The notes below the pieces were generated by a model. The model searched no databases and was not told the origin of the DNA. It worked only from the letters and a program-made list of their open reading frames with translations. Positions 1 to 64,000 of a stretch of DNA of 64,000 nucleotides are shown here, piece by piece (the first letter of the stretch is position 1; each line of letters begins with the position of its first letter). The position numbers and the translations under genes are program-made. Source of the DNA: Terriglobia bacterium (GTDB lineage Bacteria > Acidobacteriota > Terriglobia > Terriglobales > Acidobacteriaceae); the NCBI GenBank assembly GCA_020073565.1, contig JAIQEY010000006.1:84907-148906 (forward strand). The letters are read 5' to 3'.

Positions 1-452
1 TCCTTCGGACGATAGTCGGGAAGATAGACAGGGGCTTTCAGTCCCGAGAACCGTTGAACCCGCTGTCTTCCTTTCAGCCAGTCGAGGACCTCGCGTATTG
101 CTGCGGCTTGGTCCCAACGTGCCTCGATGCGATTGCTGGTGCGCAGCAACGGTGGCAGCGGATGGTCTCGCAGGAGGATGATGCCCAGACGAATCTTGTG
201 CTCCTCCACCTGTTGCGCCAGCAGCGAGGTCCATTCCTGTTCCGTCCAGGCGGACTTGGCCGCGTCGGGCGACCACACCAGAAGCGCCAGGTCTGATTGC
301 CCTAACCCTTCGTTGATCTTGGCAACGAAGTTCTCGCCGCGGCCGATATCGACCTCGCAGAGCCAGGGCTCGAAGTCGGCGGCCTCCAGCGCAGCGGCCA
401 GCCTCTGGACGAATTCCTTGTCCTTCGTGCTGTGGGAGAGGAAGACTTTCAT
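1..452 (-). CDS. TIR-domain protein, N-terminal fragment cut by window edge
   Basis: This gene is missing from the ORF track because it runs off the left edge. Reading the minus strand from ATG at 452 gives 150 open codons. It begins MKVFLSHSTKDKEF, the usual first strand and loop of bacterial TIR domains. The motif SAWTEQE (residues 67-73) fits the S-x-x-W-x-x-x-E pattern that carries the catalytic glutamate of TIR NADases, so E73 is the likely catalytic residue. The TIR fold covers about residues 1-125. The next stretch, ending in PVYLPDYRPK, looks like a linker to a second domain outside the window. In related proteins this linker leads into an NB-ARC-type NTPase, but that is inference. 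AAAGG lies 10-14 nt before the ATG. TIR proteins of this layout often act in anti-phage abortive responses by degrading NAD. No partner gene is visible on the right side. TIR assignment is firm; the full architecture is unknown. Confidence 0.88.
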   Translation of the reverse strand, partial: MKVFLSHSTKDKEFVQRLAAALEAADFEPWLCEVDIGRGENFVAKINEGLGQSDLALLVWSPDAAKSAWTEQEWTSLLAQQVEEHKIRLGIILLRDHPLPPLLRTSNRIEARWDQAAAIREVLDWLKGRQRVQRFSGLKAPVYLPDYRPK

Positions 453-625
453 CCACTTGCGACCTTTGCTGAGAAATGACTGGGTGGATTGTAGTCCGAA
501 CCTTCGAGGCGTTCCAATCTCTGTAAGTGGCACAAGCGACACAATGCGTGGACGGCGCTTTATTCTGTTTGGGAGGGGTGGTTCAGTGGATCTAGGTGTT
601 ACGGACGACTGTTGGTTGCGCGGCT

Positions 626-654
626 CCCAGGTCTCGAAAAGGGCGAGACCTGGG
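626..654. repeat. REP-like hairpin, family 1
   Basis: The arms CCCAGGTCTCG and CGAGACCTGGG pair perfectly over 11 bp around a 7-nt loop. The flank GGGGCACC (read on the other strand as GGTGCCCC) and the layout GGTGC-CC-stem-TTTTCGAGA match the two hairpins flanking the RAYT gene. I therefore treat it as a third copy of the same family. Confidence 0.7.
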
Positions 655-708
655 GCACCATGCTCCGAGCGGGTCAGCGGCGTGAGTGGGGCCGTCACTC
701 GCGCCTTG

Positions 709-807
709 GCGGGTGGGCCACATTAACGGGGCGTATAGCCGCGCTTTCTCAGCTTGGATCTGAGACAACTGGGGGTGCGCCACTTCTCGCGCCGTTCGAG
801 AAGTGGC
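709..807. repeat. Left inverted arm of RAYT unit, containing REP hairpin (779-807)
   Basis: This arm matches, in inverted orientation and imperfectly, the segment 1498-1602. Shared blocks are GGCGGGTGGGCCACAT at the outer end, an AACTGGGGG-like block, and GGTGCGCCACTTCTCGCGC at the inner end. The inner part folds into GCCACTTCTCG / CGAGAAGTGGC (779-789 with 797-807). On the minus strand the hairpin is preceded by GTAG (811-808), the tetranucleotide known to mark REPs recognised by RAYT proteins. That GTAG also supplies the TAG stop codon of the RAYT gene. Confidence 0.75.
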
Positions 808-1395
808 CTACCCGACAGCTGGCAGGGCCGGGTTCCGCTCTTCCGAGGCGGGTGGTCTGACCTTCATCGTCAGGATCTGCCACTCGTTGACTCTTACCGG
901 CCCGCGTTCCCCAAGGCAGTAGGCGCGGAAACTGCTCCAGCGCCACAGCTCCGGAGACGTCACCAAACCGCGCCGGACCGGATTACGGTGCATGTAGCGC
1001 AACTTCTCGACGCGTTTGCGGCTCGTCCAGACGTTGAAATCGTAGAAGCGCTTCTGCCAGATGTGGTGCGGAACCGAGTCGAACAGACAGCCCTGCGACG
1101 GGTTGTGTCGCCGTCTCAGCTGCGCTAGGACGCGCCGGGCAAAGCCGAGTTTGAGAGCCTGCATCACGGTCGACGGATTCTTCTGTTGCGGTTCGCTGAT
1201 CAGCAGATGAATATGCTCGGGCATGACCACGTAGCCGACAACGACAAACTCGTAACGCTTGCGTACTTGCTCCAGCAGGGTGAGGAAGAGGTCACGACGG
1301 CGCGGGGTGCCGAGCAACGGCTGTCGGCGATAACAACTGCAAGTGATAAAGTGAAGGTCACCGGCACCGTAGTAGCGCTTTAGATTGCGCCGCAT
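808..1395 (-). CDS. REP-associated tyrosine transposase (RAYT, Y1 family)
   Basis: The product is a 195-residue single-strand DNA endonuclease-like protein of the TnpA_REP/Y1 superfamily, thought to nick and move REP palindromes. Visible signatures are the N-terminal LKRYYGAGDLHFITC, the metal-binding His pair in VMPEHIHLLI (H61, H63), and the catalytic tyrosine in KLRYMHRNPVRRGL (Y134), followed by WRWSSFRAY. I chose ATG 1395 because family members start close to RRNLKRYY; the longer ORF of 211 codons adds unrelated residues. The stop codon TAG lies inside the GTAG that introduces the left hairpin, so gene and repeat are fused end to end. The gene sits between two inverted arms (709-807 and 1498-1602) and is probably a domesticated or recently moved unit. 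Length and motifs suggest an intact enzyme. Confidence 0.9.
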   Translation of the reverse strand: MRRNLKRYYGAGDLHFITCSCYRRQPLLGTPRRRDLFLTLLEQVRKRYEFVVVGYVVMPEHIHLLISEPQQKNPSTVMQALKLGFARRVLAQLRRRHNPSQGCLFDSVPHHIWQKRFYDFNVWTSRKRVEKLRYMHRNPVRRGLVTSPELWRWSSFRAYCLGERGPVRVNEWQILTMKVRPPASEERNPALPAVG

Positions 1396-1757
1396 GACTC
1401 CAGAATAGCGGCGCAGAGATGCGGGTGCGGTGACGGCGGGCACCGTCCCACGGTGATGAAAGAATCAGAACCACGCGGCCCGCGATCGTGGCGGCAGGCC
1501 ACTTCTCGAAAAGCGCGAGAAGTGGCGCACCCCCCAGTTGGTTGGTGTCAAGGATCAAACACCATCCGCGCTATACTGTCGGCGTTGATGTGGCCCACCC
1601 GCCATAGTTCCAAATTAGCCGACCGGGCCGCCGTCTGGGGTGACGTGGTGGTGCCGGGAGGGTGGTTTCCGGGGTTAGGGTTTTTGCCATGCCTTCTGAC
1701 CTGCCCCCTGCTTTCGTTCACGTAAGAATACGACAAACTTGTTCACACGGCGATCTT
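1396..1757. other. Intergenic region with right arm of RAYT unit
   Basis: No gene is supported in this 362-nt gap. It holds the likely promoter region of the RAYT gene (1396-1497) and the right inverted arm. The remaining 150 nt up to the stop of the GH130-like gene are G-rich and show no hairpin or ORF that I would defend. Confidence 0.55.
1498..1602. repeat. Right inverted arm of RAYT unit, containing REP hairpin (1498-1526)
   Basis: The hairpin arms GCCACTTCTCG (1498-1508) and CGAGAAGTGGC (1516-1526) are identical to those of the left copy, with a different 7-nt loop. It continues with GCGCACCCCCCAGTTGGTTGG and ends in TGGCCCACCCGCC at 1590-1602, the reverse complement of the outer end of the left arm. 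The tetranucleotide before the hairpin is GCAG instead of GTAG. Confidence 0.75.
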
Positions 1758-2738
1758 CTATTTGTGGGAACCCACCGACACTGCGGCTTGAGCGACACCT
1801 ACGTATTTATCGGCGCCGCCGTAATAGAAGAGGTAGTGGTCGCCCTGCGGGACGGCGCCTTCCACGAACACTACGTTTGGCACCTGGCCGACCTTCTCCC
1901 AATCTTTTTCTGGACCGAAGATAGGTTCCGAGCTGCGCGTGAGCAGGTGGCGGGGATCTTTGCGGTCGAAGATGGCGTAGCCGGTGCGATAGACGAGTTT
2001 GTCGTCGGCGCCGTTGTAGATGAGGACTATGCCGTCATTGGTGAGAATCGGGGCTGGGCCGGGTTCGGCTACGCGCGAGTCGAACTTTCCGGGACGGACG
2101 GGGAGCACGGGCGTGTCGAGCGCTTCGGTCCAGTGGGTGAGATCGGTGGAGTAGGCGAGGCCCATCTGATCGGTCTTGTCGGCGCTGGTGCCGAGAAAAT
2201 ACATCCAGTACTTGCCATCAATCTTTTCGGGCACGATGGCTCCCGACTTGGTCCAACCGACGTTCCATTTGCCTTTGTAGGCGGGGAGGATTACACCCAG
2301 GCGTGTCCAGTGAACCAGGTCCTTCGAGGAGGCGAGGCAGAGCTGGGCGTCTTTCTTGTTGAAGGCGGTATAGGTGAGGTAGTAGACGCCGTCGAACTCG
2401 ACCAGGCGCGGGTCTTCGACACCGCCGCCTCGCTCGTATGGGGCCAGCGCTGATAGCGTGGGCGCGAGATCTGGCTGGAAATGAATGCCGTCGGTGCTCT
2501 CAGCGCGGCCGAGGCGCGAGATGCCGATGCCATCTTGTGCGCGGTAGAGCATGACGAATTTTCCATGATAGAAGACGACCGCGGGGTTAAAGGTTCCAGC
2601 GGATTCCCAGCCCTCGCCCTGCGGGGAAAGAATCGGAGTTTCCGATGCGCGCTGCCAGTGCGTAACAGGGGACGGCGCGGTTTGAGCGGAGAGTAACGCG
2701 GTGGCAAGAAGGGCAGCGAAGATGATCCGCGGTTTCAT
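1758..2738 (-). CDS. Secreted GH130-like glycosidase/phosphorylase
   Basis: The 326-residue protein has a signal peptide (MKPRIIFAALLATALLSAQ) and then a five-bladed propeller typical of family GH130 and its GH43-like relatives. Signatures include TFNPAVVFYHGKFVMLYRAQD, GVEDPRLVEFDGVYYLTYTAF, WTKSGAIVPEKIDGKYWMYF and a late LIYNGAD. GH130 enzymes act on beta-mannosides, either by phosphorolysis or, in secreted members, by hydrolysis. Export from the cytoplasm favours a hydrolase, since phosphate-dependent members usually stay inside; this is inference. ATG 2738 is chosen because the upstream extension of the 379-codon ORF reads through REP sequence (2816-2865) and lacks protein character. It stands alone between the RAYT unit and the permease gene. 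Confidence 0.8.
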   Translation of the reverse strand: MKPRIIFAALLATALLSAQTAPSPVTHWQRASETPILSPQGEGWESAGTFNPAVVFYHGKFVMLYRAQDGIGISRLGRAESTDGIHFQPDLAPTLSALAPYERGGGVEDPRLVEFDGVYYLTYTAFNKKDAQLCLASSKDLVHWTRLGVILPAYKGKWNVGWTKSGAIVPEKIDGKYWMYFLGTSADKTDQMGLAYSTDLTHWTEALDTPVLPVRPGKFDSRVAEPGPAPILTNDGIVLIYNGADDKLVYRTGYAIFDRKDPRHLLTRSSEPIFGPEKDWEKVGQVPNVVFVEGAVPQGDHYLFYYGGADKYVGVAQAAVSVGSHK

Positions 2739-2815
2739 GGGGACATTGTAGTGGAGAGGCGAGTTCTTCGTCGGGGTGGGAGACGAATGAAGATGCGCGT
2801 TCATTGGCAGCGTGT

Positions 2816-2865
2816 GCGGCGGGCGAGGACGCCCGCCGGACAGCCGGCGGGACGCCGGCGCTACA
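2816..2865. repeat. REP-like element, family 2 (copy A)
   Basis: Two GC-rich hairpins lie in tandem: GGCGGGCG-AGGA-CGCCCGCC and GCCGGCG-GGA-CGCCGGC, ending in GCGCTACAT. The same two-hairpin layout with the same GCGCTAC end recurs at 8418-8497 and 13235-13281. It lies directly against the stop codon of the ADOP permease gene. Confidence 0.75.
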
Positions 2866-5403
2866 TCACTCGGTGCGAAGGGCCCGAATGGGTTCAAGCG
2901 AGGCTGCCCTGCGAGCGGGCAGGAGGGTGGCGATGAGAGCTGCGATGCTCAACACCAAGGTCGTGATCAGCAAAATGTCCGGGGCGTAGGGTTTCACTCC
3001 AAACAATTGGGTGGTCATCGCGCGGCCGGCCAGGATAGTTGCGGGAATGCCGATGGCCAACCCGATTCCGATCTGCAGAAACGCTCCGTGGAGCACCAGC
3101 CGCAGGACATCCAGCCGGCCTGCGCCGAGCGCCATGCGGATTCCGATTTCGCTGGTGCGGCGCTCGACCGAATAAGCGGTGACGCCATAGAGGCCGACAG
3201 ACGCCAGCACGAGCGCCAGCAAGCCGAACAAAGAAGTCAGTTTCGCGAGCATCGCCTGCTGGGCAAAGTTTCCGTCCACTTGAGTAGCGAAGCTCATAAA
3301 GTCAATCACGGCAAGATCGGGGTTCACCTGCGCGAGGGCGCGCCGGACCTGCGGCTCCAGCCCGGGCACGTTGCCCTGAGTCATCAGCACGATGGCGTTC
3401 AAGTAGTGTGAGACATCTTCGAACGCCTTAAATCGTGGTTGGTCATAGACGATCTGCTGGGTGGAGGACAGGAAAAAGGTCGGGGGGATCTCGCGGGTGG
3501 GCTCGCGGTATTGGGTATCCTCGGTGATGCCGACGATTTCGTAGGCGCCAGCGTATTTCTGATCCAGATTTCCGAAATGTTGTCCGATCGGATCCTCGTC
3601 TTTGAAGAACTTCTTCGCAAAAGTCTGGTTGACGACAGCGACGTTGCGCGAAGTGCCCGTGTCCTGCTCCGAGATGGCGCGGCCCTTCACAATCTTCGTG
3701 CCGATGGTCTCGAAGTAGCCTTCACTGACTCGCACCCAGGAGGCTACATTCTGATCACTATCGGGCGGAGGAGGGGCTTGCCCCTCGATGTAGACGACCT
3801 CGTTCCAGTTGTCTCCCTCCATTGGACTGTACATGGCAAAACTGACCCGGCTCATGCCCGGGATCCCTGCCAGGGTATCGTGAAGCTGGCGGTAGAAAGC
3901 GGGGAGTCTTTCCGGCGTATATCCCGCCATCTGTGGGTCGATGTGCAAGATGTAGCGGTTGGCGGTCTCGAACCCGAAGTGCTGATGGTGCATGTTTTGC
4001 AAGCTCTGGACCAGCAATCCTGCAGCACACAACAGCACCAGCGAGAGCGCTGCCTGGATCACCACCAGGGATTTTTGGGTCCAGCCACTTGCATGCGGCG
4101 TGGAACGGTGGGCGCCGCGCAAGGCATCGGCTGGATCGGTGTGGGCCGTCATCCAGGCAGGGGCAACCCCAAACACGATTCCGGTCAGCAGGGAAACAGC
4201 AAAGGTGAAACCTAGAACTGGCAACGAAGGCATCGGGTTGATCGCGACTGGGTTGTCTTGGAACGCAAGGCGGAGGATGAGACGAGTGCCCCAAAACGCG
4301 AGGGCAACGCCCACGATGCCTCCGAACACAGCGAGCACGGTACTTTCGGTCAGCACTTGCACGACCTGCCGCGACCGGGATGCGCCGAGCGCGGTTCGGA
4401 CGGACGTCTGCTGCCGACGAGTGGCCGCGCGCACCAGCATCAGGTTGGCCACGTTGGCACACGCAATCAACAGGACGAAGCCAGAGACCCACAGCAGAAG
4501 ATGCAAGGCTGACTGATATTGGTCGCGCATCATCTGGACACCAGCGCCCCCGGGCGAAAGATGCAGGGTCTGCTTCGGTATCATCGCTTGCTCTCCGGGA
4601 TTGAGCTTGCTGACCGGGCTTGAAAGCCACTGCTGTAACTCCAGTTGCAGATGGGTTTCAATGCTTTTCGGATCAGCACCCGGTGCCAGCCGGCCGATCA
4701 GATCCAGCCAGTCGGAAGTGGGGAAATCCAGAAGGGCGCCGGCGCGGTCAATCAGGGGTTCGTCTGCCAAGGGGATCCAGAAAGCGGGGATGCTCTCCAT
4801 GCGGTCGCCGTAGAAGCCGGGAGGCGCGACGCCTACGACCGTGAAGGGTTGACCATTGAAAGTAAAGCTCGCACCGACGACCGAGGGGTCACGGCCGTAC
4901 TTTTGTTGCCAGGTGGAATAACTCATGATCGCGACCGGATCGGCTCCCTTGCGATCGTCCTCTGCATGGAATACCCGCCCGGCGTAGGCACCGATACCAA
5001 ACATGGAAAAGTAGTTTCCGGCGACATACTGCATCCGTTGAGACTCGGCGGGCTGGTTGCTCCCGCTGCGGCGAACTCCCATCAAACTGCGCCCGGCCTG
5101 GAAGGCGGCGAGCTCGGTAAAACCGGCCGTTCCGTCGCGGAATGTCTTGTACTTGTCGTAGGAGAAAATCGACCAGTCATCCTGCAGACCGCCGTTGACG
5201 CAGCAGTTCTCGACGTCGCCGACGCGATAGAGTTCGCTGGGCTTGGCTACCGGCAAGGACTTCAGCAATACGGCGTGAACGAGCGTGAAGATGGCGGTGG
5301 TCGCGCCGATTCCCAGCGCAAGCGTCAGCACCGCCGTGGCCGTAAACCCGGGAGCGTGAGCGAACTGCCTCATTGCGTATCGGACATCTTCGGTGAATTG
5401 CAT
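2866..5403 (-). CDS. ADOP-type duplicated orphan ABC permease (MacB/FtsX family)
   Basis: The 845-residue protein has the two-repeat design of acidobacterial duplicated orphaned permeases. The N-terminal signature [29 protein letters not shown] is a membrane helix, followed by a large periplasmic MacB_PCD domain (about 65-280) with [16 protein letters not shown]. Next comes an FtsX block of helices (about 285-430, with [19 protein letters not shown]), a second MacB_PCD domain (about 460-690, with [15 protein letters not shown]) and a final FtsX block (about 720-840, with [19 protein letters not shown]). MacB permeases couple an ATPase to periplasmic export machinery; here no ATPase gene is adjacent, so the partner and substrate are unknown. 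Its stop codon abuts a REP element. Length and both halves are complete. Confidence 0.93.
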
Positions 5404-5676
5404 TGTCCCTCCGGCTATCTGGTACGAATTGGCGTTACTGAATGTTCACGGGCCGCGGAGGTTCGACGGGTCTGACCGGCGGTTGGTGAGCAGGGGGACT
5501 AGCGCCCTGATGCGCATTCTGCGGGAACCCCAACTGCGCCACAGTCAAAGCCTTCGCGCCCAAACATCTCATCTCCGGGGTAGGGGCCCTTCGACTCCGC
5601 AGGAATCTCGCTTTGCGAGATTCCTGTTCCGCTCAGGGTGACAGGCGGTTAAGGGGTCAGACGGATGGAAACGGCT
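5404..5676. other. Intergenic region between ADOP permease and tpiA, with a perfect hairpin
   Basis: This 273-nt gap carries AGGAATCTCGC-TTT-GCGAGATTCCT (5601-5625), a perfect 11-bp stem. It is inserted in a CCCTTCGACTCCGC...CCGCTCAGGGTGACA frame that itself looks like a dispersed repeat. It may stop or stabilise the tpiA transcript, although no T-run follows on the minus strand. The upstream part should hold the permease promoter, which I cannot place. Confidence 0.5.
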
Positions 5677-6422
<746 letters not shown>

Positions 6423-6426
<4 letters not shown>

Positions 6427-7031
6427 GAAGGACCTTTCTCGAAGATAACGGAATTCGCCGGTTGTTGCTGGGACAATTTTTCGGCTTCCCGGACGAAGAC
6501 CTGGCAGGTGGAAACATCGAAGAGCACGAAGCGGACGTGCTGCACATGCACACAGGTTGGCAGAGCTTCGGCGATGGTCTTGACGGCGACTTGGGCGGCT
6601 TCGTGCACTGGATAGCCGTAGGCTCCGGTCGAGATGGCTGGAAAGGCCAGGGATCGGATTGCGTGATCGTCGGCGAGCTGGATCGATTCGCGGTAGCAAC
6701 GGGCTAACGTTTCAGCCTCGCGCTGCCGGCCTCCCCAATACACCGGGCCGACGGTGTGGATCACATGCTTGGCGGGCAAGCGGCCGCCGGTGGTCATGAT
6801 GGCTTTGCCGGCGGGGAGAGTGCCGATGTTGGCCACGATTCGCTTGCACTCTTGCAGGATCGATGGGCCGCCGGCGCGGTGGATTGCTCCGTCGACACCT
6901 CCACCGCCGAGCAGAGACGAGTTGGCGGCGTTGACGATGGCCTCCGTCGTTTCCTTGGTGATGTCGGCGGGGCCGGCGAGTTCGAGGGTTTTGCCGTCGG
7001 CGAAGGTTAGGCGAGCTGCGAAGTCGGACAT
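6423..7031 (-). CDS. Macrodomain (ADP-ribose/O-acetyl-ADP-ribose processing) protein
   Basis: The 202-residue protein is a single macrodomain related to YmdB and the MacroD O-acetyl-ADP-ribose deacetylases. Signatures are ADITKETTEAIVNAANSSLLGGGGVDGAIHRAGG (about residues 22-55, the ADP-ribose binding strand with NAANSSL and GGGVDGAIH), TTGGRLPAKHVIHTVGP (about 80-97) and FPAISTGAYGYP (about 128-140). Such enzymes remove ADP-ribose from proteins or hydrolyse O-acetyl-ADP-ribose, products of NAD-consuming enzymes. The gene lies between pgk and tpiA on the same strand, and its stop codon overlaps the tpiA start by 4 nt (ATGA), so it is expressed with lower glycolysis. That position is unusual; a metabolic role tied to NAD turnover is inference. 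Confidence 0.93.
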
Positions 7032-7127
7032 AGCAGCCCCTTAAGGGGCAGTCGTTGAAATCTGCATTCGGCATCGCTAAAGCGATGTCCTGATACGAAG
7101 CCTGGCGGCGAAAACAAGCGCCAGCGC

Positions 7128-8339
<1,212 letters not shown>

Positions 8340-8417
8340 TAGGCACCTGTTGTGGTCGTTCGTCGTCTGCGGCGTTCTATCCCAACTGGGCCGACATCAC
8401 AGAATCTTGGCAGATTG

Positions 8418-8497
8418 CGGTGGCGGGCGAGGGCGCCCGCCACCACAGCCGGCGGGGCGCCGGCGCTACGCCACAGCCGGCGAGACGCCGGCGCTAC
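8418..8497. repeat. REP-like element, family 2 (copy B, three hairpins) between gap and pgk
   Basis: Three GC-rich palindromes stand in tandem: GGTGGCGGGCG-AGGG-CGCCCGCCACC, CCGGCG-GGG-CGCCGG and CCGGCG-AGA-CGCCGG, the last two each ending in GCGCTAC. The block sits inside the presumed operon. In other bacteria intercistronic REPs change mRNA stability between neighbouring genes, so it could set the gap:pgk ratio; that role is inference. Confidence 0.75.
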
Positions 8498-8500
8498 TGA

Positions 8501-9511
8501 CTACAGGCCTTTTGCTGCCATGTAGTTGATCAGGTCGCGGACGCGGCAGGAGTATCCCCACTCGTTGTCGTACCAGGAGATCACCTTCACGCAGTTGCCG
8601 CCGACCACCAGGGTCATGGGCGCGTCGACGATGGAGGAGCGAGCGTCGCCTTTGAAGTCGGACGAGACCAACTCGCCTTCCTCGAAACCCAGATAGCCCT
8701 TCAGCGGGCCGGACTCGGAGGCCTTTTTCAGGGCGGCATTGACCTCTTCTTTAGTGGTCTTCTTTTCTACCCAGACGACGAGGTCGACGACCGAGACGTT
8801 GGGCGTGGGCACGCGCATGGCGAAGCCGTCGAGTTTTCCAGCCAGATCAGGGATGACGAGCTTGAGCGCCTTGGCTGCGCCGGTCGAGGTTGGGATCATG
8901 TTGATCGCCGCCGCACGGGCACGCCGCAGGTCTTTGTGGGGGAAGTCGAGGATCACCTGATCGTTGGTATAGGAGTGGATGGTGGTCATTGTGCCGCTGA
9001 CGATCTTGAAGGTGTCGTTAACGACCTTGGCGATCGGGGCAAGACAATTCGTGGTGCAGGAGGCGTTCGAGACGATGTGGTGCTTGGCGGGATCGTACTT
9101 GTCTTCGTTGACGCCGAGCACGAGGGTGACATCTTCGTTTTTCGCGGGAGCGGAAATGATGACTTTCTTCACGGGGCCGCGCAGATGTTTCTTGGCTTCG
9201 TTGGCATCGGTGAAGCGGCCGGTGGACTCGATCACGAGCTGTGCGCCGACGGACTCCCAGGGCAGGGCGGCGGGGTCTTTTTCCTTGAAGACCTTAATGG
9301 TCTTGCCGTCGACCGAGATGCTGTCCGGGCCGGCGGTGATCTTGTTGGGCAGGTTGCCGAGGATCGAGTCGTATTTGAGCAGGTGTGCGAGTGTCTTCGG
9401 ATCGGTGAGATCGTTGACGGCGACGAATTCGAGGTTCTTGTCGGCGAGCGAGGTGCGAAGAACGTTGCGCCCGATGCGTCCGAAACCGTTAATGCCTACT
9501 TTGACAGCCAT
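8501..9511 (-). CDS. gap: Glyceraldehyde-3-phosphate dehydrogenase, type I
   Basis: This 336-residue enzyme oxidises glyceraldehyde 3-phosphate with phosphate to 1,3-bisphosphoglycerate, reducing NAD. The Rossmann start [15 protein letters not shown] is clear. VAVNDLTDP places an acidic/asparagine pair at the NAD ribose site, which favours NAD over NADP. The catalytic cysteine lies in [15 protein letters not shown] (about residue 152). [10 protein letters not shown] lies near the C-terminus. A purine-rich GGAGGAACA precedes ATG 9511. It is the first gene of the minus-strand gap-pgk-macro-tpiA operon, so the operon promoter should lie in 9512-9680. Confidence 0.98.
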
Positions 9512-9682
9512 TGTTCCTCCGATAAAAGGTTGGGGCTAAATAAGAAATCAGGGGCCCTGAGATAAGCTTCGATGGTAACAGGGTCGAGGAGTCAGCGTAA
9601 ACGTCATGGGGCGGAATCAAACCACAAAGGACACGAAGTCACACGAAGGTAGGAAGTCAAGGGGTGGTCCTTCATGGTTTGA

Positions 9683-10054
9683 TTAGCTCCGTGGAGCCGG
9701 AATAATTTCGACGTAGACGTCGGTGTTGCGCCATAGCAGAGGGACGCGGGCCAGCCAGTATTTTGCATTGATGAGGCGGCGTACTCTGGCGACCTCTTCG
9801 GGCGGCAGGATTCGTGCAGTTCCCGAGAATTCCGGGCCGGTGATTTTGCCGCGGATGGTGCAGGGCGCAAATTTCACCTGCGGGTTGTTGCGGACACGCT
9901 TGTATTTCCATAACTTGCTGCTGGTCATGAAGTAGAGCTTGCCGTCGTCTTCGGCGAACCAGATGGGCGTGTAGACGGCAACGCCGTTTTTGCGGAAGGT
10001 TGCCAGGCTGATGTACCGCTGGCCTTGGATTTCGGGGGGAATCGCGGAAGTCAT
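9683..10054 (-). CDS. PPOX-class (pyridoxamine-phosphate-oxidase fold) probable F420/FMN-dependent protein
   Basis: The 123-residue protein has the split beta-barrel flavin-binding fold. Visible features are GQRYISLATFRKNGVAVYTPIWFAEDDGKLYFMTS (strands 1-3 of the fold), WKYKRVRNNPQVKFAPCTIRGKI (a dinucleotide or phosphate-binding segment) and a C-terminal strand NTDVYVEIIPA. It resembles PPOX-class F420-dependent enzymes of about 120-130 residues, small reductases or binding proteins in the cytoplasm. The substrate cannot be told. It is a single gene, divergent from the pseudokinase-TonB gene with 116 nt between starts. Confidence 0.8.
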   Translation of the reverse strand: MTSAIPPEIQGQRYISLATFRKNGVAVYTPIWFAEDDGKLYFMTSSKLWKYKRVRNNPQVKFAPCTIRGKITGPEFSGTARILPPEEVARVRRLINAKYWLARVPLLWRNTDVYVEIIPAPRS

Positions 10055-10170
10055 ACGATCATTCTAATAATTTCCTGGGTTTGTGGTGTTCTTGGAACCG
10101 AAATCAGGGTGGTTTTGTAAGACGAGGGTGCGTGCCCATACAATAGCTGCTCTATTTCATCGAGGCACGA

Positions 10171-11577
10171 ATGAGCGACAGTTGGAAGCGATGGGAGGGT
10201 CAGTTGGTCAGTGACAAGTTCCCGCTGCAGCGTTTGTTGGGTCGGTCCGAGCATGGAACTGTTTTTCTGGTCGACAAGAGCGCGGGCGGCAGGCCACAGA
10301 CGGCCATCAAATTTGTTCCCGCAGCTTCGGTCGATGCGAATGAGCAGTTGCGGCAGTGGAAGGTGGCGGCCGATCTGGATCGTCCCAATGTGATTCGCAT
10401 TTTCGAATCGGGCCGGTGCGACCTGGGCGGCACTGAGTTTCTTTACGTGCTGACCGAGTATGCAGAAGAGGAGTTGTCGCAGATTCTTCCGGAGCGGGCG
10501 CTCACGGACCAGGAAGCGCGGCAGGTGCTGGATGCTGTCTTGAAGGGGTTGGCATACGTTCACGCCAAGGGTTTTGTGCATGGAGGCATAAAGCCCTCGA
10601 ATATTCTGGCTGCCGGGGACGTGGTGAAAATATCGAGCGATTCACTTCGTGCCGCAGGGGCAGGGAAGCTGCGGCAGGGAGAGAAGAGTGCGTACGACGC
10701 GCCGGAGACGGCGAGGGGTCAACTGGGGCCGCCGGCCGATGTGTGGTCGCTGGGCGTTACCCTGGTGGAAATGCTGACGCAGCGGTTGCCGGTTCTGGAT
10801 TCCGAGGCGGGGAATGAAAGGGCTTTGCCCGATGGAATTCCGCAACCGTTTCGAGAGATCGTCGAAAACTGCCTGCAAATCGATCCTGCCAAGCGGTGGG
10901 CGGTGGCGGAGATTGCTGCTCGGCTGGACACTGGAAAGAGAGAAGCGCCTGGTGCCCAAGCGCTGCCCAGCGAACCTGCGGCGCGGGCCGGGAGGGAAGC
11001 AGGGGCAGCAGTCTTATCGTATGCAGGCGATCAGAAGACATCTGCGAAGTGGCCTTATGCGCTGGCGTTCGTTGCGGTGGTGGTGGTCGCGGCGGTCTTG
11101 GTTCTGAAGCCGAAGGCACCTGTCCCTTTTTCGGAGGCGCGGACAGGAGTGTCCGCGCTACATCCAGAGGCTGCGGGAAGCGGGGCTACCGAAGCTTCTT
11201 CTTCCGCACATGCCGAACCCGCGGAGGCGGGGTCCGATCAGGGTCGCAATGACGAGATGTTGACGAAACCTGGTACCCGCGGCGGTGTGGCGACTCGGGT
11301 CATACCACGTGTATCGCCGGGTGCGCGGCATACGATCCGGGGCAAGATCCGAGTGCCTGTGAAAGTAGATGTGGATGCAGCAGGCAACGTCACACAAGCG
11401 CGGCTGCAATCCGCCGTGGCGAGCGAGTATTTTGCGCGTCTTGCGCTGGAGGCGGCTCGGGGCTGGAAATTCAAGCCGGTGCGGGCCAATGGTCAAGCGG
11501 TCCCGAGCGAGTGGGTGGTGCGGTTTTATTTCAGTCGGGGTGGGACCGATGGCTCGGCGGAGCAAACTGCGCCATAG
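10171..11577 (+). CDS. Pseudokinase - transmembrane - TonB C-terminal fusion protein
   Basis: The 468-residue protein joins three parts. Residues 15-253 are kinase-like: glycine loop LGRSEHGTVF, ATP lysine K47 in TAIKFVP, APE-like YDAPE (175-179) and DVWSLGVTLVEML (190-202). The catalytic loop HRDxKPSN is changed to HGGIKPSN (137-144), so the catalytic Asp is lost, and the DFG motif is replaced by SDS (about 156-158). It should therefore not phosphorylate in the usual way. One membrane helix follows (about 294-313), then a low-complexity linker, then a TonB C-terminal domain (about 384-454) with VPVKVDVDAAGNVTQARL and AARGWKFKPVRANGQAV. Family logic puts the kinase-like part in the cytoplasm and the TonB domain in the periplasm. 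The linker is partly encoded by a REP-like palindrome (11137-11158). No ExbB/ExbD genes are nearby. Confidence 0.85.
   Translation: MSDSWKRWEGQLVSDKFPLQRLLGRSEHGTVFLVDKSAGGRPQTAIKFVPAASVDANEQLRQWKVAADLDRPNVIRIFESGRCDLGGTEFLYVLTEYAEEELSQILPERALTDQEARQVLDAVLKGLAYVHAKGFVHGGIKPSNILAAGDVVKISSDSLRAAGAGKLRQGEKSAYDAPETARGQLGPPADVWSLGVTLVEMLTQRLPVLDSEAGNERALPDGIPQPFREIVENCLQIDPAKRWAVAEIAARLDTGKREAPGAQALPSEPAARAGREAGAAVLSYAGDQKTSAKWPYALAFVAVVVVAAVLVLKPKAPVPFSEARTGVSALHPEAAGSGATEASSSAHAEPAEAGSDQGRNDEMLTKPGTRGGVATRVIPRVSPGARHTIRGKIRVPVKVDVDAAGNVTQARLQSAVASEYFARLALEAARGWKFKPVRANGQAVPSEWVVRFYFSRGGTDGSAEQTAP
11137..11158. repeat. REP-like palindrome inside the pseudokinase-TonB coding sequence
   Basis: GCGCGGACA and TGTCCGCGC form a perfect 9-bp stem around a 4-nt loop, followed by TACAT. 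The GCGCTACAT end is the same as in intergenic copy A. The element lies in frame in the linker between the membrane helix and the TonB domain, where extra residues would be tolerated. Confidence 0.65.
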
Positions 11578-11580
11578 CGG

Positions 11581-12327
11581 TCAGGGCTTATTGGTGGTCA
11601 TTTGGCGGCGCGCTTCTTCGCAGGCCTGCGCGGGGTCGCGGCCTGTGACTTGTTTGTACCATGCGGGATGGAAGGTCCACGCCCAGGCTTCGTTTACCGC
11701 GCCGCGCGTCATCGCCTGGAAAGTGCCGGGCTGGCCGAACGTGCTCTCGTAGATGTGGATGAAGATTCCCCCGAGCATGATGAGGGCAGAAATATCGTGG
11801 ATGACGTAGCTGATTGCGACCGGAATTCTCCCGAACGTCCGTGCGCCCGCCCACAAGATGATTCCGGTGATCAGGTAGGCGACGCAGCCGCCGACAATCT
11901 CCCAGAACTGAATCTTCTGGCCGGCGTTGAAGAAGCCGGTGTCGGGCGGTTCCATTTTTGCTTCGCCGCTGACGATCTCTTTCATCTGCCGGATCCAGTT
12001 GGAGTCGGCTGGGGTCCAGATCATTGGCTGGAGCCAGTTGAGAGCTTGTAGGCCGAAGAAGACTACGAAGCCCAGCCCAAACAAGGGATGCATGGCCCGA
12101 ACCAGTTGCCCGCCTCCGAAGATCGGAGTGAACCAGCGAAAGAGCCACGGAAGGTAGATGCCGAAACCGGAGAACAGCGCGAGAAAGAAGAATAGCGCGA
12201 CCATCCAGTGCAGGACGCGAGTGTACACGGGATGACGCAGCAACTCGCCTTGGTAGACGGTTGTCTGACCTACCTTCTCGAAGCTTTCGCGCGCTTTGTC
12301 GTCGAAGCGCTCCGCCGCGCTAGCCAT
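11581..12327 (-). CDS. fdnI: Formate dehydrogenase-N, cytochrome b556 (gamma) subunit
   Basis: This 248-residue membrane subunit anchors the periplasmic enzyme and passes electrons through two haems b to the quinone pool. It shows the conserved start HPVYTRVLHWMVALFFFLALFSGFGIYLPWLF (helix 1 with haem histidine), then AMHPLFGLGFVVFFGLQ (helix 2), FWEIVGGCVAYLITGIILWAG (helix 3) and YVIHDISALIMLGGIFIHIYES (helix 4 with histidines). I chose ATG 12327, which overlaps the fdnH stop by 8 nt and has GGGGAG 4 nt upstream, over the ORF start at 12363. It is the third gene of fdnGHI. A C-terminal tail of soluble residues (WYKQVTGRDPAQACEEARR) is normal for this subunit. Confidence 0.94.
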   Translation of the reverse strand: MASAAERFDDKARESFEKVGQTTVYQGELLRHPVYTRVLHWMVALFFFLALFSGFGIYLPWLFRWFTPIFGGGQLVRAMHPLFGLGFVVFFGLQALNWLQPMIWTPADSNWIRQMKEIVSGEAKMEPPDTGFFNAGQKIQFWEIVGGCVAYLITGIILWAGARTFGRIPVAISYVIHDISALIMLGGIFIHIYESTFGQPGTFQAMTRGAVNEAWAWTFHPAWYKQVTGRDPAQACEEARRQMTTNKP

Positions 12328-13216
12328 GGCGCTCCCCTTTCCTGGGCGGCTCGGGCTGTGCACGGCGGGGGCCTGACGTCACATAGTGCAGGCAGACGCC
12401 CAGCAATCCGAATAACGCGAATGTTCCCAGCACGGGCTTGAACAGCCATTTCCAGACCGTGTAGCTCCACGGGATCTGCGGATTCTTCGGCAGGTTGCCG
12501 TAGCGCTCTGGATCGGTAGCGTCGTGGAGCACATAGATCACGTGCGTTCCGCCCACGGATTGTGGATCGTACACACCAGCCTTCTCCATCCCGAAGTTCT
12601 CGCGCAGTTGCTTGGCGCGTTCTTCGGCGATGAATTTCATGTCGTCCTTGGAACCAAACTTCAGACAGCCGGTGGGACAGGCCTTGATGCACGCAGGTTC
12701 GAGGCCCTCGCCTACGCGGTCGGAGCAGAGTGTGCACTTGTACACTCGCTTGGTTTCCGCATTGAAACGCGGAATGTTGAACGGGCAGCCGGAGACACAG
12801 AATTCGCAGCCGATGCAGTTTTCCTGGTTGAAGTCGACGATGCCGTTGGCGTACTTCACGATGGCGCCGTCGGCGGGGCAGGCCGCCAGGCAGCCGGGAT
12901 CGGCACAGTGCATGCACTGGTCTTTCCGCATCAGCCACTGGATGGTGCCGTCTTCCTTCTGGTGCTCGTTGAACTTGATCAGGTTCCAGAAGTTCCAGCG
13001 CGTTTCCGGCATCGTCTGGTAAGTGTTGTCGAAGGTGGTCGGGCTGAACGGCATGTCGTTCCACTCGACACAGGCCACTTCGCAGGCTTTGCAGCCGATG
13101 CAGGTGGTGGTGTCGACCAGCTTGCAGACTTCGAGGTCGCGCTGCACGCCGTGGCCGGGCACCGGGCCGGGGTGGGCCGAGATCATTTCGACTTGGAGAG
13201 CTTTGCGATCTGCCAT
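12320..13216 (-). CDS. fdnH: Formate dehydrogenase-N, iron-sulfur (beta) subunit
   Basis: This 298-residue electron-transfer subunit carries four 4Fe-4S clusters between the molybdopterin subunit and cytochrome b. The four cysteine groups are visible: CIGCKACEVAC (about residue 38), CMHCADPGCLAACP (about 101), CIGCEFCVSGCP (about 136) and CTLCSDRVGEGLEPACIKACP (about 162). A C-terminal membrane anchor (GTFALFGLLGVCLHY) ends the protein, as in the E. coli homologue. It starts 62 nt after the fdnG stop, with REP element copy C in the gap, and overlaps fdnI by 3 nt of its stop region. Confidence 0.96.
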   Translation of the reverse strand: MADRKALQVEMISAHPGPVPGHGVQRDLEVCKLVDTTTCIGCKACEVACVEWNDMPFSPTTFDNTYQTMPETRWNFWNLIKFNEHQKEDGTIQWLMRKDQCMHCADPGCLAACPADGAIVKYANGIVDFNQENCIGCEFCVSGCPFNIPRFNAETKRVYKCTLCSDRVGEGLEPACIKACPTGCLKFGSKDDMKFIAEERAKQLRENFGMEKAGVYDPQSVGGTHVIYVLHDATDPERYGNLPKNPQIPWSYTVWKWLFKPVLGTFALFGLLGVCLHYVTSGPRRAQPEPPRKGERHG

Positions 13217-13234
13217 CTTTAGCCCATCCTCATT

Positions 13235-13281
13235 GCGGCGGGCGAGTCGCCCGCCGGACAGCCGGCGAGTCGCCCGCGCTA
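13235..13281. repeat. REP-like element, family 2 (copy C) between fdnG and fdnH
   Basis: The element contains GGCGGGCG-AGT-CGCCCGCC and a second palindrome GCCGGCG-AGT-CGCCCGC, ending in GCGCTAC. It reaches into the fdnG stop codon: the TAG of fdnG is read from the CTA of GCGCTAC. It again lies inside an operon, as copy B does. Confidence 0.75.
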
Positions 13282-16200
13282 CGCTTTCTCAATCTTCACC
13301 AGGAAGCCTTTGAATTCCGGCGTGTACGCGTTCGGATCAATCACGGTCGGCGTGAGCTGATTGGCTAGCGTCTTCTCTGTCTTGCCTTCGTCTTCGGCGA
13401 TGCCGCGGAAGCCCCAATGAATCGGGATGCCGATCTGGAACATTTCCTTGCCGTCGATCTTCATTGGACGAATGCGCCGCGTCACCATTGCCTTTGCGAT
13501 GTAATGGCTGCGCGCGCTGGTGACTTTGACTTTTTCGCCGCCGTGGATGCCCATCTGGTCGGCCAGTTCGGTCGGCACTTCGATGAACGGCTCGGGCACG
13601 AGCTGGACGTTCATCGGATTATTCTTCGTCCAGTAGTGGTAGTGCTCGGTCAGGCGATAGGTAGTGCAGATCACGTTGAATCCCTGATCCACCGTCCCAT
13701 ACTTGTCCATGTCGGTCTTGTATCGTTTCACGACTGGATTGTTGGACTGGTTCGGATGCAACAGATTCGCAATGGGGCTTTCGATCGGCTCGTAGTATTC
13801 CGGGAACGGACCATCGGCCATCCCGGCTAGCGGCACGAACAAACGTCCAACCCCTTCGGGATTCATGATGAAAGGACCCATGTGATCTTTGGGTGCGGAG
13901 TCGGCCTTGAAGTCGGGCACATCGTTGCCGACCCAGCTTTGCTTCGCTTCATCCCACCAGACTTGTCGCCGCGAAGGATCCCACGGTTTGCCGTTGATAT
14001 CGCACGAGGCGCGGTTATAGAGAACGCGGCGATTCGCCGGCCATGACCATCCCCAGTTGGGATATATGCCGAGACCGGACGGATCGTCGGTTCCGCGGCG
14101 CTGAATCATGGCGCCGGCTTCGGTCCACGATCCGCAATAGAGCCAGTTTCCGGAGAGCGTTGTGCCATCGTCTTTGAGCCAGGCGAAACCGGGGAGTTGC
14201 TGGCCGGCCTTGATGGTCACGCTGGTCTTCGGGTCGGTAATGTCGGCGAGCGCTTTGCCGTTGATCTCTTTGGCGACTTCGGCGAGCGAAGGATTGTACG
14301 GGTTCGTATACGCGAACGACGCGTGCAAAATGGGATCGGGAAACTTGCCGCCTTCCTTTTGATAGAGGTCGCGCACTTTCAGGAAAATTGTCGCCAGGAT
14401 TTCCTGGTCGAGGCGGGCCTGGCCGGGGGGCGGGACGGCTACATTCTTCCATTGCAGCCAGCGCGCGGAGTTCACAAACGTGCCGTCTTTTTCGGCGAAA
14501 CCGGCGCCGGGCAGGCGATATACGGTGGTGTTGATCTTCTTTGCGTCGTCGGCGGTGATGCTGGGAGCGCGCCAGAATTCGCTGGTCTCGTCGGGATAGA
14601 TCTCGCAAACTACCAGCCAGTCGGCCTTTTTCAGGGCATCGATATTCTTGTTTGAATCCGGGCCGATCATCACGCCGTTCATGCCGAAGGCGAAGATGCC
14701 TTTGACCTTGCCTTCGTACATGTCGTTCCACAGATTTACCCACGAATAGTTGCGATCGATTTTGGGCAGGTGGTTGAAGGCCCAGTCGTTTTCTTTGGTC
14801 GCGTTGGCGCCATACATCGCTTTCAGGAACGAGACGGCGAACTTGGGCGTGTTCGACCAGTAGTTGAACGAATCCCAGGGATCGGGCTTGGCCGGTGCCG
14901 GCGTGATGCGCTTCAGGTAGGCGGCGAGATCGACGTCGGTGGGGTTCGGCATCTTCAGATAGCCGGGAAGGATATCGAACACGCCCGCCATATCCGTTGC
15001 GCCCTGGATGTTGGAGTGACCGCGCAACGCATTGACGCCGCCGCCGGCGCGGCCAACGTTTCCCATCAGCAACTGCAGAATGGCTGCCGTGCGGATGATC
15101 TGCGTGCCGAAGCTGTGCTGGGTCCATCCAACCGCGTAAATAATGGTGGCGACTTTCTTCATGTCGCCGTCTTTGCGGATGGACGTGAACAGATCTGCGG
15201 CCTTTAGGAACTGTTCTTTCGGGATGCCGGTGATGCGTTCGACCATCTCAGGTGTGTAGCGCTCGTACTGCTTCTTCAGCAATTGATAGACGCAGCGCGG
15301 GTGCTGCAGTGAGAGGTCGAACGCAATCTTCTGGGGAAGGGCCGGCGCGGGCGGAGGTGAGCCCGCCTTTAATGGGGGTGGAGTCTTCTCGGGAGGCGTG
15401 GCCGCGACCGGCTTGCCGGTCAAGTCTCCGCCTTCTTCGTAATTCCAGGTCTTTTTGTCGTAGACCTTCTTCTCGGGATCGAATCCTGAATACAGGCCGT
15501 CCTCAGGCAGTTTGAATCCGTCTTTAATAATGAAGGCGGCGTTGGTGTAGTTGAGGAGATAGTCTTTGGCGATGCGGTTGTTCTCGATCGCGTAGCGGAT
15601 TAGGCCGCCCAGGAACGCAATGTCGGCGCCGGCGCGGATCTGCAGATACAGGTCGGCGGTTGCGGCCGTGCGGGTCAACCGCGGATCGACCACGATGGTC
15701 TTGGCGTTGCGGTGGATTTTGGCTTCAATCGCCCACTTGAAGCCGCAAGGGTGGTTTTCGGCTGGATTGCCGCCCATGATCAGCATCAAGTCAGTGTTCT
15801 TGATGTCGATCCAGCCATTGGTCATTGCGCCGCGTCCGAAGGTGGGCCCCAAACTGGAGACCGTTGGGCCGTGTCAAACCCGGGCCTGGTTTTCCAGGTA
15901 GCAGACCCCCAGGCTGCGCATACTTTTTACGACCAGATAGTTGAACTCGTTGGTGTCGGTGCAGCCGCCCGTGAAGGCAATGCCTTCACAGCGGTTCACG
16001 GTGTGGCCCTGCGCATCAGTCTCAAGGAAGGTTTCGTCGCGCGTCTTCTTCACGCGCTGCGCAATTTCGGCGTACGCCTGATCCCAGGAGATGTCCTCCC
16101 AGTGGTCGGAACCAGGACGCCGGACTTGCGGCTTCAGCAGACGACGATCGTTGAGGATGTCCTGCTCGAGCGACGAGCCCTTGGGGCAGAGCGTGCCGCG

Positions 16201-16455
16201 ATTGATGGGATGATCGGGATCGCCCTCGACGTGCACGACCTGCGGGATGGCGTTCTTCGCCTTGTCGCCCAGCGTGTAGATGATGACGCCGCAGCTCACC
16301 GAACAATAAGGACAGGTGCTGCGCGTCTCACTGGCGCGGGAAATCTTGAGGCCGGCGGTTTGGGCGTGGAGAGGAGTCAGGTCGAATCCCAGAGCCGACA
16401 GACCTGCTCCACCAAGGATGGTGCCTTTAATAAAGGTCCTGCGAGAGAACTCCAT
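13279..16455 (-). CDS. fdnG: Formate dehydrogenase-N, selenocysteine molybdopterin (alpha) subunit
   Basis: The track shows two ORFs (15874-16455 and 13279-15852), but they form one gene of 1059 codons with an in-frame UGA at 15876-15874, codon 194. The context NQARV-UGA-HGPTV is exactly where FdnG/FdoG proteins carry selenocysteine, the ligand to Mo/W that takes part in formate oxidation. The protein starts with a Tat signal (SRRTFIKG), then a 4Fe-4S motif CPYCSVSCG with CPKG (about residues 48-92). After the Sec comes GRGAMTNGWIDIKN and the molybdopterin domains up to a C-terminal MopB-like domain with VKVTSARSHYIAKAMVTRR. Residues about 341-371 are an odd proline-rich insert around a palindrome. 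The folded enzyme should be exported by Tat with FdnH. Production needs selABC elsewhere in the genome. Confidence 0.95.
15845..15876 (-). promoter_or_regulatory. Selenocysteine UGA codon with bSECIS-like hairpin
   Basis: Starting 11 nt after the UGA, the mRNA can fold GGUCUC-CAGUUU-GGGGCC (15862-15845): a 6-bp stem with two G-U pairs and a 6-nt apical loop. Bacterial SECIS elements lie directly downstream of the UGA with the loop about 16-37 nt away, and here it starts about 17 nt after. The loop holds a GU, as the SelB-binding loop of known elements does. The fold was done by eye. Confidence 0.65.
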
Positions 16456-16657
16456 CGGACAGCCTCCGCGTTGCTTGTTGCAGGGAAGTACGGAGGTTAA
16501 TGGTTGCGGACGCCCCCACGGACGTCCTGCCTCTACTCACCGAACGCCGCCCACTATATGCCGAACGATGAGAATCGTCAATAAGGGAAATGCTGTGTGT
16601 AAGGGAGATGCTGTGCAGGGTGATTGCCTGGGACCTCCGGGGCATGGATAATCGGGC
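16456..16657. other. fdnG/fdhE divergent intergenic region
   Basis: This 202-nt gap should hold two divergent promoters. I see no convincing -35/-10 pair by eye. A GCGGACG-CCCCCA-CGGACGTCC block (16507-16527) has weak palindromic character and could be a decayed REP copy. Confidence 0.35.
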
Positions 16658-17464
16658 GTGCCGAAAAACGAATGGCAGCGACGCACGGAGAGAGCCGAAG
16701 AACTGATTCGCGATCGGCCAGCCGCCGGGGAAGTTCTGCAGTTCTTCGTGGCCATCACTGGGTTGCAGGAAGAATTGTGGCGGGAACTGGAAGGGCCGGC
16801 GACTGCGAGCGCCGATCCTGGGACGAATTTCTTCGCGCAACCTTTGCCGTCTTCCCTAGTCGCGCGATTCGGATCGTTTCTGTCGAGCGTGAAGGACCGT
16901 GCTCCTGCAGTGGTTGTCCAGGCGGCAGAAAGACTGGGCCATGAAGACGCCGCATTGCAAAGCCATGTGCTGGACAGTTTCTGGCAAGAGAATGCCGGCG
17001 GGGCTCTGCCACCGGGGCCTGAGGATTTCTTCGCCCGTGCCTTTCTACAGCCGTACGCTGTTAATGTTCGTTCGCGCCTGGCTTTGCAGCGTGGCGGTCC
17101 GACGCCTTGCCTATGCCCGTTTTGCGGACGCAAGCCCAGCTCTGGCGTACTTCGTCCGCTGGGAGATGGCGGTCAGCGATCGCTAGTCTGCTCGTTGTGT
17201 TTGTACGAATGGGAGTTTCGGCGGATCGTCTGTCCGGCGTGCGGGGAAGAGGATCACGCGAAGCTTCCAGTTTACACGGCTGAAGACCCGAAACACGTGC
17301 GCGTGGAGTGTTGCGATCGCTGCCGTTGCTATATCAAGACGGTTGACCTTACGAAGAACGGGTTGGCGGATCCGGTGGTCGATGAGATCGGCGCGATTCC
17401 GCTGGACCTATGGGCGCAGGACCACGGGTACGCGAAGCTGCAGTTGAATCTGATGCAACTGTGA
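16658..17464 (+). CDS. fdhE: Formate dehydrogenase accessory protein FdhE
   Basis: The 268-residue protein is a cytoplasmic iron-binding factor needed for activity of Tat-exported formate dehydrogenases. Its rubredoxin-like C-terminal half carries cysteine pairs in CPFCGRKP, CSLCLYEW, CPACGEED and CCDRCRCY (about residues 156-228), the arrangement of the family. The N-terminal helical half (about 1-140) is variable. The start is GTG at 16658. The gene is divergent from fdnG with 202 nt between starts, so both may share a regulatory region. It supports the view that the fdnGHI products form a working enzyme. Confidence 0.9.
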   Translation: MPKNEWQRRTERAEELIRDRPAAGEVLQFFVAITGLQEELWRELEGPATASADPGTNFFAQPLPSSLVARFGSFLSSVKDRAPAVVVQAAERLGHEDAALQSHVLDSFWQENAGGALPPGPEDFFARAFLQPYAVNVRSRLALQRGGPTPCLCPFCGRKPSSGVLRPLGDGGQRSLVCSLCLYEWEFRRIVCPACGEEDHAKLPVYTAEDPKHVRVECCDRCRCYIKTVDLTKNGLADPVVDEIGAIPLDLWAQDHGYAKLQLNLMQL

Positions 17465-17499
17465 GATTAATCGCAGGTGGGGCCGAGGCGCCGCTACTC

Positions 17500-20001
17500 T
17501 TATTGCCGCGTTACCTTTCCAGTGAGTTCGATCTGGGCTGAGGAGGGTCCAACCAGGACGTCGAAGTCGGAAGCGTCGGCCGTCCAACGACGATTCTTGG
17601 CGTCGTAGTATGAGAAAGCTCGCTTGTTCAGATCAACCGAAACATGCCTGGTTTCTCCGGGTTTCAGAGGAATCTTCATAAACCCCTTGAGCTCTTTCGC
17701 GGGCCGCGGGACGCTGGCGTGCGGCTCGGCTACGTACACTTCCGCCACCTCCGCGCCCTCGCGGGTGCCAGTGTTGACTACGTCAAAGCTGACGGTAACG
17801 GGCTGATCTCCGGACACGCTGGCCGGGGTCACGGAGAGATTTTTGTACGCGAACGCTGTGTACGAAAGCCCGTAGCCGAAGGGGAACTGCGGCTTCTCGC
17901 TCGCCGTATCGAAGTGACGGTATCCGATGAAGACTCCTTCCGTGTAAGGAGTCTTTTTGTCGCCACCGTTGGAGTAGTAGACATCGTGGGCCGGGTTATC
18001 TTCCCATTGGCGCTCAAACGTGACGGGCAGCTTACCCGATGGACTGTACTCGCCGAACAATAACTGTGCCAGCGCCGTGCCTTGTGCCTGTCCTGCATAC
18101 CAGGATTCGAAAAGTGCGGGCACGTGGCCGAGCCAGGCATTCATATCGACCGCACCGCCGGAGGTCACGACGACGATGGTGTTCTTGTTCGCGCTGGCGA
18201 TCTGATTGATGAGTTGATCCTGCGCGGGAGGGAGCTGGAAGGTGCGATCTGCGCCCTCGCTTTCGCTATCAGGGTCGAAGCCCACGGCTAAAACGACGGC
18301 GTCGGCTTTGGACGCCAGCGCTTTCGCGGCGGCGTTCACAACTGCTTCTGGACGCACGATGCCGACTTTCACGCTTGGACCGCCCCAGCTCCAGTGCGCG
18401 TAATATTCGAAACGAATCGTGTGGGGACCGGCCGCCAGCGGCAAACGAACCTGGCTCACCAACGAGCGGGAGAGTTCCCAGGTGTCGACCACAAGCTTGT
18501 CGTCGACGTAGAGACGATATCCCCCGCCTTCGCCGGGGCCTTGTACAAAGAAGAGGTGCTCGCCAGGACTACTGGGAGTGAAATATCCGTACCAGCGGGC
18601 CGACACGTCATTTTGATTGACACCATCTCCCAGAGAGTGATCGGCGTTGATGTGTTGATCGGTGCGATGGGCCGCGACCGGGCCACTCAGACTGGGATTG
18701 TTGAATGCTTCCAGGTTGAGGCCCGGCTCTTTGCCCGCTGCATCGGTTGAGAAGGTGGTGGCATCGGCCAGTTCACCCAGGGAGGGAACTCCGCGATCGT
18801 AATAGACCGTCGCACTGCTGCCGAGATAGCCGGCGAGACCTTCCAGATAGCTGACCGCACCGAACGGACGCACGCCCGCGCTGCCTCCGCCTACGACCGG
18901 GGCGGGATAGGCATCCGGTCCGATGACCGCGATCGACTTGATTCTTGTTTTGTCGAGGGGAAGAAGGTTGCCATCGTTCTTGAGGAGCACCATGCCAGAG
19001 CGCGCAGCTTCGAGGGCGACCTGTCCGCCCTTTTCGTTGTAGAGCGGCACGGACAAATCCGTTTGATCGTGGTCGAGCCATCCGAAGCGAATGGCGGTAC
19101 GCAGGATGCGGCGGACCTTGTCGTCAATGGTAGCCTCGCTGACCTTGCCCGACTTCACAGCCGGCAGGAGGTTGGCACGATTCATGAATTTTCCGGACGG
19201 CATTTCGAGATCGAGCCCGCCGTTGGCCGCGCCGACGCCGTCGTAGGTCGCATCCCAGTCAGACATGATGATGCCCTCGAAGCCCCATTCTTTCTTCGCG
19301 ACATCATTGTTCAGATAGCCATTCTGGGTTGCGTGCTGGCCGTTGATGAGGTTGTAAGAATCCATGATCGCGCCGACGTGCGCTTCTTTCACGGCCGCCT
19401 CGAAGGTGGGCAGATAGATCTCGCGCATGGTGCGCTCGTCGATGATGGAGTCGGCATCATGGCGCAGGAATTCCTGGTTGTTCCCCATATAGTGCTTGAT
19501 GGTTGCGCTCACGCCCTGATTCTGCATGCCCTGAATGTAAGCGACGGCAGTGCGCGAGGCGAGGAAAGGATCTTCACCGAAGTATTCAAAATTTCGCCCG
19601 CACAGCGGCGTGCGCGAAATATTGACGCCGGGGCCAAGCATGAAGTGGACCCCGCGGGCGCGGGCATCCTGGCCAATGACGGCGCCCATGCGCTCGTCGA
19701 GGTCGCGGTCCCAGGTAGCGGCGAGGCCCATGCCGCCGAAGGTTGTGGCCGGACCGTAATTGCGGACGCCGAAGGGTCCGTCCGCCATCTTCAGCGCGGG
19801 CAGGCCGATGTGCTTGATCTCACGAATGTAGAAATCGTTGACGCCGCCGATGAGGTCGATTTTCTCTTCAAGCGAGAGTTGTTTGAGCATCGCCTCGGCG
19901 CGGGCTTCGATGGCTGGAGTGGAGGGGGAAGGAGGCTGAGACCAGGCGACGATGAGGGTGAGGCTAACGAGCAATGATATGAGTGCTGTCTTGCGCTTCA
20001 C
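17500..20001 (-). CDS. Secreted GH3 beta-glucosidase with PA14 insert
   Basis: The 833-residue exported enzyme should release glucose (or a related sugar) from beta-linked oligosaccharides. A signal peptide (KRKTALISLLVSLTLIVAWSQ) precedes the (beta/alpha)8 domain with MADGPFGVRNYGP, FGEDPFLASR and KHYMGNNQE. The nucleophile aspartate lies in GIIMSDWDATYDG (about residue 248). The alpha/beta sandwich domain holds a PA14-like insert (about 480-570, SARWYGYFTPSSPGEHLF...YRLYVDDKLVVDTW). A C-terminal Fn3-like domain follows (FGYGLSYTAFAYKNL...). I chose GTG 20001 rather than ATG 20016 because GGAGG lies 6 nt upstream of the GTG and the signal peptide then starts with KRK. It is divergent from the TonB-dependent receptor, with a LacI-type site overlapping its likely promoter. 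Confidence 0.93.
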   Translation of the reverse strand: MKRKTALISLLVSLTLIVAWSQPPSPSTPAIEARAEAMLKQLSLEEKIDLIGGVNDFYIREIKHIGLPALKMADGPFGVRNYGPATTFGGMGLAATWDRDLDERMGAVIGQDARARGVHFMLGPGVNISRTPLCGRNFEYFGEDPFLASRTAVAYIQGMQNQGVSATIKHYMGNNQEFLRHDADSIIDERTMREIYLPTFEAAVKEAHVGAIMDSYNLINGQHATQNGYLNNDVAKKEWGFEGIIMSDWDATYDGVGAANGGLDLEMPSGKFMNRANLLPAVKSGKVSEATIDDKVRRILRTAIRFGWLDHDQTDLSVPLYNEKGGQVALEAARSGMVLLKNDGNLLPLDKTRIKSIAVIGPDAYPAPVVGGGSAGVRPFGAVSYLEGLAGYLGSSATVYYDRGVPSLGELADATTFSTDAAGKEPGLNLEAFNNPSLSGPVAAHRTDQHINADHSLGDGVNQNDVSARWYGYFTPSSPGEHLFFVQGPGEGGGYRLYVDDKLVVDTWELSRSLVSQVRLPLAAGPHTIRFEYYAHWSWGGPSVKVGIVRPEAVVNAAAKALASKADAVVLAVGFDPDSESEGADRTFQLPPAQDQLINQIASANKNTIVVVTSGGAVDMNAWLGHVPALFESWYAGQAQGTALAQLLFGEYSPSGKLPVTFERQWEDNPAHDVYYSNGGDKKTPYTEGVFIGYRHFDTASEKPQFPFGYGLSYTAFAYKNLSVTPASVSGDQPVTVSFDVVNTGTREGAEVAEVYVAEPHASVPRPAKELKGFMKIPLKPGETRHVSVDLNKRAFSYYDAKNRRWTADASDFDVLVGPSSAQIELTGKVTRQ

Positions 20002-20398
20002 AATGAACCTCCACATTCAATGTTTCCTGCGAATGACGCGAACTCTTCGGGAGCTTGCGCCCGATTCAATCTCCACCCTGTTTCGAGGACTAACCCATGT
20101 GCGGAAGAGAATAGCACCCGCCCCTCATTTCTCTGAAGCGGTTTAACACATTTCGCGACAAGGACAGCCCCCGTGTTGTGTGTTCTAGATCACGAGCGTG
20201 AGTGACTGAAATCTCGACGGGGAACCTTCCAAATTTTGTATGGCTCAAGCGCTTTAGCTCTGTACAAAAGCGGTTTTGCACTTTTCCCTTGACATCCGCA
20301 GACTAGTGGTTTTGTATTAGCGGACATCTATGCCGATTTGCGGCTGGCAAGGGTCAAGTGGGGACAGGTTCGGGAACCGAGTATCAGGAGGCGCCTCG
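20002..20398. promoter_or_regulatory. Shared regulatory region of GH3 and TonB receptor with three LacI-type operator motifs
   Basis: This 397-nt region holds AAGCGGTTTA (20136-20145), the perfect palindrome AAGCGCTT within AAGCGCTTTA (20247-20256) and AAAAGCGGTTTT (20266-20277). All have the central CpG and A/T-rich flanks of LacI-family operators. The third lies just upstream of a promoter-like TTGACA. The first overlaps the presumed -35 area of the GH3 gene. The same motif recurs twice in front of the lacI-type gene at 30478. Confidence 0.6.
20289..20318 (+). promoter_or_regulatory. Predicted sigma-70-like promoter of the TonB-dependent receptor
   Basis: TTGACA (20289-20294) is followed after 18 nt by TGTATT (20313-20318), four of six matches to TATAAT. 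It lies 81 nt before the ATG. Read by eye; not tested. Confidence 0.45.
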
Positions 20399-23300
20399 AT
20401 GCGCATTTCACGGTGTTCGTGGATGGTGGTTGCGGTTGGGTTTTTATCCTTGCTGATGCTAGAAACTGCGGTGGCGCAGTCGGATCGTGGCACGCTAGCC
20501 GGCACCATTCTCGACAGCTCCGGGGCGGTCGTTTCCAATGCAGCCATTACCGTAACCGGAGCGGACACGGGAACGGTGTACGAGGCCGTATCCGGTTCTT
20601 CTGGCGCCTACCGAATCCCAGACATTAGACCGGGCGCCTACAACGTCAAAGTGGCCGCCACGGGATTCAAGACCGAGGAGCGCACCGGTGTCGTCATCCA
20701 AGTCAACACCGTCAGTTCCCTCGACATCACCATGCAGATCGGTAGCGCTCAAGAGACCCTGACAGTGGTGGCCGACGCGCCCACCCTACAGACGGAATCG
20801 TCCGATATTGGCACGGTCGTGGACAAGCGACAGATTCAAGACTTACCCCTGGCCCTCAATTCCACAGGACAGAGCCACTTGCGGTCGACCGAATCCTTTG
20901 TCTTCCTGGCTCCCGGTACGGCCGGTCCTGGTACAAATAGCGACTCACCCTCGTCTGGCATTTTCGAATCCAAGCTTTCCGGCGGACAAAACTTCAGCAC
21001 AGAAGTGCTTCTCGATGGGGTGAGTATTGTACACGCGGAATTGGGTTCAACGTTCGATGAGAACGCTCCCTCCGTGGAGGCTCTAAACGAGTTCAAAGTA
21101 ACAACCTCGACCATTCCAGCGGAATTTGGCAGGACCTCAGGAGGTGTGGAGAGTTTCAGTACGAAATCCGGAGCGAACACGTTTCATGGAACGGCATTCG
21201 ACATTCTGCGCAACGACAAGCTGGATGCAAATTCCTGGTTTAACAATTACGTGGGGGCACCCAAGCCCACGGATCATCAAAACGACTTTGGCGGAAGTTT
21301 GGGTGGTCCAATCTGGATTCCCGGACTTTATAATGGCCGAAATAAGAGCTTCTTCTTTTTCTCGTGGGAGCAATATCGGAACACCGAAGGCACAACGAGT
21401 GTGACGACGCTGCCTACCGATCTGGAACGCACCGGCGACTTCTCCGCGTTGCTGGGTGCTCCTCTTGAAGGCGTTACCAATCCATGCGACGGCACGCCGG
21501 TTTTGAAAGGACAAATCTTCGATCCTGCCACGACCGCAGAGTGTGGAGGAACAGGCCGGAAAGCATTCGCGGGCAACATCATCCCGGGAGACCGCATAAG
21601 TCAAGTGGCTTTGAACGTGCTTGATTTCCTTCAGGTTCATCCCAATGTTGCACCGAACCCGGGCAACCTTAACGGCCTGATCAGCAACTTTCTCTTTCTC
21701 TCCACGAAACCAGTACGAGATACAACCATGACGTTCCGCATTGACCAAGACTGGGGTAACGCGAACAAGTTCTGGTTCTCTTACAGCAGTCGTGATCAGG
21801 AACAGTTAAATGGAACGCCTGCCCTTCCACCCCCGCTGGATCAGAACTTTTTTAAATCGCGTTTCTCCCACTACATACGCTTTAGTTGGGACCGTACCAT
21901 CAGCCAGACTCTACTGAACCACTTCACCGTTGGCTTTAACCGGCTCAATGACCCGAGTAAAGGGGTAGCCGTAACCGGGCAAGACTGGGAACAGACGTTA
22001 GGGATAACCGGGGCTAGCGGTATCGCGTTTCCACAGTTCGGATTCGGAGGAAGTCCGCTCAATGTCGGATATCAGGGTTTTGGCGGGGGAAGTTTCGATA
22101 ACGCCATCCCCAATAGCCTGATATTCGCCGACAGTGTCTCCTGGGTCCGAGGACGTCATTCCCTCCGTATGGGATTCGAGTGGCGGCACTCACAATTCTC
22201 CAGGATCGCCAATGCCAATACTTCCCCTAACTACAGTTTTGAGAATCTGCAAACGGCAGTTGCCGCCAATGACACGCAGACCGGCGATCCCTTTGCCAGT
22301 TTCCTGCTCGGGCTTCCGAACGAGGAGAGTTTGCAAATCTCATCGCATAATCCCCGTTGGATCTCAAATTATTATGTGGGTTATATCCAGGACGACTTCA
22401 AGTTCCGGAGGGATCTGACGTTTAACATTGGTTTCCGCTACGACGTAGACACACCGCGACACGAAGCAGAAGGTGCTCAGTCTGTCTTAAGCCTCACAAC
22501 CTTAAACAGCGGCAACGAGGCCGTGCCCATCTCACCCAGTGTGCCGGGTGCGCTGATTTATGGCCGGAGCGCCACGGGCCTGAAGACTTATTACAAAGAC
22601 TTCGCGCCGCGCTTGGGCTTCGCCTATGCACCGGAAAAGTTGTTCGGCCACCTGCCCAACACTGTGATTCGTGGTGGATACGGGATTTATTATTCCGCCC
22701 TCAGCTATTCTGATTTTGGAGACTCCTTTACCAGCGGGACAACGGTGAATCCGGACTTCAAATCGCAGGACGGTTTTACTTCTAGTCCCGCACAGTCGCT
22801 GGATGCTGGTTTTCCCAGCTTCACCCATCCCTCCAATGCCAGCGATCCGTCGTTGCTGAACGGGGGATTTCCAAACTACGGCGCAGCTGAGTACGGGCGC
22901 CCCGGCATGATTCAAAACTGGAGTTTCGAAGTCCAAAATGAACTGGCGCGGGATCTTATCCTGAGCGTAGGGTACGTGGGTACGCGTGCGACGCGCTTGC
23001 GTTCGAATCTGGTGCAGGTCAATAGCATACATCCCGAGTTTTATTCCTTAGGCACAAAGCTCAATGATCCGATCAGCAGCGTGGAAGGCCAAGCCACCTT
23101 GGCGAGCCTTGGCATTACCGAGCCGAGTTGGTTTCGCCCGCTCTACGGTGACGGCGAGCCGATCGGTCAGTTGCTCCGGCCTTTCCCGCAGTTCCAGAGC
23201 ATAAGTTCCGGTACCGCGGAGAATGTTGGCCAGTCCTCGTTCAATGCCCTGGAAATGAAGCTCGAACGGCGTTTCCGAAACGGATTGAACCTGCTGGCCT

Positions 23301-24079
23301 CATATACGTTCTCAAAGACCCTTACCGACGCCGACAGTACCTTCCCGACCTTTTCAGGATTCGCCTCCAACAATTTTGGCGCGCAGAACCCGTTCAATCT
23401 GAAAACCGAAAAGGCGCTAAGTTATCAGGATACGCCGCACGCCTTGGTGATCAGTTACCTTTACGAACTGCCCGTCGGTCCCGGAAAGAAATACCTGAAC
23501 CATGGCATAGCCAGCAAGGTGCTTGGCGGCTGGCAAATCAGCGGAGTACACCGGTATCAAAGTGGCTCCCCTGTCATCATGAATAGTTACGCGCCGTCCC
23601 CGCCGTTCAGTGGCGGCAACTTCAAGTACAGCCTCATACCGGGAGTGCCGATTTACAGCCCGGACAAGGCATCTTTCAACCCGAACCTGTCAACCGGCTG
23701 CCAAGAAAACACCACGGACGGGACCTTTACCCCCCTGAATCCGAGCAACAACTACTTCAACTGCGCTGCGTTCCTCGACCAAAACGCCGACGGCCTTGTT
23801 GCACAGCGCGGCTATACCTTTGGAAATTTGCCCTTGACCCTTGGCAATGTCCGCAGCGATCCCTACTTCAGCGAGGACTTTGCGATTATCAAACGCCTTC
23901 CGATCACGGAGTCTCATGTGCTGAGTTTGAAGGTCGATATCCCCAACGCTTTCAATCGGCATGTCTTCGGGACTTTGGATGGCTATATCGCGTCCAGCAC
24001 CTTCGGTGTACCCAAGGGTCCCCGGGGGGTCATCAATGCCAGACGGCAAATCCAGTTCACATTTCGCTATCAATTCTGA
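20399..24079 (+). CDS. Oar-like TonB-dependent receptor with N-terminal carboxypeptidase-regulatory domain
   Basis: The 1226-residue outer-membrane protein has a signal peptide ending ...TAVAQ. Next comes a CarboxypepD_reg/Cna-B-like domain (about residues 28-110, GTLAGTILDSSGAVVSNAAITV). A plug-like region follows (about 120-250) with VDKRQIQDLPL and TSTIPAEFGRTSGGVESFSTKSG. A large beta-barrel ends in the aromatic TFRYQF, a usual outer-membrane insertion signal. ATG 20399 has AGGAGG 8 nt upstream and removes 23 non-signal residues from the ORF start. Acidobacteria encode many such receptors, usually for uptake of oligosaccharides or other large substrates. The divergent GH3 gene and shared operator-like sites suggest a beta-glucoside substrate. 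A clear terminator follows. Confidence 0.92.
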   Translation: MRISRCSWMVVAVGFLSLLMLETAVAQSDRGTLAGTILDSSGAVVSNAAITVTGADTGTVYEAVSGSSGAYRIPDIRPGAYNVKVAATGFKTEERTGVVIQVNTVSSLDITMQIGSAQETLTVVADAPTLQTESSDIGTVVDKRQIQDLPLALNSTGQSHLRSTESFVFLAPGTAGPGTNSDSPSSGIFESKLSGGQNFSTEVLLDGVSIVHAELGSTFDENAPSVEALNEFKVTTSTIPAEFGRTSGGVESFSTKSGANTFHGTAFDILRNDKLDANSWFNNYVGAPKPTDHQNDFGGSLGGPIWIPGLYNGRNKSFFFFSWEQYRNTEGTTSVTTLPTDLERTGDFSALLGAPLEGVTNPCDGTPVLKGQIFDPATTAECGGTGRKAFAGNIIPGDRISQVALNVLDFLQVHPNVAPNPGNLNGLISNFLFLSTKPVRDTTMTFRIDQDWGNANKFWFSYSSRDQEQLNGTPALPPPLDQNFFKSRFSHYIRFSWDRTISQTLLNHFTVGFNRLNDPSKGVAVTGQDWEQTLGITGASGIAFPQFGFGGSPLNVGYQGFGGGSFDNAIPNSLIFADSVSWVRGRHSLRMGFEWRHSQFSRIANANTSPNYSFENLQTAVAANDTQTGDPFASFLLGLPNEESLQISSHNPRWISNYYVGYIQDDFKFRRDLTFNIGFRYDVDTPRHEAEGAQSVLSLTTLNSGNEAVPISPSVPGALIYGRSATGLKTYYKDFAPRLGFAYAPEKLFGHLPNTVIRGGYGIYYSALSYSDFGDSFTSGTTVNPDFKSQDGFTSSPAQSLDAGFPSFTHPSNASDPSLLNGGFPNYGAAEYGRPGMIQNWSFEVQNELARDLILSVGYVGTRATRLRSNLVQVNSIHPEFYSLGTKLNDPISSVEGQATLASLGITEPSWFRPLYGDGEPIGQLLRPFPQFQSISSGTAENVGQSSFNALEMKLERRFRNGLNLLASYTFSKTLTDADSTFPTFSGFASNNFGAQNPFNLKTEKALSYQDTPHALVISYLYELPVGPGKKYLNHGIASKVLGGWQISGVHRYQSGSPVIMNSYAPSPPFSGGNFKYSLIPGVPIYSPDKASFNPNLSTGCQENTTDGTFTPLNPSNNYFNCAAFLDQNADGLVAQRGYTFGNLPLTLGNVRSDPYFSEDFAIIKRLPITESHVLSLKVDIPNAFNRHVFGTLDGYIASSTFGVPKGPRGVINARRQIQFTFRYQF

Positions 24080-24105
24080 CGTTTGGCTTGGATGCTCACA
24101 ATCAG

Positions 24106-24141
24106 AACCCTCTGGCTGCCTTCGGGCCAGAGGGTTTTTTG
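24106..24141 (+). terminator. Rho-independent terminator of the TonB receptor gene
   Basis: AACCCTCTGGC (24106-24116) and GCCAGAGGGTT (24126 on) pair over 11 bp around a short loop, TGCCTTCGG, and run into TTTTTT. It lies 27 nt after the stop codon. Confidence 0.9.
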
Positions 24142-24204
24142 TCGGAGAGAACTGCTCACCAGCCTTTGTGAGAGAAAGTATAAAATTTATGGACGAGAGT
24201 CTGT

Positions 24205-25473
24205 ATGCGACTGCATTCGTTCCATTTGATCAGGAAACCCGCGACAAAGTGGCTTGCACACAGCAGACCCTTGCTCCAACCGATGCCGCTCTTTATCTTG
24301 TGCTTGATCGTTGGCCTGACTGACTCTCTCCATGCGCAAAGGACCCCGGAAGTAGACAACCGATTTCGCCAAGCGTCTGAGGCGATGCGGAGCGGGAAAC
24401 TGCAGGAGGCTGCAGAGGGCTTTGCCGCCATCGTCAAACAGGCGCCTACCTTTGCCGAGGCCCATTTCAACCTGGGACTGGTTCGCGAAGAACAAGGTAG
24501 CCACAGCGAAGCCATTGCCAGCTTCGAGAAAGCGCTGTCGCTGAAGCCCCGGCTCCGGGGTGCAAACCTCTTTTCCGGAATCGCGGAATTTCGCCTCAAT
24601 CATCTGGATCGCGCTCTGGCTGCCGTAAAGAAAGAAACCGTCAACTATCCCGGCGATGCCAGTGCCTGGATGTGGCTGGGCGTTGTGCGATTGGCGCAGG
24701 AACAACCGGTAGAGGCCGCTGAGGCCCTCGACAAGGCTGCGAAGCTCGCGCCGGACGACCTCGACATTCTTTACCACCGTGGGCGGGCGCACCTGCTGGT
24801 CTCGAAAGATAGCTACGGCAGGATGTTCAAAAAGGATCCGCGCTCCTGGCGTGTGCATCAGGTGATCGCCCAGGCCAATGGAGAGGCTGACCGGCACGTG
24901 GATGCGGTCGTCGAATATCAGGAGGCTATCAAGCTCGCTCCCTCGCAGCCCGGGTTGCACGAAGAACTGGGCTCGGAATACCGCAACCTGGGGAAGATTG
25001 AGGAAGCGGAAGAGGCCTTCCGCCGCGAATTGGAGATTGATCCCTACAACGTGCTGGCGCGCTACAAACTGGGCGTGCTTCTAGTGGAGAAAGGCGACGC
25101 CGCGAAGGGAAAAGAACTGATCGAGGCGGCCCTCCGCGAGAAACCCGTGCTCCTGCACTCGGACTACAACCTGGGCCGCGCTGAGATGGCGCTGGGGCAT
25201 GACACTTCTGCCGCGCAGCACCTCGAGCGGGCCACGACTGCCCCCGGTTCCGACCCTGCGGTCGTCGAGCAAGCGTGGTATCAACTGGGCATCGTGTATC
25301 GCCGGTTGCACCGGATGGGCGAGGCGCAAAACGCCATGGTGATGTTCCAAAAACTGAAGGACGAGCAAGCGGAAAGCTCGCGGAGTGCTCTGCGCAGATA
25401 TCAGGCTCAACACGATTCAGCGGGCACCGCGCCGACATCGCCTCCGACGGATCCCCCAGCCGACCCGAAGTGA
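24205..25473 (+). CDS. Exported TPR-repeat protein
   Basis: The 422-residue protein consists of tandem tetratricopeptide repeats after an N-terminal export signal (core MPLFILCLIVGLTDSLHAQ, from Met27; ATG 24205 or 24283 are both possible). Repeats are clear at AEAHFNLGLVREEQGSHSEAIASFEKALSLKP, DASAWMWLGVVRLAQEQPVEAAEALDKAAKLAP, PGLHEELGSEYRNLGKIEEAEEAFRRELEIDP and AWYQLGIVYRRLHRMGEAQNAM. The tail is rich in proline and threonine. TPR proteins are scaffolds; no enzyme motif is seen. It follows the TonB receptor behind a terminator and faces another TPR gene with one base between stops. Together with the CRTAC operon it may form a periplasmic or surface assembly, which is inference. Confidence 0.85.
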   Translation: MRLHSFHLIRKPATKWLAHSRPLLQPMPLFILCLIVGLTDSLHAQRTPEVDNRFRQASEAMRSGKLQEAAEGFAAIVKQAPTFAEAHFNLGLVREEQGSHSEAIASFEKALSLKPRLRGANLFSGIAEFRLNHLDRALAAVKKETVNYPGDASAWMWLGVVRLAQEQPVEAAEALDKAAKLAPDDLDILYHRGRAHLLVSKDSYGRMFKKDPRSWRVHQVIAQANGEADRHVDAVVEYQEAIKLAPSQPGLHEELGSEYRNLGKIEEAEEAFRRELEIDPYNVLARYKLGVLLVEKGDAAKGKELIEAALREKPVLLHSDYNLGRAEMALGHDTSAAQHLERATTAPGSDPAVVEQAWYQLGIVYRRLHRMGEAQNAMVMFQKLKDEQAESSRSALRRYQAQHDSAGTAPTSPPTDPPADPK

Positions 25474-25474
25474 G

Positions 25475-26521
25475 CTATTGGGTTTGGGGTTTTGTGTTCG
25501 CGGCGCGACTTTGAATTTCTTCGACGCGATGAAATTCTTCTTTGGCGCGATCGAGAGAATGAATCTGCTTGTAGAGCCTGCCTAGTTGAAAATGTGCCGC
25601 AGCATTTTCCGGAGCGAGCCTGGTGGCTTCTTCGAGTTCGCGTTGCGCTTCCTTCAGGCGGTTGGTACGCAGGTATGCAGCGCCCAGCCTCACATGACAG
25701 GGTCCATCCCCAGGAGCAAGTTGCACAGCCTTTTCCAGCAGAGGGATGGCCTCCTCTATCCGATTCTCCTGGATCAGCAGATTTCCCAGATTCAAGTACG
25801 GCTGCTCGCTGGGGCGCGAATCCTGTTCTTGCCAGGCAATCGATTTGCGGTAGGCGTCCATCGCCTCCTCGGGCTTAGCTTCCGATTCCAAGATCAACCC
25901 CAGATTGTTTTCGGCTTTGGAGTTGTGAGGATCGAACTCCAGCACTTTCATGAAGGCTCGGCGAGCCTCCGGGAGCACGCTTCTCGTGTAGTACGCACGC
26001 CCCAGATAGTACCAGGCGTCTTTGTTTTGCGGATCGATCCGGACGGCCGTCTCCAGCCATTTGATGGCATCCGGATAATCGCCCAGCAGCACATAGTTCA
26101 AGGCCACGACTTTCAGGTCGTCGGCAGTGGGCGTCTTGATCGCGGCTGCCTTGGTATAGATCTCCAGCGACTCCTTAGGGTGATTCTCGCGATGCAACAC
26201 AAAGCCGAGAAGGTACAAGGCATCGTCCGAATCAGGATGCGAGAGGAGGTACCGGCGAAGCGCATTCTCCGCATCCGTAAACTTCTGAAGATTTACCAGG
26301 CACTTGCCTTCGAGCAAAAGTGCATCCGTTGTGCCCGGTGTTCTGGTCTCGACGGCGGCAAAAAGAGTGGACGCCGACGAATAGTTCTTCGCGCGGAACT
26401 CGGCCGTTGCCCTTTGGTAGTCGCTGGGAGATTGCGATAAGGCGGACGGTATGGGAAACAAGGCCGCAACTGCCGCCAGAAGTACCAAGCTCCGCGACCC
26501 AATTCGGCTGCCCCTCATCAA
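25475..26521 (-). CDS. Exported TPR-repeat protein, third gene of the CRTAC operon
   Basis: The 348-residue protein starts with a signal peptide (SLVLLAAVAALFPIPSALSQ). It then has about eight TPR units, for example DALYLLGFVLHRENHPKESLEIYTKA, DAWYYLGRAYYTRSVLPEARRAFMKVLEFDP, SKAENNLGLILESEAKPEEAMDAYRKS and AAHFQLGRLYKQIHSLDRAKEEF. Its start overlaps the end of the upstream CRTAC gene by 4 nt (ATGA, 26518-26521), so translation is probably coupled. No catalytic motif is seen. It likely binds one of the co-encoded FG-GAP proteins or a surface partner. Confidence 0.85.
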   Translation of the reverse strand: MMRGSRIGSRSLVLLAAVAALFPIPSALSQSPSDYQRATAEFRAKNYSSASTLFAAVETRTPGTTDALLLEGKCLVNLQKFTDAENALRRYLLSHPDSDDALYLLGFVLHRENHPKESLEIYTKAAAIKTPTADDLKVVALNYVLLGDYPDAIKWLETAVRIDPQNKDAWYYLGRAYYTRSVLPEARRAFMKVLEFDPHNSKAENNLGLILESEAKPEEAMDAYRKSIAWQEQDSRPSEQPYLNLGNLLIQENRIEEAIPLLEKAVQLAPGDGPCHVRLGAAYLRTNRLKEAQRELEEATRLAPENAAAHFQLGRLYKQIHSLDRAKEEFHRVEEIQSRAANTKPQTQ

Positions 26522-28287
26522 TTCACTCCCGCAGGGCCGGACGCCGCCGCGACAGACTCATCAATCTGGAAAATCTGATCGGCCTTCACGTCGCTTAATG
26601 TCTGAGTGATTCCGCTCGGCCAGCGGATCTCAATTTTCTGTGCGACTTTGTCCTGGCCCAAACCAAAATGGACGCGCTTGTCGCTCGCCGACAGATAACT
26701 GCTCGCTGTTGTTACGGTTGCCCACTGCTGTCCGCTGGCCGTAGTCAGATGAACCTCTGCACCAATCGCGTCCCGGTTGCTCTTGTGTCCGATGAGCTTC
26801 AGCAGGAGCCAGTGGTTCGTTGTCGGCGTTTCGTTGCGTAGGATGTGGGCCGGCCCATCGTTTGTGGTGATCACGGCGTCCAGCCGCCCATCATTATTAA
26901 GGTCGCCGATCGCCAGACCACGAGACACCCATGCCTGATGAAAAACACTGCCCGAGTCGGCCGAGACGTCGACAAAACCCTTTCCGGTATTTCGGGCGAG
27001 CAGGGGAGATTCACGATAGCGAAGGTTGGGGTTGGTCACCTCGATGGTGTCCAGGTCGTGTGCCTGCGCGATCAAAAGATCCTTCAAACCATCGTTGTCG
27101 TAGTCCAGGAAACGCACTCCCCAACCGGAGTGCACCAGCGTTATCCGGCTAAGGCCTTCGGTGTTGCTCGCGTAACTGAATGATCCCTCGCCGTCGTTTC
27201 GATACAGTGCGTAGCGCTGGTTGGCGAGATCCGTTACCAGAATGTCGGGCCGGCCATCATTGTTGTAATCAGCAAAATCCACGCCCATGCCGGCATAGGT
27301 AAGACCGTCGATGTCCACGGCCACCGCGGACAACAACCCAACCTCTTCAAACGTCCCGTCGCCCTTGTTGTGATAGAGGAACTCAACCATGGAATCGTTG
27401 GCCACAAAGAGATCGATGTGACCATCATGATCGTAGTCCGCAATGGCGAGCCCCAGGCTCTTACCTGGTTTTGATATACCGATTTTCTGGGCGCACTCCG
27501 CGAAGGTTCGATTGCCATTATTGTGAAAGACGAGCGGTGCGGCTGGTTGGAACCAATCAGGGTGGCAATAAGACCGGTAGCCCTCTTTGTGCTCGCCGCA
27601 CCAGATGTCGCTGAAATCCCAGACCAGATATCTGAGCACGACCAGGTCCAGGAGACCGTCTCCGTCCAGATCGACCCACGCTGCACTGGTGGACCAGCCT
27701 TCACCGCCCACACCGGCCTGGGCGGTAACATCAGTGAACGTGCCATTTCCGTTGTTGTGGTAGAGCTTGTTCCCCCCATATGCGGTTACGTAGAGATCCT
27801 CAAATCCGTCGTTGTCGTAGTCGCCGACGGCGACTCCCATCCCGTATCCGGCACCCTGGAGGCCGGCTTTCTCGGTGACGTCTTCAAAACTACCGTCAGG
27901 TTTCTGATGGTAAAGACGGTTCCAGTATTCCGGGCCTGTCTTTTGGGGAATGGCTCCCTTCGGAGTTGGATCGGTCAACGGCGCTCCGTTGACCAGGAAA
28001 ATATCGAGGCGTCCGTCATTGTCGTAGTCGAAGAGCGCGACTCCTGGACCCATGGTCTCAAGCAAGTACTTCTTGGACGTGTGCGAGGAGCGATATTGGA
28101 AGTTGAGTCCGAGACGGGAGGCGACATCGACAAACGCCTCAGAAGGTGCCGGCGCAGGTGCCGTCGGCACTGGACGCTCTTGCGGAACGGCGAGGCTTAC
28201 CGAGACAACAGACATCGACCACACCACAGCCAGAAGGAAAACCCTGGATCGAGGTACGTCGCCAACAGGTGGCCGTTTCGGCGTCAC
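26518..28287 (-). CDS. CRTAC1-type protein: FG-GAP/VCBS propeller with ASPIC/UnbV domain (second gene)
   Basis: The 589-residue exported protein has an N-terminal hydrophobic signal (VFLLAVVWSMSVVSVSLAV). A seven-bladed FG-GAP propeller follows, whose blades repeat the calcium-binding pattern D-x-D-x-D-G: FDYDNDGRLDIFLVNG, GDYDNDGFEDLYVTAYG, VDLDGDGLLDLVVLR, ADYDHDGHIDLFVAND, ADYNNDGRPDILVTD, LDYDNDGLKDLLIAQ and GDLNNDGRLDAVITTND. The C-terminus (about 490-580) is the ASPIC/UnbV domain (NRDAIGAEVHLTTASG... VHFGLGQDKVAQKIEIRWPSG). Such proteins are surface or periplasmic adhesive or binding proteins of unknown ligand. Both its start and its end overlap neighbours by 4 nt. Confidence 0.93.
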   Translation of the reverse strand: MTPKRPPVGDVPRSRVFLLAVVWSMSVVSVSLAVPQERPVPTAPAPAPSEAFVDVASRLGLNFQYRSSHTSKKYLLETMGPGVALFDYDNDGRLDIFLVNGAPLTDPTPKGAIPQKTGPEYWNRLYHQKPDGSFEDVTEKAGLQGAGYGMGVAVGDYDNDGFEDLYVTAYGGNKLYHNNGNGTFTDVTAQAGVGGEGWSTSAAWVDLDGDGLLDLVVLRYLVWDFSDIWCGEHKEGYRSYCHPDWFQPAAPLVFHNNGNRTFAECAQKIGISKPGKSLGLAIADYDHDGHIDLFVANDSMVEFLYHNKGDGTFEEVGLLSAVAVDIDGLTYAGMGVDFADYNNDGRPDILVTDLANQRYALYRNDGEGSFSYASNTEGLSRITLVHSGWGVRFLDYDNDGLKDLLIAQAHDLDTIEVTNPNLRYRESPLLARNTGKGFVDVSADSGSVFHQAWVSRGLAIGDLNNDGRLDAVITTNDGPAHILRNETPTTNHWLLLKLIGHKSNRDAIGAEVHLTTASGQQWATVTTASSYLSASDKRVHFGLGQDKVAQKIEIRWPSGITQTLSDVKADQIFQIDESVAAASGPAGVN

Positions 28288-30146
28288 GGTTCAACGATTC
28301 CTTTGCCTTCGACCATGGTGAAAATCCGGTCGACCGATGGAATTCGAATCTCTTCTTTTGCCCCGCTCGGCCACTGGATCTCGAGTTTGTCGACTTTGGT
28401 TGCCGCACCCAAGCCAAAGTGCAGGCGCTGATCGGAGCTGGAGGCATAACTGCCGCCGCTGAAGACGTCGCCCCTTTGGCGGACCGCGCCCGTGGTCACA
28501 AATACCTTGGCGCCGATTGCATCGCGCGGGCTTTTCGGTCCTCCAATTAGCCGAATCGCCAGCCAGTGATTCTTGTTGCTGACGACATTGCGAAGTAGCA
28601 CCGGCGTCGAGTCGATGACGTTGAGCACCGCATCGATGTGACCGTCGTTGAACAGATCGCCGAATGCCGCGCCGCGTGCGGAAACGACAACCGCCAACCC
28701 GCTGCCGGTTGCGGGCGGAACCTCCTCAAATTTCGCTCCGTTCGAGTTGCGGAACAAAAGCGGACGCTGAGCATAGGTGCTGCCCCAGTCCTGCTTATCT
28801 ACTCCGGGGTAAACGTGTCCGTTGGCCACGAAGATATCGAGCAAGCCGTCATTGTCGTAGTCGAGAAACCCAGCTCCCCAGCCCAGAAAAGGGATGGTCA
28901 CGTTCGCGATACCGGCCGCAAAACTAACGTCGGAAAAAGTGGCCTCCCCGTCATTGCTGTAAAGCGTGTTGTAGTCGTCAGAAAAATTGGTGACAAGAAA
29001 ATCGACTCTTCCGTCGCGGTTGTAGTCGCCCACTGCAATCCCCATGGACGCCTGCTCGCGCCCCTCATCGTTTAAAGCGAATCCAGAGAGATAACTGATG
29101 TCTTCGAATGTGCCGTCGTGTTTGTTCCGATAGAGATACTTTGGAACGGAATCGTTGGCCACGAGCAGATCCGGCCAGCCATCGTCATCGACATCCACAA
29201 AAACCGAGGCGAGGCCATAATATCCTCTGGTATCGGAGACGCCCGCCTTCACACTCACATCGGTAAACGTTCCGTCGCCATTATTGTGAAAGAGGTGGTC
29301 GCCCTCGCCCGGCAGACCCCGCGGGCCGCACATCACGTCGATGCCACGAAACTGGCAGAAGCCTGGAGGTAGGCCTTCTTTGCCTGCGATGGGTGGATGG
29401 TCCGGGTCGAACTTGACGTAGCCCGGAACGAACAGATCCAGCAGGCCATCGTGATCGTAATCACCCCAGGTCGGACCCGTTGACCAGCCTCCCAACCCTA
29501 CGCCCGCCTTTTCTGCAACGTCGGTAAAGGTACCATCGTGATTGTTGTGGTAAAGACGGTTCTTGCCGAAATTGGACACGTAAATGTCCGGCCAGCCATC
29601 GCGGTCGTAATCCCCGACCGCAGCCCCAAATCCCCAACGCTCGTTGGCTACGCCTGCCTTGTCGGTGACATCCGTGAACGTTCCGTCGCGATTATTGTGC
29701 AGGAGCATCGCGCGCGGGGGCGCCTCTTTGCCTTTCAATACGGGAAACGTCGACCCGTTTACTAGATAGATATCGAGCCAACCGTCGTTGTCGTAGTCGA
29801 TGAGCGCCACCCCGGAACCCGGCGTTTCCAGGATTGTGCCCTTGTCGGGAGTTCCAGATCGATGATGGAACTTGTCCAGACCGGCGGCGTGCGTGACATC
29901 GGCAAAGATCACGGGCGCGCCATCTACGAAGCCGCCCGCCGTAATGGGGCGAGACAGAGCATCCTTTACGGGGGCGTGAGCCACGCCAGTGCTCATGCCA
30001 CTCTGCTGGTTCCTTGTGTCTCCGCGCTCCGGGTTTTGTGCCACGGTGCTGGTGAGGGAGACCGCCAACGTGGCGATGAGAATTAACCTGCTCGCTGGCC
30101 TCCAGCGGATGTCATGTATCCATTGACCGGAAATGAACGTTGGCAT
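28284..30146 (-). CDS. CRTAC1-type protein: FG-GAP/VCBS propeller with ASPIC/UnbV domain (first gene)
   Basis: The 620-residue exported protein is a paralogue of the next gene. A signal segment (RLILIATLAVSLTSTVAQ) is followed by propeller blades IDYDNDGWLDIYLVNG, GDYDRDGWPDIYVSNFG, GDYDHDGLLDLFVPGY, VDVDDDGWPDLLVAND, GDYNRDGRVDFLVTNF and LDYDNDGLLDIFVANGHVYPG. An ASPIC/UnbV domain ends it (SPRDAIGAKVFVTTGAVRQRGDVFSGGSYASSSDQRLHFGLG). It contains the CRTAC-type CMCGP-like segment GIDVMCGPRGLPGEGDHLFHNNGDG. It is the first gene of a tight three-gene operon and is divergent from the LacI-type gene with 331 nt between. Function beyond ligand or calcium binding is unknown. Confidence 0.93.
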   Translation of the reverse strand: MPTFISGQWIHDIRWRPASRLILIATLAVSLTSTVAQNPERGDTRNQQSGMSTGVAHAPVKDALSRPITAGGFVDGAPVIFADVTHAAGLDKFHHRSGTPDKGTILETPGSGVALIDYDNDGWLDIYLVNGSTFPVLKGKEAPPRAMLLHNNRDGTFTDVTDKAGVANERWGFGAAVGDYDRDGWPDIYVSNFGKNRLYHNNHDGTFTDVAEKAGVGLGGWSTGPTWGDYDHDGLLDLFVPGYVKFDPDHPPIAGKEGLPPGFCQFRGIDVMCGPRGLPGEGDHLFHNNGDGTFTDVSVKAGVSDTRGYYGLASVFVDVDDDGWPDLLVANDSVPKYLYRNKHDGTFEDISYLSGFALNDEGREQASMGIAVGDYNRDGRVDFLVTNFSDDYNTLYSNDGEATFSDVSFAAGIANVTIPFLGWGAGFLDYDNDGLLDIFVANGHVYPGVDKQDWGSTYAQRPLLFRNSNGAKFEEVPPATGSGLAVVVSARGAAFGDLFNDGHIDAVLNVIDSTPVLLRNVVSNKNHWLAIRLIGGPKSPRDAIGAKVFVTTGAVRQRGDVFSGGSYASSSDQRLHFGLGAATKVDKLEIQWPSGAKEEIRIPSVDRIFTMVEGKGIVEP

Positions 30147-30477
30147 TGAATCCAGGCTGAGGGTCCAAGTTGTTTGAAAATCTTCTCACAGAATGGCTTC
30201 CCGGTCCAACTGACGCGACGGGCGAACAAACGACGAAACTTTGCACGAAAGGGCGTTTGTCGCGAAGGAACGCATAAGGGGGAATCTCGGCAAAATACTT
30301 GACATTCATCGGCGGCATGAATCAGGATGTCTAGCAAACGAACCGCTTTAGTGACTGAACAAAACCGCTTTAATTGGGATTGTCCGTGGCTGGGAATATG
30401 GTGTGGCCTGAGGCGAGGAGATTTCTCCTGCCGACCGAGGCGAGACTGCAGGGAGTTGGAAGGCGGCTTCCAAGACC
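30147..30477. promoter_or_regulatory. Divergent regulatory region of the CRTAC operon and the lacI-type gene, with two operator motifs
   Basis: This 331-nt gap holds TTGACA at 30299-30304 as a possible -35 element for the LacI-type gene; the -10 is weak. Downstream of it are AACCGCTTTA (30341-30350) and AAAACCGCTTTA (30361-30372 or so), which are TAAAGCGGTT(TT) on the other strand. These match the motifs at 20136-20277, so the regulator probably controls itself and the GH3/TonB receptor genes. A start for the CRTAC operon transcript could not be placed. Confidence 0.5.
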
Positions 30478-31551
30478 ATGACTCGAGCGCGCGTCACCCA
30501 TCCGTCGAAATCGGCTTCCGCAGTAAAGCCAGTGAGCTTGAGAACCCTGGCGGAGTACCTGAAGTTGTCGCCGGCGACGGTTTCGGTGGTGGTCAATGAT
30601 TCGCCGGCGGCCAAGGCGATTCCGAAGCACACCAAGGATCGGGTGCTGCAGGCGGCGCGCAAACTGGAGTATCGGCCAAATTTCTTTGCACGGTCGTTGA
30701 GCCTGAAGCGCGGATTCATGGTGGGCGTGCTGGTGCCGGAGATCAGCGAAGGCTACGCCGCTTCAATCATGGGTGGCATCGAAGATCACCTGCTGCGGGA
30801 AGGGTACTTTTATTTTGTTGCGAGCCATCGTGGGCAGGCGGACCTGATTCAGGAATATCCGCGAATGCTGATTGACCGCGCGGTAGAGGGCGTGATTCTG
30901 CTGAACACTCCGGCGGTGCAGGTGCTCCCGGTGCCGGTGGTCGCGATCTCGGGGCATCAGCGGGTCCGGGGCGTGACCAATATCGGAGTCGACAACAAGA
31001 AGGCTACTTTTGCAGCACTCGAACACCTGGTTCAACTGGGGCACAAGCGGATCGCGTTCTTCAAGGGACATCACGGGAGTTCGGATACGGAATTCCGGTG
31101 GAAGGGCGTCCTGCAAGCGGCACTGAAGCTGGGAATCGAAGTGCGGCCGGAACTCACGGTGCAACTGGAGCGAGACCCAGCGGTTCCAGGACCTTCGGTT
31201 CCAGAGGAAGGTTACGTCAACGTGCGGAAGTTGCTGGCCACGGGGCGTTCCTTCACGGCATTGTTCGCCTTCAACGATATTTCAGCGATCGGCGCGGTGC
31301 GTGCTTTTCGCGATGCAGGGCTGAGGGTGCCGGAAGATGTCTCGGTGGTGGGTTTTGATGACATTCAGGCGGCGGCCTATCTAACGCCGCGGCTCACCAC
31401 GGTGCGGCAGCCGCTGCGACAAATGGGGGAGACGGCAGCCAGGCAACTGCTGGAGAGGATCTCCAACGGCAACGGCCGCTACCCGCAGGTGATTTCGCTG
31501 GCGCCGGAATTGGTGGTGCGGGAGTCGACTGGTCCCGCGCCAGCAGATTAA
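30478..31551 (+). CDS. LacI-family transcriptional regulator
   Basis: The 357-residue protein has an N-terminal LacI helix-turn-helix (about residues 19-75): VSLRTLAEYLKLSPATVSVVVNDSP, then TKDRVLQAARKLEYRPNFFARSL with the hinge helix. A periplasmic-binding-protein-like effector domain follows, with VGVLVPEISEGYAASIMGGIEDHL, HLVQLGHKRIAF, FTALFAFNDISAIGAVRAFRDAGLRVPEDVSVVGFDDIQAAAYLTPRLTTV. The family represses sugar genes and is released by a sugar or sugar phosphate. It sits beside GH16 and GH30 genes. AAGCGGTTT-like sites occur upstream of it and between GH3 and the TonB receptor, so a regulon for beta-glucan use is likely but inferred. Confidence 0.93.
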   Translation: MTRARVTHPSKSASAVKPVSLRTLAEYLKLSPATVSVVVNDSPAAKAIPKHTKDRVLQAARKLEYRPNFFARSLSLKRGFMVGVLVPEISEGYAASIMGGIEDHLLREGYFYFVASHRGQADLIQEYPRMLIDRAVEGVILLNTPAVQVLPVPVVAISGHQRVRGVTNIGVDNKKATFAALEHLVQLGHKRIAFFKGHHGSSDTEFRWKGVLQAALKLGIEVRPELTVQLERDPAVPGPSVPEEGYVNVRKLLATGRSFTALFAFNDISAIGAVRAFRDAGLRVPEDVSVVGFDDIQAAAYLTPRLTTVRQPLRQMGETAARQLLERISNGNGRYPQVISLAPELVVRESTGPAPAD

Positions 31552-31573
31552 GTAGTCGGCACGGGTTATGAAA

Positions 31574-31604
31574 CCCACTCATCGCAAAATGCGCGATGAG
31601 TGGG
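31574..31604. repeat. REP-like hairpin, family 1, between convergent lacI-type and GH16 genes
   Basis: CCCACTCATCGC and GCGATGAGTGGG form a perfect 12-bp stem around a 7-nt loop, followed by GCACCC. On the other strand it reads GGGTGCCCCACTCATCGC, the same frame as the hairpins by the RAYT gene. It lies between two convergent stop codons and may also work as a bidirectional terminator, though no T-run follows. Confidence 0.7.
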
Positions 31605-31617
31605 GCACCCGGAGCAA

Positions 31618-32475
31618 TCAGTGGGGTACCTTGGCTTTCTGGTAGACGCGCACGTAATCCACCAGCATGGTTTGCGGGAACACGGTGGTGGAATCAGGAT
31701 TTCCGGGCCAGTCACCGCCGACCGCTACGTTGAGCAGCAGGAAGTAGGGCTTGTCGAAAACCCACTTCCATTCGGGTTGAAGGTCTGCGCGCGTGCGACG
31801 CACGTAAAGATCCTGGTCAACGTAGAAACTGACGGAATCAAGATCCCACTCGATGGCGAAGATGTGGAAGTCGTCGGCGAAGCGCTGCTTGGCAGGGAGT
31901 GTGTAGTGCGACTCGAGGCCGGTGCCGCCGATGTATCCGGGCCCGTGGATCGAGCCGTGAATGATGGCGGGTTCCTTGCCAATGTTTTCCATGATGTCGA
32001 TTTCGCCGCAGGCGGGCCAGCCTACTTTCGGGAAGTCGTCGCCGAGCATCCAGAAGGCTGGCCAGAGGCCCTGACCGTAGGGAATTTTGAGGCGGGCTTC
32101 GAAGCGGCCATAAGTTTGGGAGAATTTGCCGAGAGTCTTCAGCCGCGCCGAAGTGTAGTTTCTGGTGACGCCGTCGGGCCCGGTGTATTTTTCCGACAGC
32201 GCCTTGATGACCAGGTGGCCGTCGTGGACCGAGGCGTTTTCAATGCGGTCTGTATAGTATTCGAGCTCCTGATTGCCCCAGCCATTTCCTCCGGTTTCAA
32301 AAACCCACTTGGATTGATCGACGGCAGATCCGTTGGGGCCGTTGAACTCGTCACTCCACGTCAGAGTCCAGCCCTCATTTTTTGTGGAAGGCGGAGTGGT
32401 TTGAGATCCACAGGTTATGACAAGGCCCGTGATGAGCGCATACAGCAAGAAGAAACGATTCTGTCCGGATGGCAT
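31618..32475 (-). CDS. Secreted GH16 endo-beta-1,3-glucanase (laminarinase-like)
   Basis: The 285-residue enzyme should cut internal beta-1,3 or mixed-linkage glucan bonds. It has an export signal (RFFLLYALITGLVITCGSQ), with a cysteine that could be lipidated although VITC is a poor lipobox. The jelly-roll domain follows: LTWSDEFNGPNGSAVD, GNQELEYYTD, YGRFEARLKIPYGQGLWPAFWMLG, the catalytic GEIDIMENIG (both glutamates present), and DFHIFAIEWDLDSVSFYVD. I use ATG 32475, since the 346-codon ORF start would bury the signal peptide. It is divergent from the GH30 gene with 95 nt between starts, and convergent with the LacI-type gene. Confidence 0.93.
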   Translation of the reverse strand: MPSGQNRFFLLYALITGLVITCGSQTTPPSTKNEGWTLTWSDEFNGPNGSAVDQSKWVFETGGNGWGNQELEYYTDRIENASVHDGHLVIKALSEKYTGPDGVTRNYTSARLKTLGKFSQTYGRFEARLKIPYGQGLWPAFWMLGDDFPKVGWPACGEIDIMENIGKEPAIIHGSIHGPGYIGGTGLESHYTLPAKQRFADDFHIFAIEWDLDSVSFYVDQDLYVRRTRADLQPEWKWVFDKPYFLLLNVAVGGDWPGNPDSTTVFPQTMLVDYVRVYQKAKVPH

Positions 32476-32570
32476 AGAGGACCCCGGGTGTGTGCGCGCG
32501 TTTTGCGGTGCAACGGCGCGATCATGAGTCGTAAACTGGGACATTATCGCAGACAAAACAGGAGAATGCG

Positions 32571-34001
32571 ATGTCGATGGAGAAATCGAGGCGGGAGTTT
32601 TTGAGATCCTCGGCGGTAGGATTGGCGGCCACTGCAACGGCGCGGGCGTTGCGGGCATTCGGCATGGATACCACTGCGCCGCGGGGAGAGATCGCGGTTT
32701 GGGTTACAAGCGAGAAGAATCGCTTTGCCCGCATGAATGGGCTTTCGTGGCGGGCGGTAGCAGGGAAGCCTTCCGAGCAAGCGATTGTTCTCAACCCCGA
32801 GAAGAAGTTCCAGCCGATCCTGGGATTCGGCGCGGCATTCACCGACGCCGCCTGCTACATGTTCAACCAGCTCTCGCCGAGTGCGCGCGAACAGTTATTT
32901 CATGAGTTGTTTCATCCGGCGGAGATGGGGCTCAACGTATGCCGTACCTGCATCGGATCGAGCGACTATTCGACCAAGGTGTACAGCTACGACGAAGGAG
33001 ACGCCGACGCGGAGCTGAAACGCTTCTCGATTGAGCAGGACCGTCAGTACGTATTGCCGATGCTGCGCGAGGCCCGAAAGGCGAACCCTGAGATTTTTCT
33101 TTTTTCGTCGCCGTGGAGCCCGCCGGGCTGGATGAAGGCGGGAGGTTCGATGCTGGGAGGCTCGATGCGGCGCCGGTACATGCCGGCCTATGCACATTAC
33201 TTTCTGAAGTTTCTTCAGGCCTATGCTGAGGAGGGAGTTCCGGTTCAGGCCGTCACGCCACAGAACGAAGTAGACACGGACCAGGATGGACGGATGCCGG
33301 CCTGTATTTGGCCGCAAGAGTACGAAATGGAGTTCGTGCGGAATCACCTGGGGCCGTTGCTCGAACAGCAGGGCCTCGCGACGAAGATCTGGATTCTCGA
33401 TCACAACTACAACTTGTGGGGCCGGGCAGTGGCCGAACTCGATGACGCTGGGGTGCGGAAATACTGCAATGCGATTGCCTGGCATGGTTACGTCGGAACT
33501 CCAGAGATGATGACCAAGGCGCATGAGGTTCATCCCGAGGCGGAGATGTATTGGACCGAAGGCGGGCCGGACTATACGAGCCCGAATTATTTGACGGATT
33601 GGGCAAACTGGGGGAAAACGTTCACCGACGTGCTGCGGAACTGGTGCCGCTCGGTGACGGCTTGGAACCTTGCGCTCGATGAAAAGGGCCGGCCGAACAT
33701 CGGTCCTTTCCCGTGTGGCGGGCTGGTCACAATTCATTCCGAGACGCGGGAGATTACGCGGAGCGGGCAGTACTGGGCCTTTGCGCATTTCTCGCGCGCG
33801 GTCCGGCGAGGGGCGTGGCGGCTCGATTCCGCGAGCGCGCTTCCGGATGTGCAGCATGTGGCGTTTGAGAATCCGGACGGACAGCGGGTTGCGGTGGTCA
33901 CTAATGTGGGGGCTGCGCGGACGGTGGTGCTGCAGATAGGAAAGATGGAGAGTGAGATTGCGCTGGAGAAGGATTCGGTCACCACCCTTGTGTGGTCGTG
34001 A
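32571..34001 (+). CDS. Tat-exported GH30 beta-glucosidase/beta-1,6-glucanase-like enzyme
   Basis: The 476-residue enzyme belongs to GH30 (glucosylceramidase-like clan A). A Tat signal (KSRREFLRSSAVGLAATATA) is followed by QPILGFGAAFTDAACYMF, SPWSPPGWMKAGGSM, the acid/base glutamate in VTPQNEVDTDQDG (about residue 224), and the nucleophile in MYWTEGGPDY (about 328). A beta-sandwich tail ends it (PDGQRVAVVTNVGAARTVVLQI). ATG 32571 has AGGAG 6 nt upstream. GH30 members of this kind act on beta-1,6-glucan or beta-glucosides; with GH16 and GH3 nearby, fungal or algal glucan is a likely substrate (inference). Confidence 0.92.
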   Translation: MSMEKSRREFLRSSAVGLAATATARALRAFGMDTTAPRGEIAVWVTSEKNRFARMNGLSWRAVAGKPSEQAIVLNPEKKFQPILGFGAAFTDAACYMFNQLSPSAREQLFHELFHPAEMGLNVCRTCIGSSDYSTKVYSYDEGDADAELKRFSIEQDRQYVLPMLREARKANPEIFLFSSPWSPPGWMKAGGSMLGGSMRRRYMPAYAHYFLKFLQAYAEEGVPVQAVTPQNEVDTDQDGRMPACIWPQEYEMEFVRNHLGPLLEQQGLATKIWILDHNYNLWGRAVAELDDAGVRKYCNAIAWHGYVGTPEMMTKAHEVHPEAEMYWTEGGPDYTSPNYLTDWANWGKTFTDVLRNWCRSVTAWNLALDEKGRPNIGPFPCGGLVTIHSETREITRSGQYWAFAHFSRAVRRGAWRLDSASALPDVQHVAFENPDGQRVAVVTNVGAARTVVLQIGKMESEIALEKDSVTTLVWS

Positions 34002-34114
34002 ATCTCGATACGATCCGATCGCGTGCCGTTTTTCGGGCCATTAATCGAGCAGCGGCTATCTTCTGGATTCGAAGGAGCAGATAATCCTATTGAGACTCCA
34101 GGAGGGTCTGAACC

Positions 34115-35464
34115 GTGGCCGATCAACACACGAAAGTTCCCTCCATTCAACGTTTTCATGTCGTGCTCACACCGGGCTTCGCCGGCTTCGACGCGCTCGG
34201 ACAGTTGGAATACTACTGCGGCATCACGCCTTTGTTTCAGACGGGGCTATCTGGCAATCAAGTTCTCCACTACTTCGACAATTTTCCTACTGCGGCGGTA
34301 GTCACGCGCGCCACGCGATTGCGGAGCTACCTTGCCAAACGCATTGCACGCGGTGAGATTGCGAGCCGCGATGAGGTCACTTTGGTTGGGCACTCGACCG
34401 GGGGGCTCGACATCCGCTGGCTGCTCTGGGACCTGCACCACCGCAAGGACCCGATCGTGGTGGACGGCGGAGTCACGGTGGACCCGGCAAAAATCCTCAA
34501 GTGCGTGCGCCGCGTCGTGTTTCTCTCCGTGCCTCATTGGGGCACGAACATCGCCGACTGGGTGCGCGACCAACCTGTCTTGCGTAAAGCGGTGGTCGAA
34601 GAGTTGCGTGCTGCGGTTGCGGGTTCACAATTGTTGCTTCTGGATCAGATCGAGAATCTGATCGCGGGCGGCGCCGCTCGCCTCACGGGCGCAGGACTTC
34701 TCCGGGCCGTGCAGGATGCCCTAAGCGAGGCCGACGAACACAATGGCAGACCGGGTCCCGCGCGGAAGGCGGAAGCGCACGAAGCAGCATCCGAACTCGG
34801 ACTGTATCTGCGCCACATGGCTTCGGATTTCGGTGCGATCGACGACCTCACATCGTGTCCGCGACGAGCTGTCAAGCCGGTGAGTCCTGCACATTTCAGT
34901 GCTGGCGATCGCGAGAAAGAGCTGAAGTTGTGTCGCGACATCGAATTCCGGTCGTACGTGACGCTTGGAAGGCGCCCGTTCCACTTTGACCGGGGCCGCC
35001 TCGCTCCGCCGTGGGAACTTGCGAAGCCCTGGACCTATCCTGAGATCAGCAAGGACGCTGCGCTGAGCGCGGGTACCGACATTGGTTATCGGACCTGTTA
35101 CCGCGCGTGCGCCGGCGGCCCGTTCGAGCAACCAGTGCTACGCGGCAAGGTGACGAGGCGTCTTGGAGGGGCTCCGCAATACTCGCTTGAGGTATGGGAT
35201 AACGATGGTGTGGTCAACACCCTGTCTATGCTCTGGCCGAAGGGCGAAAATGTGCTGGTCGCGGGTGACCACATGGACATCGTCGGGCAATTCAAGGCTA
35301 TCGAGGCGGACCGCGGCAGTGGGCGCAAGTATCGGGCATACGATCTGCTGAAGTCAGAATCGGGATTCAGCGAGAAGATCTTCAAGGAGGTCTGGAACGA
35401 GATCTTTGCGTTCTGCCTCGGGCGCACGCAGGCAAAAAAGACGCTAGCTGCCAAGGCTGCTTGA
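34115..35464 (+). CDS. Alpha/beta-hydrolase, family I.5-like lipase
   Basis: The 449-residue protein has the nucleophile elbow VTLVGHSTGGLDIRWLL (Ser at about residue 94). The probable catalytic acid lies in VWDNDGVVNTLSM (about 366) and the histidine in AGDHMDIVGQF (about 386). The NDGVVNTLSM and DHxDxVGQ motifs are characteristic of the Bacillus/Staphylococcus-type (I.5) lipases, so hydrolysis of acyl esters is likely. No signal peptide is visible, so it may be cytoplasmic; that is unusual for the family. The start is GTG 34115 with AGGAGG 9 nt upstream. Neighbours give no functional clue. Confidence 0.75.
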   Translation: MADQHTKVPSIQRFHVVLTPGFAGFDALGQLEYYCGITPLFQTGLSGNQVLHYFDNFPTAAVVTRATRLRSYLAKRIARGEIASRDEVTLVGHSTGGLDIRWLLWDLHHRKDPIVVDGGVTVDPAKILKCVRRVVFLSVPHWGTNIADWVRDQPVLRKAVVEELRAAVAGSQLLLLDQIENLIAGGAARLTGAGLLRAVQDALSEADEHNGRPGPARKAEAHEAASELGLYLRHMASDFGAIDDLTSCPRRAVKPVSPAHFSAGDREKELKLCRDIEFRSYVTLGRRPFHFDRGRLAPPWELAKPWTYPEISKDAALSAGTDIGYRTCYRACAGGPFEQPVLRGKVTRRLGGAPQYSLEVWDNDGVVNTLSMLWPKGENVLVAGDHMDIVGQFKAIEADRGSGRKYRAYDLLKSESGFSEKIFKEVWNEIFAFCLGRTQAKKTLAAKAA

Positions 35465-35509
35465 GGGCGAGCCCGGCAAAATTCGCGACGGGGTGATAGA
35501 AGTCTGGCT

Positions 35510-36952
35510 ATGAGCTTCGATGTTTTGCGCTCTCCAGTGCAGTTTCTGCAGCAGGTGGGAATCAGCGCTGATCAAGACTGGCTGCGAGATTATGAAGGGT
35601 GGTTCGAACGGGAGGGGCAGGGAATTTCGGACGCGGTCGACCGCGCCGGCACGCCGTGGTTACGCATGTTTGACCGGTTGGGCGCGCGGGTGGATGAAAT
35701 CCTCTACCCACCTGAATACTGGCGCATGCTGAAACATGGATACCGGGCAGGCATGCTCTGGCGAGTCTTTGAACAGAATTCGCTGATACCCGCTTACCTT
35801 CTTCTCTACGCTACGGGCTTCTATGACCCGGGCTTGGCGTGTCCCTATACGGTCTCTTTGTCCACGGTTTGCCCGCTCTCCAAATATGGGGAGGCGGAAG
35901 TGAAGGCAAGGTTCTTGCCCAACCTGCTGCGGCGAGATGACAGCGTCTGGCAGGGAGCAACCTGGATGACGGAGATTAGGGGGGGCTCAGACCTCGGAGC
36001 GGCGGTGGAGACGGTAGCGCAACGGGATGGGAGTAAGTGGCGGCTGACGGGTGACAAATATTTCGCGAGTAATGCCGGGGCCGAATTGGCAGTGATTGCG
36101 GCTCGACAAGAGGGCGCACCGCAGAACGTGCGCGGGTTGAGCCTGTACCTAGTGCCGCGTCGCGGTGAAGATGGGCAGTTGAATTATCTGATCCGCCGCC
36201 TCAAGGACAAGATCGCCACTCGCTCCGTGCCAACCGGTGAAATCGAATTGCGTCACAGCGAGGCTTGGCTCCTGGGGCAGGCGGAGCAGGGAATCTATTT
36301 GATTCTCGAAGTTCTGAACCTGTCGCGCGTGGCCAATAGCGTGGGCAGCGTAGCGCTCGCGCAAAGGGCCATCGCCGATGCCTATTCGTTCGCTCAACAG
36401 CGCACGGCCTTTGGCAAACCAATCATCGCGCATGCTTTACTTCGACGGCAGTTCGAGGATCGGGTGCAGGGGCTACGCGCGGCTTCCAGGCTGGCTTGGG
36501 AAGCCGTGACTCTGCTGGATAAGGTGTGGCAGGAGAAGCCGCCGTACTCCGAGAGTTATCATCTGTTCCGGTTGGTAGCTCACCTGGCGAAATACTGGAC
36601 AGCAGAGTTCGCTGTGCAGACGGCCAAGTGGGCGATGGAAGTTTATGGCGGGGTGGGAACACTGCAGGAATATCGAGTGGAACGCTGGCTGCGCGAGGCA
36701 ATGATCCTTGCGATCTGGGAAGGGACATCGCATCGCCAGATGCTGGATGGGCTGGAGGTCATGCAGAGAAAGAGTGCGCACCGGTTGCTGTTCCAGCATC
36801 TTGCCGGCAAGGCACTGGAAGCGCAGCTGCGCGAGATGGAAGCGCGGGTGGAGCGACACCTCGGTTTATCCGAGGTTGAGAGGGAAGGGACTGCGGAGAG
36901 GCTTTTCAGCGATCTCGCTTCGTTTACCGCTCACGCCCTATTAAGAAGGTAG
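35510..36952 (+). CDS. Acyl-CoA dehydrogenase family protein
   Basis: The 480-residue flavoprotein shows the FAD and substrate-binding signature WQGATWMTEIRGGSDLGA (about residues 148-165), LTGDKYFASNAGAELAVIAA (about 180-199), RVANSVGSVALAQRAIADAYSFAQQRTAFGKPI (helical domain) and a catalytic-type glutamate in LAIWEGTSHRQMLDGLE (about 404-420). The N-terminus and the position of WEGT suggest the AidB/isovaleryl-like branch, where some members protect DNA rather than oxidise acyl-CoA. The true substrate cannot be told. It lies 45 nt after the lipase-like gene on the same strand and may be co-transcribed. Confidence 0.88.
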   Translation: MSFDVLRSPVQFLQQVGISADQDWLRDYEGWFEREGQGISDAVDRAGTPWLRMFDRLGARVDEILYPPEYWRMLKHGYRAGMLWRVFEQNSLIPAYLLLYATGFYDPGLACPYTVSLSTVCPLSKYGEAEVKARFLPNLLRRDDSVWQGATWMTEIRGGSDLGAAVETVAQRDGSKWRLTGDKYFASNAGAELAVIAARQEGAPQNVRGLSLYLVPRRGEDGQLNYLIRRLKDKIATRSVPTGEIELRHSEAWLLGQAEQGIYLILEVLNLSRVANSVGSVALAQRAIADAYSFAQQRTAFGKPIIAHALLRRQFEDRVQGLRAASRLAWEAVTLLDKVWQEKPPYSESYHLFRLVAHLAKYWTAEFAVQTAKWAMEVYGGVGTLQEYRVERWLREAMILAIWEGTSHRQMLDGLEVMQRKSAHRLLFQHLAGKALEAQLREMEARVERHLGLSEVEREGTAERLFSDLASFTAHALLRR

Positions 36953-37050
36953 ACGGGTTAACAAGCAATGATTTCGGCGCACTGCAGTAACGACACCACT
37001 CCGCAGAATCTGATCCCGCGACGCCGAGGCACTCTTTGTTCGTTGTTCGT

Positions 37051-37767
37051 TCAGGTAGATCGCGGGATGAAAGAAACCGTCTGGTTCGAGCGCGCGAGAC
37101 CAGCGACCCAAGCGCGGGCCGAGTCACTGACGCGTGTTATTTCGATGCCCGTGAGCTGATCCCGGGCGGCGCACCATCGGACCATTCCTTGTCCCGAGAC
37201 GATTTGTCCGTCGCCTATGAAGTTCAATTCGAAGCTGATCGACGACTCCTCCGGGAAAGGTACTTTCGATGCCATGCAGAACCCGCCGCGACCGAAGGCG
37301 ATTCGCTTTTGTCGCAGCGCCTCGGCGAGACTCTCGAACTCGAGCGTTATCCCCGGAAGGGATGTAGTGCGGAAGGTCTCTGCCCAGAGTTCCTCGCGAT
37401 CCATCAGAGTTCTGCGCAGGGCGGAAATCAGGGCCTTGCGTTCCACCGGCTTCGACAGTTGTGCTTCAATACCGAGATCATAGGCATCGCGCGGAGCCAG
37501 GTCTGAAAATCCGCTGATCGCGACCGCCGCCGGGGTGTATTTTCCCCTCGCTTTCACCCGCTTAATCAGTTCGGTGCCGTCCATCACCGGCATGCGAATG
37601 TCGGTGACGATCGCGTGGACTTCGTTTTTCTCGAGAAGTTCAAGCGCGCGGACCCCATTGTCCGCCGCCAGAGTCCGGCTGCCTTCTTTCTCAATCCATC
37701 CGGTCATGATCTCGCGGTAGTGGAGTTCGTCATCCACCACCAGCACGGTCGCGTCCTTTAATTGCAT
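37051..37767 (-). CDS. Response regulator with REC and PilZ-like output domain
   Basis: The 238-residue regulator has an N-terminal receiver domain (about 3-120): [13 protein letters not shown], phospho-acceptor Asp in [16 protein letters not shown], conserved Ser in AVAISGFSD and Lys in [12 protein letters not shown]. The C-terminal part (about 135-225), with [30 protein letters not shown], resembles a PilZ domain, but the RxxxR c-di-GMP motif is not clear, so ligand binding is uncertain. ATG 37767 has GGAGG 7 nt upstream and overlaps the kinase gene by 10 nt. It is the cognate partner of the upstream histidine kinase and may control motility or surface behaviour (inference). Confidence 0.85.
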
Positions 37768-39089
37768 GAGTGATCCTCCTTCCGCAGCGGGAGAGTGAGC
37801 GAGAAACACGTGTGTCCGTTCTGTTCGCCGAGAGTAAGTTCACCCCCATGGCCGGCTGCGATGCTCCGGGAGAGACTCAGCCCGAGGCCCGTACCTTTGC
37901 CGACCGGCTTGGTGGTGAAAAAGGGCTCCATGATGCGGGCGCGGATCGGCGCGGGCACTCCCGGGCCGCTGTCAGTCACGGACACGACGACCGACTCGCC
38001 GCGTGTACTCACGTCGATCGCGACCCATTTTTCGCCGGGGCCCTCCACCACGGCATCAAATGCGTTCTGAAGCAGGTTCATGACAACCTGCGCAACCTGC
38101 ACTTCTCGACAAGGAACCTGCAATTGCGGATCGATGGGTGCGCAGATCAGTTGGATGGAATGCATTCGGAAGCGCTCGCGGGCCAATTCCAGAACCTGTT
38201 CGATCAGGTCGTGCAGGGAAGCGGGAAGAATCGGGTCTCCATCGCCTTCCCGGGCAATGTGGCGCAGGCTCTTGACGATGCTTCCGATGCGCTCCGCCGT
38301 TTCTTTGATGCGGGCGCTTGCGCGCTCCAACTCTGGAACGGAAATCTCGCCCTCATGTGCCATCTCCAGCAGATTGCTGGCATAGGCATGGATGATGCCG
38401 AGGGGATTGTTAATCTCGTGTGCCAAGCCGCCCGCCATTATGCCGAGCGCGGAGAACCGGGCCGAGGACACAACCTGCATTCGGCTGGTCTCAAGCTGCG
38501 CCTCCAGTTCTTTCCGCGCAGTGATGTCGCGTATCACGCTGCAGATCAGGATCCCCTGCTCAGTTCGAAGAGGGCTCAAGCTGATCTCGACGGGAAACTC
38601 AGTGGCGTCCTTGCGCCTGCCATAGAGTTCCAGTCCGACACCCATCGGCCGGGTCCTGCCGTCCGCCGAAAATGATTTGCGATGTGCCGGGTGCTGGCCG
38701 CGGAAACGCTCAGGCACGAGCAACTCGATCTCCTGGTCCAGTAACTCTTCACGCCTGTAGCCGAAGATCTTTTCGGTCTGGGCGTTCACGATAACGATCT
38801 TGCCCTCACCGTTCGCTACGACGATGGCATCGGGCGCAGCTTCGAGCAAGCTTTGGAAGCTGATTTCGGATAGAGCTCGATAGGTGGAATTGGGAATGTC
38901 CAAAGGTTGATAATTTCCGCGGCCAACCAGCCGAGGGCTGACAAGAGCTGGTGTCACCGCTCGCTTGTGGGCCACTGCGGCTGGCATTATAGGCCAATTC
39001 TTCCGTGGCTTGGACTTTCTGACACTGCGACTCTGAGATCTGCTTTTGTTTGCTGCAGTTACACGAATCCGGAAGGTGTCCTCCGGCAT
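37758..39089 (-). CDS. PAS-domain sensor histidine kinase
   Basis: The 443-residue kinase lacks an obvious membrane helix and is likely cytoplasmic. After a basic, disordered N-terminus comes a PAS domain (about residues 75-195, [42 protein letters not shown]) with the PAC segment [10 protein letters not shown]. The dimerisation helix carries the phospho-accepting His in [20 protein letters not shown]. The ATPase domain has N-box [13 protein letters not shown]1 VTDSGPGVP and G2 [15 protein letters not shown]. The track start is a TTG at 39233. I prefer ATG 39089, with GGGAG 8 nt upstream; ATG 39104 is another option. It overlaps the REC-PilZ gene by 10 nt, so the pair is translationally coupled. 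Confidence 0.88.
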
Positions 39090-39167
39090 CGGTCGTGCTC
39101 CCATTGGTAAAGGAGCCTGCGCCCCTCTAAACGCGTCGAGGAATATCACTAAGTTCTTGTCTTTGCA

Positions 39168-39197
39168 TTGACTTTCCGCTGGCAACCATCCTAAGAT
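39168..39197 (+). promoter_or_regulatory. Possible promoter of the Ser/Thr kinase gene
   Basis: TTGACT (39168-39173) and TAAGAT (39192-39197) are 18 nt apart, 38 nt before the GTG start. Judged by eye only. Confidence 0.35.
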
Positions 39198-39234
39198 GTC
39201 TTCCCAAATGGCCGTCTGAGGGTCGCGCGCCAAG

Positions 39235-42012
39235 GTGATCGGTCAGAACATCTCGCACTACAAGGTCGTCGAGAAGATCGGCGGCGGGGGGATGGGTGTC
39301 GTCTACAAAGCGATGGACACGCGATTGCAGCGGTTTGTCGCTCTCAAGTTCCTACCCCCAGAACTATGTCGCGATACCCAAGCGCTGGCCCGCTTCCAAC
39401 GTGAGGCACGGGCAGCGTCCGCACTCAACCATCCGAACATCTGCACGATTTACGACATCGGCGACGAGGACGGACAAGCCTTCATTGCCATGGAGTACCT
39501 GGAAGGCTGTACGCTGAAGCACCTGATCCGCGGAGCGCCGATCGACAATGATCGCCTGCTCGCGCTGGCGGTAGAGATCGCAGATGCGTTGGACGCAGCC
39601 CACAGTGAAGGTATCGTTCATCGGGACATCAAGCCCGCGAACATCTTTGCGACCAAACGCGGACACGCGAAGATTCTCGACTTCGGCTTGGCCAAGTTGA
39701 CCATGGTCGCAACCGGCGTCAGCGGCACGGGCCTTACTGGTGGCACGGTTTCTGGAAGCGCCGATTTCCTGACGAGTCCGGGGGCAGCCGTAGGTACGGT
39801 TGCGTATATGTCGCCGGAACAAGCCAAAGGAAAGGAACTCGATGCGCGGACGGATCTCTTTTCGTTTGGGGCAGTCCTTTACGAGATGGCAACGGGCACG
39901 CTTCCGTTTCGCGGCGACACCTCCGCGACGGTCTTCGACGCGATCTTGAACCGTCCCCCGCTTGGGCCCTTGCGACTGAATCCCGACCTGCCGCCGAAAC
40001 TGGAACCGATCATCGGCAAAGCCTTGGAAAAAGATCGTGACCTGCGGTACCAGGTTGCTTCGGAAATACGTGCCGACCTGAAGCGTCTAAGGCGCGAAAC
40101 TGATTCGAGTCGCAGTGGGAAGGCGATCTCGGGATTCTCGGACGAAGAAGTTCTGCCCGCACAGCGGTTTGCGCCTCCTCCGGCCCAGGTAGTGGATAGT
40201 TCTTCGGTGGTGGCCGCGGTGAAGCAGCACAAGTGGGTGGCCGCCGGCATTGGTTTGGTGGCGCTGATGATTCTGGCGGTCGCAGGCTACGGTGTCTACT
40301 CGATGTTTTTCGCAGGCCGCGCGACCCATTTCCAGACCTTCAGCATCACCCAGGTTACGACCTCGGGCAAAGCGGCTCTCACCGCGGTTTCGCCCGACGC
40401 TCGCTATGTCCTGTCGGTCTTGAACGAGAAGGGTCTGCAGAGCCTGTGGCTGCGCAACATCCCCACCAGCAGCGACACGCAAGTGATTCCGCCGGCGCCC
40501 GCTTCCTACAAGAGCCTGGCATTTTCGCCGGACGGGAACTATCTCTACTTCATTAAGGCTGCGGACGCGACCAACACGCACTTCGATCTGTACCGGGCGC
40601 CGGTGCTGGGCGGCGTTCCCCAGACCGTGGTTCGGGCTATTGACAGCGACCTCACGTTCTCTCCGGACGGGCACCGCCTCGCCTTCGCGCGCGCCAATGC
40701 TCCCGAGGCTGGCAAGTACGGTCTGACCATGGTGAATCTGGACGGCACCGACGAGCAAGTACTCCACGTGGGGGCTCCCGCTTCCGATGTTCCTTCGTCG
40801 GTTGCGTGGTCACCGGACGGCAAGGAAATTGGCTACAAACTTTCCAGGCCGGACGGGTCTCTGGGTGGCCTCGCGCTCCTGAACGTGAGCAGTGGGAAGA
40901 TCAGCACATTCGCCACCTTCAGAGACATGCTGACAAATGACTTCAAATGGATGCCAGACGGCAACGGTCTCCTTGCGCTCTATTCGCAGAAAGGACCTGA
41001 CTACTTTCAGCGGGCGCAGATCGGGTTTGTTCCGGATGGGAGCAGCCGCATCAACCCTATTACCCGGGACACGAGTAGCTACGCGACCTTGACGCTTTCC
41101 GCAGACGGGAAAACCCTGGCGACGGTCCAGACCAAGACTTCGCAGAACCTCTATTTGCAACGCGCCGCGGAGAACGCTGCAGGTGAGCCCAGCGCGGTGC
41201 TGCCACAGGGCCAACTGGTTTACTGGTTTGCATGGACGGCGGATGGCAATCTGGTTTTCACGGACTTTTCGCGAATTCTGCGGACCGGTATCAGCGAGGC
41301 GGTGCCGACGCGCCTGCTGGGCGATTCTAACGCCGCCATCGTAGAACTATCAGGGTGTGGCAGTCACTTACTGGTATTTTCCTGGGCATTTCATGGTGGT
41401 ACGAACTCGACCAACATCTGGCGCGCCAGCGCAGACGGCACCAATCCCACGAAGTTGACCGATGGGAAAAACGACCGTTCCCCGGTGTGCACGGCAGACG
41501 GGAAGTGGATGTACTACTGGAACCAGGAATTGCAGCAACTCTGGCGTGCGCCGCTGGAAGGACCGGGCAAGCCCGAGGTCGTGCCGGCGGGTGTGGCTCC
41601 CAAGACGCTCCCAGCTGGGACTGCGCTGAGCACTTCTTCCAACGGAAAATACCTGGCCTACGTTCTGGCCACGATACCGACGCCGGAGGATCCCTACCCC
41701 CAGTACAAGATTGCCGTGTTGGATTTGGCGGCGACCGCTACGCCTCCCCGCCTGATTGACGCGGATGAACGAATCTCGAGCGGCGGCTTGGCATTCACCC
41801 CGGACAGCAAGGCGGTAGCTTATCCCATCCGCGAGAGTGGCGTCGACAACCTCTGGGTGCAGCCGCTGGATGGATCGTCGGGCCGCCGGATCACGTCTTT
41901 CAGTGCCGAACAAATCTCCGTCTTCGACTGGTCGCCGGACGGCAAGAGCCTGGCCATATTACGTGGCCATACCGACTCAGACGTCGTCCTGATCCGCGAT
42001 ACCTCACAATAG
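39235..42012 (+). CDS. Membrane Ser/Thr protein kinase with periplasmic PD40/WD40-like propeller
   Basis: The 925-residue protein starts with an active-looking Hanks-type kinase domain (about residues 9-285): [14 protein letters not shown] glycine loop, VALKFLPPE lysine, [13 protein letters not shown] catalytic loop, [11 protein letters not shown] Mg loop, and [24 protein letters not shown]. The activation segment carries an unusually long Gly/Ser/Thr-rich insert (about 155-185). A membrane helix (about 335-357) leads to a TolB-like propeller (about 370-920), with repeated FSPDGxxLYFI/[20 protein letters not shown] blades. The layout is common in Acidobacteria; the propeller probably senses a periplasmic ligand. 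GTG 39235 fits the conserved start IGQNISHY. A porin and a PstS-like gene follow, which suggests but does not prove a common function. Confidence 0.93.
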
Positions 42013-42173
42013 GCCGTCTTCGCCGGAAAACTGGGGCGTTCGCTTCTCCGGAGGCTCGCTGCGATTTTGGTTGAACCTATTTGCAGCTTGCGGTAGTTTT
42101 ACATGCCATTGCCCATCCCCGGGGCAACCAGGCGGCTTCTTTCCTTGGGATTCAAACGAGTTTGCTGTAGAGG

Positions 42174-42216
42174 TGTGCGAGCCACGCTGGAAAGCATGGC
42201 TCACATCTGATGTGAC
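42174..42216 (+). promoter_or_regulatory. Structured leader upstream of the porin gene
   Basis: Within the 247-nt gap before the porin, GAGCCA (42179-42184) and TGGCTC (42197-42202) pair, with flanking TGT/ACA extending the stem. Next to it CACATC-T-GATGTG forms a second small hairpin. They lie 45-85 nt before the start codon, so they would be in the mRNA leader. No known riboswitch class was recognised. Confidence 0.35.
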
Positions 42217-42259
42217 AACTGTCTTTCGTAGCGACTCTTGGTGGCTTAGGAGGTAGCAA

Positions 42260-43579
42260 ATGACGTTTTCCTCTCCGCGGTGCGGCGTCGACCTATCCAA
42301 GGGTGGGTTGGTCGGCCAGATGTTCAGCAGGCATGCTGCCCACATCGCCTGCCTGCTTCTTGTCCTGATGCTCATGACTGGAAGCGTCCGAGCGCAGCAG
42401 GCGACTGCGGTGGATTCTGACAAGCAGACGATTCAGATGCTGGTGCGAAGGATCGATCAGCTTGAGGCGCGCGTCGCGCAGCTCGAGTCCAGCAAGGCGC
42501 AGGCAGCCGGTGCCACCTCCGAATCAGCGCCACCTCCTTCCGTTGCTTCCGCTGAAATCGAACCTGAGTCGCCTGCGGAACATGGTGAGCCGGAGCGAAT
42601 GGATGTGAGCAAGACTCTGCTCAAAATAAGGGGATTCGGCGACGTCACATTTCATGGCGATAACGCGAAAGGCGATACGACGTCGTTCACCCTCGGGCAG
42701 CTGGACCTCTTCGTTACCTCGGACCTCTCGGAGAAATTCAAGTTCCTGAGCGAGATCGTGTTCGAAGCAGGCGATAACAACGGTTTCGGCGTGGATCTGG
42801 AGCGCTACCTTCTCCAATACTCCCCAAACGACTATTTCAACGTGTCGGTGGGCCGGTACCACACTGCGATCGGTTACTACAACACCGCCTATCACCACAG
42901 TACCTGGTTGCAGACCGCGACTGGCCGTCCCTTCTTGTTCCAGTTCGAGGACGACGATGGCATTCTGCCAATTCACAACGTAGGCATCTCCGCGACGGGC
43001 CTGATCCCCTCGGGACGTTTGGGACTACACTATGTAGCCGAGTTGGGCAACGGGCGGGCGTACACTCCAGGCGCCGAATTTGTGCAGAATACCGTTGACG
43101 AGAACAACGGAAAATCTTTCAACCTCGGATTCTTTATCCGGCCGGCTGCGGTCCGCGGGCTGCAAGCAGGGTTCTCTGTTTATCATGACGGGCTGAAGCC
43201 GATCGGGTTGCCAGGCATCAGCGAAACCATCTTTGCCGCGCACGCGGTGGTCGTCCGTCCCAGCTTCGAATGGCTTAATGAAGCACTGCTCATCCGGCAT
43301 GCGCCGGGCGTGACATCGCGGGTATTTGAGACGCCCGGGTTCTATACCCAGCTCTCGAGACGCTTTGGTTCGTACCGGCCTTACTTCCGGTACCAGTATG
43401 TGAATGCTTCCGATGCGGAACCGGTCTTCCCGACGGTTGGCTTGCGACACGGGCCGTCGGTCGGCCTGCGGTTTGATCCTAGTGAATCGGTGGCGCTGAA
43501 GCTGCAATACGACTACACTGCTCTGCGGCACCAGCCATCGACCAGCGGTCTGGCCGCACAACTTGGGTTCACCTTTTAG
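42260..43579 (+). CDS. Outer-membrane porin with N-terminal coiled coil
   Basis: The 439-residue protein has a signal peptide (about residues 24-45, ACLLLVLMLMTGSVRAQ), then a coiled coil (about 53-78, QTIQMLVRRIDQLEARVAQLES) and a Pro/Glu-rich linker. A beta-barrel of the phosphate-selective porin O/P type follows: IRGFGDVTFHGDNAKG, FLSEIVFEAGDNNGFGVDLERYLLQY, NVSVGRYHTAIGYYNTAYHHSTW. It ends in QLGFTF, a C-terminal aromatic residue typical of outer-membrane proteins. AGGAGG lies 6 nt before ATG 42260. The next gene, a PstS-like protein, starts one codon after its stop, so the two probably cooperate in anion or phosphate uptake (inference). Confidence 0.85.
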   Translation: MTFSSPRCGVDLSKGGLVGQMFSRHAAHIACLLLVLMLMTGSVRAQQATAVDSDKQTIQMLVRRIDQLEARVAQLESSKAQAAGATSESAPPPSVASAEIEPESPAEHGEPERMDVSKTLLKIRGFGDVTFHGDNAKGDTTSFTLGQLDLFVTSDLSEKFKFLSEIVFEAGDNNGFGVDLERYLLQYSPNDYFNVSVGRYHTAIGYYNTAYHHSTWLQTATGRPFLFQFEDDDGILPIHNVGISATGLIPSGRLGLHYVAELGNGRAYTPGAEFVQNTVDENNGKSFNLGFFIRPAAVRGLQAGFSVYHDGLKPIGLPGISETIFAAHAVVVRPSFEWLNEALLIRHAPGVTSRVFETPGFYTQLSRRFGSYRPYFRYQYVNASDAEPVFPTVGLRHGPSVGLRFDPSESVALKLQYDYTALRHQPSTSGLAAQLGFTF

Positions 43580-44128
43580 ATGGGCACTCCGATGCGGCGA
43601 TTGGCAAACATCTTCAGGTTCGTGATCCTCGCCCTGGCATCCACGGGCGTAGACTCCAACGTGGCGGTCGCGGCACCCCCGGCCCCAGCGGCAGGTGGTG
43701 GAGCCGAACAGGCCCTGGCGATCATCGTGAACCAGTCCAACCCCGTGGAAAATTTCTCCTTTGAGGATCTGCGCAAGATCTTCCTGGGCGAGCGGAGCCA
43801 CTGGCCGAACGGCCGCCGCATCACGCTGGTGATGTTGGACTCTTCGCAGCCCGAGCGGAAGGCCGTTCTGCGCGACATCTATGCCATGAACGAAAAGGAC
43901 TTCAATAACCATTTCATTCAGGGCGTTTTCACCGGGGCGGTGTTTGTTTCCCCGAAAACCCTCGCGACCCCCGCCGATGTTCGTAAGTTTGTGTTCAATG
44001 TGCCGGGAGCCATAGGCTATGTTCGTGCCAGCGACGTGGATTCCTCGGTGAAGGTTCTCCGCGTTGACGGGCGTCTTCCCGAAGACAAAGATTACAGGTT
44101 CCGGCTCACGGCTCGTGCGGGGAAGTGA
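43580..44128 (+). CDS. Short PstS-like periplasmic substrate-binding protein
   Basis: The 182-residue exported protein (signal about 1-31, ending in VAVA) matches the PBP-like domain of phosphate-binding proteins. Its family motifs are IIVNQSNPVENFSFEDLRKIFLGERSHWPNGRRI, IYAMNEKDFNNHFIQGVFTG and VFNVPGAIGYVRAS. It is about half the length of a true PstS and represents the single-domain type seen beside porins. The start codon directly follows the porin stop, so the two are co-translated. No PstCAB transporter is near, so direct ABC import is unlikely from this locus alone. Confidence 0.8.
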   Translation: MGTPMRRLANIFRFVILALASTGVDSNVAVAAPPAPAAGGGAEQALAIIVNQSNPVENFSFEDLRKIFLGERSHWPNGRRITLVMLDSSQPERKAVLRDIYAMNEKDFNNHFIQGVFTGAVFVSPKTLATPADVRKFVFNVPGAIGYVRASDVDSSVKVLRVDGRLPEDKDYRFRLTARAGK

Positions 44129-44255
44129 TCGCGCGCGCGTTGCGGTCAGCCGATTTCGCGGCGTAGGCTGACGTGCCGCCGTGGAGACCGAGGGCCCAGG
44201 AGTCAGTTAATACACCACCGCCCCTCGGAAGCAGACGATGTTGACGCTTCCAAGC

Positions 44256-47200
44256 CTAGAAGTAGAACTTCAACGCTAACTGCATGATGCGGTGCCCGAA
44301 CTTGTTGGTCATGATGCCGGCCGTGCCGACGTTCGTGGGAAGCGCGCCGAAGTTCTCGTACCTAAGGTTCAGCGCCGCATCATTAGCTCCACTTCCGAAG
44401 AACGGGTTGACGTTCGTGAACCCGTAGAGTGGATGGTTCAGGAAGTTAAAGGCCTCCGCCCGGAATTGGAGGTTCTTCGACTCGCCCATCTTGAAGTTCT
44501 TGAAGAGGGTTAAGTCGCTGTTCATGAACTTGGGGCCGTGGATGTACGGAATCCGATAGGTTCCGTTGTTACCCGGTGTTGGCGACTGAAAACACGTAGC
44601 GTTGAAGAGCTGGTGCGCCGCAAGGTGGGCGGTGGGGTCGCAGACAACCAGAGGCACAGAAGTTTCGTCGGGCGTGCCCACGATGTAGCGGCCGCCGTTG
44701 TTGTTGCCGCCGTTCGTGCCGCCTAGAGCGCACTGCCCATATTGGAAGCATTGGCTACTGGGATTGGCAGAGTTGTAGACCCCGACCATGGCGATGTTGT
44801 AGCCCTGCGAGCTTTGCGTGAAGCTGCTGGGATAAGTAAACAGCGGCGCACCGGCGTCAAACTCGGTGATCCCGCTCAGCTGCCAGCCATCGAGCACTCC
44901 ATTCAGGACCGCATTGTTGCCCAGATGGCTCTTACTCACCGAGGGGAGATAGACGTTGTAAGAAATCTTGAGCGCCTGCGTACGGTCCCAGGGCAGAGGT
45001 CCGTAGGTGCGGCTCAGATCAAACGAGTTGGCGGAGTTATTGCCAAGTACCTTACTGAAAGTGTAAGTGACCCAGTAGTTGATTCGGCCCTTCGCTCGCG
45101 ACGCGGTCAGCTGAAACGAATTGTAATTGGATTTCAGCGCGTGGGCCGCCGGGTAGATTCCTGCGATGTTGGGATACAGGCGATAGGGATTGTACTGCTC
45201 CATCCATTGTCCGGGCCAATCCACGCCGGTTTCTGTGCCTTGCGCTACCGGGTTGATATTGGGCCAGCCGACCATGTACTTGCTGCGATTGCCGACGTAG
45301 GCGAGGGAGACCAGTGTGCCGCTCGGGATTTGCTGCTGGACGGTGAGGTTGTAGGAGTAGGTGCGGGGCATCTTATCGTCAGTGGCCACAGCGACGCTCG
45401 GCCAAGGCAAAGCCGCACCCTGGGTATAACTGCTGAGCTGCGACAAATACAGACCTCCGCCCGGCGAGAAATAGTTAAAGGATTGCAGGGGAGGATTCTG
45501 CACCAGCTTAAAGCCGGCTGAGATTCCTTCATCGCGGAAGAAGTTGGTGCCGAACCCGCCGCGAATAACCGTGTTGCCCTTGCCGAACACGTCCCAGGCA
45601 AAACCCGCTGAAGGCGCAAGTTGCCAACCCACCGGCTTGTAGCCAGACAATGGAACGCTGGGATTGTTTGCATGGGTTTCAATGCCCGTGTACGCCGCGA
45701 TGCCGGCAGTGGGGTCGTACTTTGAAGGATCGAAGATGGCGATGTTCCCCTGCTTGTTGTACCACCAGCCGAGGTGGTTAATCCGCGTGCCGTAGTTCAG
45801 GGTTAGGTGGCGACCAATCTTCCAATTGTCGAGCGCGTAGAAATCGTACTCGTTCGCGGCAAAATCGAGATTCAACGTCGGCGTCCCCTGGGAGAACATG
45901 GAGACGTGGCCCAGGAGCAGATCAGCGTAGGCATTGCCGGTAAGCGAGTTCCAGGAAGCCAGCGTGATCGCGCCCTGGTCGAGGTAGGTGTTGTCCCCGG
46001 TGCGCTGCGTCCAGGTTTCCCGGCTCCAATAGAATCCCGCCTTGAGGAGGTGGGTGTGAAGGACTTTTGCCAAGTTCTCCGAGATGGTGTACGTCCACTT
46101 CGGGGAGTTCTGGTTGGGGATGACGCCGCCTTCGTTGAAGAAATCGGCGACACCCGTGGAGGCGACATCGCCATCGACATTAGGGATGACATCGAGCCCG
46201 TTGTTATAAACGCCGTAGTAGGGGTATCCCAATTTCAAGGCAGAAACGGCGGCAGGATCCGTCAGGTAGTTGCGGTAGAACAAGTGGCTGGCGGTGAAGT
46301 TGACTTCGTTGGTCAGAGTCGACGAAAAAGCGCGAGTGAAGTTCGTCGCCACCGAGTGCGAACTGTTCGAGCCGGCCACGTTGCCGGGATACGGATTTGT
46401 CGGCCAGGATTGCCACAACCCGTAGGGGAAGGGATAAGTCTCGCCTTCGTGATTGTAGCGAACCGAGAGATGGTCATTTGCGGTCGCGGCATAGTCGAGC
46501 TTCACTAATTGCTGCGCTCGCGGCTGCTGGTTCACGATATCGGTGATGTAGTTGTAGCCGCCATTCGTGGCTGGGTCGGCGTTGGGCGTGGGCAAATGGT
46601 AGAGGCTCATGAGAACCTGTCCGCCTGGGTCAATCGCCGTTGACAGGATTTTTCCGGTAGTTGCTTGGTCGCAGTAGCTTGGCAGGCTCCCAGGCGTCCC
46701 TTGGCAGACCGGGGTCCCGGTGATCCCGGCCAGGCTTGCAAGACCGGGATCGCTAAAGTTGCCCGTGCGCATGTCAGCCGTGGGAACCACGGTCTTCTTC
46801 ACGCCCAGATCCACGCCCTGACGCATCCATTCGAATCCGGCAAAAAAGAACAGCTTGTCGCGATTCTTATTGAACTCAGTTCCCGGAATGATCACGGGAC
46901 CGCCGATATTAAAGCCAGGGTATTGATAGCGACTGGATGGTCTGGCTACGCCGTTAGCGTTGGCCTGCCAGTCGTTGGCGTTCATGCTGCCGTCGCGAAT
47001 ACTGTAATAAGCCTCGCCATGAAAGTTTTTGGTACCGGACTTGGTGATGGTTTCCATCACGGTGGGTCCGTTGGGATTCTCCGCTGAGTAACTGGCGGTC
47101 TCGACCTTGACCTCCTGAATCATCTCGAAGTTCGGCGTCACTGCAGCGCCGCCGTTGAAGCCAGGATCAACGACATTGCCGCCGTCGCTGACTACTGCCA

Positions 47201-47810
47201 ACTGGTCGAAACGGGTTCCGTTCACAGTGTAGGCGCCCGCCCCTCCGTTGAATGCCGCCGTCTCACCCGTGTACACGCCATTCCAACCGCCGCTGTTTTG
47301 TGCGCCGGGCAGAATCTTCAAAAGTTCGACAGCGTTGCGGCCGATGATGGCAAGATTGTCGACTTGCTTGGCGGTTATCGTGTAGGAGACATCGCCCGAG
47401 CTGACAGGAATAATCTCGGTTGGCGTTCCGGTGACCTCGACGGTCGCGGCGGTTCCGGCAACTTTGAGTGCGATCTGCTTCAAGTCAATCTGATCATTGA
47501 TGTGCAGTACGATTCCGCTGTTCGCGAAGGGAGTGAACCCCTTGGCTTCCACTCTGAGGTCGTACGTTCCCGCGGGGATGCCGATCAGGGAGAAGAAGCC
47601 TGCGGAGTTGCTCGCGGTTTCACGAGCAGTGTTGGTGGCTTGCAGAATGAGACGCACCTTGGCGCCGGACACCACGGCCCCGGACGAATCGTAGACTGTG
47701 CCGGTCACCGTGCAGGTTCCGCTGCCTTGCGCAAGGGCGGCGGCGGCCCACAACAGCAGAGTTGCGGAAACAAGACCAGAGACTGCTTTCTTCATCCATG
47801 TGTGACCCAT
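44256..47810 (-). CDS. Oar-like TonB-dependent receptor with carboxypeptidase-regulatory domain
   Basis: The 1184-residue outer-membrane receptor has a signal peptide (VSGLVSATLLLWAAAALAQ) and a CarboxypepD_reg domain (about residues 30-112, CTVTGTVYDSSGAVVSGAKVRL). A plug region follows, with VSYTITAKQVDNLAIIGRNAVELLKILPG, EVKVETASYSAENPNGPTVMETITKSG and NFHGEAYYSIRDG. The long barrel ends in QLALKFYF. I chose ATG 47810, with GAGG 6 nt upstream; ATG 47795 is possible. It is divergent from the GH35 gene with 324 nt between. With GH35, GH53 and the sensor pair downstream, uptake of galactan fragments is a likely role (inference). Confidence 0.92.
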   Translation of the reverse strand: MGHTWMKKAVSGLVSATLLLWAAAALAQGSGTCTVTGTVYDSSGAVVSGAKVRLILQATNTARETASNSAGFFSLIGIPAGTYDLRVEAKGFTPFANSGIVLHINDQIDLKQIALKVAGTAATVEVTGTPTEIIPVSSGDVSYTITAKQVDNLAIIGRNAVELLKILPGAQNSGGWNGVYTGETAAFNGGAGAYTVNGTRFDQLAVVSDGGNVVDPGFNGGAAVTPNFEMIQEVKVETASYSAENPNGPTVMETITKSGTKNFHGEAYYSIRDGSMNANDWQANANGVARPSSRYQYPGFNIGGPVIIPGTEFNKNRDKLFFFAGFEWMRQGVDLGVKKTVVPTADMRTGNFSDPGLASLAGITGTPVCQGTPGSLPSYCDQATTGKILSTAIDPGGQVLMSLYHLPTPNADPATNGGYNYITDIVNQQPRAQQLVKLDYAATANDHLSVRYNHEGETYPFPYGLWQSWPTNPYPGNVAGSNSSHSVATNFTRAFSSTLTNEVNFTASHLFYRNYLTDPAAVSALKLGYPYYGVYNNGLDVIPNVDGDVASTGVADFFNEGGVIPNQNSPKWTYTISENLAKVLHTHLLKAGFYWSRETWTQRTGDNTYLDQGAITLASWNSLTGNAYADLLLGHVSMFSQGTPTLNLDFAANEYDFYALDNWKIGRHLTLNYGTRINHLGWWYNKQGNIAIFDPSKYDPTAGIAAYTGIETHANNPSVPLSGYKPVGWQLAPSAGFAWDVFGKGNTVIRGGFGTNFFRDEGISAGFKLVQNPPLQSFNYFSPGGGLYLSQLSSYTQGAALPWPSVAVATDDKMPRTYSYNLTVQQQIPSGTLVSLAYVGNRSKYMVGWPNINPVAQGTETGVDWPGQWMEQYNPYRLYPNIAGIYPAAHALKSNYNSFQLTASRAKGRINYWVTYTFSKVLGNNSANSFDLSRTYGPLPWDRTQALKISYNVYLPSVSKSHLGNNAVLNGVLDGWQLSGITEFDAGAPLFTYPSSFTQSSQGYNIAMVGVYNSANPSSQCFQYGQCALGGTNGGNNNGGRYIVGTPDETSVPLVVCDPTAHLAAHQLFNATCFQSPTPGNNGTYRIPYIHGPKFMNSDLTLFKNFKMGESKNLQFRAEAFNFLNHPLYGFTNVNPFFGSGANDAALNLRYENFGALPTNVGTAGIMTNKFGHRIMQLALKFYF

Positions 47811-48134
47811 ATTCCACCTCGGAGCGTCGGGCTCCCTTCCAAACTGGGGAGTTGGCCAGAAGAGTCCACTCCTGACTCGCCGCTTGAAATCTACTCTCAG
47901 TTGGTGGATCGCGAATCCTACCAAAGTCGGATTGGAGATAATTTTCTATAGGCGGGTATCGAGAGAGGTACGAGAACGAGAATTCCAAAAAAACGTAGTT
48001 CTTCTTCCAATCCATGCCAACCGGCGCAGGGCGACGGATAATCTTGCCTTGATTCTCCCGTCTGCCAAGCAATCCAACTTTAGGCGGATTATGCTAGAGA
48101 AGCCAGGTGTTAGATTCATTGCGCAAGGATTGCC
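47811..48134. other. Divergent intergenic region between TonB receptor and GH35 gene
   Basis: This 324-nt gap should hold promoters for both genes. On the plus strand TATGCT (48090-48095) is a fair -10 element without a good -35. No AAGCGGTTT-type operator occurs here, so the LacI-type regulator is not expected to act on this pair. Confidence 0.4.
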
Positions 48135-50624
48135 ATGAATACCGAATTTGGGAGCGGCAACCTGGGTTGTTCTCTCAACGCGCATCTGCTGACACTCGTG
48201 ATCGCCCTGGTCATTCCCGGTTCAGCGCGCGACGTTCTAGCGCAGGAACAGCCGGTGGCATCGCCGATCGTGATCCAAGCAGGGGTGCCGGCTGAGCAGG
48301 TGCAACCGCTGCCGTTCTCTGCAGGCGGACGGTCCCGGGATGGTCACACCCTCTCGACGAACAACCGCTTTCTCATCCGCGATGGAGAACCCTGGTTTCC
48401 AGTGATGGGTGAGTTTCACTATTCACGCTATCCCGAGAGCGAGTGGGAAAAAGAGATTCTGAAAATGAAGGCGGGTGGGATTCAGATCGTCTCGACTTAT
48501 ATTTTCTGGATCCACCATGAAGAGATCGAAGGACAATTCGACTGGTCGGGACAGCGGAATCTACGCCGTTTTATTGAGTTGTGCAGACGGCATGGGATGT
48601 ACGTATGGATCCGTGTGGGACCTTGGGATCACGGCGAAGTGCGCAATGGGGGGCTTCCTGACTGGCTGATCCAGACAACCGCGACGCGAGAAAACAACCC
48701 CGTCTATCTCAAGCATGTTCGGCGCTTCTACGGTGAAATCTCCAAGGAGGTGCAGGGACTATTTTGGAAGGACGGCGGCCCCATCATTGGTGTGCAGTTG
48801 GAGAACGAATACAGCGCCCGCGGTCCAGGGAAGGGAGCCGAGCACATCCTGCGGTTACGGCAGCTGGCACGCGAGGAGGGACTCGACGCTCCTTTTTACA
48901 CTATCACGGGATGGGACAATGCAGTGATCCCGTCGCGCGACGTACTCCCATTGTTCGGTGGCTACGCCGACGGTTTCTGGTGGCGCAACTTAAATGATCT
49001 TCCCCCAACCCCAAACTACTTCTTCACGCGAGTTCGCTGCGAGGAAAATGTCGGAGACGATCTCCACTCCAAGCGTCCAGACATCGATGCCGTCGACGTG
49101 GGCTATCCATACCTGACGGCTGAGATGGGAGGGGGAATGGAAGTGGCGTATCACCGCAGGCCGCTGGTGAGCGCGGACGACACGGCGGCCATGGAGGTCG
49201 TGAAGCTTGGATCGGGCGTGACGCTGTATGGCTACTACATGTTCCATGGCGGCACGAATCCGGATGGCAAGAAAACAACATTGCAGGAGTCGCAGGCCAC
49301 GGGCTATCCAAATGACTTGCCGGTGAAGTCGTATGACTTTCAGGCTCCGCTCGGCGAATTCGGCCAGATGCACTCGTCCTACCGCGTTCTTAAGACCTTA
49401 CACCTGTTCCTGAGTGACTTCGGCACAAGTCTCGCGCCCATGACCTCGTATTTTCCTGATCGCCTGCCCGAGAGTAAGCAAGACACCTGGACCCCGCGCG
49501 TCGCGGCACGGCTTGAAAACGATCACGGGTTTATCTTTCTCAACAACCACGAACGGGCCCACCGTCTGCCGGAGCGGCAGAATCTTCAAGTCGAGCTCCA
49601 GCTGCGATCTGGCGTTCTGACGGTGCCTCGTAATCCGATCAATATCCCCAGTGACGCGTACACCATCTGGCCGGTGAATCTCGACATTGGGGGGACGTTG
49701 CTCCGGTATTCGACCGCGCAGCTACTGTGCAAATTAAGCGATCCGCAGACCTATGTGTTCTTTGCGTGGCCCGGGATTTCGCCGGAGTTTGCGTTCGCAG
49801 AGAAGGAGGGCGCGTCGATCGAGAGTCTGGGCGGACAAGTCAGGCGGGAGGGAGGAATCGTCTACGTGAACCGGATCGAGCCAGGGACACAGATTGCCAT
49901 GCGGGTGCGCAGTCGCAACGGCGCCAGTGTGAACATTCTGGTTCTATCGCGAGAGCAGGCCTTGAATATCTGGAAGGCAACGCTTGCAGGAAAAGAGCGG
50001 ATGATCCTGTCTCCTGCGGAACTGCATTTTGATCGCGATCTGATTCATCTCCGGGCGCAGGATCCTGCACAGTTGAAGATTGGTTTTCTGCCGGCGTTGG
50101 GTGCTCCTCTGCCTGGTCTTGCCCGCGATGACAATGACGACGGTGTTTTTCAGGAGTACAGCGCACGCCTGCAGCCAGTTTCGAGCGTTGCCAAAGTCCA
50201 GAGACTGCAGGATGTGAATGGAGATCCATCTCTGAAGATGGGGAAGGAAGTGGCCGTGGCTCCGGATGATGCTGCCTTTGACACAGCGGCGAGCTGGACG
50301 ATTGCTGTGCCGAAGGTGGAGCCAGGCGCTGCCGGGGTTTTTCTGCGAATCGCTTACGAAGGGGATGTGGCGCGTCTATACGCGAACGGAAAGCTGCTCA
50401 CCGACAACTTTTACAATGGCACTCCCTGGCTGATCGGATTGGATCGAGTTCCCATCCAGCAGTGGGACAAGCTGGAATTAAGGATCCTGCCACTGCGAGA
50501 GCATGCGCCGATCTACCTGCCCGAGAAAGCCTGGCCGGCGTTTCCTGCGGGCGGCCAGGTGGTCAGACTAGTCGACGTGCAGGTTCTGCCAGAATACGAA
50601 GTGGTTGTGAACGCGCAACCCTGA
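48135..50624 (+). CDS. Secreted GH35 beta-galactosidase
   Basis: The 829-residue exported enzyme should remove terminal beta-galactose. After a signal peptide (LLTLVIALVIPGSARDVLAQ) comes the GH35 barrel: FPVMGEFHYSRYPESEWEKEILKMKAGGIQIVSTYIFWIHHE, VWIRVGPWDHGEVRNGGLPDWL, the acid/base glutamate in GPIIGVQLENEYSA (about residue 227), and the nucleophile in LTAEMGGGMEVAYHRR (about 333). YGYYMFHGGTNPDG then follows. The C-terminal half has jelly-roll domains, with a final galactose-binding-like domain (YEGDVARLYANGKLLTDNFYNG). The next gene is a GH53 galactanase 31 nt downstream on the same strand. Confidence 0.93.
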   Translation: MNTEFGSGNLGCSLNAHLLTLVIALVIPGSARDVLAQEQPVASPIVIQAGVPAEQVQPLPFSAGGRSRDGHTLSTNNRFLIRDGEPWFPVMGEFHYSRYPESEWEKEILKMKAGGIQIVSTYIFWIHHEEIEGQFDWSGQRNLRRFIELCRRHGMYVWIRVGPWDHGEVRNGGLPDWLIQTTATRENNPVYLKHVRRFYGEISKEVQGLFWKDGGPIIGVQLENEYSARGPGKGAEHILRLRQLAREEGLDAPFYTITGWDNAVIPSRDVLPLFGGYADGFWWRNLNDLPPTPNYFFTRVRCEENVGDDLHSKRPDIDAVDVGYPYLTAEMGGGMEVAYHRRPLVSADDTAAMEVVKLGSGVTLYGYYMFHGGTNPDGKKTTLQESQATGYPNDLPVKSYDFQAPLGEFGQMHSSYRVLKTLHLFLSDFGTSLAPMTSYFPDRLPESKQDTWTPRVAARLENDHGFIFLNNHERAHRLPERQNLQVELQLRSGVLTVPRNPINIPSDAYTIWPVNLDIGGTLLRYSTAQLLCKLSDPQTYVFFAWPGISPEFAFAEKEGASIESLGGQVRREGGIVYVNRIEPGTQIAMRVRSRNGASVNILVLSREQALNIWKATLAGKERMILSPAELHFDRDLIHLRAQDPAQLKIGFLPALGAPLPGLARDDNDDGVFQEYSARLQPVSSVAKVQRLQDVNGDPSLKMGKEVAVAPDDAAFDTAASWTIAVPKVEPGAAGVFLRIAYEGDVARLYANGKLLTDNFYNGTPWLIGLDRVPIQQWDKLELRILPLREHAPIYLPEKAWPAFPAGGQVVRLVDVQVLPEYEVVVNAQP

Positions 50625-50655
50625 GGGCGCAACGCTGAGGCGAAGAAGCTGCCGA

Positions 50656-51699
50656 GTGAGAATGGGGAAAATCGCTCGGGTTGTCGTGTGTATCGCCGGT
50701 CTGCTCTCCTCGTGCCTTGACCTTGCAGCTTCCGACTACGCGATCGGCGCCGATGTTTCCTTCCTGCGAGCCGCGGAGAAGGGCGGCAAAGTCTTCAAAG
50801 ACTCGGGCCAAGCGAAACCAGGCCTGGCGATCCTCAAGGATCACGGGTATACGTGGGTGCGGCTGCGGCTGTTTCACACGCCCACGGATCTGCCCAACAA
50901 CCTCGAGTACACCCTTGCATCCGCAAAGGCCGCGAAGGAACTCGGCTTCCACATCTTGCTCGATTTCCACTACTCCGACACGTGGGCGGATCCCGCGAAA
51001 CAATTCACCCCGAAAGCCTGGGAACGGCTGTCGTCGCATGCGAAATTGAAAAGCGCTGTGTTCGAGTACTCGAAGGCGACTATTGCGGCTTTCAAGGCTG
51101 CTGGCGTACTTCCAGACATGGTGCAGATCGGCAATGAAGTGATCAGTGGCATGCTGTGGCCCGACGGCCGCTTGCCGGATAATTGGGACAATTTTGCGGA
51201 TCTGATCCAGGCCGGAATTGCGGGTGTCGAGGCGGGCGCGGGGGACGGTCCGCGGCCGCGAATCATGATCCATATTGATCGCGGCGGGGACCGGGATGGG
51301 ACGCAGTTCTTTTTTGACAAACTGAAGTCCTACCAGGTGAAGTACGACGTGATCGGGCAATCCTATTACCCGTGGTGGCATGGCAGCGTGAGCGATCTCC
51401 GGAAAAACATGGCGTTCATGGCGCGGGAATATAAGAAAGAGATCATTGTGGTGGAGACTGCGTACAACTGGCAGCCATCTGAATACATCAAGAAGAAAGG
51501 GCCGTTCCCTGAAACCCCGGAAGGGCAGCGCGAATTCCTGGAAGAAGTGAACCGGGTGGTGCAGCAAACGCCGAACGGCTTGGGCAAAGGGATATTCTGG
51601 TGGGAGCCGGCGGTGACAGGACCTCTGGGAAGCCGCAGCTTTTTCGACGACAGTGGCAATGCGCTTCCGGTGGTTCGGGCTTTTGACAGTCTGAAGTGA
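50656..51699 (+). CDS. Secreted GH53 endo-beta-1,4-galactanase
   Basis: The 347-residue enzyme should cut beta-1,4-galactan side chains of pectin (type I arabinogalactan). A signal peptide (ARVVVCIAGLLSSCLDLAASDYA) is followed by IGADVSFL, YTWVRLRLFHTP, FHILLDFHYSDTWADPAKQ, the acid/base glutamate in DMVQIGNEVISGMLWP (about residue 160), and the nucleophile in IIVVETAYNWQP (about 267), then KGIFWWEPAV. The track start is GTG 50656; ATG 50662 two codons later is equally possible. It lies directly behind GH35, so endo- and exo-galactan enzymes are made together. Confidence 0.94.
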   Translation: MRMGKIARVVVCIAGLLSSCLDLAASDYAIGADVSFLRAAEKGGKVFKDSGQAKPGLAILKDHGYTWVRLRLFHTPTDLPNNLEYTLASAKAAKELGFHILLDFHYSDTWADPAKQFTPKAWERLSSHAKLKSAVFEYSKATIAAFKAAGVLPDMVQIGNEVISGMLWPDGRLPDNWDNFADLIQAGIAGVEAGAGDGPRPRIMIHIDRGGDRDGTQFFFDKLKSYQVKYDVIGQSYYPWWHGSVSDLRKNMAFMAREYKKEIIVVETAYNWQPSEYIKKKGPFPETPEGQREFLEEVNRVVQQTPNGLGKGIFWWEPAVTGPLGSRSFFDDSGNALPVVRAFDSLK

Positions 51700-51819
51700 T
51701 TCTGATCCATCTGGGAATGGCATGACCTTCAGCCTGTGCCGCAAACTGAAAAAGCAATCGGGGCTTCAGCCAGTGGGGGAAATCGGTCTACACTTCCTGT
51801 GGAACCGGTCGGCTGCCTC

Positions 51820-54800
51820 ATGCGTTCACCAACCATTCCGGCGGGAGTACACAAGCGGATCCGCACTGTAGTTGGCGGTGTGGTGCTGGTGCTCTCCGCT
51901 TCCCTGCTTTTTGCGTCCGCTGCTGACCGGCCCCTGGTCGCATACGCGGAACGCACCTGGCAGATGCAGGACGGGCTTCCCGAACAAATTGTCCAAGCGT
52001 TCGCACAGACCAGGGATCGATATCTTTGGATCGGAACCACCGGCGGGCTGCTGCGTTTCGACGGAGCTCGCTTCTCCCTCTACAACCGCGAGAACACGCC
52101 GGCATTCAGCGATAACAATATCTTCTGTTTGATGGTTTCGCAGGACAACACGCTGTGGATCGGAACCGAGGGAGGCGGACTGATTCAGTACCGGGATGGT
52201 GCGTTTCGTGCGTTCTCCAGCAAAGACGGGCTCACCAACAGCTTTGTCCGATCGGTGTACCAGGACAGCGCCGGTCGGATCTGGGTCGGAACAGACAACG
52301 GCCTGTTTCAGTTTCGTGGCGAACGGGTTGAACGCGTCGACGATTCGGCGACTGTGCCTCTCCTGGCGGTTCACGCCATCTATGAGGACCGTGGAGGCGG
52401 GTTGTGGGTGGGAGGCTCCCGGTTGGTACGGCTGAAAGAGAACTCCGTGGTCGAATACCACCTGGAGGGAGAGGCCAGCCAGAATCGCGTCAAATCGCTA
52501 CTCGAGACGGCGGACGGAGCGATCTGGGTCGGCACGGTTTCGGGCTTGCACCGAAAGGTGTTTGCGCAGGGGGTGACCTCACGCTTTGAAAAGGTACATG
52601 AGGTTGGTGGCACGGTCCGATTCCTGCGCCAGACTTCTGAAGGTGCGTTATGGATCGGAACCATTGGACACGGGCTCTACGTCTATCGAGACGGTGTGTT
52701 CTCAAAGATGACGGCGCCAGAACGCCTTCCGAGCAACACGGTGCTGAACCTGTTCGAAGATGTTGAGCAGAACATCTGGGTCGGAACGCAGGCCGGGATG
52801 CTGAGGTTGAGCAACACGCCGGTGCGAACGGTTGCGTTGCCGGATGCGTCGGACTCCGATGCCGAGACGGTGTACGAAGATCGAGGCGGAGATGTATGGG
52901 TCGCGGCGGCGGACTTGTTTCGCTATCGCGACGGAAAGGCCACTCAGTACCGGTTTCCAGGTATTTCCGGGGTCAGGATTCGCAACGTTTTCCGCGATCA
53001 GGAGGGGGCTCTTTGGGCGGGGACGGAGGGCCGCGGAGTGTACCGCCAAGTCGGCGAACGGCTCTTTCACTACACGACCAAGGAGGGGTTGGTTAATAAC
53101 TTTATTCGCGCGTTCCTGGCAAGCCGCGACGGTAGCGTCTGGATCGCAACCGATGAAGGAGTAAGTCGCTGGCGCACTGGCACGTTTACGAATTTTCAGA
53201 TATCGGACGGGCTTTGCTACTTCAGCACGCGCTCGTTGCTCGAAGACCGCAACGGTGATCTCTGGATCGGCACGGACCGAGGAGTGAGCCGGCTGCACAA
53301 TGAGCGATTTCAGAATGACGTCGTCACGGCTGCCCTGCAGCACGAGAAAGTTTGGGCCATACATCAGGACTCCGACGGAGGGTTGTGGTTCGGAACGCGC
53401 GCTGGCGGCTTGTACCGCTGGCGAGATGGCACGCTGAGCCACTACACGACCGCGCAGGGGCTTGCTAGTAACAGCATCTACGAACTGGTGGAGGATCAGC
53501 GGGGTAGGCTGTGGATCAGCGGCCCGAATGGGATTTCCGCAGTCAGTCGCCACGATCTGGATGCGGTCGCCGAACAGCGCGCCCGGCGTGTAAACCTAAC
53601 GCTGTATGGCATTTCGGAGGGACTGGAAACCATCCAGATGTGCGGGGGAGAGAAGCCCGCCGGTCTCCTCACCACGCGTGGAGAAGTTTGGTTCCCGAGC
53701 AGCAAGGGGCCGGTCCGCATGAGGGTTGACCAGCCCAAGCCTTCCGAGCAGGCGCCCGCGGTGATTGACCAGGTAGTGGCAGACGGGTTGCAGATTTCGC
53801 CCGCCGGTGGAGTCTCGCTTGGTCCGGATACAAAGAAGTTGGAACTACATTATGGCGTGGTGCTCTTGCGATCGCAGGAACGCGTTGAGTTCCGATACAG
53901 GCTGGATGAGTTCGACAAGGACTGGAGCGATGCCTCCGCCGACCGCGTTGCCTACTACACGAATCTTCCCGCTGGTCGCTATCGGTTCCGGGTGGCGGCG
54001 TTCGAGATGAACAATCCGGAACAGATCGCCGAAGCTTCCCTCGAAATCGTGCAGCGTCCTCATTTTTATCGGACTATGTGGTTTCTAAGCTGCTGCATTC
54101 TTGCCCTGGCGGGAGCGGCTTGGACGGTTCACGAGTTCCGGCTTCGTCAGTTGGGGGCGCGCTTCCAGGCGGTACTCGGGGAACGTAACCGGTTAGCGAG
54201 GGAAATGCACGATACGCTGATCCAAGGATGCGCCAGCGTGTCGGCGCTTTTGGAAGCTCATTCCAGCCTCGGTCCGACGGAGGCGGATGCACAGCAGGAT
54301 CTGCTGAACTGCGCGCGGACGCAATTGCGGACGACTATTAATGAGGCGCGGGAGGCGGTATGGAACCTGCGCCAGAAGTCGCCGCCGGCCGAGGATCTCG
54401 GCACGTTACTGCGCAGAATGACGGAGCAAGTCAGCCAGGAATTCGCGGTGAATGTTGAGTGTCACGTTTCTGGTAAGCCGTTCGATTTTGAGCAGGCCAC
54501 TATCCATGAACTGCTGATGGTGGTGCGCGAAGCCATCTACAACGCGGTCCGCCACGGCCGATCCAGCAAGGTACAGGTGGAAGTCCAGTTTGACGCTGAC
54601 CGATGCGACGTGAAGATTCGCGACGATGGCGCGGGATTTGATCCCCAGTCGGTGTCTTCCTTGCCGGCGGGGCACTACGGTCTGGTTGGGATGAAGGAAA
54701 GGATTACGCGGGTAGGGGGCGAACTGACGTTGAACAGCCGGCCGGGCGGGGGCGCGGAGGTCACCTTCCACATTCCACGTGGCCCCTTTGTTCCCTCCGA

Positions 54801-54822
54801 TGACATCGAGGTGATGCGGTGA
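51820..54822 (+). CDS. Periplasmic-propeller sensor histidine kinase (Reg_prop/Y_Y_Y, HisKA_3)
   Basis: The protein of about 1000 residues resembles Bacteroidota hybrid-type carbohydrate sensors. A signal/anchor helix (VVGGVVLVLSASLLFASA) precedes about a dozen Reg_prop blades, with repeated LWIGTxGGLLRF, IWVGTDNGLFQF and LWIGTDRGVSRL. A Y_Y_Y domain (about residues 670-745, LPAGRYRFRVAAFEM) and one membrane helix (about 754-775) follow. The HisKA_3 helix has the phospho-accepting His in RLAREMHDTLIQGC (about 797). The ATPase domain has VREAIYNAVRHG, RDDGAGFDP and HYGLVGMKERI. I prefer ATG 51820 to the GTG at 51736. Its end overlaps the LuxR-type regulator by 4 nt. Its place behind GH35/GH53 suggests sensing of galactan products. 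Confidence 0.92.
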   Translation: MRSPTIPAGVHKRIRTVVGGVVLVLSASLLFASAADRPLVAYAERTWQMQDGLPEQIVQAFAQTRDRYLWIGTTGGLLRFDGARFSLYNRENTPAFSDNNIFCLMVSQDNTLWIGTEGGGLIQYRDGAFRAFSSKDGLTNSFVRSVYQDSAGRIWVGTDNGLFQFRGERVERVDDSATVPLLAVHAIYEDRGGGLWVGGSRLVRLKENSVVEYHLEGEASQNRVKSLLETADGAIWVGTVSGLHRKVFAQGVTSRFEKVHEVGGTVRFLRQTSEGALWIGTIGHGLYVYRDGVFSKMTAPERLPSNTVLNLFEDVEQNIWVGTQAGMLRLSNTPVRTVALPDASDSDAETVYEDRGGDVWVAAADLFRYRDGKATQYRFPGISGVRIRNVFRDQEGALWAGTEGRGVYRQVGERLFHYTTKEGLVNNFIRAFLASRDGSVWIATDEGVSRWRTGTFTNFQISDGLCYFSTRSLLEDRNGDLWIGTDRGVSRLHNERFQNDVVTAALQHEKVWAIHQDSDGGLWFGTRAGGLYRWRDGTLSHYTTAQGLASNSIYELVEDQRGRLWISGPNGISAVSRHDLDAVAEQRARRVNLTLYGISEGLETIQMCGGEKPAGLLTTRGEVWFPSSKGPVRMRVDQPKPSEQAPAVIDQVVADGLQISPAGGVSLGPDTKKLELHYGVVLLRSQERVEFRYRLDEFDKDWSDASADRVAYYTNLPAGRYRFRVAAFEMNNPEQIAEASLEIVQRPHFYRTMWFLSCCILALAGAAWTVHEFRLRQLGARFQAVLGERNRLAREMHDTLIQGCASVSALLEAHSSLGPTEADAQQDLLNCARTQLRTTINEAREAVWNLRQKSPPAEDLGTLLRRMTEQVSQEFAVNVECHVSGKPFDFEQATIHELLMVVREAIYNAVRHGRSSKVQVEVQFDADRCDVKIRDDGAGFDPQSVSSLPAGHYGLVGMKERITRVGGELTLNSRPGGGAEVTFHIPRGPFVPSDDIEVMR

Positions 54823-55448
54823 GCACTCAGGAAAGAATCAAAGTGATGGTGGTGGACGACCATCCTCTGATGCGAGTCGGGGTGGCTGCCATCATCAATG
54901 CTCGATCGAATATGACCGTGGTCGCCCAAACCGGCACCGGGGAGGAAGCGGTCGCACTCTTTCACCAGCACCAGCCCGACATTACGCTGATGGACCTTCG
55001 GCTTCCGAAGATGAGCGGCGTGGACGCGATCCTTGCGATCCGCGCGCGCTATCCCAAATCACGGTTCGTTGTCCTGACGACTTATGAAGGAGACGAGGAC
55101 ATCCACCGGGCGTTCGAGGCTGGAGCGCAAGGCTACGTGATCAAGGGGATGCCGTACCAGACTCTGATCGACGCCTTGTTGCGCGTTCACTCGGGAGGAC
55201 GCTTTCTTCCTCCTCCGGTGGTGCGAGCCCTGGAATCGCGTATGCCGGACTGCGACCTCAGCCCGAGAGAACAAGAGGTGCTGCAACTCCTGGTGAACGG
55301 CAAATCCAACAAGGAAATTGCCAGCGAACTGGGCATCACCAATGCCACCGTCAAGTGTCATGTCAGTACGATTCTGATGCGACTCAATGTAAGCGACCGC
55401 ACCCAGGCCGTGGTCGCGGCGCTGCAAAGAGGCTTGGTCCATCTATAG
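54819..55448 (+). CDS. NarL/LuxR-type response regulator
   Basis: The 209-residue regulator has a receiver domain (about 7-122; VMVVDDHPLMRVG, phospho-acceptor Asp in DITLMDLRLPKMSG, VLTTYEGDED, YVIKGMPYQTL) and a GerE/LuxR helix-turn-helix (about 142-205; LSPREQEVLQLLVNGKSNKEIASELGITNATVKCHVSTILMRL). The start is GTG 54819 inside the GTGA overlap with the kinase stop, so the two are coupled and form one two-component system. Its targets are probably the neighbouring TonB receptor, GH35 and GH53 genes (inference from position). Confidence 0.96.
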   Translation: MSTQERIKVMVVDDHPLMRVGVAAIINARSNMTVVAQTGTGEEAVALFHQHQPDITLMDLRLPKMSGVDAILAIRARYPKSRFVVLTTYEGDEDIHRAFEAGAQGYVIKGMPYQTLIDALLRVHSGGRFLPPPVVRALESRMPDCDLSPREQEVLQLLVNGKSNKEIASELGITNATVKCHVSTILMRLNVSDRTQAVVAALQRGLVHL

Positions 55449-55471
55449 GGATATCGTTTTCGAATTGTCAA

Positions 55472-57016
55472 TCACTGGGTCGGGTTCCGGGGAAACTTCA
55501 AGTAGGGCAGGCGCACGTTGTCGATGATCACCTGGTCAGCGCGGATATTGTCAGGCGCCTCGAAGCTTTTCGCGCCGGCACTGGTAACAAAATCGTCTTG
55601 ATCGACGCCATCGCCGCTGACTCCCAAACCACCCACCAACACTCCGTTCTTGTAGAGAGGAACGCTTCCGGGAAAAAAGACGATCCCATTCTGATTGGGG
55701 TTCCCCGCTTGGGAACCTTGGGTGCATGGATGGTCGATGTCAAATGTGTAGAGATTGAAGAAGGGCCCCGGACCGGAGCCGTCAATGCCCGGCGGGAAAA
55801 AAGGCTGCGCGCCGAAGCCAATGGTGCGGTTGGTTACAGCTGTCCCCGCCGGAACTCCGGGGAGATCTGGAGTGCCTGCGGGCCCCCCGAAATAGGTCAC
55901 ATTGCGGGCCTTGGCGACGGCCACGTCGATGCTGAAAACAGTTGCGTCCGGCATGCGGTGCAGGCCCAAGACCGTGCCGTCCAGGTCCGTGACTGCTATC
56001 GTCATTCTCGTGCGCGAGCCGGGGGGCAGACGAATCACCGCTCGCGTGATCTCGGCAGTGGCCACTGCCTGGCTGATTATGTTCGCGACGTCATTCTGAG
56101 TCAGACCAGAGACTCCTGCTGTTGGTCCGACCAGATCGCCTTCCGGAGGCAATCCACCATTCAGCGGCCCTAACACATACGTGCCGGCCACAGTTCCAGG
56201 ACCGATGCCGTTCGGGGCAGTGGTCTGGTTCACGAAGGGCAAGGCGATGCCCCCGATGATGACCACTCCGGGCGGGGGCAACTGTGATGCATTCGGGAGC
56301 AGACCGGCCTGGGACGCACCTGAAAAGGCGGCGAACTCTGCTGCTTCTCGCGATGTGCTGACCACTCCTACTCCGCCAACCGCATACCCGTTCTTGAAAA
56401 GTGGAACCCCTCCTGGATTCACGGCGGTTGGATCGCTGTCCATGGTGTCCGCCTTGCCGGTGATAATGCCTAACCCCAAACTGAGCCCGTCAATCGAACG
56501 GGATGGGTCGATGTTTTTCCCCGGCAAGAACGTGGTATTCAGCGAACAGCCGCGGTTGGTGTTTTCGATCCCATACAAATCGCCGTTGGAAGCGTTCGCG
56601 ACGCCCGGCGGAAAGTGAATTCCACTGATGAAGCGCACAGTACGGCTCGAAAGTGGAGCCTGGTTGTTGCTGAAAAGGGCAGCCGTGCGAGCCACGGCGA
56701 CGGCGAGTTCTTCACTGTCGACTGCCACTCCGAAGTTGCCGGTCGATGTTGTGGGTGCTCCCGCGTTTTGAAACACCGCCAGAATTCCTCCGGCGCGGTC
56801 GACCACCGCGATGACCATGGGAACGTTCAACGACTGAGCAGCATTTTCGACGACTTGCTGCACGTCGGCGGCAGCGAGCGGGACCGCAGGAGGTGGCGGC
56901 GGAGAATTGGAAGGCGCGTTACCGCTGCTGCAAGCGATCAGCAGAGTTGCAAGAAGGAGGAGAAATAAAGAGCCGCAGACAGCCAGTGCGGATTGACCCC
57001 AACGAAAGTGGCTCAT
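55472..57016 (-). CDS. Lipoprotein with two HbpS/GlcG-like domains
   Basis: The 514-residue protein has a lipobox (LLLATLLIACSSG; Cys at about residue 29), so it should be lipid-anchored, then a Pro-rich spacer. Two related domains follow. The first (about 48-265) starts ADVQQVVENAAQSLNVPMVIAVVDRAGGILAVFQ and has GGVPLFKNGYAVGGVGVVS. The second (about 300-500) starts NDVANIISQAVATAEITRAVIR and has GSVPLYKNGVLVGGLGVSGDG. This pattern is that of the HbpS/GlcG (DUF336) haem- or corrinoid-binding family, usually one domain of about 140 residues. Here each domain is enlarged by insertions. The ligand and role are unknown. It is convergent with the LuxR-type regulator. Confidence 0.8.
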   Translation of the reverse strand: MSHFRWGQSALAVCGSLFLLLLATLLIACSSGNAPSNSPPPPPAVPLAAADVQQVVENAAQSLNVPMVIAVVDRAGGILAVFQNAGAPTTSTGNFGVAVDSEELAVAVARTAALFSNNQAPLSSRTVRFISGIHFPPGVANASNGDLYGIENTNRGCSLNTTFLPGKNIDPSRSIDGLSLGLGIITGKADTMDSDPTAVNPGGVPLFKNGYAVGGVGVVSTSREAAEFAAFSGASQAGLLPNASQLPPPGVVIIGGIALPFVNQTTAPNGIGPGTVAGTYVLGPLNGGLPPEGDLVGPTAGVSGLTQNDVANIISQAVATAEITRAVIRLPPGSRTRMTIAVTDLDGTVLGLHRMPDATVFSIDVAVAKARNVTYFGGPAGTPDLPGVPAGTAVTNRTIGFGAQPFFPPGIDGSGPGPFFNLYTFDIDHPCTQGSQAGNPNQNGIVFFPGSVPLYKNGVLVGGLGVSGDGVDQDDFVTSAGAKSFEAPDNIRADQVIIDNVRLPYLKFPRNPTQ

Positions 57017-57169
57017 TCCACCTCAAAGACTCGCCGGTGGGACAGACTCGGCGGCGAGGAGTCTGGAGAACTCCTGTCTATCCGGAATGTTAATACGACT
57101 CCCCCTGTGGAAACGAGGGGGCTGATACCTTCGTGTAACCACAGTGATCACCCATGGAGGCTCGTAACG

Positions 57170-57197
57170 TTGACATTCCCCGTTCGTATGACACAAT
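57170..57197 (+). promoter_or_regulatory. Predicted promoter of the FecR-domain gene
   Basis: TTGACA (57170-57175) is followed after 16 nt by CACAAT (57192-57197), four of six matches to TATAAT, 43 nt before the TTG start. Judged by eye. Confidence 0.4.
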
Positions 57198-57239
57198 TCG
57201 TTATCCCCCAAAAAAGTTAGAACAAGGAAGGGGCCTGTC

Positions 57240-58052
57240 TTGATTCCATTCAGACGTCTTATCGCTGGATTACTGTGTCTTTTGTTGTCGCCAATGCCTT
57301 CGCTGTGCGAGCCCGGGGCGGGAGGACAATCTGCGGGACAGATTAGTGCGCTGATTCCATCGGCCACGCGGAACGCCAAGCCAACCAAAGCCAAAGACAA
57401 CCTGGAATGGAATGATCTGCTCAAGACCGAACAGAAAGGCCGTCTGCGCGCCGGCCTCACCGACGGGTCCATCCTCAGCTTGGGTTCGAACAGTGAGCTG
57501 CGGGTGGTGCAGCACGATGCTGCCTCCCAACAGACCGCGCTCGAAATGAATCTCGGAAAGGTCCGGAGCAAGGTCGTCAAGGTTACGCAGCCCGCCGGCA
57601 AGTTCGAGATGAAGACACCGAACGCCGTGATCGGCGTAATCGGTACTGACTTCTATGTAAGCTACGACAGCAATAAGACCACGGTCATCTGCTATACGGG
57701 GAAGGTCTCAGTCACCCCGATCGGCAACGCAAAGGTTGTCAAGAATTCCGGGGATTCAAGTCAGAATCAGATCCTGGTCAGCGCCGGGCAGATGGTCGTG
57801 ATCAGCTCCGAGATTCCGCCTGCAGGTTTTGAACCTCAGTCCACTCCAGCCGATGTGCAGCGCGCCAGCATCGAGGAGACGTCCGTGCCCGATCCGCTGC
57901 CTCCGTTTCGGCATCCGCATCTGGTACGCAACGTTATGATTGGTGCTGGAGTTGCTGCTGCAGGATGGGCGATCGGGGTGACACAGCTCAACACGAGTCC
58001 GAGTGTGCCGACCAGACCAACAGGATGCCCTCCGCAAAGCCCCAAGTGTTGA
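57240..58052 (+). CDS. FecR-domain exported protein
   Basis: The 270-residue protein has a signal peptide (RRLIAGLLCLLLSPMPSLC) and a FecR domain (about residues 55-155): NDLLKTEQKGRLRAGLTDGSILSLGSNSELRV and the hallmark TPNAVIGVIGTDFYVSY. A hydrophobic segment (about 228-248) follows, and the tail ends in CPPQSPKC. Classical FecR proteins pass a signal from a receptor to a sigma factor; stand-alone FecR domains like this one occur beside CHASE2 cyclases. The start is a TTG at 57240 with GGAAGGGG 7 nt upstream. The cyclase gene follows 68 nt later on the same strand. Confidence 0.88.
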   Translation: MIPFRRLIAGLLCLLLSPMPSLCEPGAGGQSAGQISALIPSATRNAKPTKAKDNLEWNDLLKTEQKGRLRAGLTDGSILSLGSNSELRVVQHDAASQQTALEMNLGKVRSKVVKVTQPAGKFEMKTPNAVIGVIGTDFYVSYDSNKTTVICYTGKVSVTPIGNAKVVKNSGDSSQNQILVSAGQMVVISSEIPPAGFEPQSTPADVQRASIEETSVPDPLPPFRHPHLVRNVMIGAGVAAAGWAIGVTQLNTSPSVPTRPTGCPPQSPKC

Positions 58053-58120
58053 TAGCGATTTAGTTTGCCCATCAATACCATGCGTCGCTGGTCTTCAGGC
58101 TGCGGCCGCTTGGAATCGCG

Positions 58121-60493
58121 ATGGTTATGAGGCTCCGCGAACAAAGGTGGTCCCGCTGGTCAGCGAGGCTGGGTCGATTTTCAGCTCGACAGGTGGACCT
58201 CGCTCTCGCCTTGCTGGTCACCCTGGCAGGCCTCGCGCTGTTTGCTTTTGCCGGGATCGGTGGCAACACGCGGGCTGGTTTTCTTTTCCTGCAAAACGTT
58301 GAGCAGCGTTCTCTGGATATGCGCTTCGCCGCACGCGGAGAGCGGCCGCACGACGAACGCATCGTGATCGTTGGCATCGACGAAAAAACTCTCCAGAACA
58401 TAGGCGCCTTCCCCTTGCCACGCACCTCTTACGCATTGCTGGTGAACCGGTTGAGCGCGGGCGGCGCGGGGGTGATCGCATTTGACGCTACGTTCCCAAC
58501 GCCGGAGAGCAACTCTGCCCAGCAGGCGCTTCACCAGTTGCAGCGCGAGCTTGGTCCCTCGGCTCCCGCGAGCGTCACCAACAAGATCCAACAACTCGAA
58601 GCTGCCGGCGATCACGACGCCTTGTTTGCTGCCTCCCTGCAACAGTCCGGCAGGGTAGTCCTCGGGCATCTCTTCCTGGACCGGGAGCGTGCCCAATCGT
58701 CCGACGCTAAACGGGCGGAAGAATACTTCAACATTATTTGGGCGAAGGCGTTTCCCCAGGTGCTCAAAGTGAAGTCGCAGGACCGCGACTTCGATATGGG
58801 TCACGCCTGGTTGGAGAATGGTGGCGGCGTGTACCCGGGCGCGGAAGCGAACCTCGCTCAACTGGCCGAGTCCGCTGCCTCGTACGGTTTCTTTAACACC
58901 ACCCCCGATCCGGATGGCACGTTGCGGCGGGCTTTGCTCATCGTTCGCTATCAGGACCAGGACTTCTTTCCCTCGCTGGCGATGCAGACGCTGCGCGAAT
59001 ACGAGAAGATTCCGGATCAGGAGATCGTGGCGTACATCTCTGAAAACGGGCTGGAGCGTATCCAATTCGGCCGCCACAACCTGCGACCCTGGCACGATGG
59101 CAGTGTACTCATCAACTATGCGGGTCCGTACCACACCTATCAGCACTACTCGATGTGGGATGTGATCAGTGGCAGCGTGCCTCCCGACACATTCAAGGAC
59201 AAGATCGTGCTGGTGGGCGGCACCGCTCTCGGCATCGGCGATTTGCGCAGCACCCCCTTCCAAAAGCAGGATGCGGGGTACATGGGGGTTGAGGTACACG
59301 CCAACATCATTGACAACCTGCTCCACACCGACGAGAAGGGACGCAGTTTCCTCACACGCGGCCTGCATGAGGAAATGATCGACACCGGGTTCATCCTGCT
59401 GTTTGGCCTGGTCTTCGGATTCTGGTTCAGCCGCATTAAGCCGCTGTACTCAACCATCTCGCTGTTCTTAACCCTCGGCGCATTCGCCTGGTTTATCTAC
59501 TACAGCTTCGCGCACTGGGGACTTTGGCTGAGCTGTGTGGTTCCCGCGGGCACGCTGGTGGTCAACTATGCAGTCATCACCAGCTTCCGGATGATCTTTG
59601 AGGAGGGCGAGAAGAGAAAGATCCGCAAGACTTTCTCGCAGTACCTTTCACCCGGCGTGATCGCGCTGATCGAAAAAGATCCGCAGAAATACATCCGGCC
59701 GGGCGGAGAGACCAAGGAACTCACGGTCATGTTCAGCGACATCCGCGGTTTCACCACGCTTTCCGAGGGCCTGAGCGCGGATGAACTGGTGCTCCTGCTG
59801 AATGAATATCTGGGAGAAATGACCGACGTCCTTTTCCGCAGCCTGGGAACGCTCGACAAATATATCGGCGACGCCATCATGGCATTCTGGGGATCGCCCT
59901 ATCCTCAGACCGATCATGCGTACCGCGCGTGTGCCTGCTCGTTGGAGATGGTTTGCAGCCTGGACAAACTCAACGCCCGATGGCAGGCGCAAGGACGAAA
60001 GCAGATCTCGATTGGAGTGGGCTTGAACACCGGCCCGGTCAATGTGGGCAACATGGGTTCTGCGAAGCGGCTGGCTTGGACCGTGATGGGTGACAACGTG
60101 AACCTCGCGTCCCGACTGGAGGGCCTGACCAAGGAATACCGCACCCGCATCGTCATCAGCGAAGGAACATACCGTCAAATCGCCGACAAGTTTGTCTGCC
60201 GCGACTTGGACAAGATCCGCGTGAAGGGCAAGCTGCAACCGGTAACGATCTACGAACTGCTGGATTTCGCCCAGGAAAAGGAAAAATACGAGCCACTGCT
60301 CTCCCGCTTCAATCACGCGATGGAAGCGTATCGCGAGCAGAACTGGCAAGAAGCGGCTAGCCGGTTGGGAGAAATGCTGACCCGGTTTCCGGACGATGGT
60401 CCCACGCAGATTTTTCTGGACCGCGTATTGGAGTTCATGCAGAACGCGCCCGAGCCCGATTGGGATGGAGTTTACGTGATGAAGACGAAGTAG
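58121..60493 (+). CDS. CHASE2-domain class III adenylate/guanylate cyclase
   Basis: The 790-residue membrane cyclase has an N-terminal helix (about 26-46). The extracytoplasmic CHASE2 sensor domain (about 60-390) includes LDMRFAARGERPHDERIVIVGIDEKTL, GVIAFDATFPTPE and DKIVLVGGTALGIGD. Three membrane helices follow (about 420-490), then a class III cyclase domain (about 530-715). Both metal aspartates are visible in TVMFSDIRGFTTLSEG and DKYIGDAIMAFWG, with the purine/ribose segment WTVMGDNVNLASRLEG. A short TPR-like tail (NHAMEAYREQNWQEAASRLGEML) ends it. It should make cAMP or cGMP in response to a periplasmic signal. The preceding FecR gene is a likely partner. Confidence 0.94.
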   Translation: MVMRLREQRWSRWSARLGRFSARQVDLALALLVTLAGLALFAFAGIGGNTRAGFLFLQNVEQRSLDMRFAARGERPHDERIVIVGIDEKTLQNIGAFPLPRTSYALLVNRLSAGGAGVIAFDATFPTPESNSAQQALHQLQRELGPSAPASVTNKIQQLEAAGDHDALFAASLQQSGRVVLGHLFLDRERAQSSDAKRAEEYFNIIWAKAFPQVLKVKSQDRDFDMGHAWLENGGGVYPGAEANLAQLAESAASYGFFNTTPDPDGTLRRALLIVRYQDQDFFPSLAMQTLREYEKIPDQEIVAYISENGLERIQFGRHNLRPWHDGSVLINYAGPYHTYQHYSMWDVISGSVPPDTFKDKIVLVGGTALGIGDLRSTPFQKQDAGYMGVEVHANIIDNLLHTDEKGRSFLTRGLHEEMIDTGFILLFGLVFGFWFSRIKPLYSTISLFLTLGAFAWFIYYSFAHWGLWLSCVVPAGTLVVNYAVITSFRMIFEEGEKRKIRKTFSQYLSPGVIALIEKDPQKYIRPGGETKELTVMFSDIRGFTTLSEGLSADELVLLLNEYLGEMTDVLFRSLGTLDKYIGDAIMAFWGSPYPQTDHAYRACACSLEMVCSLDKLNARWQAQGRKQISIGVGLNTGPVNVGNMGSAKRLAWTVMGDNVNLASRLEGLTKEYRTRIVISEGTYRQIADKFVCRDLDKIRVKGKLQPVTIYELLDFAQEKEKYEPLLSRFNHAMEAYREQNWQEAASRLGEMLTRFPDDGPTQIFLDRVLEFMQNAPEPDWDGVYVMKTK

Positions 60494-60616
60494 CGGCGCC
60501 ATTTTTCCCTCAGCGAGACTAGTGACGAAACGTAGTCGCATGCTGCGGTTTTCTTTGCATATGCAGGGCGGCTATGGTACCAAGGGAAATAGATCTCCTT
60601 GGGATGGTGCTGACGG

Positions 60617-62794
60617 GTGCAGACAGGCGGCCGTGCGCTCCGGTGGTTCCTTTCATGTCTGCCGTGCTTTGCAGTTTTTCTGTGCTTGTTTGTTCCGTCG
60701 TCCCTGCTCTTCGCACGCCAGGCGCAAGGCCAATCCAACCGTCGTATTCCGGAGCGCTCCCCAGCCAGTACTGCCACGGTACAGGGGGTGATTCGTGATT
60801 CGCAGGGTCGTGCGATTCCCGGTGTGCAGCTTGATCTGCGGAGTACGGCCAATGATCAACATTACTCCGCTGCCACCGACGTGGAAGGCATCTTCCGTCT
60901 GCGAGATGTCCACTGGGGAGTTTATGAAGTCAAACTTATCCGGGAAGGATTCCAGAGGCAGATCATTCCCAGCTTCCAGGTGAGCGGACCAGTCACCGTC
61001 CTCCAACTCGCGCTACGCGAGTCAGACGAGAAGCTTCCGGCAGCTAGGTGCCCATCCGGTGTGCCGGGAACACCGTGTACTTCTGTACCTGCAGGTCCTA
61101 CTACTCCTTATCCGGGGTTACGCAGCCCCGCTTCTCAAGGAACGCCCGCAGAAGCCACACCGGAGCAAATCCCTCCCGATTCCGCGAATTTCTCACCTGA
61201 CCCCGATCGCTGGGACATCGCCATGCCCGAGTGGCGCCGCTACGAAAGGCAGCCCGATACGCCCTACGTGAAAGGACACTGGTACGATCCTTTCAATCGC
61301 AGCCGGATCAAAGGCGACTACCCGATCTTCGGCCAGCGCTGGTTCTTTAATTTCACAGGGACGAGCGAAACCGGGTTCGATGGTCGTCGCCTGCCGGTCC
61401 CGAGTGGCTTGAATTCCGTGGATCCCGGCGGCAGCGGGTTCTTTGGACGGGGTGAGCAGGCATTCGTTTCTGAGAACCTGCGTTTGTCGTTCGACCTCTT
61501 CCGCGGGGATACTAGTTTTCGCCCTGTGGACTTTCGCATTCGCCTCACACCGGGGATCAACCTCAATTTCTTGCAGACGCGTGAACGCGGCCTTGTGAAC
61601 ATCGACACGCGCAAGGGCACAAACCGCCTCGACACGCATGTCGGCTTGCAGGAGGGCTTTGTCGAAGCCAAACTGCGTGACTTGAGTCCCAACTATGATT
61701 TCGTTTCCCTGCGGGCTGGAATCCAGCAGTTCACTAGCGACTTCCGGGGATTTCTTTTCTCGGAAGAGCAGCCGGGTGTTCGAATCTTCGGGAACCTGTG
61801 CTCCAACCGGCTGGCTTACAACCTTGCCTGGTTTCACTTGCTCGAAAAAAATACCAACAGCGGCCTGAACACGCTCCACAATCGAGGTCAGCAGGTTTAC
61901 GTCGCGAACTTCTACATTCAGGACTTCCTCGCCAAGGGCTACACCAGCGAATTCAGTTTCCATTACAACCGGGACGATGCCAGCGTTCACTATGACGACA
62001 ACGGTTTCCTGGTGCGCCCGGCGCCGGTGGGAGCGGTAGTCAATGGCACGGTCCACCCCCACAATATTCGGGCTTATTATCTGGGATGGGCGGGTAACGG
62101 CCACATCGGACGCCTGAACGTGAGTAATGCCTTCTACCAGGCGCTGGGGCACGACGACTTCAATACGATCGCAGGACGGCACGTTAACATCAACGCGCAG
62201 ATGGCGGCTCTGGAACTCTCCGTCGACAAGGACTGGGTGCGCTACCGCGCCTCGTTTTTTTACGCTTCCGGCGATTCCAGTAGTCGCTCCGGCGCTTCCC
62301 GCACGGACGGTACCGCGCGCGGTTTCGACTCGATTGTGGACAACACTCACTTTGCCGGGACCGACTTCAGCTTCTGGGACCGCGAAGGTATTCGCCTTAC
62401 GGCCACTGGTGTGGCCCTGACAACTCCTCTGAGCCTGCTTCCGAATCTGCGGTCGAGCAAGGAAGAGGGCCAGGCGAACTTCGTAAACCCGGGGATTTAC
62501 ATTCTCAACCTGGGAGCAGACTTCGATGTGACGCCGAAGCTGCGCGCGTTCGTCAACTCGAACTACTTGCGATTCGACCGCACCGAGCCGCTGGAGTTGT
62601 TGCTGTTCCAGCGTCCGGTCCATCACAGCATTGGGACGGATTTTGGCGCGGGCTTCGAGTACCGCCCGCCACTGAGCGAAAACATCGTCGTCCGCGGCGG
62701 TGCATCGGCGCTGGTGCCGGGGCAAAGTACGGAAGATATCTACAACGGCAGGGTTCTGTTTTCTGTGTTTGCCAACGTGAAGTTTCAGTTCTGA
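60617..62794 (+). CDS. Large outer-membrane beta-barrel protein with carboxypeptidase-regulatory domain
   Basis: The 725-residue protein has an export signal (CLPCFAVFLCLFVPSSLLFARQAQG) and a CarboxypepD_reg-like domain (about residues 50-135, ATVQGVIRDSQGRAIPGVQLDLRS and GVYEVKLIREGFQRQ). A Pro-rich spacer follows. The remaining 500 residues have alternating aromatic strands of a porin-like barrel, ending in VFANVKFQF. It lacks a TonB plug. The start is GTG 60617. The following gene encodes a multihaem cytochrome and begins 16 nt after its stop, so the pair may form a porin-cytochrome conduit for electrons across the outer membrane (inference). An alternative is a porin for an unrelated substrate. 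Confidence 0.78.
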   Translation: MQTGGRALRWFLSCLPCFAVFLCLFVPSSLLFARQAQGQSNRRIPERSPASTATVQGVIRDSQGRAIPGVQLDLRSTANDQHYSAATDVEGIFRLRDVHWGVYEVKLIREGFQRQIIPSFQVSGPVTVLQLALRESDEKLPAARCPSGVPGTPCTSVPAGPTTPYPGLRSPASQGTPAEATPEQIPPDSANFSPDPDRWDIAMPEWRRYERQPDTPYVKGHWYDPFNRSRIKGDYPIFGQRWFFNFTGTSETGFDGRRLPVPSGLNSVDPGGSGFFGRGEQAFVSENLRLSFDLFRGDTSFRPVDFRIRLTPGINLNFLQTRERGLVNIDTRKGTNRLDTHVGLQEGFVEAKLRDLSPNYDFVSLRAGIQQFTSDFRGFLFSEEQPGVRIFGNLCSNRLAYNLAWFHLLEKNTNSGLNTLHNRGQQVYVANFYIQDFLAKGYTSEFSFHYNRDDASVHYDDNGFLVRPAPVGAVVNGTVHPHNIRAYYLGWAGNGHIGRLNVSNAFYQALGHDDFNTIAGRHVNINAQMAALELSVDKDWVRYRASFFYASGDSSSRSGASRTDGTARGFDSIVDNTHFAGTDFSFWDREGIRLTATGVALTTPLSLLPNLRSSKEEGQANFVNPGIYILNLGADFDVTPKLRAFVNSNYLRFDRTEPLELLLFQRPVHHSIGTDFGAGFEYRPPLSENIVVRGGASALVPGQSTEDIYNGRVLFSVFANVKFQF

Positions 62795-62810
62795 ACGCAC
62801 TTGAGGGAAT

Positions 62811-64000
62811 GTGAGACCTGTACTTCAAAGTGTCTTTAGTGTTCTCGTTTCGACCGCCCTGCTGTGTCTGGTCGGGGCCCGTACCGCCAGATCGGCTCCT
62901 GTGCAAAGCGGCGGAGATGTTCTACTTCTCCAATCTCAAGCCGATGCCGACCGAAAGTCTGCAGGTTGCCTGACATGCCACACTGCGACCGACAGTCAAA
63001 CCATGCACATGACCGGTACTGTTCGCCTGGGTTGTACCGATTGTCATGGTGGGAACAGCGAGGTGCGAGTCGCCCCAGGAAGTCCACAGAATTCTGCCGC
63101 GTACGCTCAGGCAAAGAGTAAAGCCCATCCGCAACCCAGCGATCCGAAGGCCGCGCGTTCGTCCGCCAATCCAGAGCGTACTTATACCAACTGGTTGCGC
63201 GAGAACTGGGAATACGTGCGCTTCGTAAATCCCGGCGACTTGCGGGCCGCGGAAAAAACCTGCGGCACTTCTGGCTGCCATACGGCCGAGGTGCGCAAAG
63301 TTCAGACCAGCATGATGACGCACGGCGCCATGCTGTGGGGCGCGGCCCTCTACAACAACGGCGCATTTCCTCTGAAGTCTCCGCGATTCGGCGAGAGTTA
63401 CGGTACCGACGGCAGCCCGCAACGTCTAACTACATTTCCGCCACCGACACCGGAAGAAATCAGCAAGAAGGGAATTCTGCCTTATCTCGATCCCCTGGAA
63501 CGCTGGGAGATTTCTCAGCCCGGCAATGTGCTGCGCGTGTTTGAGCGGGGAGGCAAAGCAAAGCCGGAGGTCGGCAATCCCAGTCTGGAAGAGGATCCGG
63601 GAAGGCCCGAGATCAAGTTGAGCACACGCGGCTTCGGCACAGAACTGCGCACCGACCCGGTTTTTCTGGGACTGCAGAAGACTCGGCTGCTGGACCCGCT
63701 GCTCTCGTTTCCGGGCACCAACGATCAGCCCGGCGATTATCGTGCCAGCGGATGCAGTGCCTGCCACGTCGTCTATGCCAACGATCGCTCGCCCGAACAT
63801 TCCGGCGTGTACGCAGCCCATGGCAATCAGGGGCAGACCGCGTCCTCCGATCCCACCATTCCGCGTAACGAGTCCGGTCATCCCATTCGTCATCAGTTCA
63901 CGCGTTCCATTCCGTCGAGCCAGTGTATTGTCTGCCATATTCATCCGGGCACGAACATGGTTTCCACCTACTTCGGCTACACCTGGTGGGACAACGAAAT
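62811..64000 (+). CDS. Multihaem c-type cytochrome, N-terminal part cut by window edge
   Basis: This gene is absent from the ORF track because it runs off the right edge. From GTG 62811 there are 396 open codons. A signal peptide (SVFSVLVSTALLCLVGARTARSA) is followed by haem c sites CLTCH (about residue 53), CTDCH (about 75) and the wider CGTSGCH (CX4CH, about 150). CSACH (about 317) and CIVCH (about 375) come later, so at least five haems lie in the visible part. GAGGG lies just before the GTG, with short spacing. Upstream by 16 nt is the barrel gene. Such proteins carry electrons in the periplasm or on the outer surface; the redox partner is not visible. Confidence 0.85.
   Translation, partial: MRPVLQSVFSVLVSTALLCLVGARTARSAPVQSGGDVLLLQSQADADRKSAGCLTCHTATDSQTMHMTGTVRLGCTDCHGGNSEVRVAPGSPQNSAAYAQAKSKAHPQPSDPKAARSSANPERTYTNWLRENWEYVRFVNPGDLRAAEKTCGTSGCHTAEVRKVQTSMMTHGAMLWGAALYNNGAFPLKSPRFGESYGTDGSPQRLTTFPPPTPEEISKKGILPYLDPLERWEISQPGNVLRVFERGGKAKPEVGNPSLEEDPGRPEIKLSTRGFGTELRTDPVFLGLQKTRLLDPLLSFPGTNDQPGDYRASGCSACHVVYANDRSPEHSGVYAAHGNQGQTASSDPTIPRNESGHPIRHQFTRSIPSSQCIVCHIHPGTNMVSTYFGYTWWDNE

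Follow-up and report, generated by a model that had tools for sequence, protein, structure and literature searches.

A conserved acidobacterial family of membrane pseudokinases with a TonB C-terminal-type or SPOR domain

Introduction

Bacterial pseudokinases are numerous and few of them have a known role. MviN is a multi-pass flippase. PknB phosphorylates its pseudokinase tail, to which FhaA is recruited; a second membrane pseudokinase scaffold, EssB/YukC, acts as a structural hub (PMC12599244). In TonB-receptor complexes, the TonB box is added to the last strand of TonB by beta-augmentation (PMC6699858), and SPOR domains bind peptide-stripped peptidoglycan strands, enriched in the septal ring (PMC6895207). 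A 2025 review of bacterial pseudokinase families mentions neither TonB, SPOR nor Acidobacteria, and the literature searched, with most subscription journals and preprints outside reach, holds no description of a family joining a kinase-like part to TonB_C. This agrees with the original prediction for the locus studied here, which knew of no described system of this kind.

The gene is located at 10171..11577 (+ strand) of a 64,000-nucleotide stretch of DNA from a Terriglobia bacterium, the whole of which is referred to as the window. The original prediction proposed that a dead kinase in the cytoplasm, joined through the membrane to a periplasmic TonB domain, could pass a cytoplasmic state to outer-membrane receptors.

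Results

The gene has an ATG start and encodes a membrane pseudokinase of 468 amino acids with a TonB_C domain; full-length orthologues were present in 20 or more relatives. All features described below lie on the + strand. Pfam matched Pkinase at residues 20-249 (E 2.7e-28, 99.5 bits against a cut-off of 31.7), inside a pseudokinase domain of about residues 13-257 (10207..10941), and TonB_C at residues 394-454 (11350-11532; E 6.1e-9, score 36.7 bits, cut-off 24.6), inside a periplasmic TonB C-terminal-type domain made of residues 364-468 (11260..11574). A full-length AlphaFold model built on 23 orthologues showed a kinase fold with a pLDDT mostly above 90, a single helix at residues 295-311 (11053..11103), predicted to be transmembrane from the model and the hydropathy of the family, and a folded, well-predicted C-terminal domain. 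Residues 260-294 and 313-362 were disordered in this model, the latter forming a linker with a pLDDT below 50 (11107..11256). The best PDB matches of the model were kinases, M. tuberculosis PknB among them (Foldseek, TMt 0.77). Modelled separately with 80 relatives, the C-terminal domain matched the TonB-CTD of E. coli (1xx3, TMt 0.78), Salmonella and Pseudomonas, and TonB was its first match in a profile search of PDB sequences. The product was therefore confirmed as a Hanks-type kinase fold followed by one membrane helix and a TonB-CTD fold, the arrangement originally predicted.

The kinase part was likewise confirmed to retain its fold motifs and ATP lysine, to have HGG for HRD and to lack DFG. 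Residues were counted in 107 distinct relatives from the class Terriglobia. The beta3 (VAIK) lysine K47 (10309..10311) was Lys in 103 and Arg in 3 of the 106 members with a letter at this position. The catalytic-loop asparagine (Asn144) was retained in 105/107 members, the APE glutamate in 104 and the DxW aspartate in all 107. The HRD motif was replaced by HGG at residues 137-139 (10579..10587), and the catalytic position was His in 56 members, Arg in 44, Ala, Gly and Cys in 2 each and Asp in 1, so that it was basic in 100/107 and lacked the aspartate in 106/107. A further loss, missed by the original prediction, concerned the alphaC glutamate, replaced by Q62 (10354..10356) ahead of a near-invariant W63. 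Among the residues listed for the 107 members, the alphaC position was never Glu and the DFG aspartate position never Asp. The same-genome kinases aligned alongside the family contained the canonical catalytic residues. HRD Asp, DFG Asp and alphaC Glu, which define an active kinase, were absent from the window protein and from the family, except for one HRD Asp; the sole member read with Asp at the catalytic position (L132) has HGD.

In the window protein the DFG region reads S-S-D-S, S155-S156-D157 (10633..10641) replacing xDF, and an Asp directly follows the lost DFG aspartate in 105/107 members (SxD motif). The spacing between the catalytic-loop Asn and the DFG Asp is usually 13, as in PKA and PknB. 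A shifted register, in which Asp157 would be an intact DFG Asp at a spacing of 13 from Asn144, was ruled out by L220, the closest active relative found, which belongs to another class and has DFG at a spacing of 12. This protein reads HRDIKPSNVLLVGGRWKISDFG and aligns without a gap to HGGIKPSNILAAGDVVKISSDS, which places Ser156 at the position of the DFG Asp and Asp157 at that of the Phe.

Of about 20 kinase loci found in the same genome, 19 have the HRD Asp; a full-length search of this genome revealed no second protein of the same architecture. One locus (L029, contig C23) has HSSLEPAK for HRDxKPxN and GYG for DFG and is a second likely pseudokinase. The window itself contains a kinase-domain protein with propeller repeats at 39235-42012.

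Relatives joining a kinase-like part to TonB_C were found widely in Terriglobia. Most genomes of the same genus carried a full-length orthologue, and further ones came from other genera and families within the class. An earlier scan of genome contigs with the single protein as query gave no match; a GTDB genome scan using an alignment as query gave at least 500 confirmed loci, and the 80 retained were acidobacterial by record title. A family member was present in 79 of 250 sampled Terriglobia genomes. Outside this class, the hits read from a scan of the phylum were only kinases with intact motifs. One copy per genome scanned was typical, with several in a few genomes and up to five matches. 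In one case (L186, genome G105) two family members formed a tandem pair, one being a lone kinase-like domain and the other having a different C-terminal part.

In a tree of 91 kinase domains the family was separate from active kinases (SH-aLRT 98), indicating that the catalytic losses are old. In comparison with the nearest orthologue (77% identity), dN/dS was lowest in the outer domain (0.20), followed by the pseudokinase (0.29) and the linker (0.40), and reading frames of the family were intact in very many genomes. Judged by these comparisons, the pseudokinase family was shown to be under purifying selection across the class Terriglobia. On the evidence of its sequences, it is a conserved pseudokinase family and no decaying gene, with a predicted loss of phosphotransfer.

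Several genera of the same taxonomic family, and one further family within the class, had the same pseudokinase with a different C-terminal domain. The swapped tails fitted one alignment and matched SPOR (PF05036) in 6/6 proteins tested (Pfam, E 1.8e-4 to 4.2e-3), with individually weak scores, two of which were at or above the cut-off. The tree required two changes between TonB_C and SPOR, and no genome among those read contained both forms. The catalytic Asp was missing in 19/19 SPOR-type members, and the alphaC Glu and DFG Asp in all of them. The beta3 Lys was replaced by Arg in 15/19 and the first glycine of the loop was mostly lost; Trp63, Ser156 and Asp157 were mostly kept. Conservation of these three residues despite the change of the beta3 Lys suggests that they serve a binding surface and not nucleotide chemistry. 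From the swap it follows only that one outer domain can take the place of the other in evolution; it does not imply that they do the same job.

TonB_C (PF03544) was matched in 80/80 members tested. In this TonB_C subtype the tyrosine of the TonB YP motif was replaced, mostly by Val (PxVP or PxVS), and a median of 36 residues followed the conserved Trp, versus 25-27 for the majority of TonB_C proteins encoded in this genome. The roughly 10 extra C-terminal residues were modelled as a strand beside the last strand of the sheet (residues 458-467, 11542..11571), a feature that the majority of ordinary TonB_C proteins in the genome lack. Neither the YP motif nor the free edge strand of a TonB energy transducer was thus found, and we infer that the receptor-binding edge would be blocked by the modelled extra strand. 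An SxxxH-type ExbB-contacting motif was present in 1/105 membrane helices, and His was absent from the helix in 103/105 members. The missing His is a weak point, since the TonB encoded beside exbB in the same genome (L002) also lacks it, together with SxxxH. An argument that the linker is too short to reach the outer membrane was dropped; with 50 disordered residues, its shortness is not clear. The literature searched contained nothing on peptidoglycan binding by TonB_C. Two other loci (L180:1141-2031 and L181:1097-2002) encode the same TonB_C subtype and helix behind a different, Cys/His-containing N-terminal part, with no pseudokinase.

The pseudokinase gene stands alone at its locus. Upstream and divergent lies a small gene that we take by eye to be pyridoxamine-oxidase-like, with what are presumably gap, pgk and tpiA farther upstream; the convergent genes downstream appear by eye to be of the formate dehydrogenase type. 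No conserved neighbour or operon partner was found across the family loci, whether TonB_C-type or SPOR-type. Candidate partners, named by eye (gap/pgk at 9 loci, an RNA methyltransferase-like gene at 14, a response-regulator-like plus a sensor-like gene at 10), were not conserved across the family, and none of them adjoined the gene at the SPOR-type loci. The original statement that no ExbBD is nearby was correct for the neighbouring genes read; six MotA/ExbB-family genes occur elsewhere in the genome. The two outer-membrane receptors noted in the window were also recovered, as CarboxypepD_reg plus outer-membrane beta-barrel (Oar-like) proteins at 20330-24079 (9 kb away) and 44256-47924 (33 kb away). 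Beside the family genes, neither a receptor gene nor exbBD was conserved.

The genome encodes 30 TonB_C domains, which is many for one genome. Besides the pseudokinase, TonB_C was fused to GAF in two proteins, to TIR and to PilZ (L005, L191, L006 and L188, on contigs C56, C31, C96 and C65), indicating that a regulatory domain joined to TonB_C is a recurrent design in this genome. Three other TonB_C proteins (L001, L187 and L193) have by eye a degenerate receiver-like start; Pfam gives TonB_C alone.

Discussion

The conserved catalytic loss and an outer domain that can be swapped for SPOR suggest that a sensing or scaffolding role at the cell envelope is more likely for this family than the powering of outer-membrane transporters. 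The explanation we favour, and give about an even chance of being correct, is that the protein is a single-pass inner-membrane pseudokinase acting as an envelope scaffold or receptor. Its outer domain would dock on the envelope, and its inner domain would recruit a partner. The docking site would be peptidoglycan in the SPOR forms; in the TonB_C forms it could be either peptidoglycan or a protein of the periplasm. On the cytoplasmic side, the pseudokinase may recruit, dimerise with or be phosphorylated by a partner, for which the roughly 20 active Hanks kinases in the cell are candidates. An envelope state could in this way be coupled to a cytoplasmic response without phosphotransfer by the protein itself. 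MviN and EssB/YukC are precedents for a membrane pseudokinase scaffold. A broader idea, which we regard as tentative and rather doubtful, is that Acidobacteria have a class of inner-membrane signalling proteins combining varied cytoplasmic modules (pseudokinase, GAF, TIR or PilZ) with a TonB-type periplasmic module, which in the pseudokinase family at least would have been converted from an energy transducer to an envelope sensor interchangeable with SPOR.

SelO is a divergent kinase with new chemistry. An unlikely alternative to the envelope scaffold is that the present protein is likewise an enzyme of changed chemistry, or a nucleotide-dependent switch, in which Lys47 and Asn144 hold a nucleotide and Asp157 takes over the salt bridge to Lys47. 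The high conservation of these three residues and the mostly basic catalytic position (His or Arg) are consistent with this possibility, as is the precedent of the DYD kinases and POMK, where an acid in the DFG region replaces the alphaC Glu; in the DYD kinases a second Asp has been modelled as pairing with the residue at the beta3 position (PMC12599244). Asp157, however, stands at the Phe position and not at the Asp or Gly position, and the SPOR-type members are conserved despite having mostly lost both Lys47 and the first loop glycine.

The mechanism originally proposed is, in our view, quite unlikely, and less likely than an envelope scaffold or receptor. In this regulated TonB, the pseudokinase would read a cytoplasmic state and TonB_C, energised by ExbBD encoded elsewhere, would contact outer-membrane receptors. 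The true TonB-CTD fold, found with a TonB_C match in every member tested, argues for it, as do the six MotA/ExbB-family genes and the GAF, TIR and PilZ fusions of the same genome. The link to receptors is nevertheless not supported: TonB_C is replaced by SPOR in sister lineages, the YP tyrosine is lost, an additional strand is modelled next to the one to which a TonB box would pair, and no receptor or exbBD gene is conserved alongside the family; the missing helix His argues weakly against it, L002 being alike. Recent decay of a dead kinase, which the catalytic residues missing from the window protein could suggest and which the original prediction tied to active-site residues persisting in close orthologues, is highly improbable and was ruled out by orthologues sharing the same losses family-wide, by the dN/dS of 0.29 and by the many intact reading frames.

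A single pseudokinase that occurs with either of two outer domains, the ligand of SPOR being known, constitutes a natural experiment and offers a testable route to the role of this pseudokinase. It would also demonstrate that energy transduction to the outer membrane cannot be assumed from a TonB fold. Annotation would be affected, as genes of this kind easily receive the names 'TonB family protein' or 'protein kinase'.

Among known systems, TonB shares the C-terminal domain fold, the inner-membrane anchor and the periplasmic linker; it differs from the present protein, in which a kinase-like part of 290 residues precedes the helix, the YP tyrosine is missing, an extra C-terminal strand is present and the gene has no linkage to exbBD. 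The C-terminal domain of myxobacterial AgmX/PglI (NF033768) has a similar TonB-like tail, matched weakly at 16.8 bits, below the 40-bit cut-off, and the window protein is hence no member. PASTA kinases such as PknB, one of the best fold matches, combine a kinase fold, one helix and an extracytoplasmic envelope-binding domain, but PknB is active and carries PASTA repeats. EssB/YukC is a part of Firmicutes type VII secretion with other motif changes and has, to our knowledge, no TonB_C or SPOR domain. The likeness lies in its being a pseudokinase that crosses the membrane once and serves as a scaffold (PMC12599244). Two described groups are distinct in their motifs: GLW pseudokinases have GLW for HRD and Leu or Trp for the beta3 Lys, where the present family has HG[HR] and Lys, and DYD kinases have a beta3 Arg and DYD for DFG, where it has a beta3 Lys and SxD (PMC12599244). 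MviN/MurJ of Mycobacterium (ActPs3) resembles the family as a membrane protein with a cytoplasmic Hanks pseudokinase, an envelope context and changes in all three catalytic motifs; it has lost the beta3 Lys and its activation loop is deleted (PMC12599244), whereas here Lys47 is kept and an APE-type segment is present. The present proteins further differ from MviN in having one helix, TonB_C or SPOR outside and a host of another phylum. Collectively, these comparisons place this large, acidobacterial and apparently undescribed family among the bacterial membrane pseudokinases.
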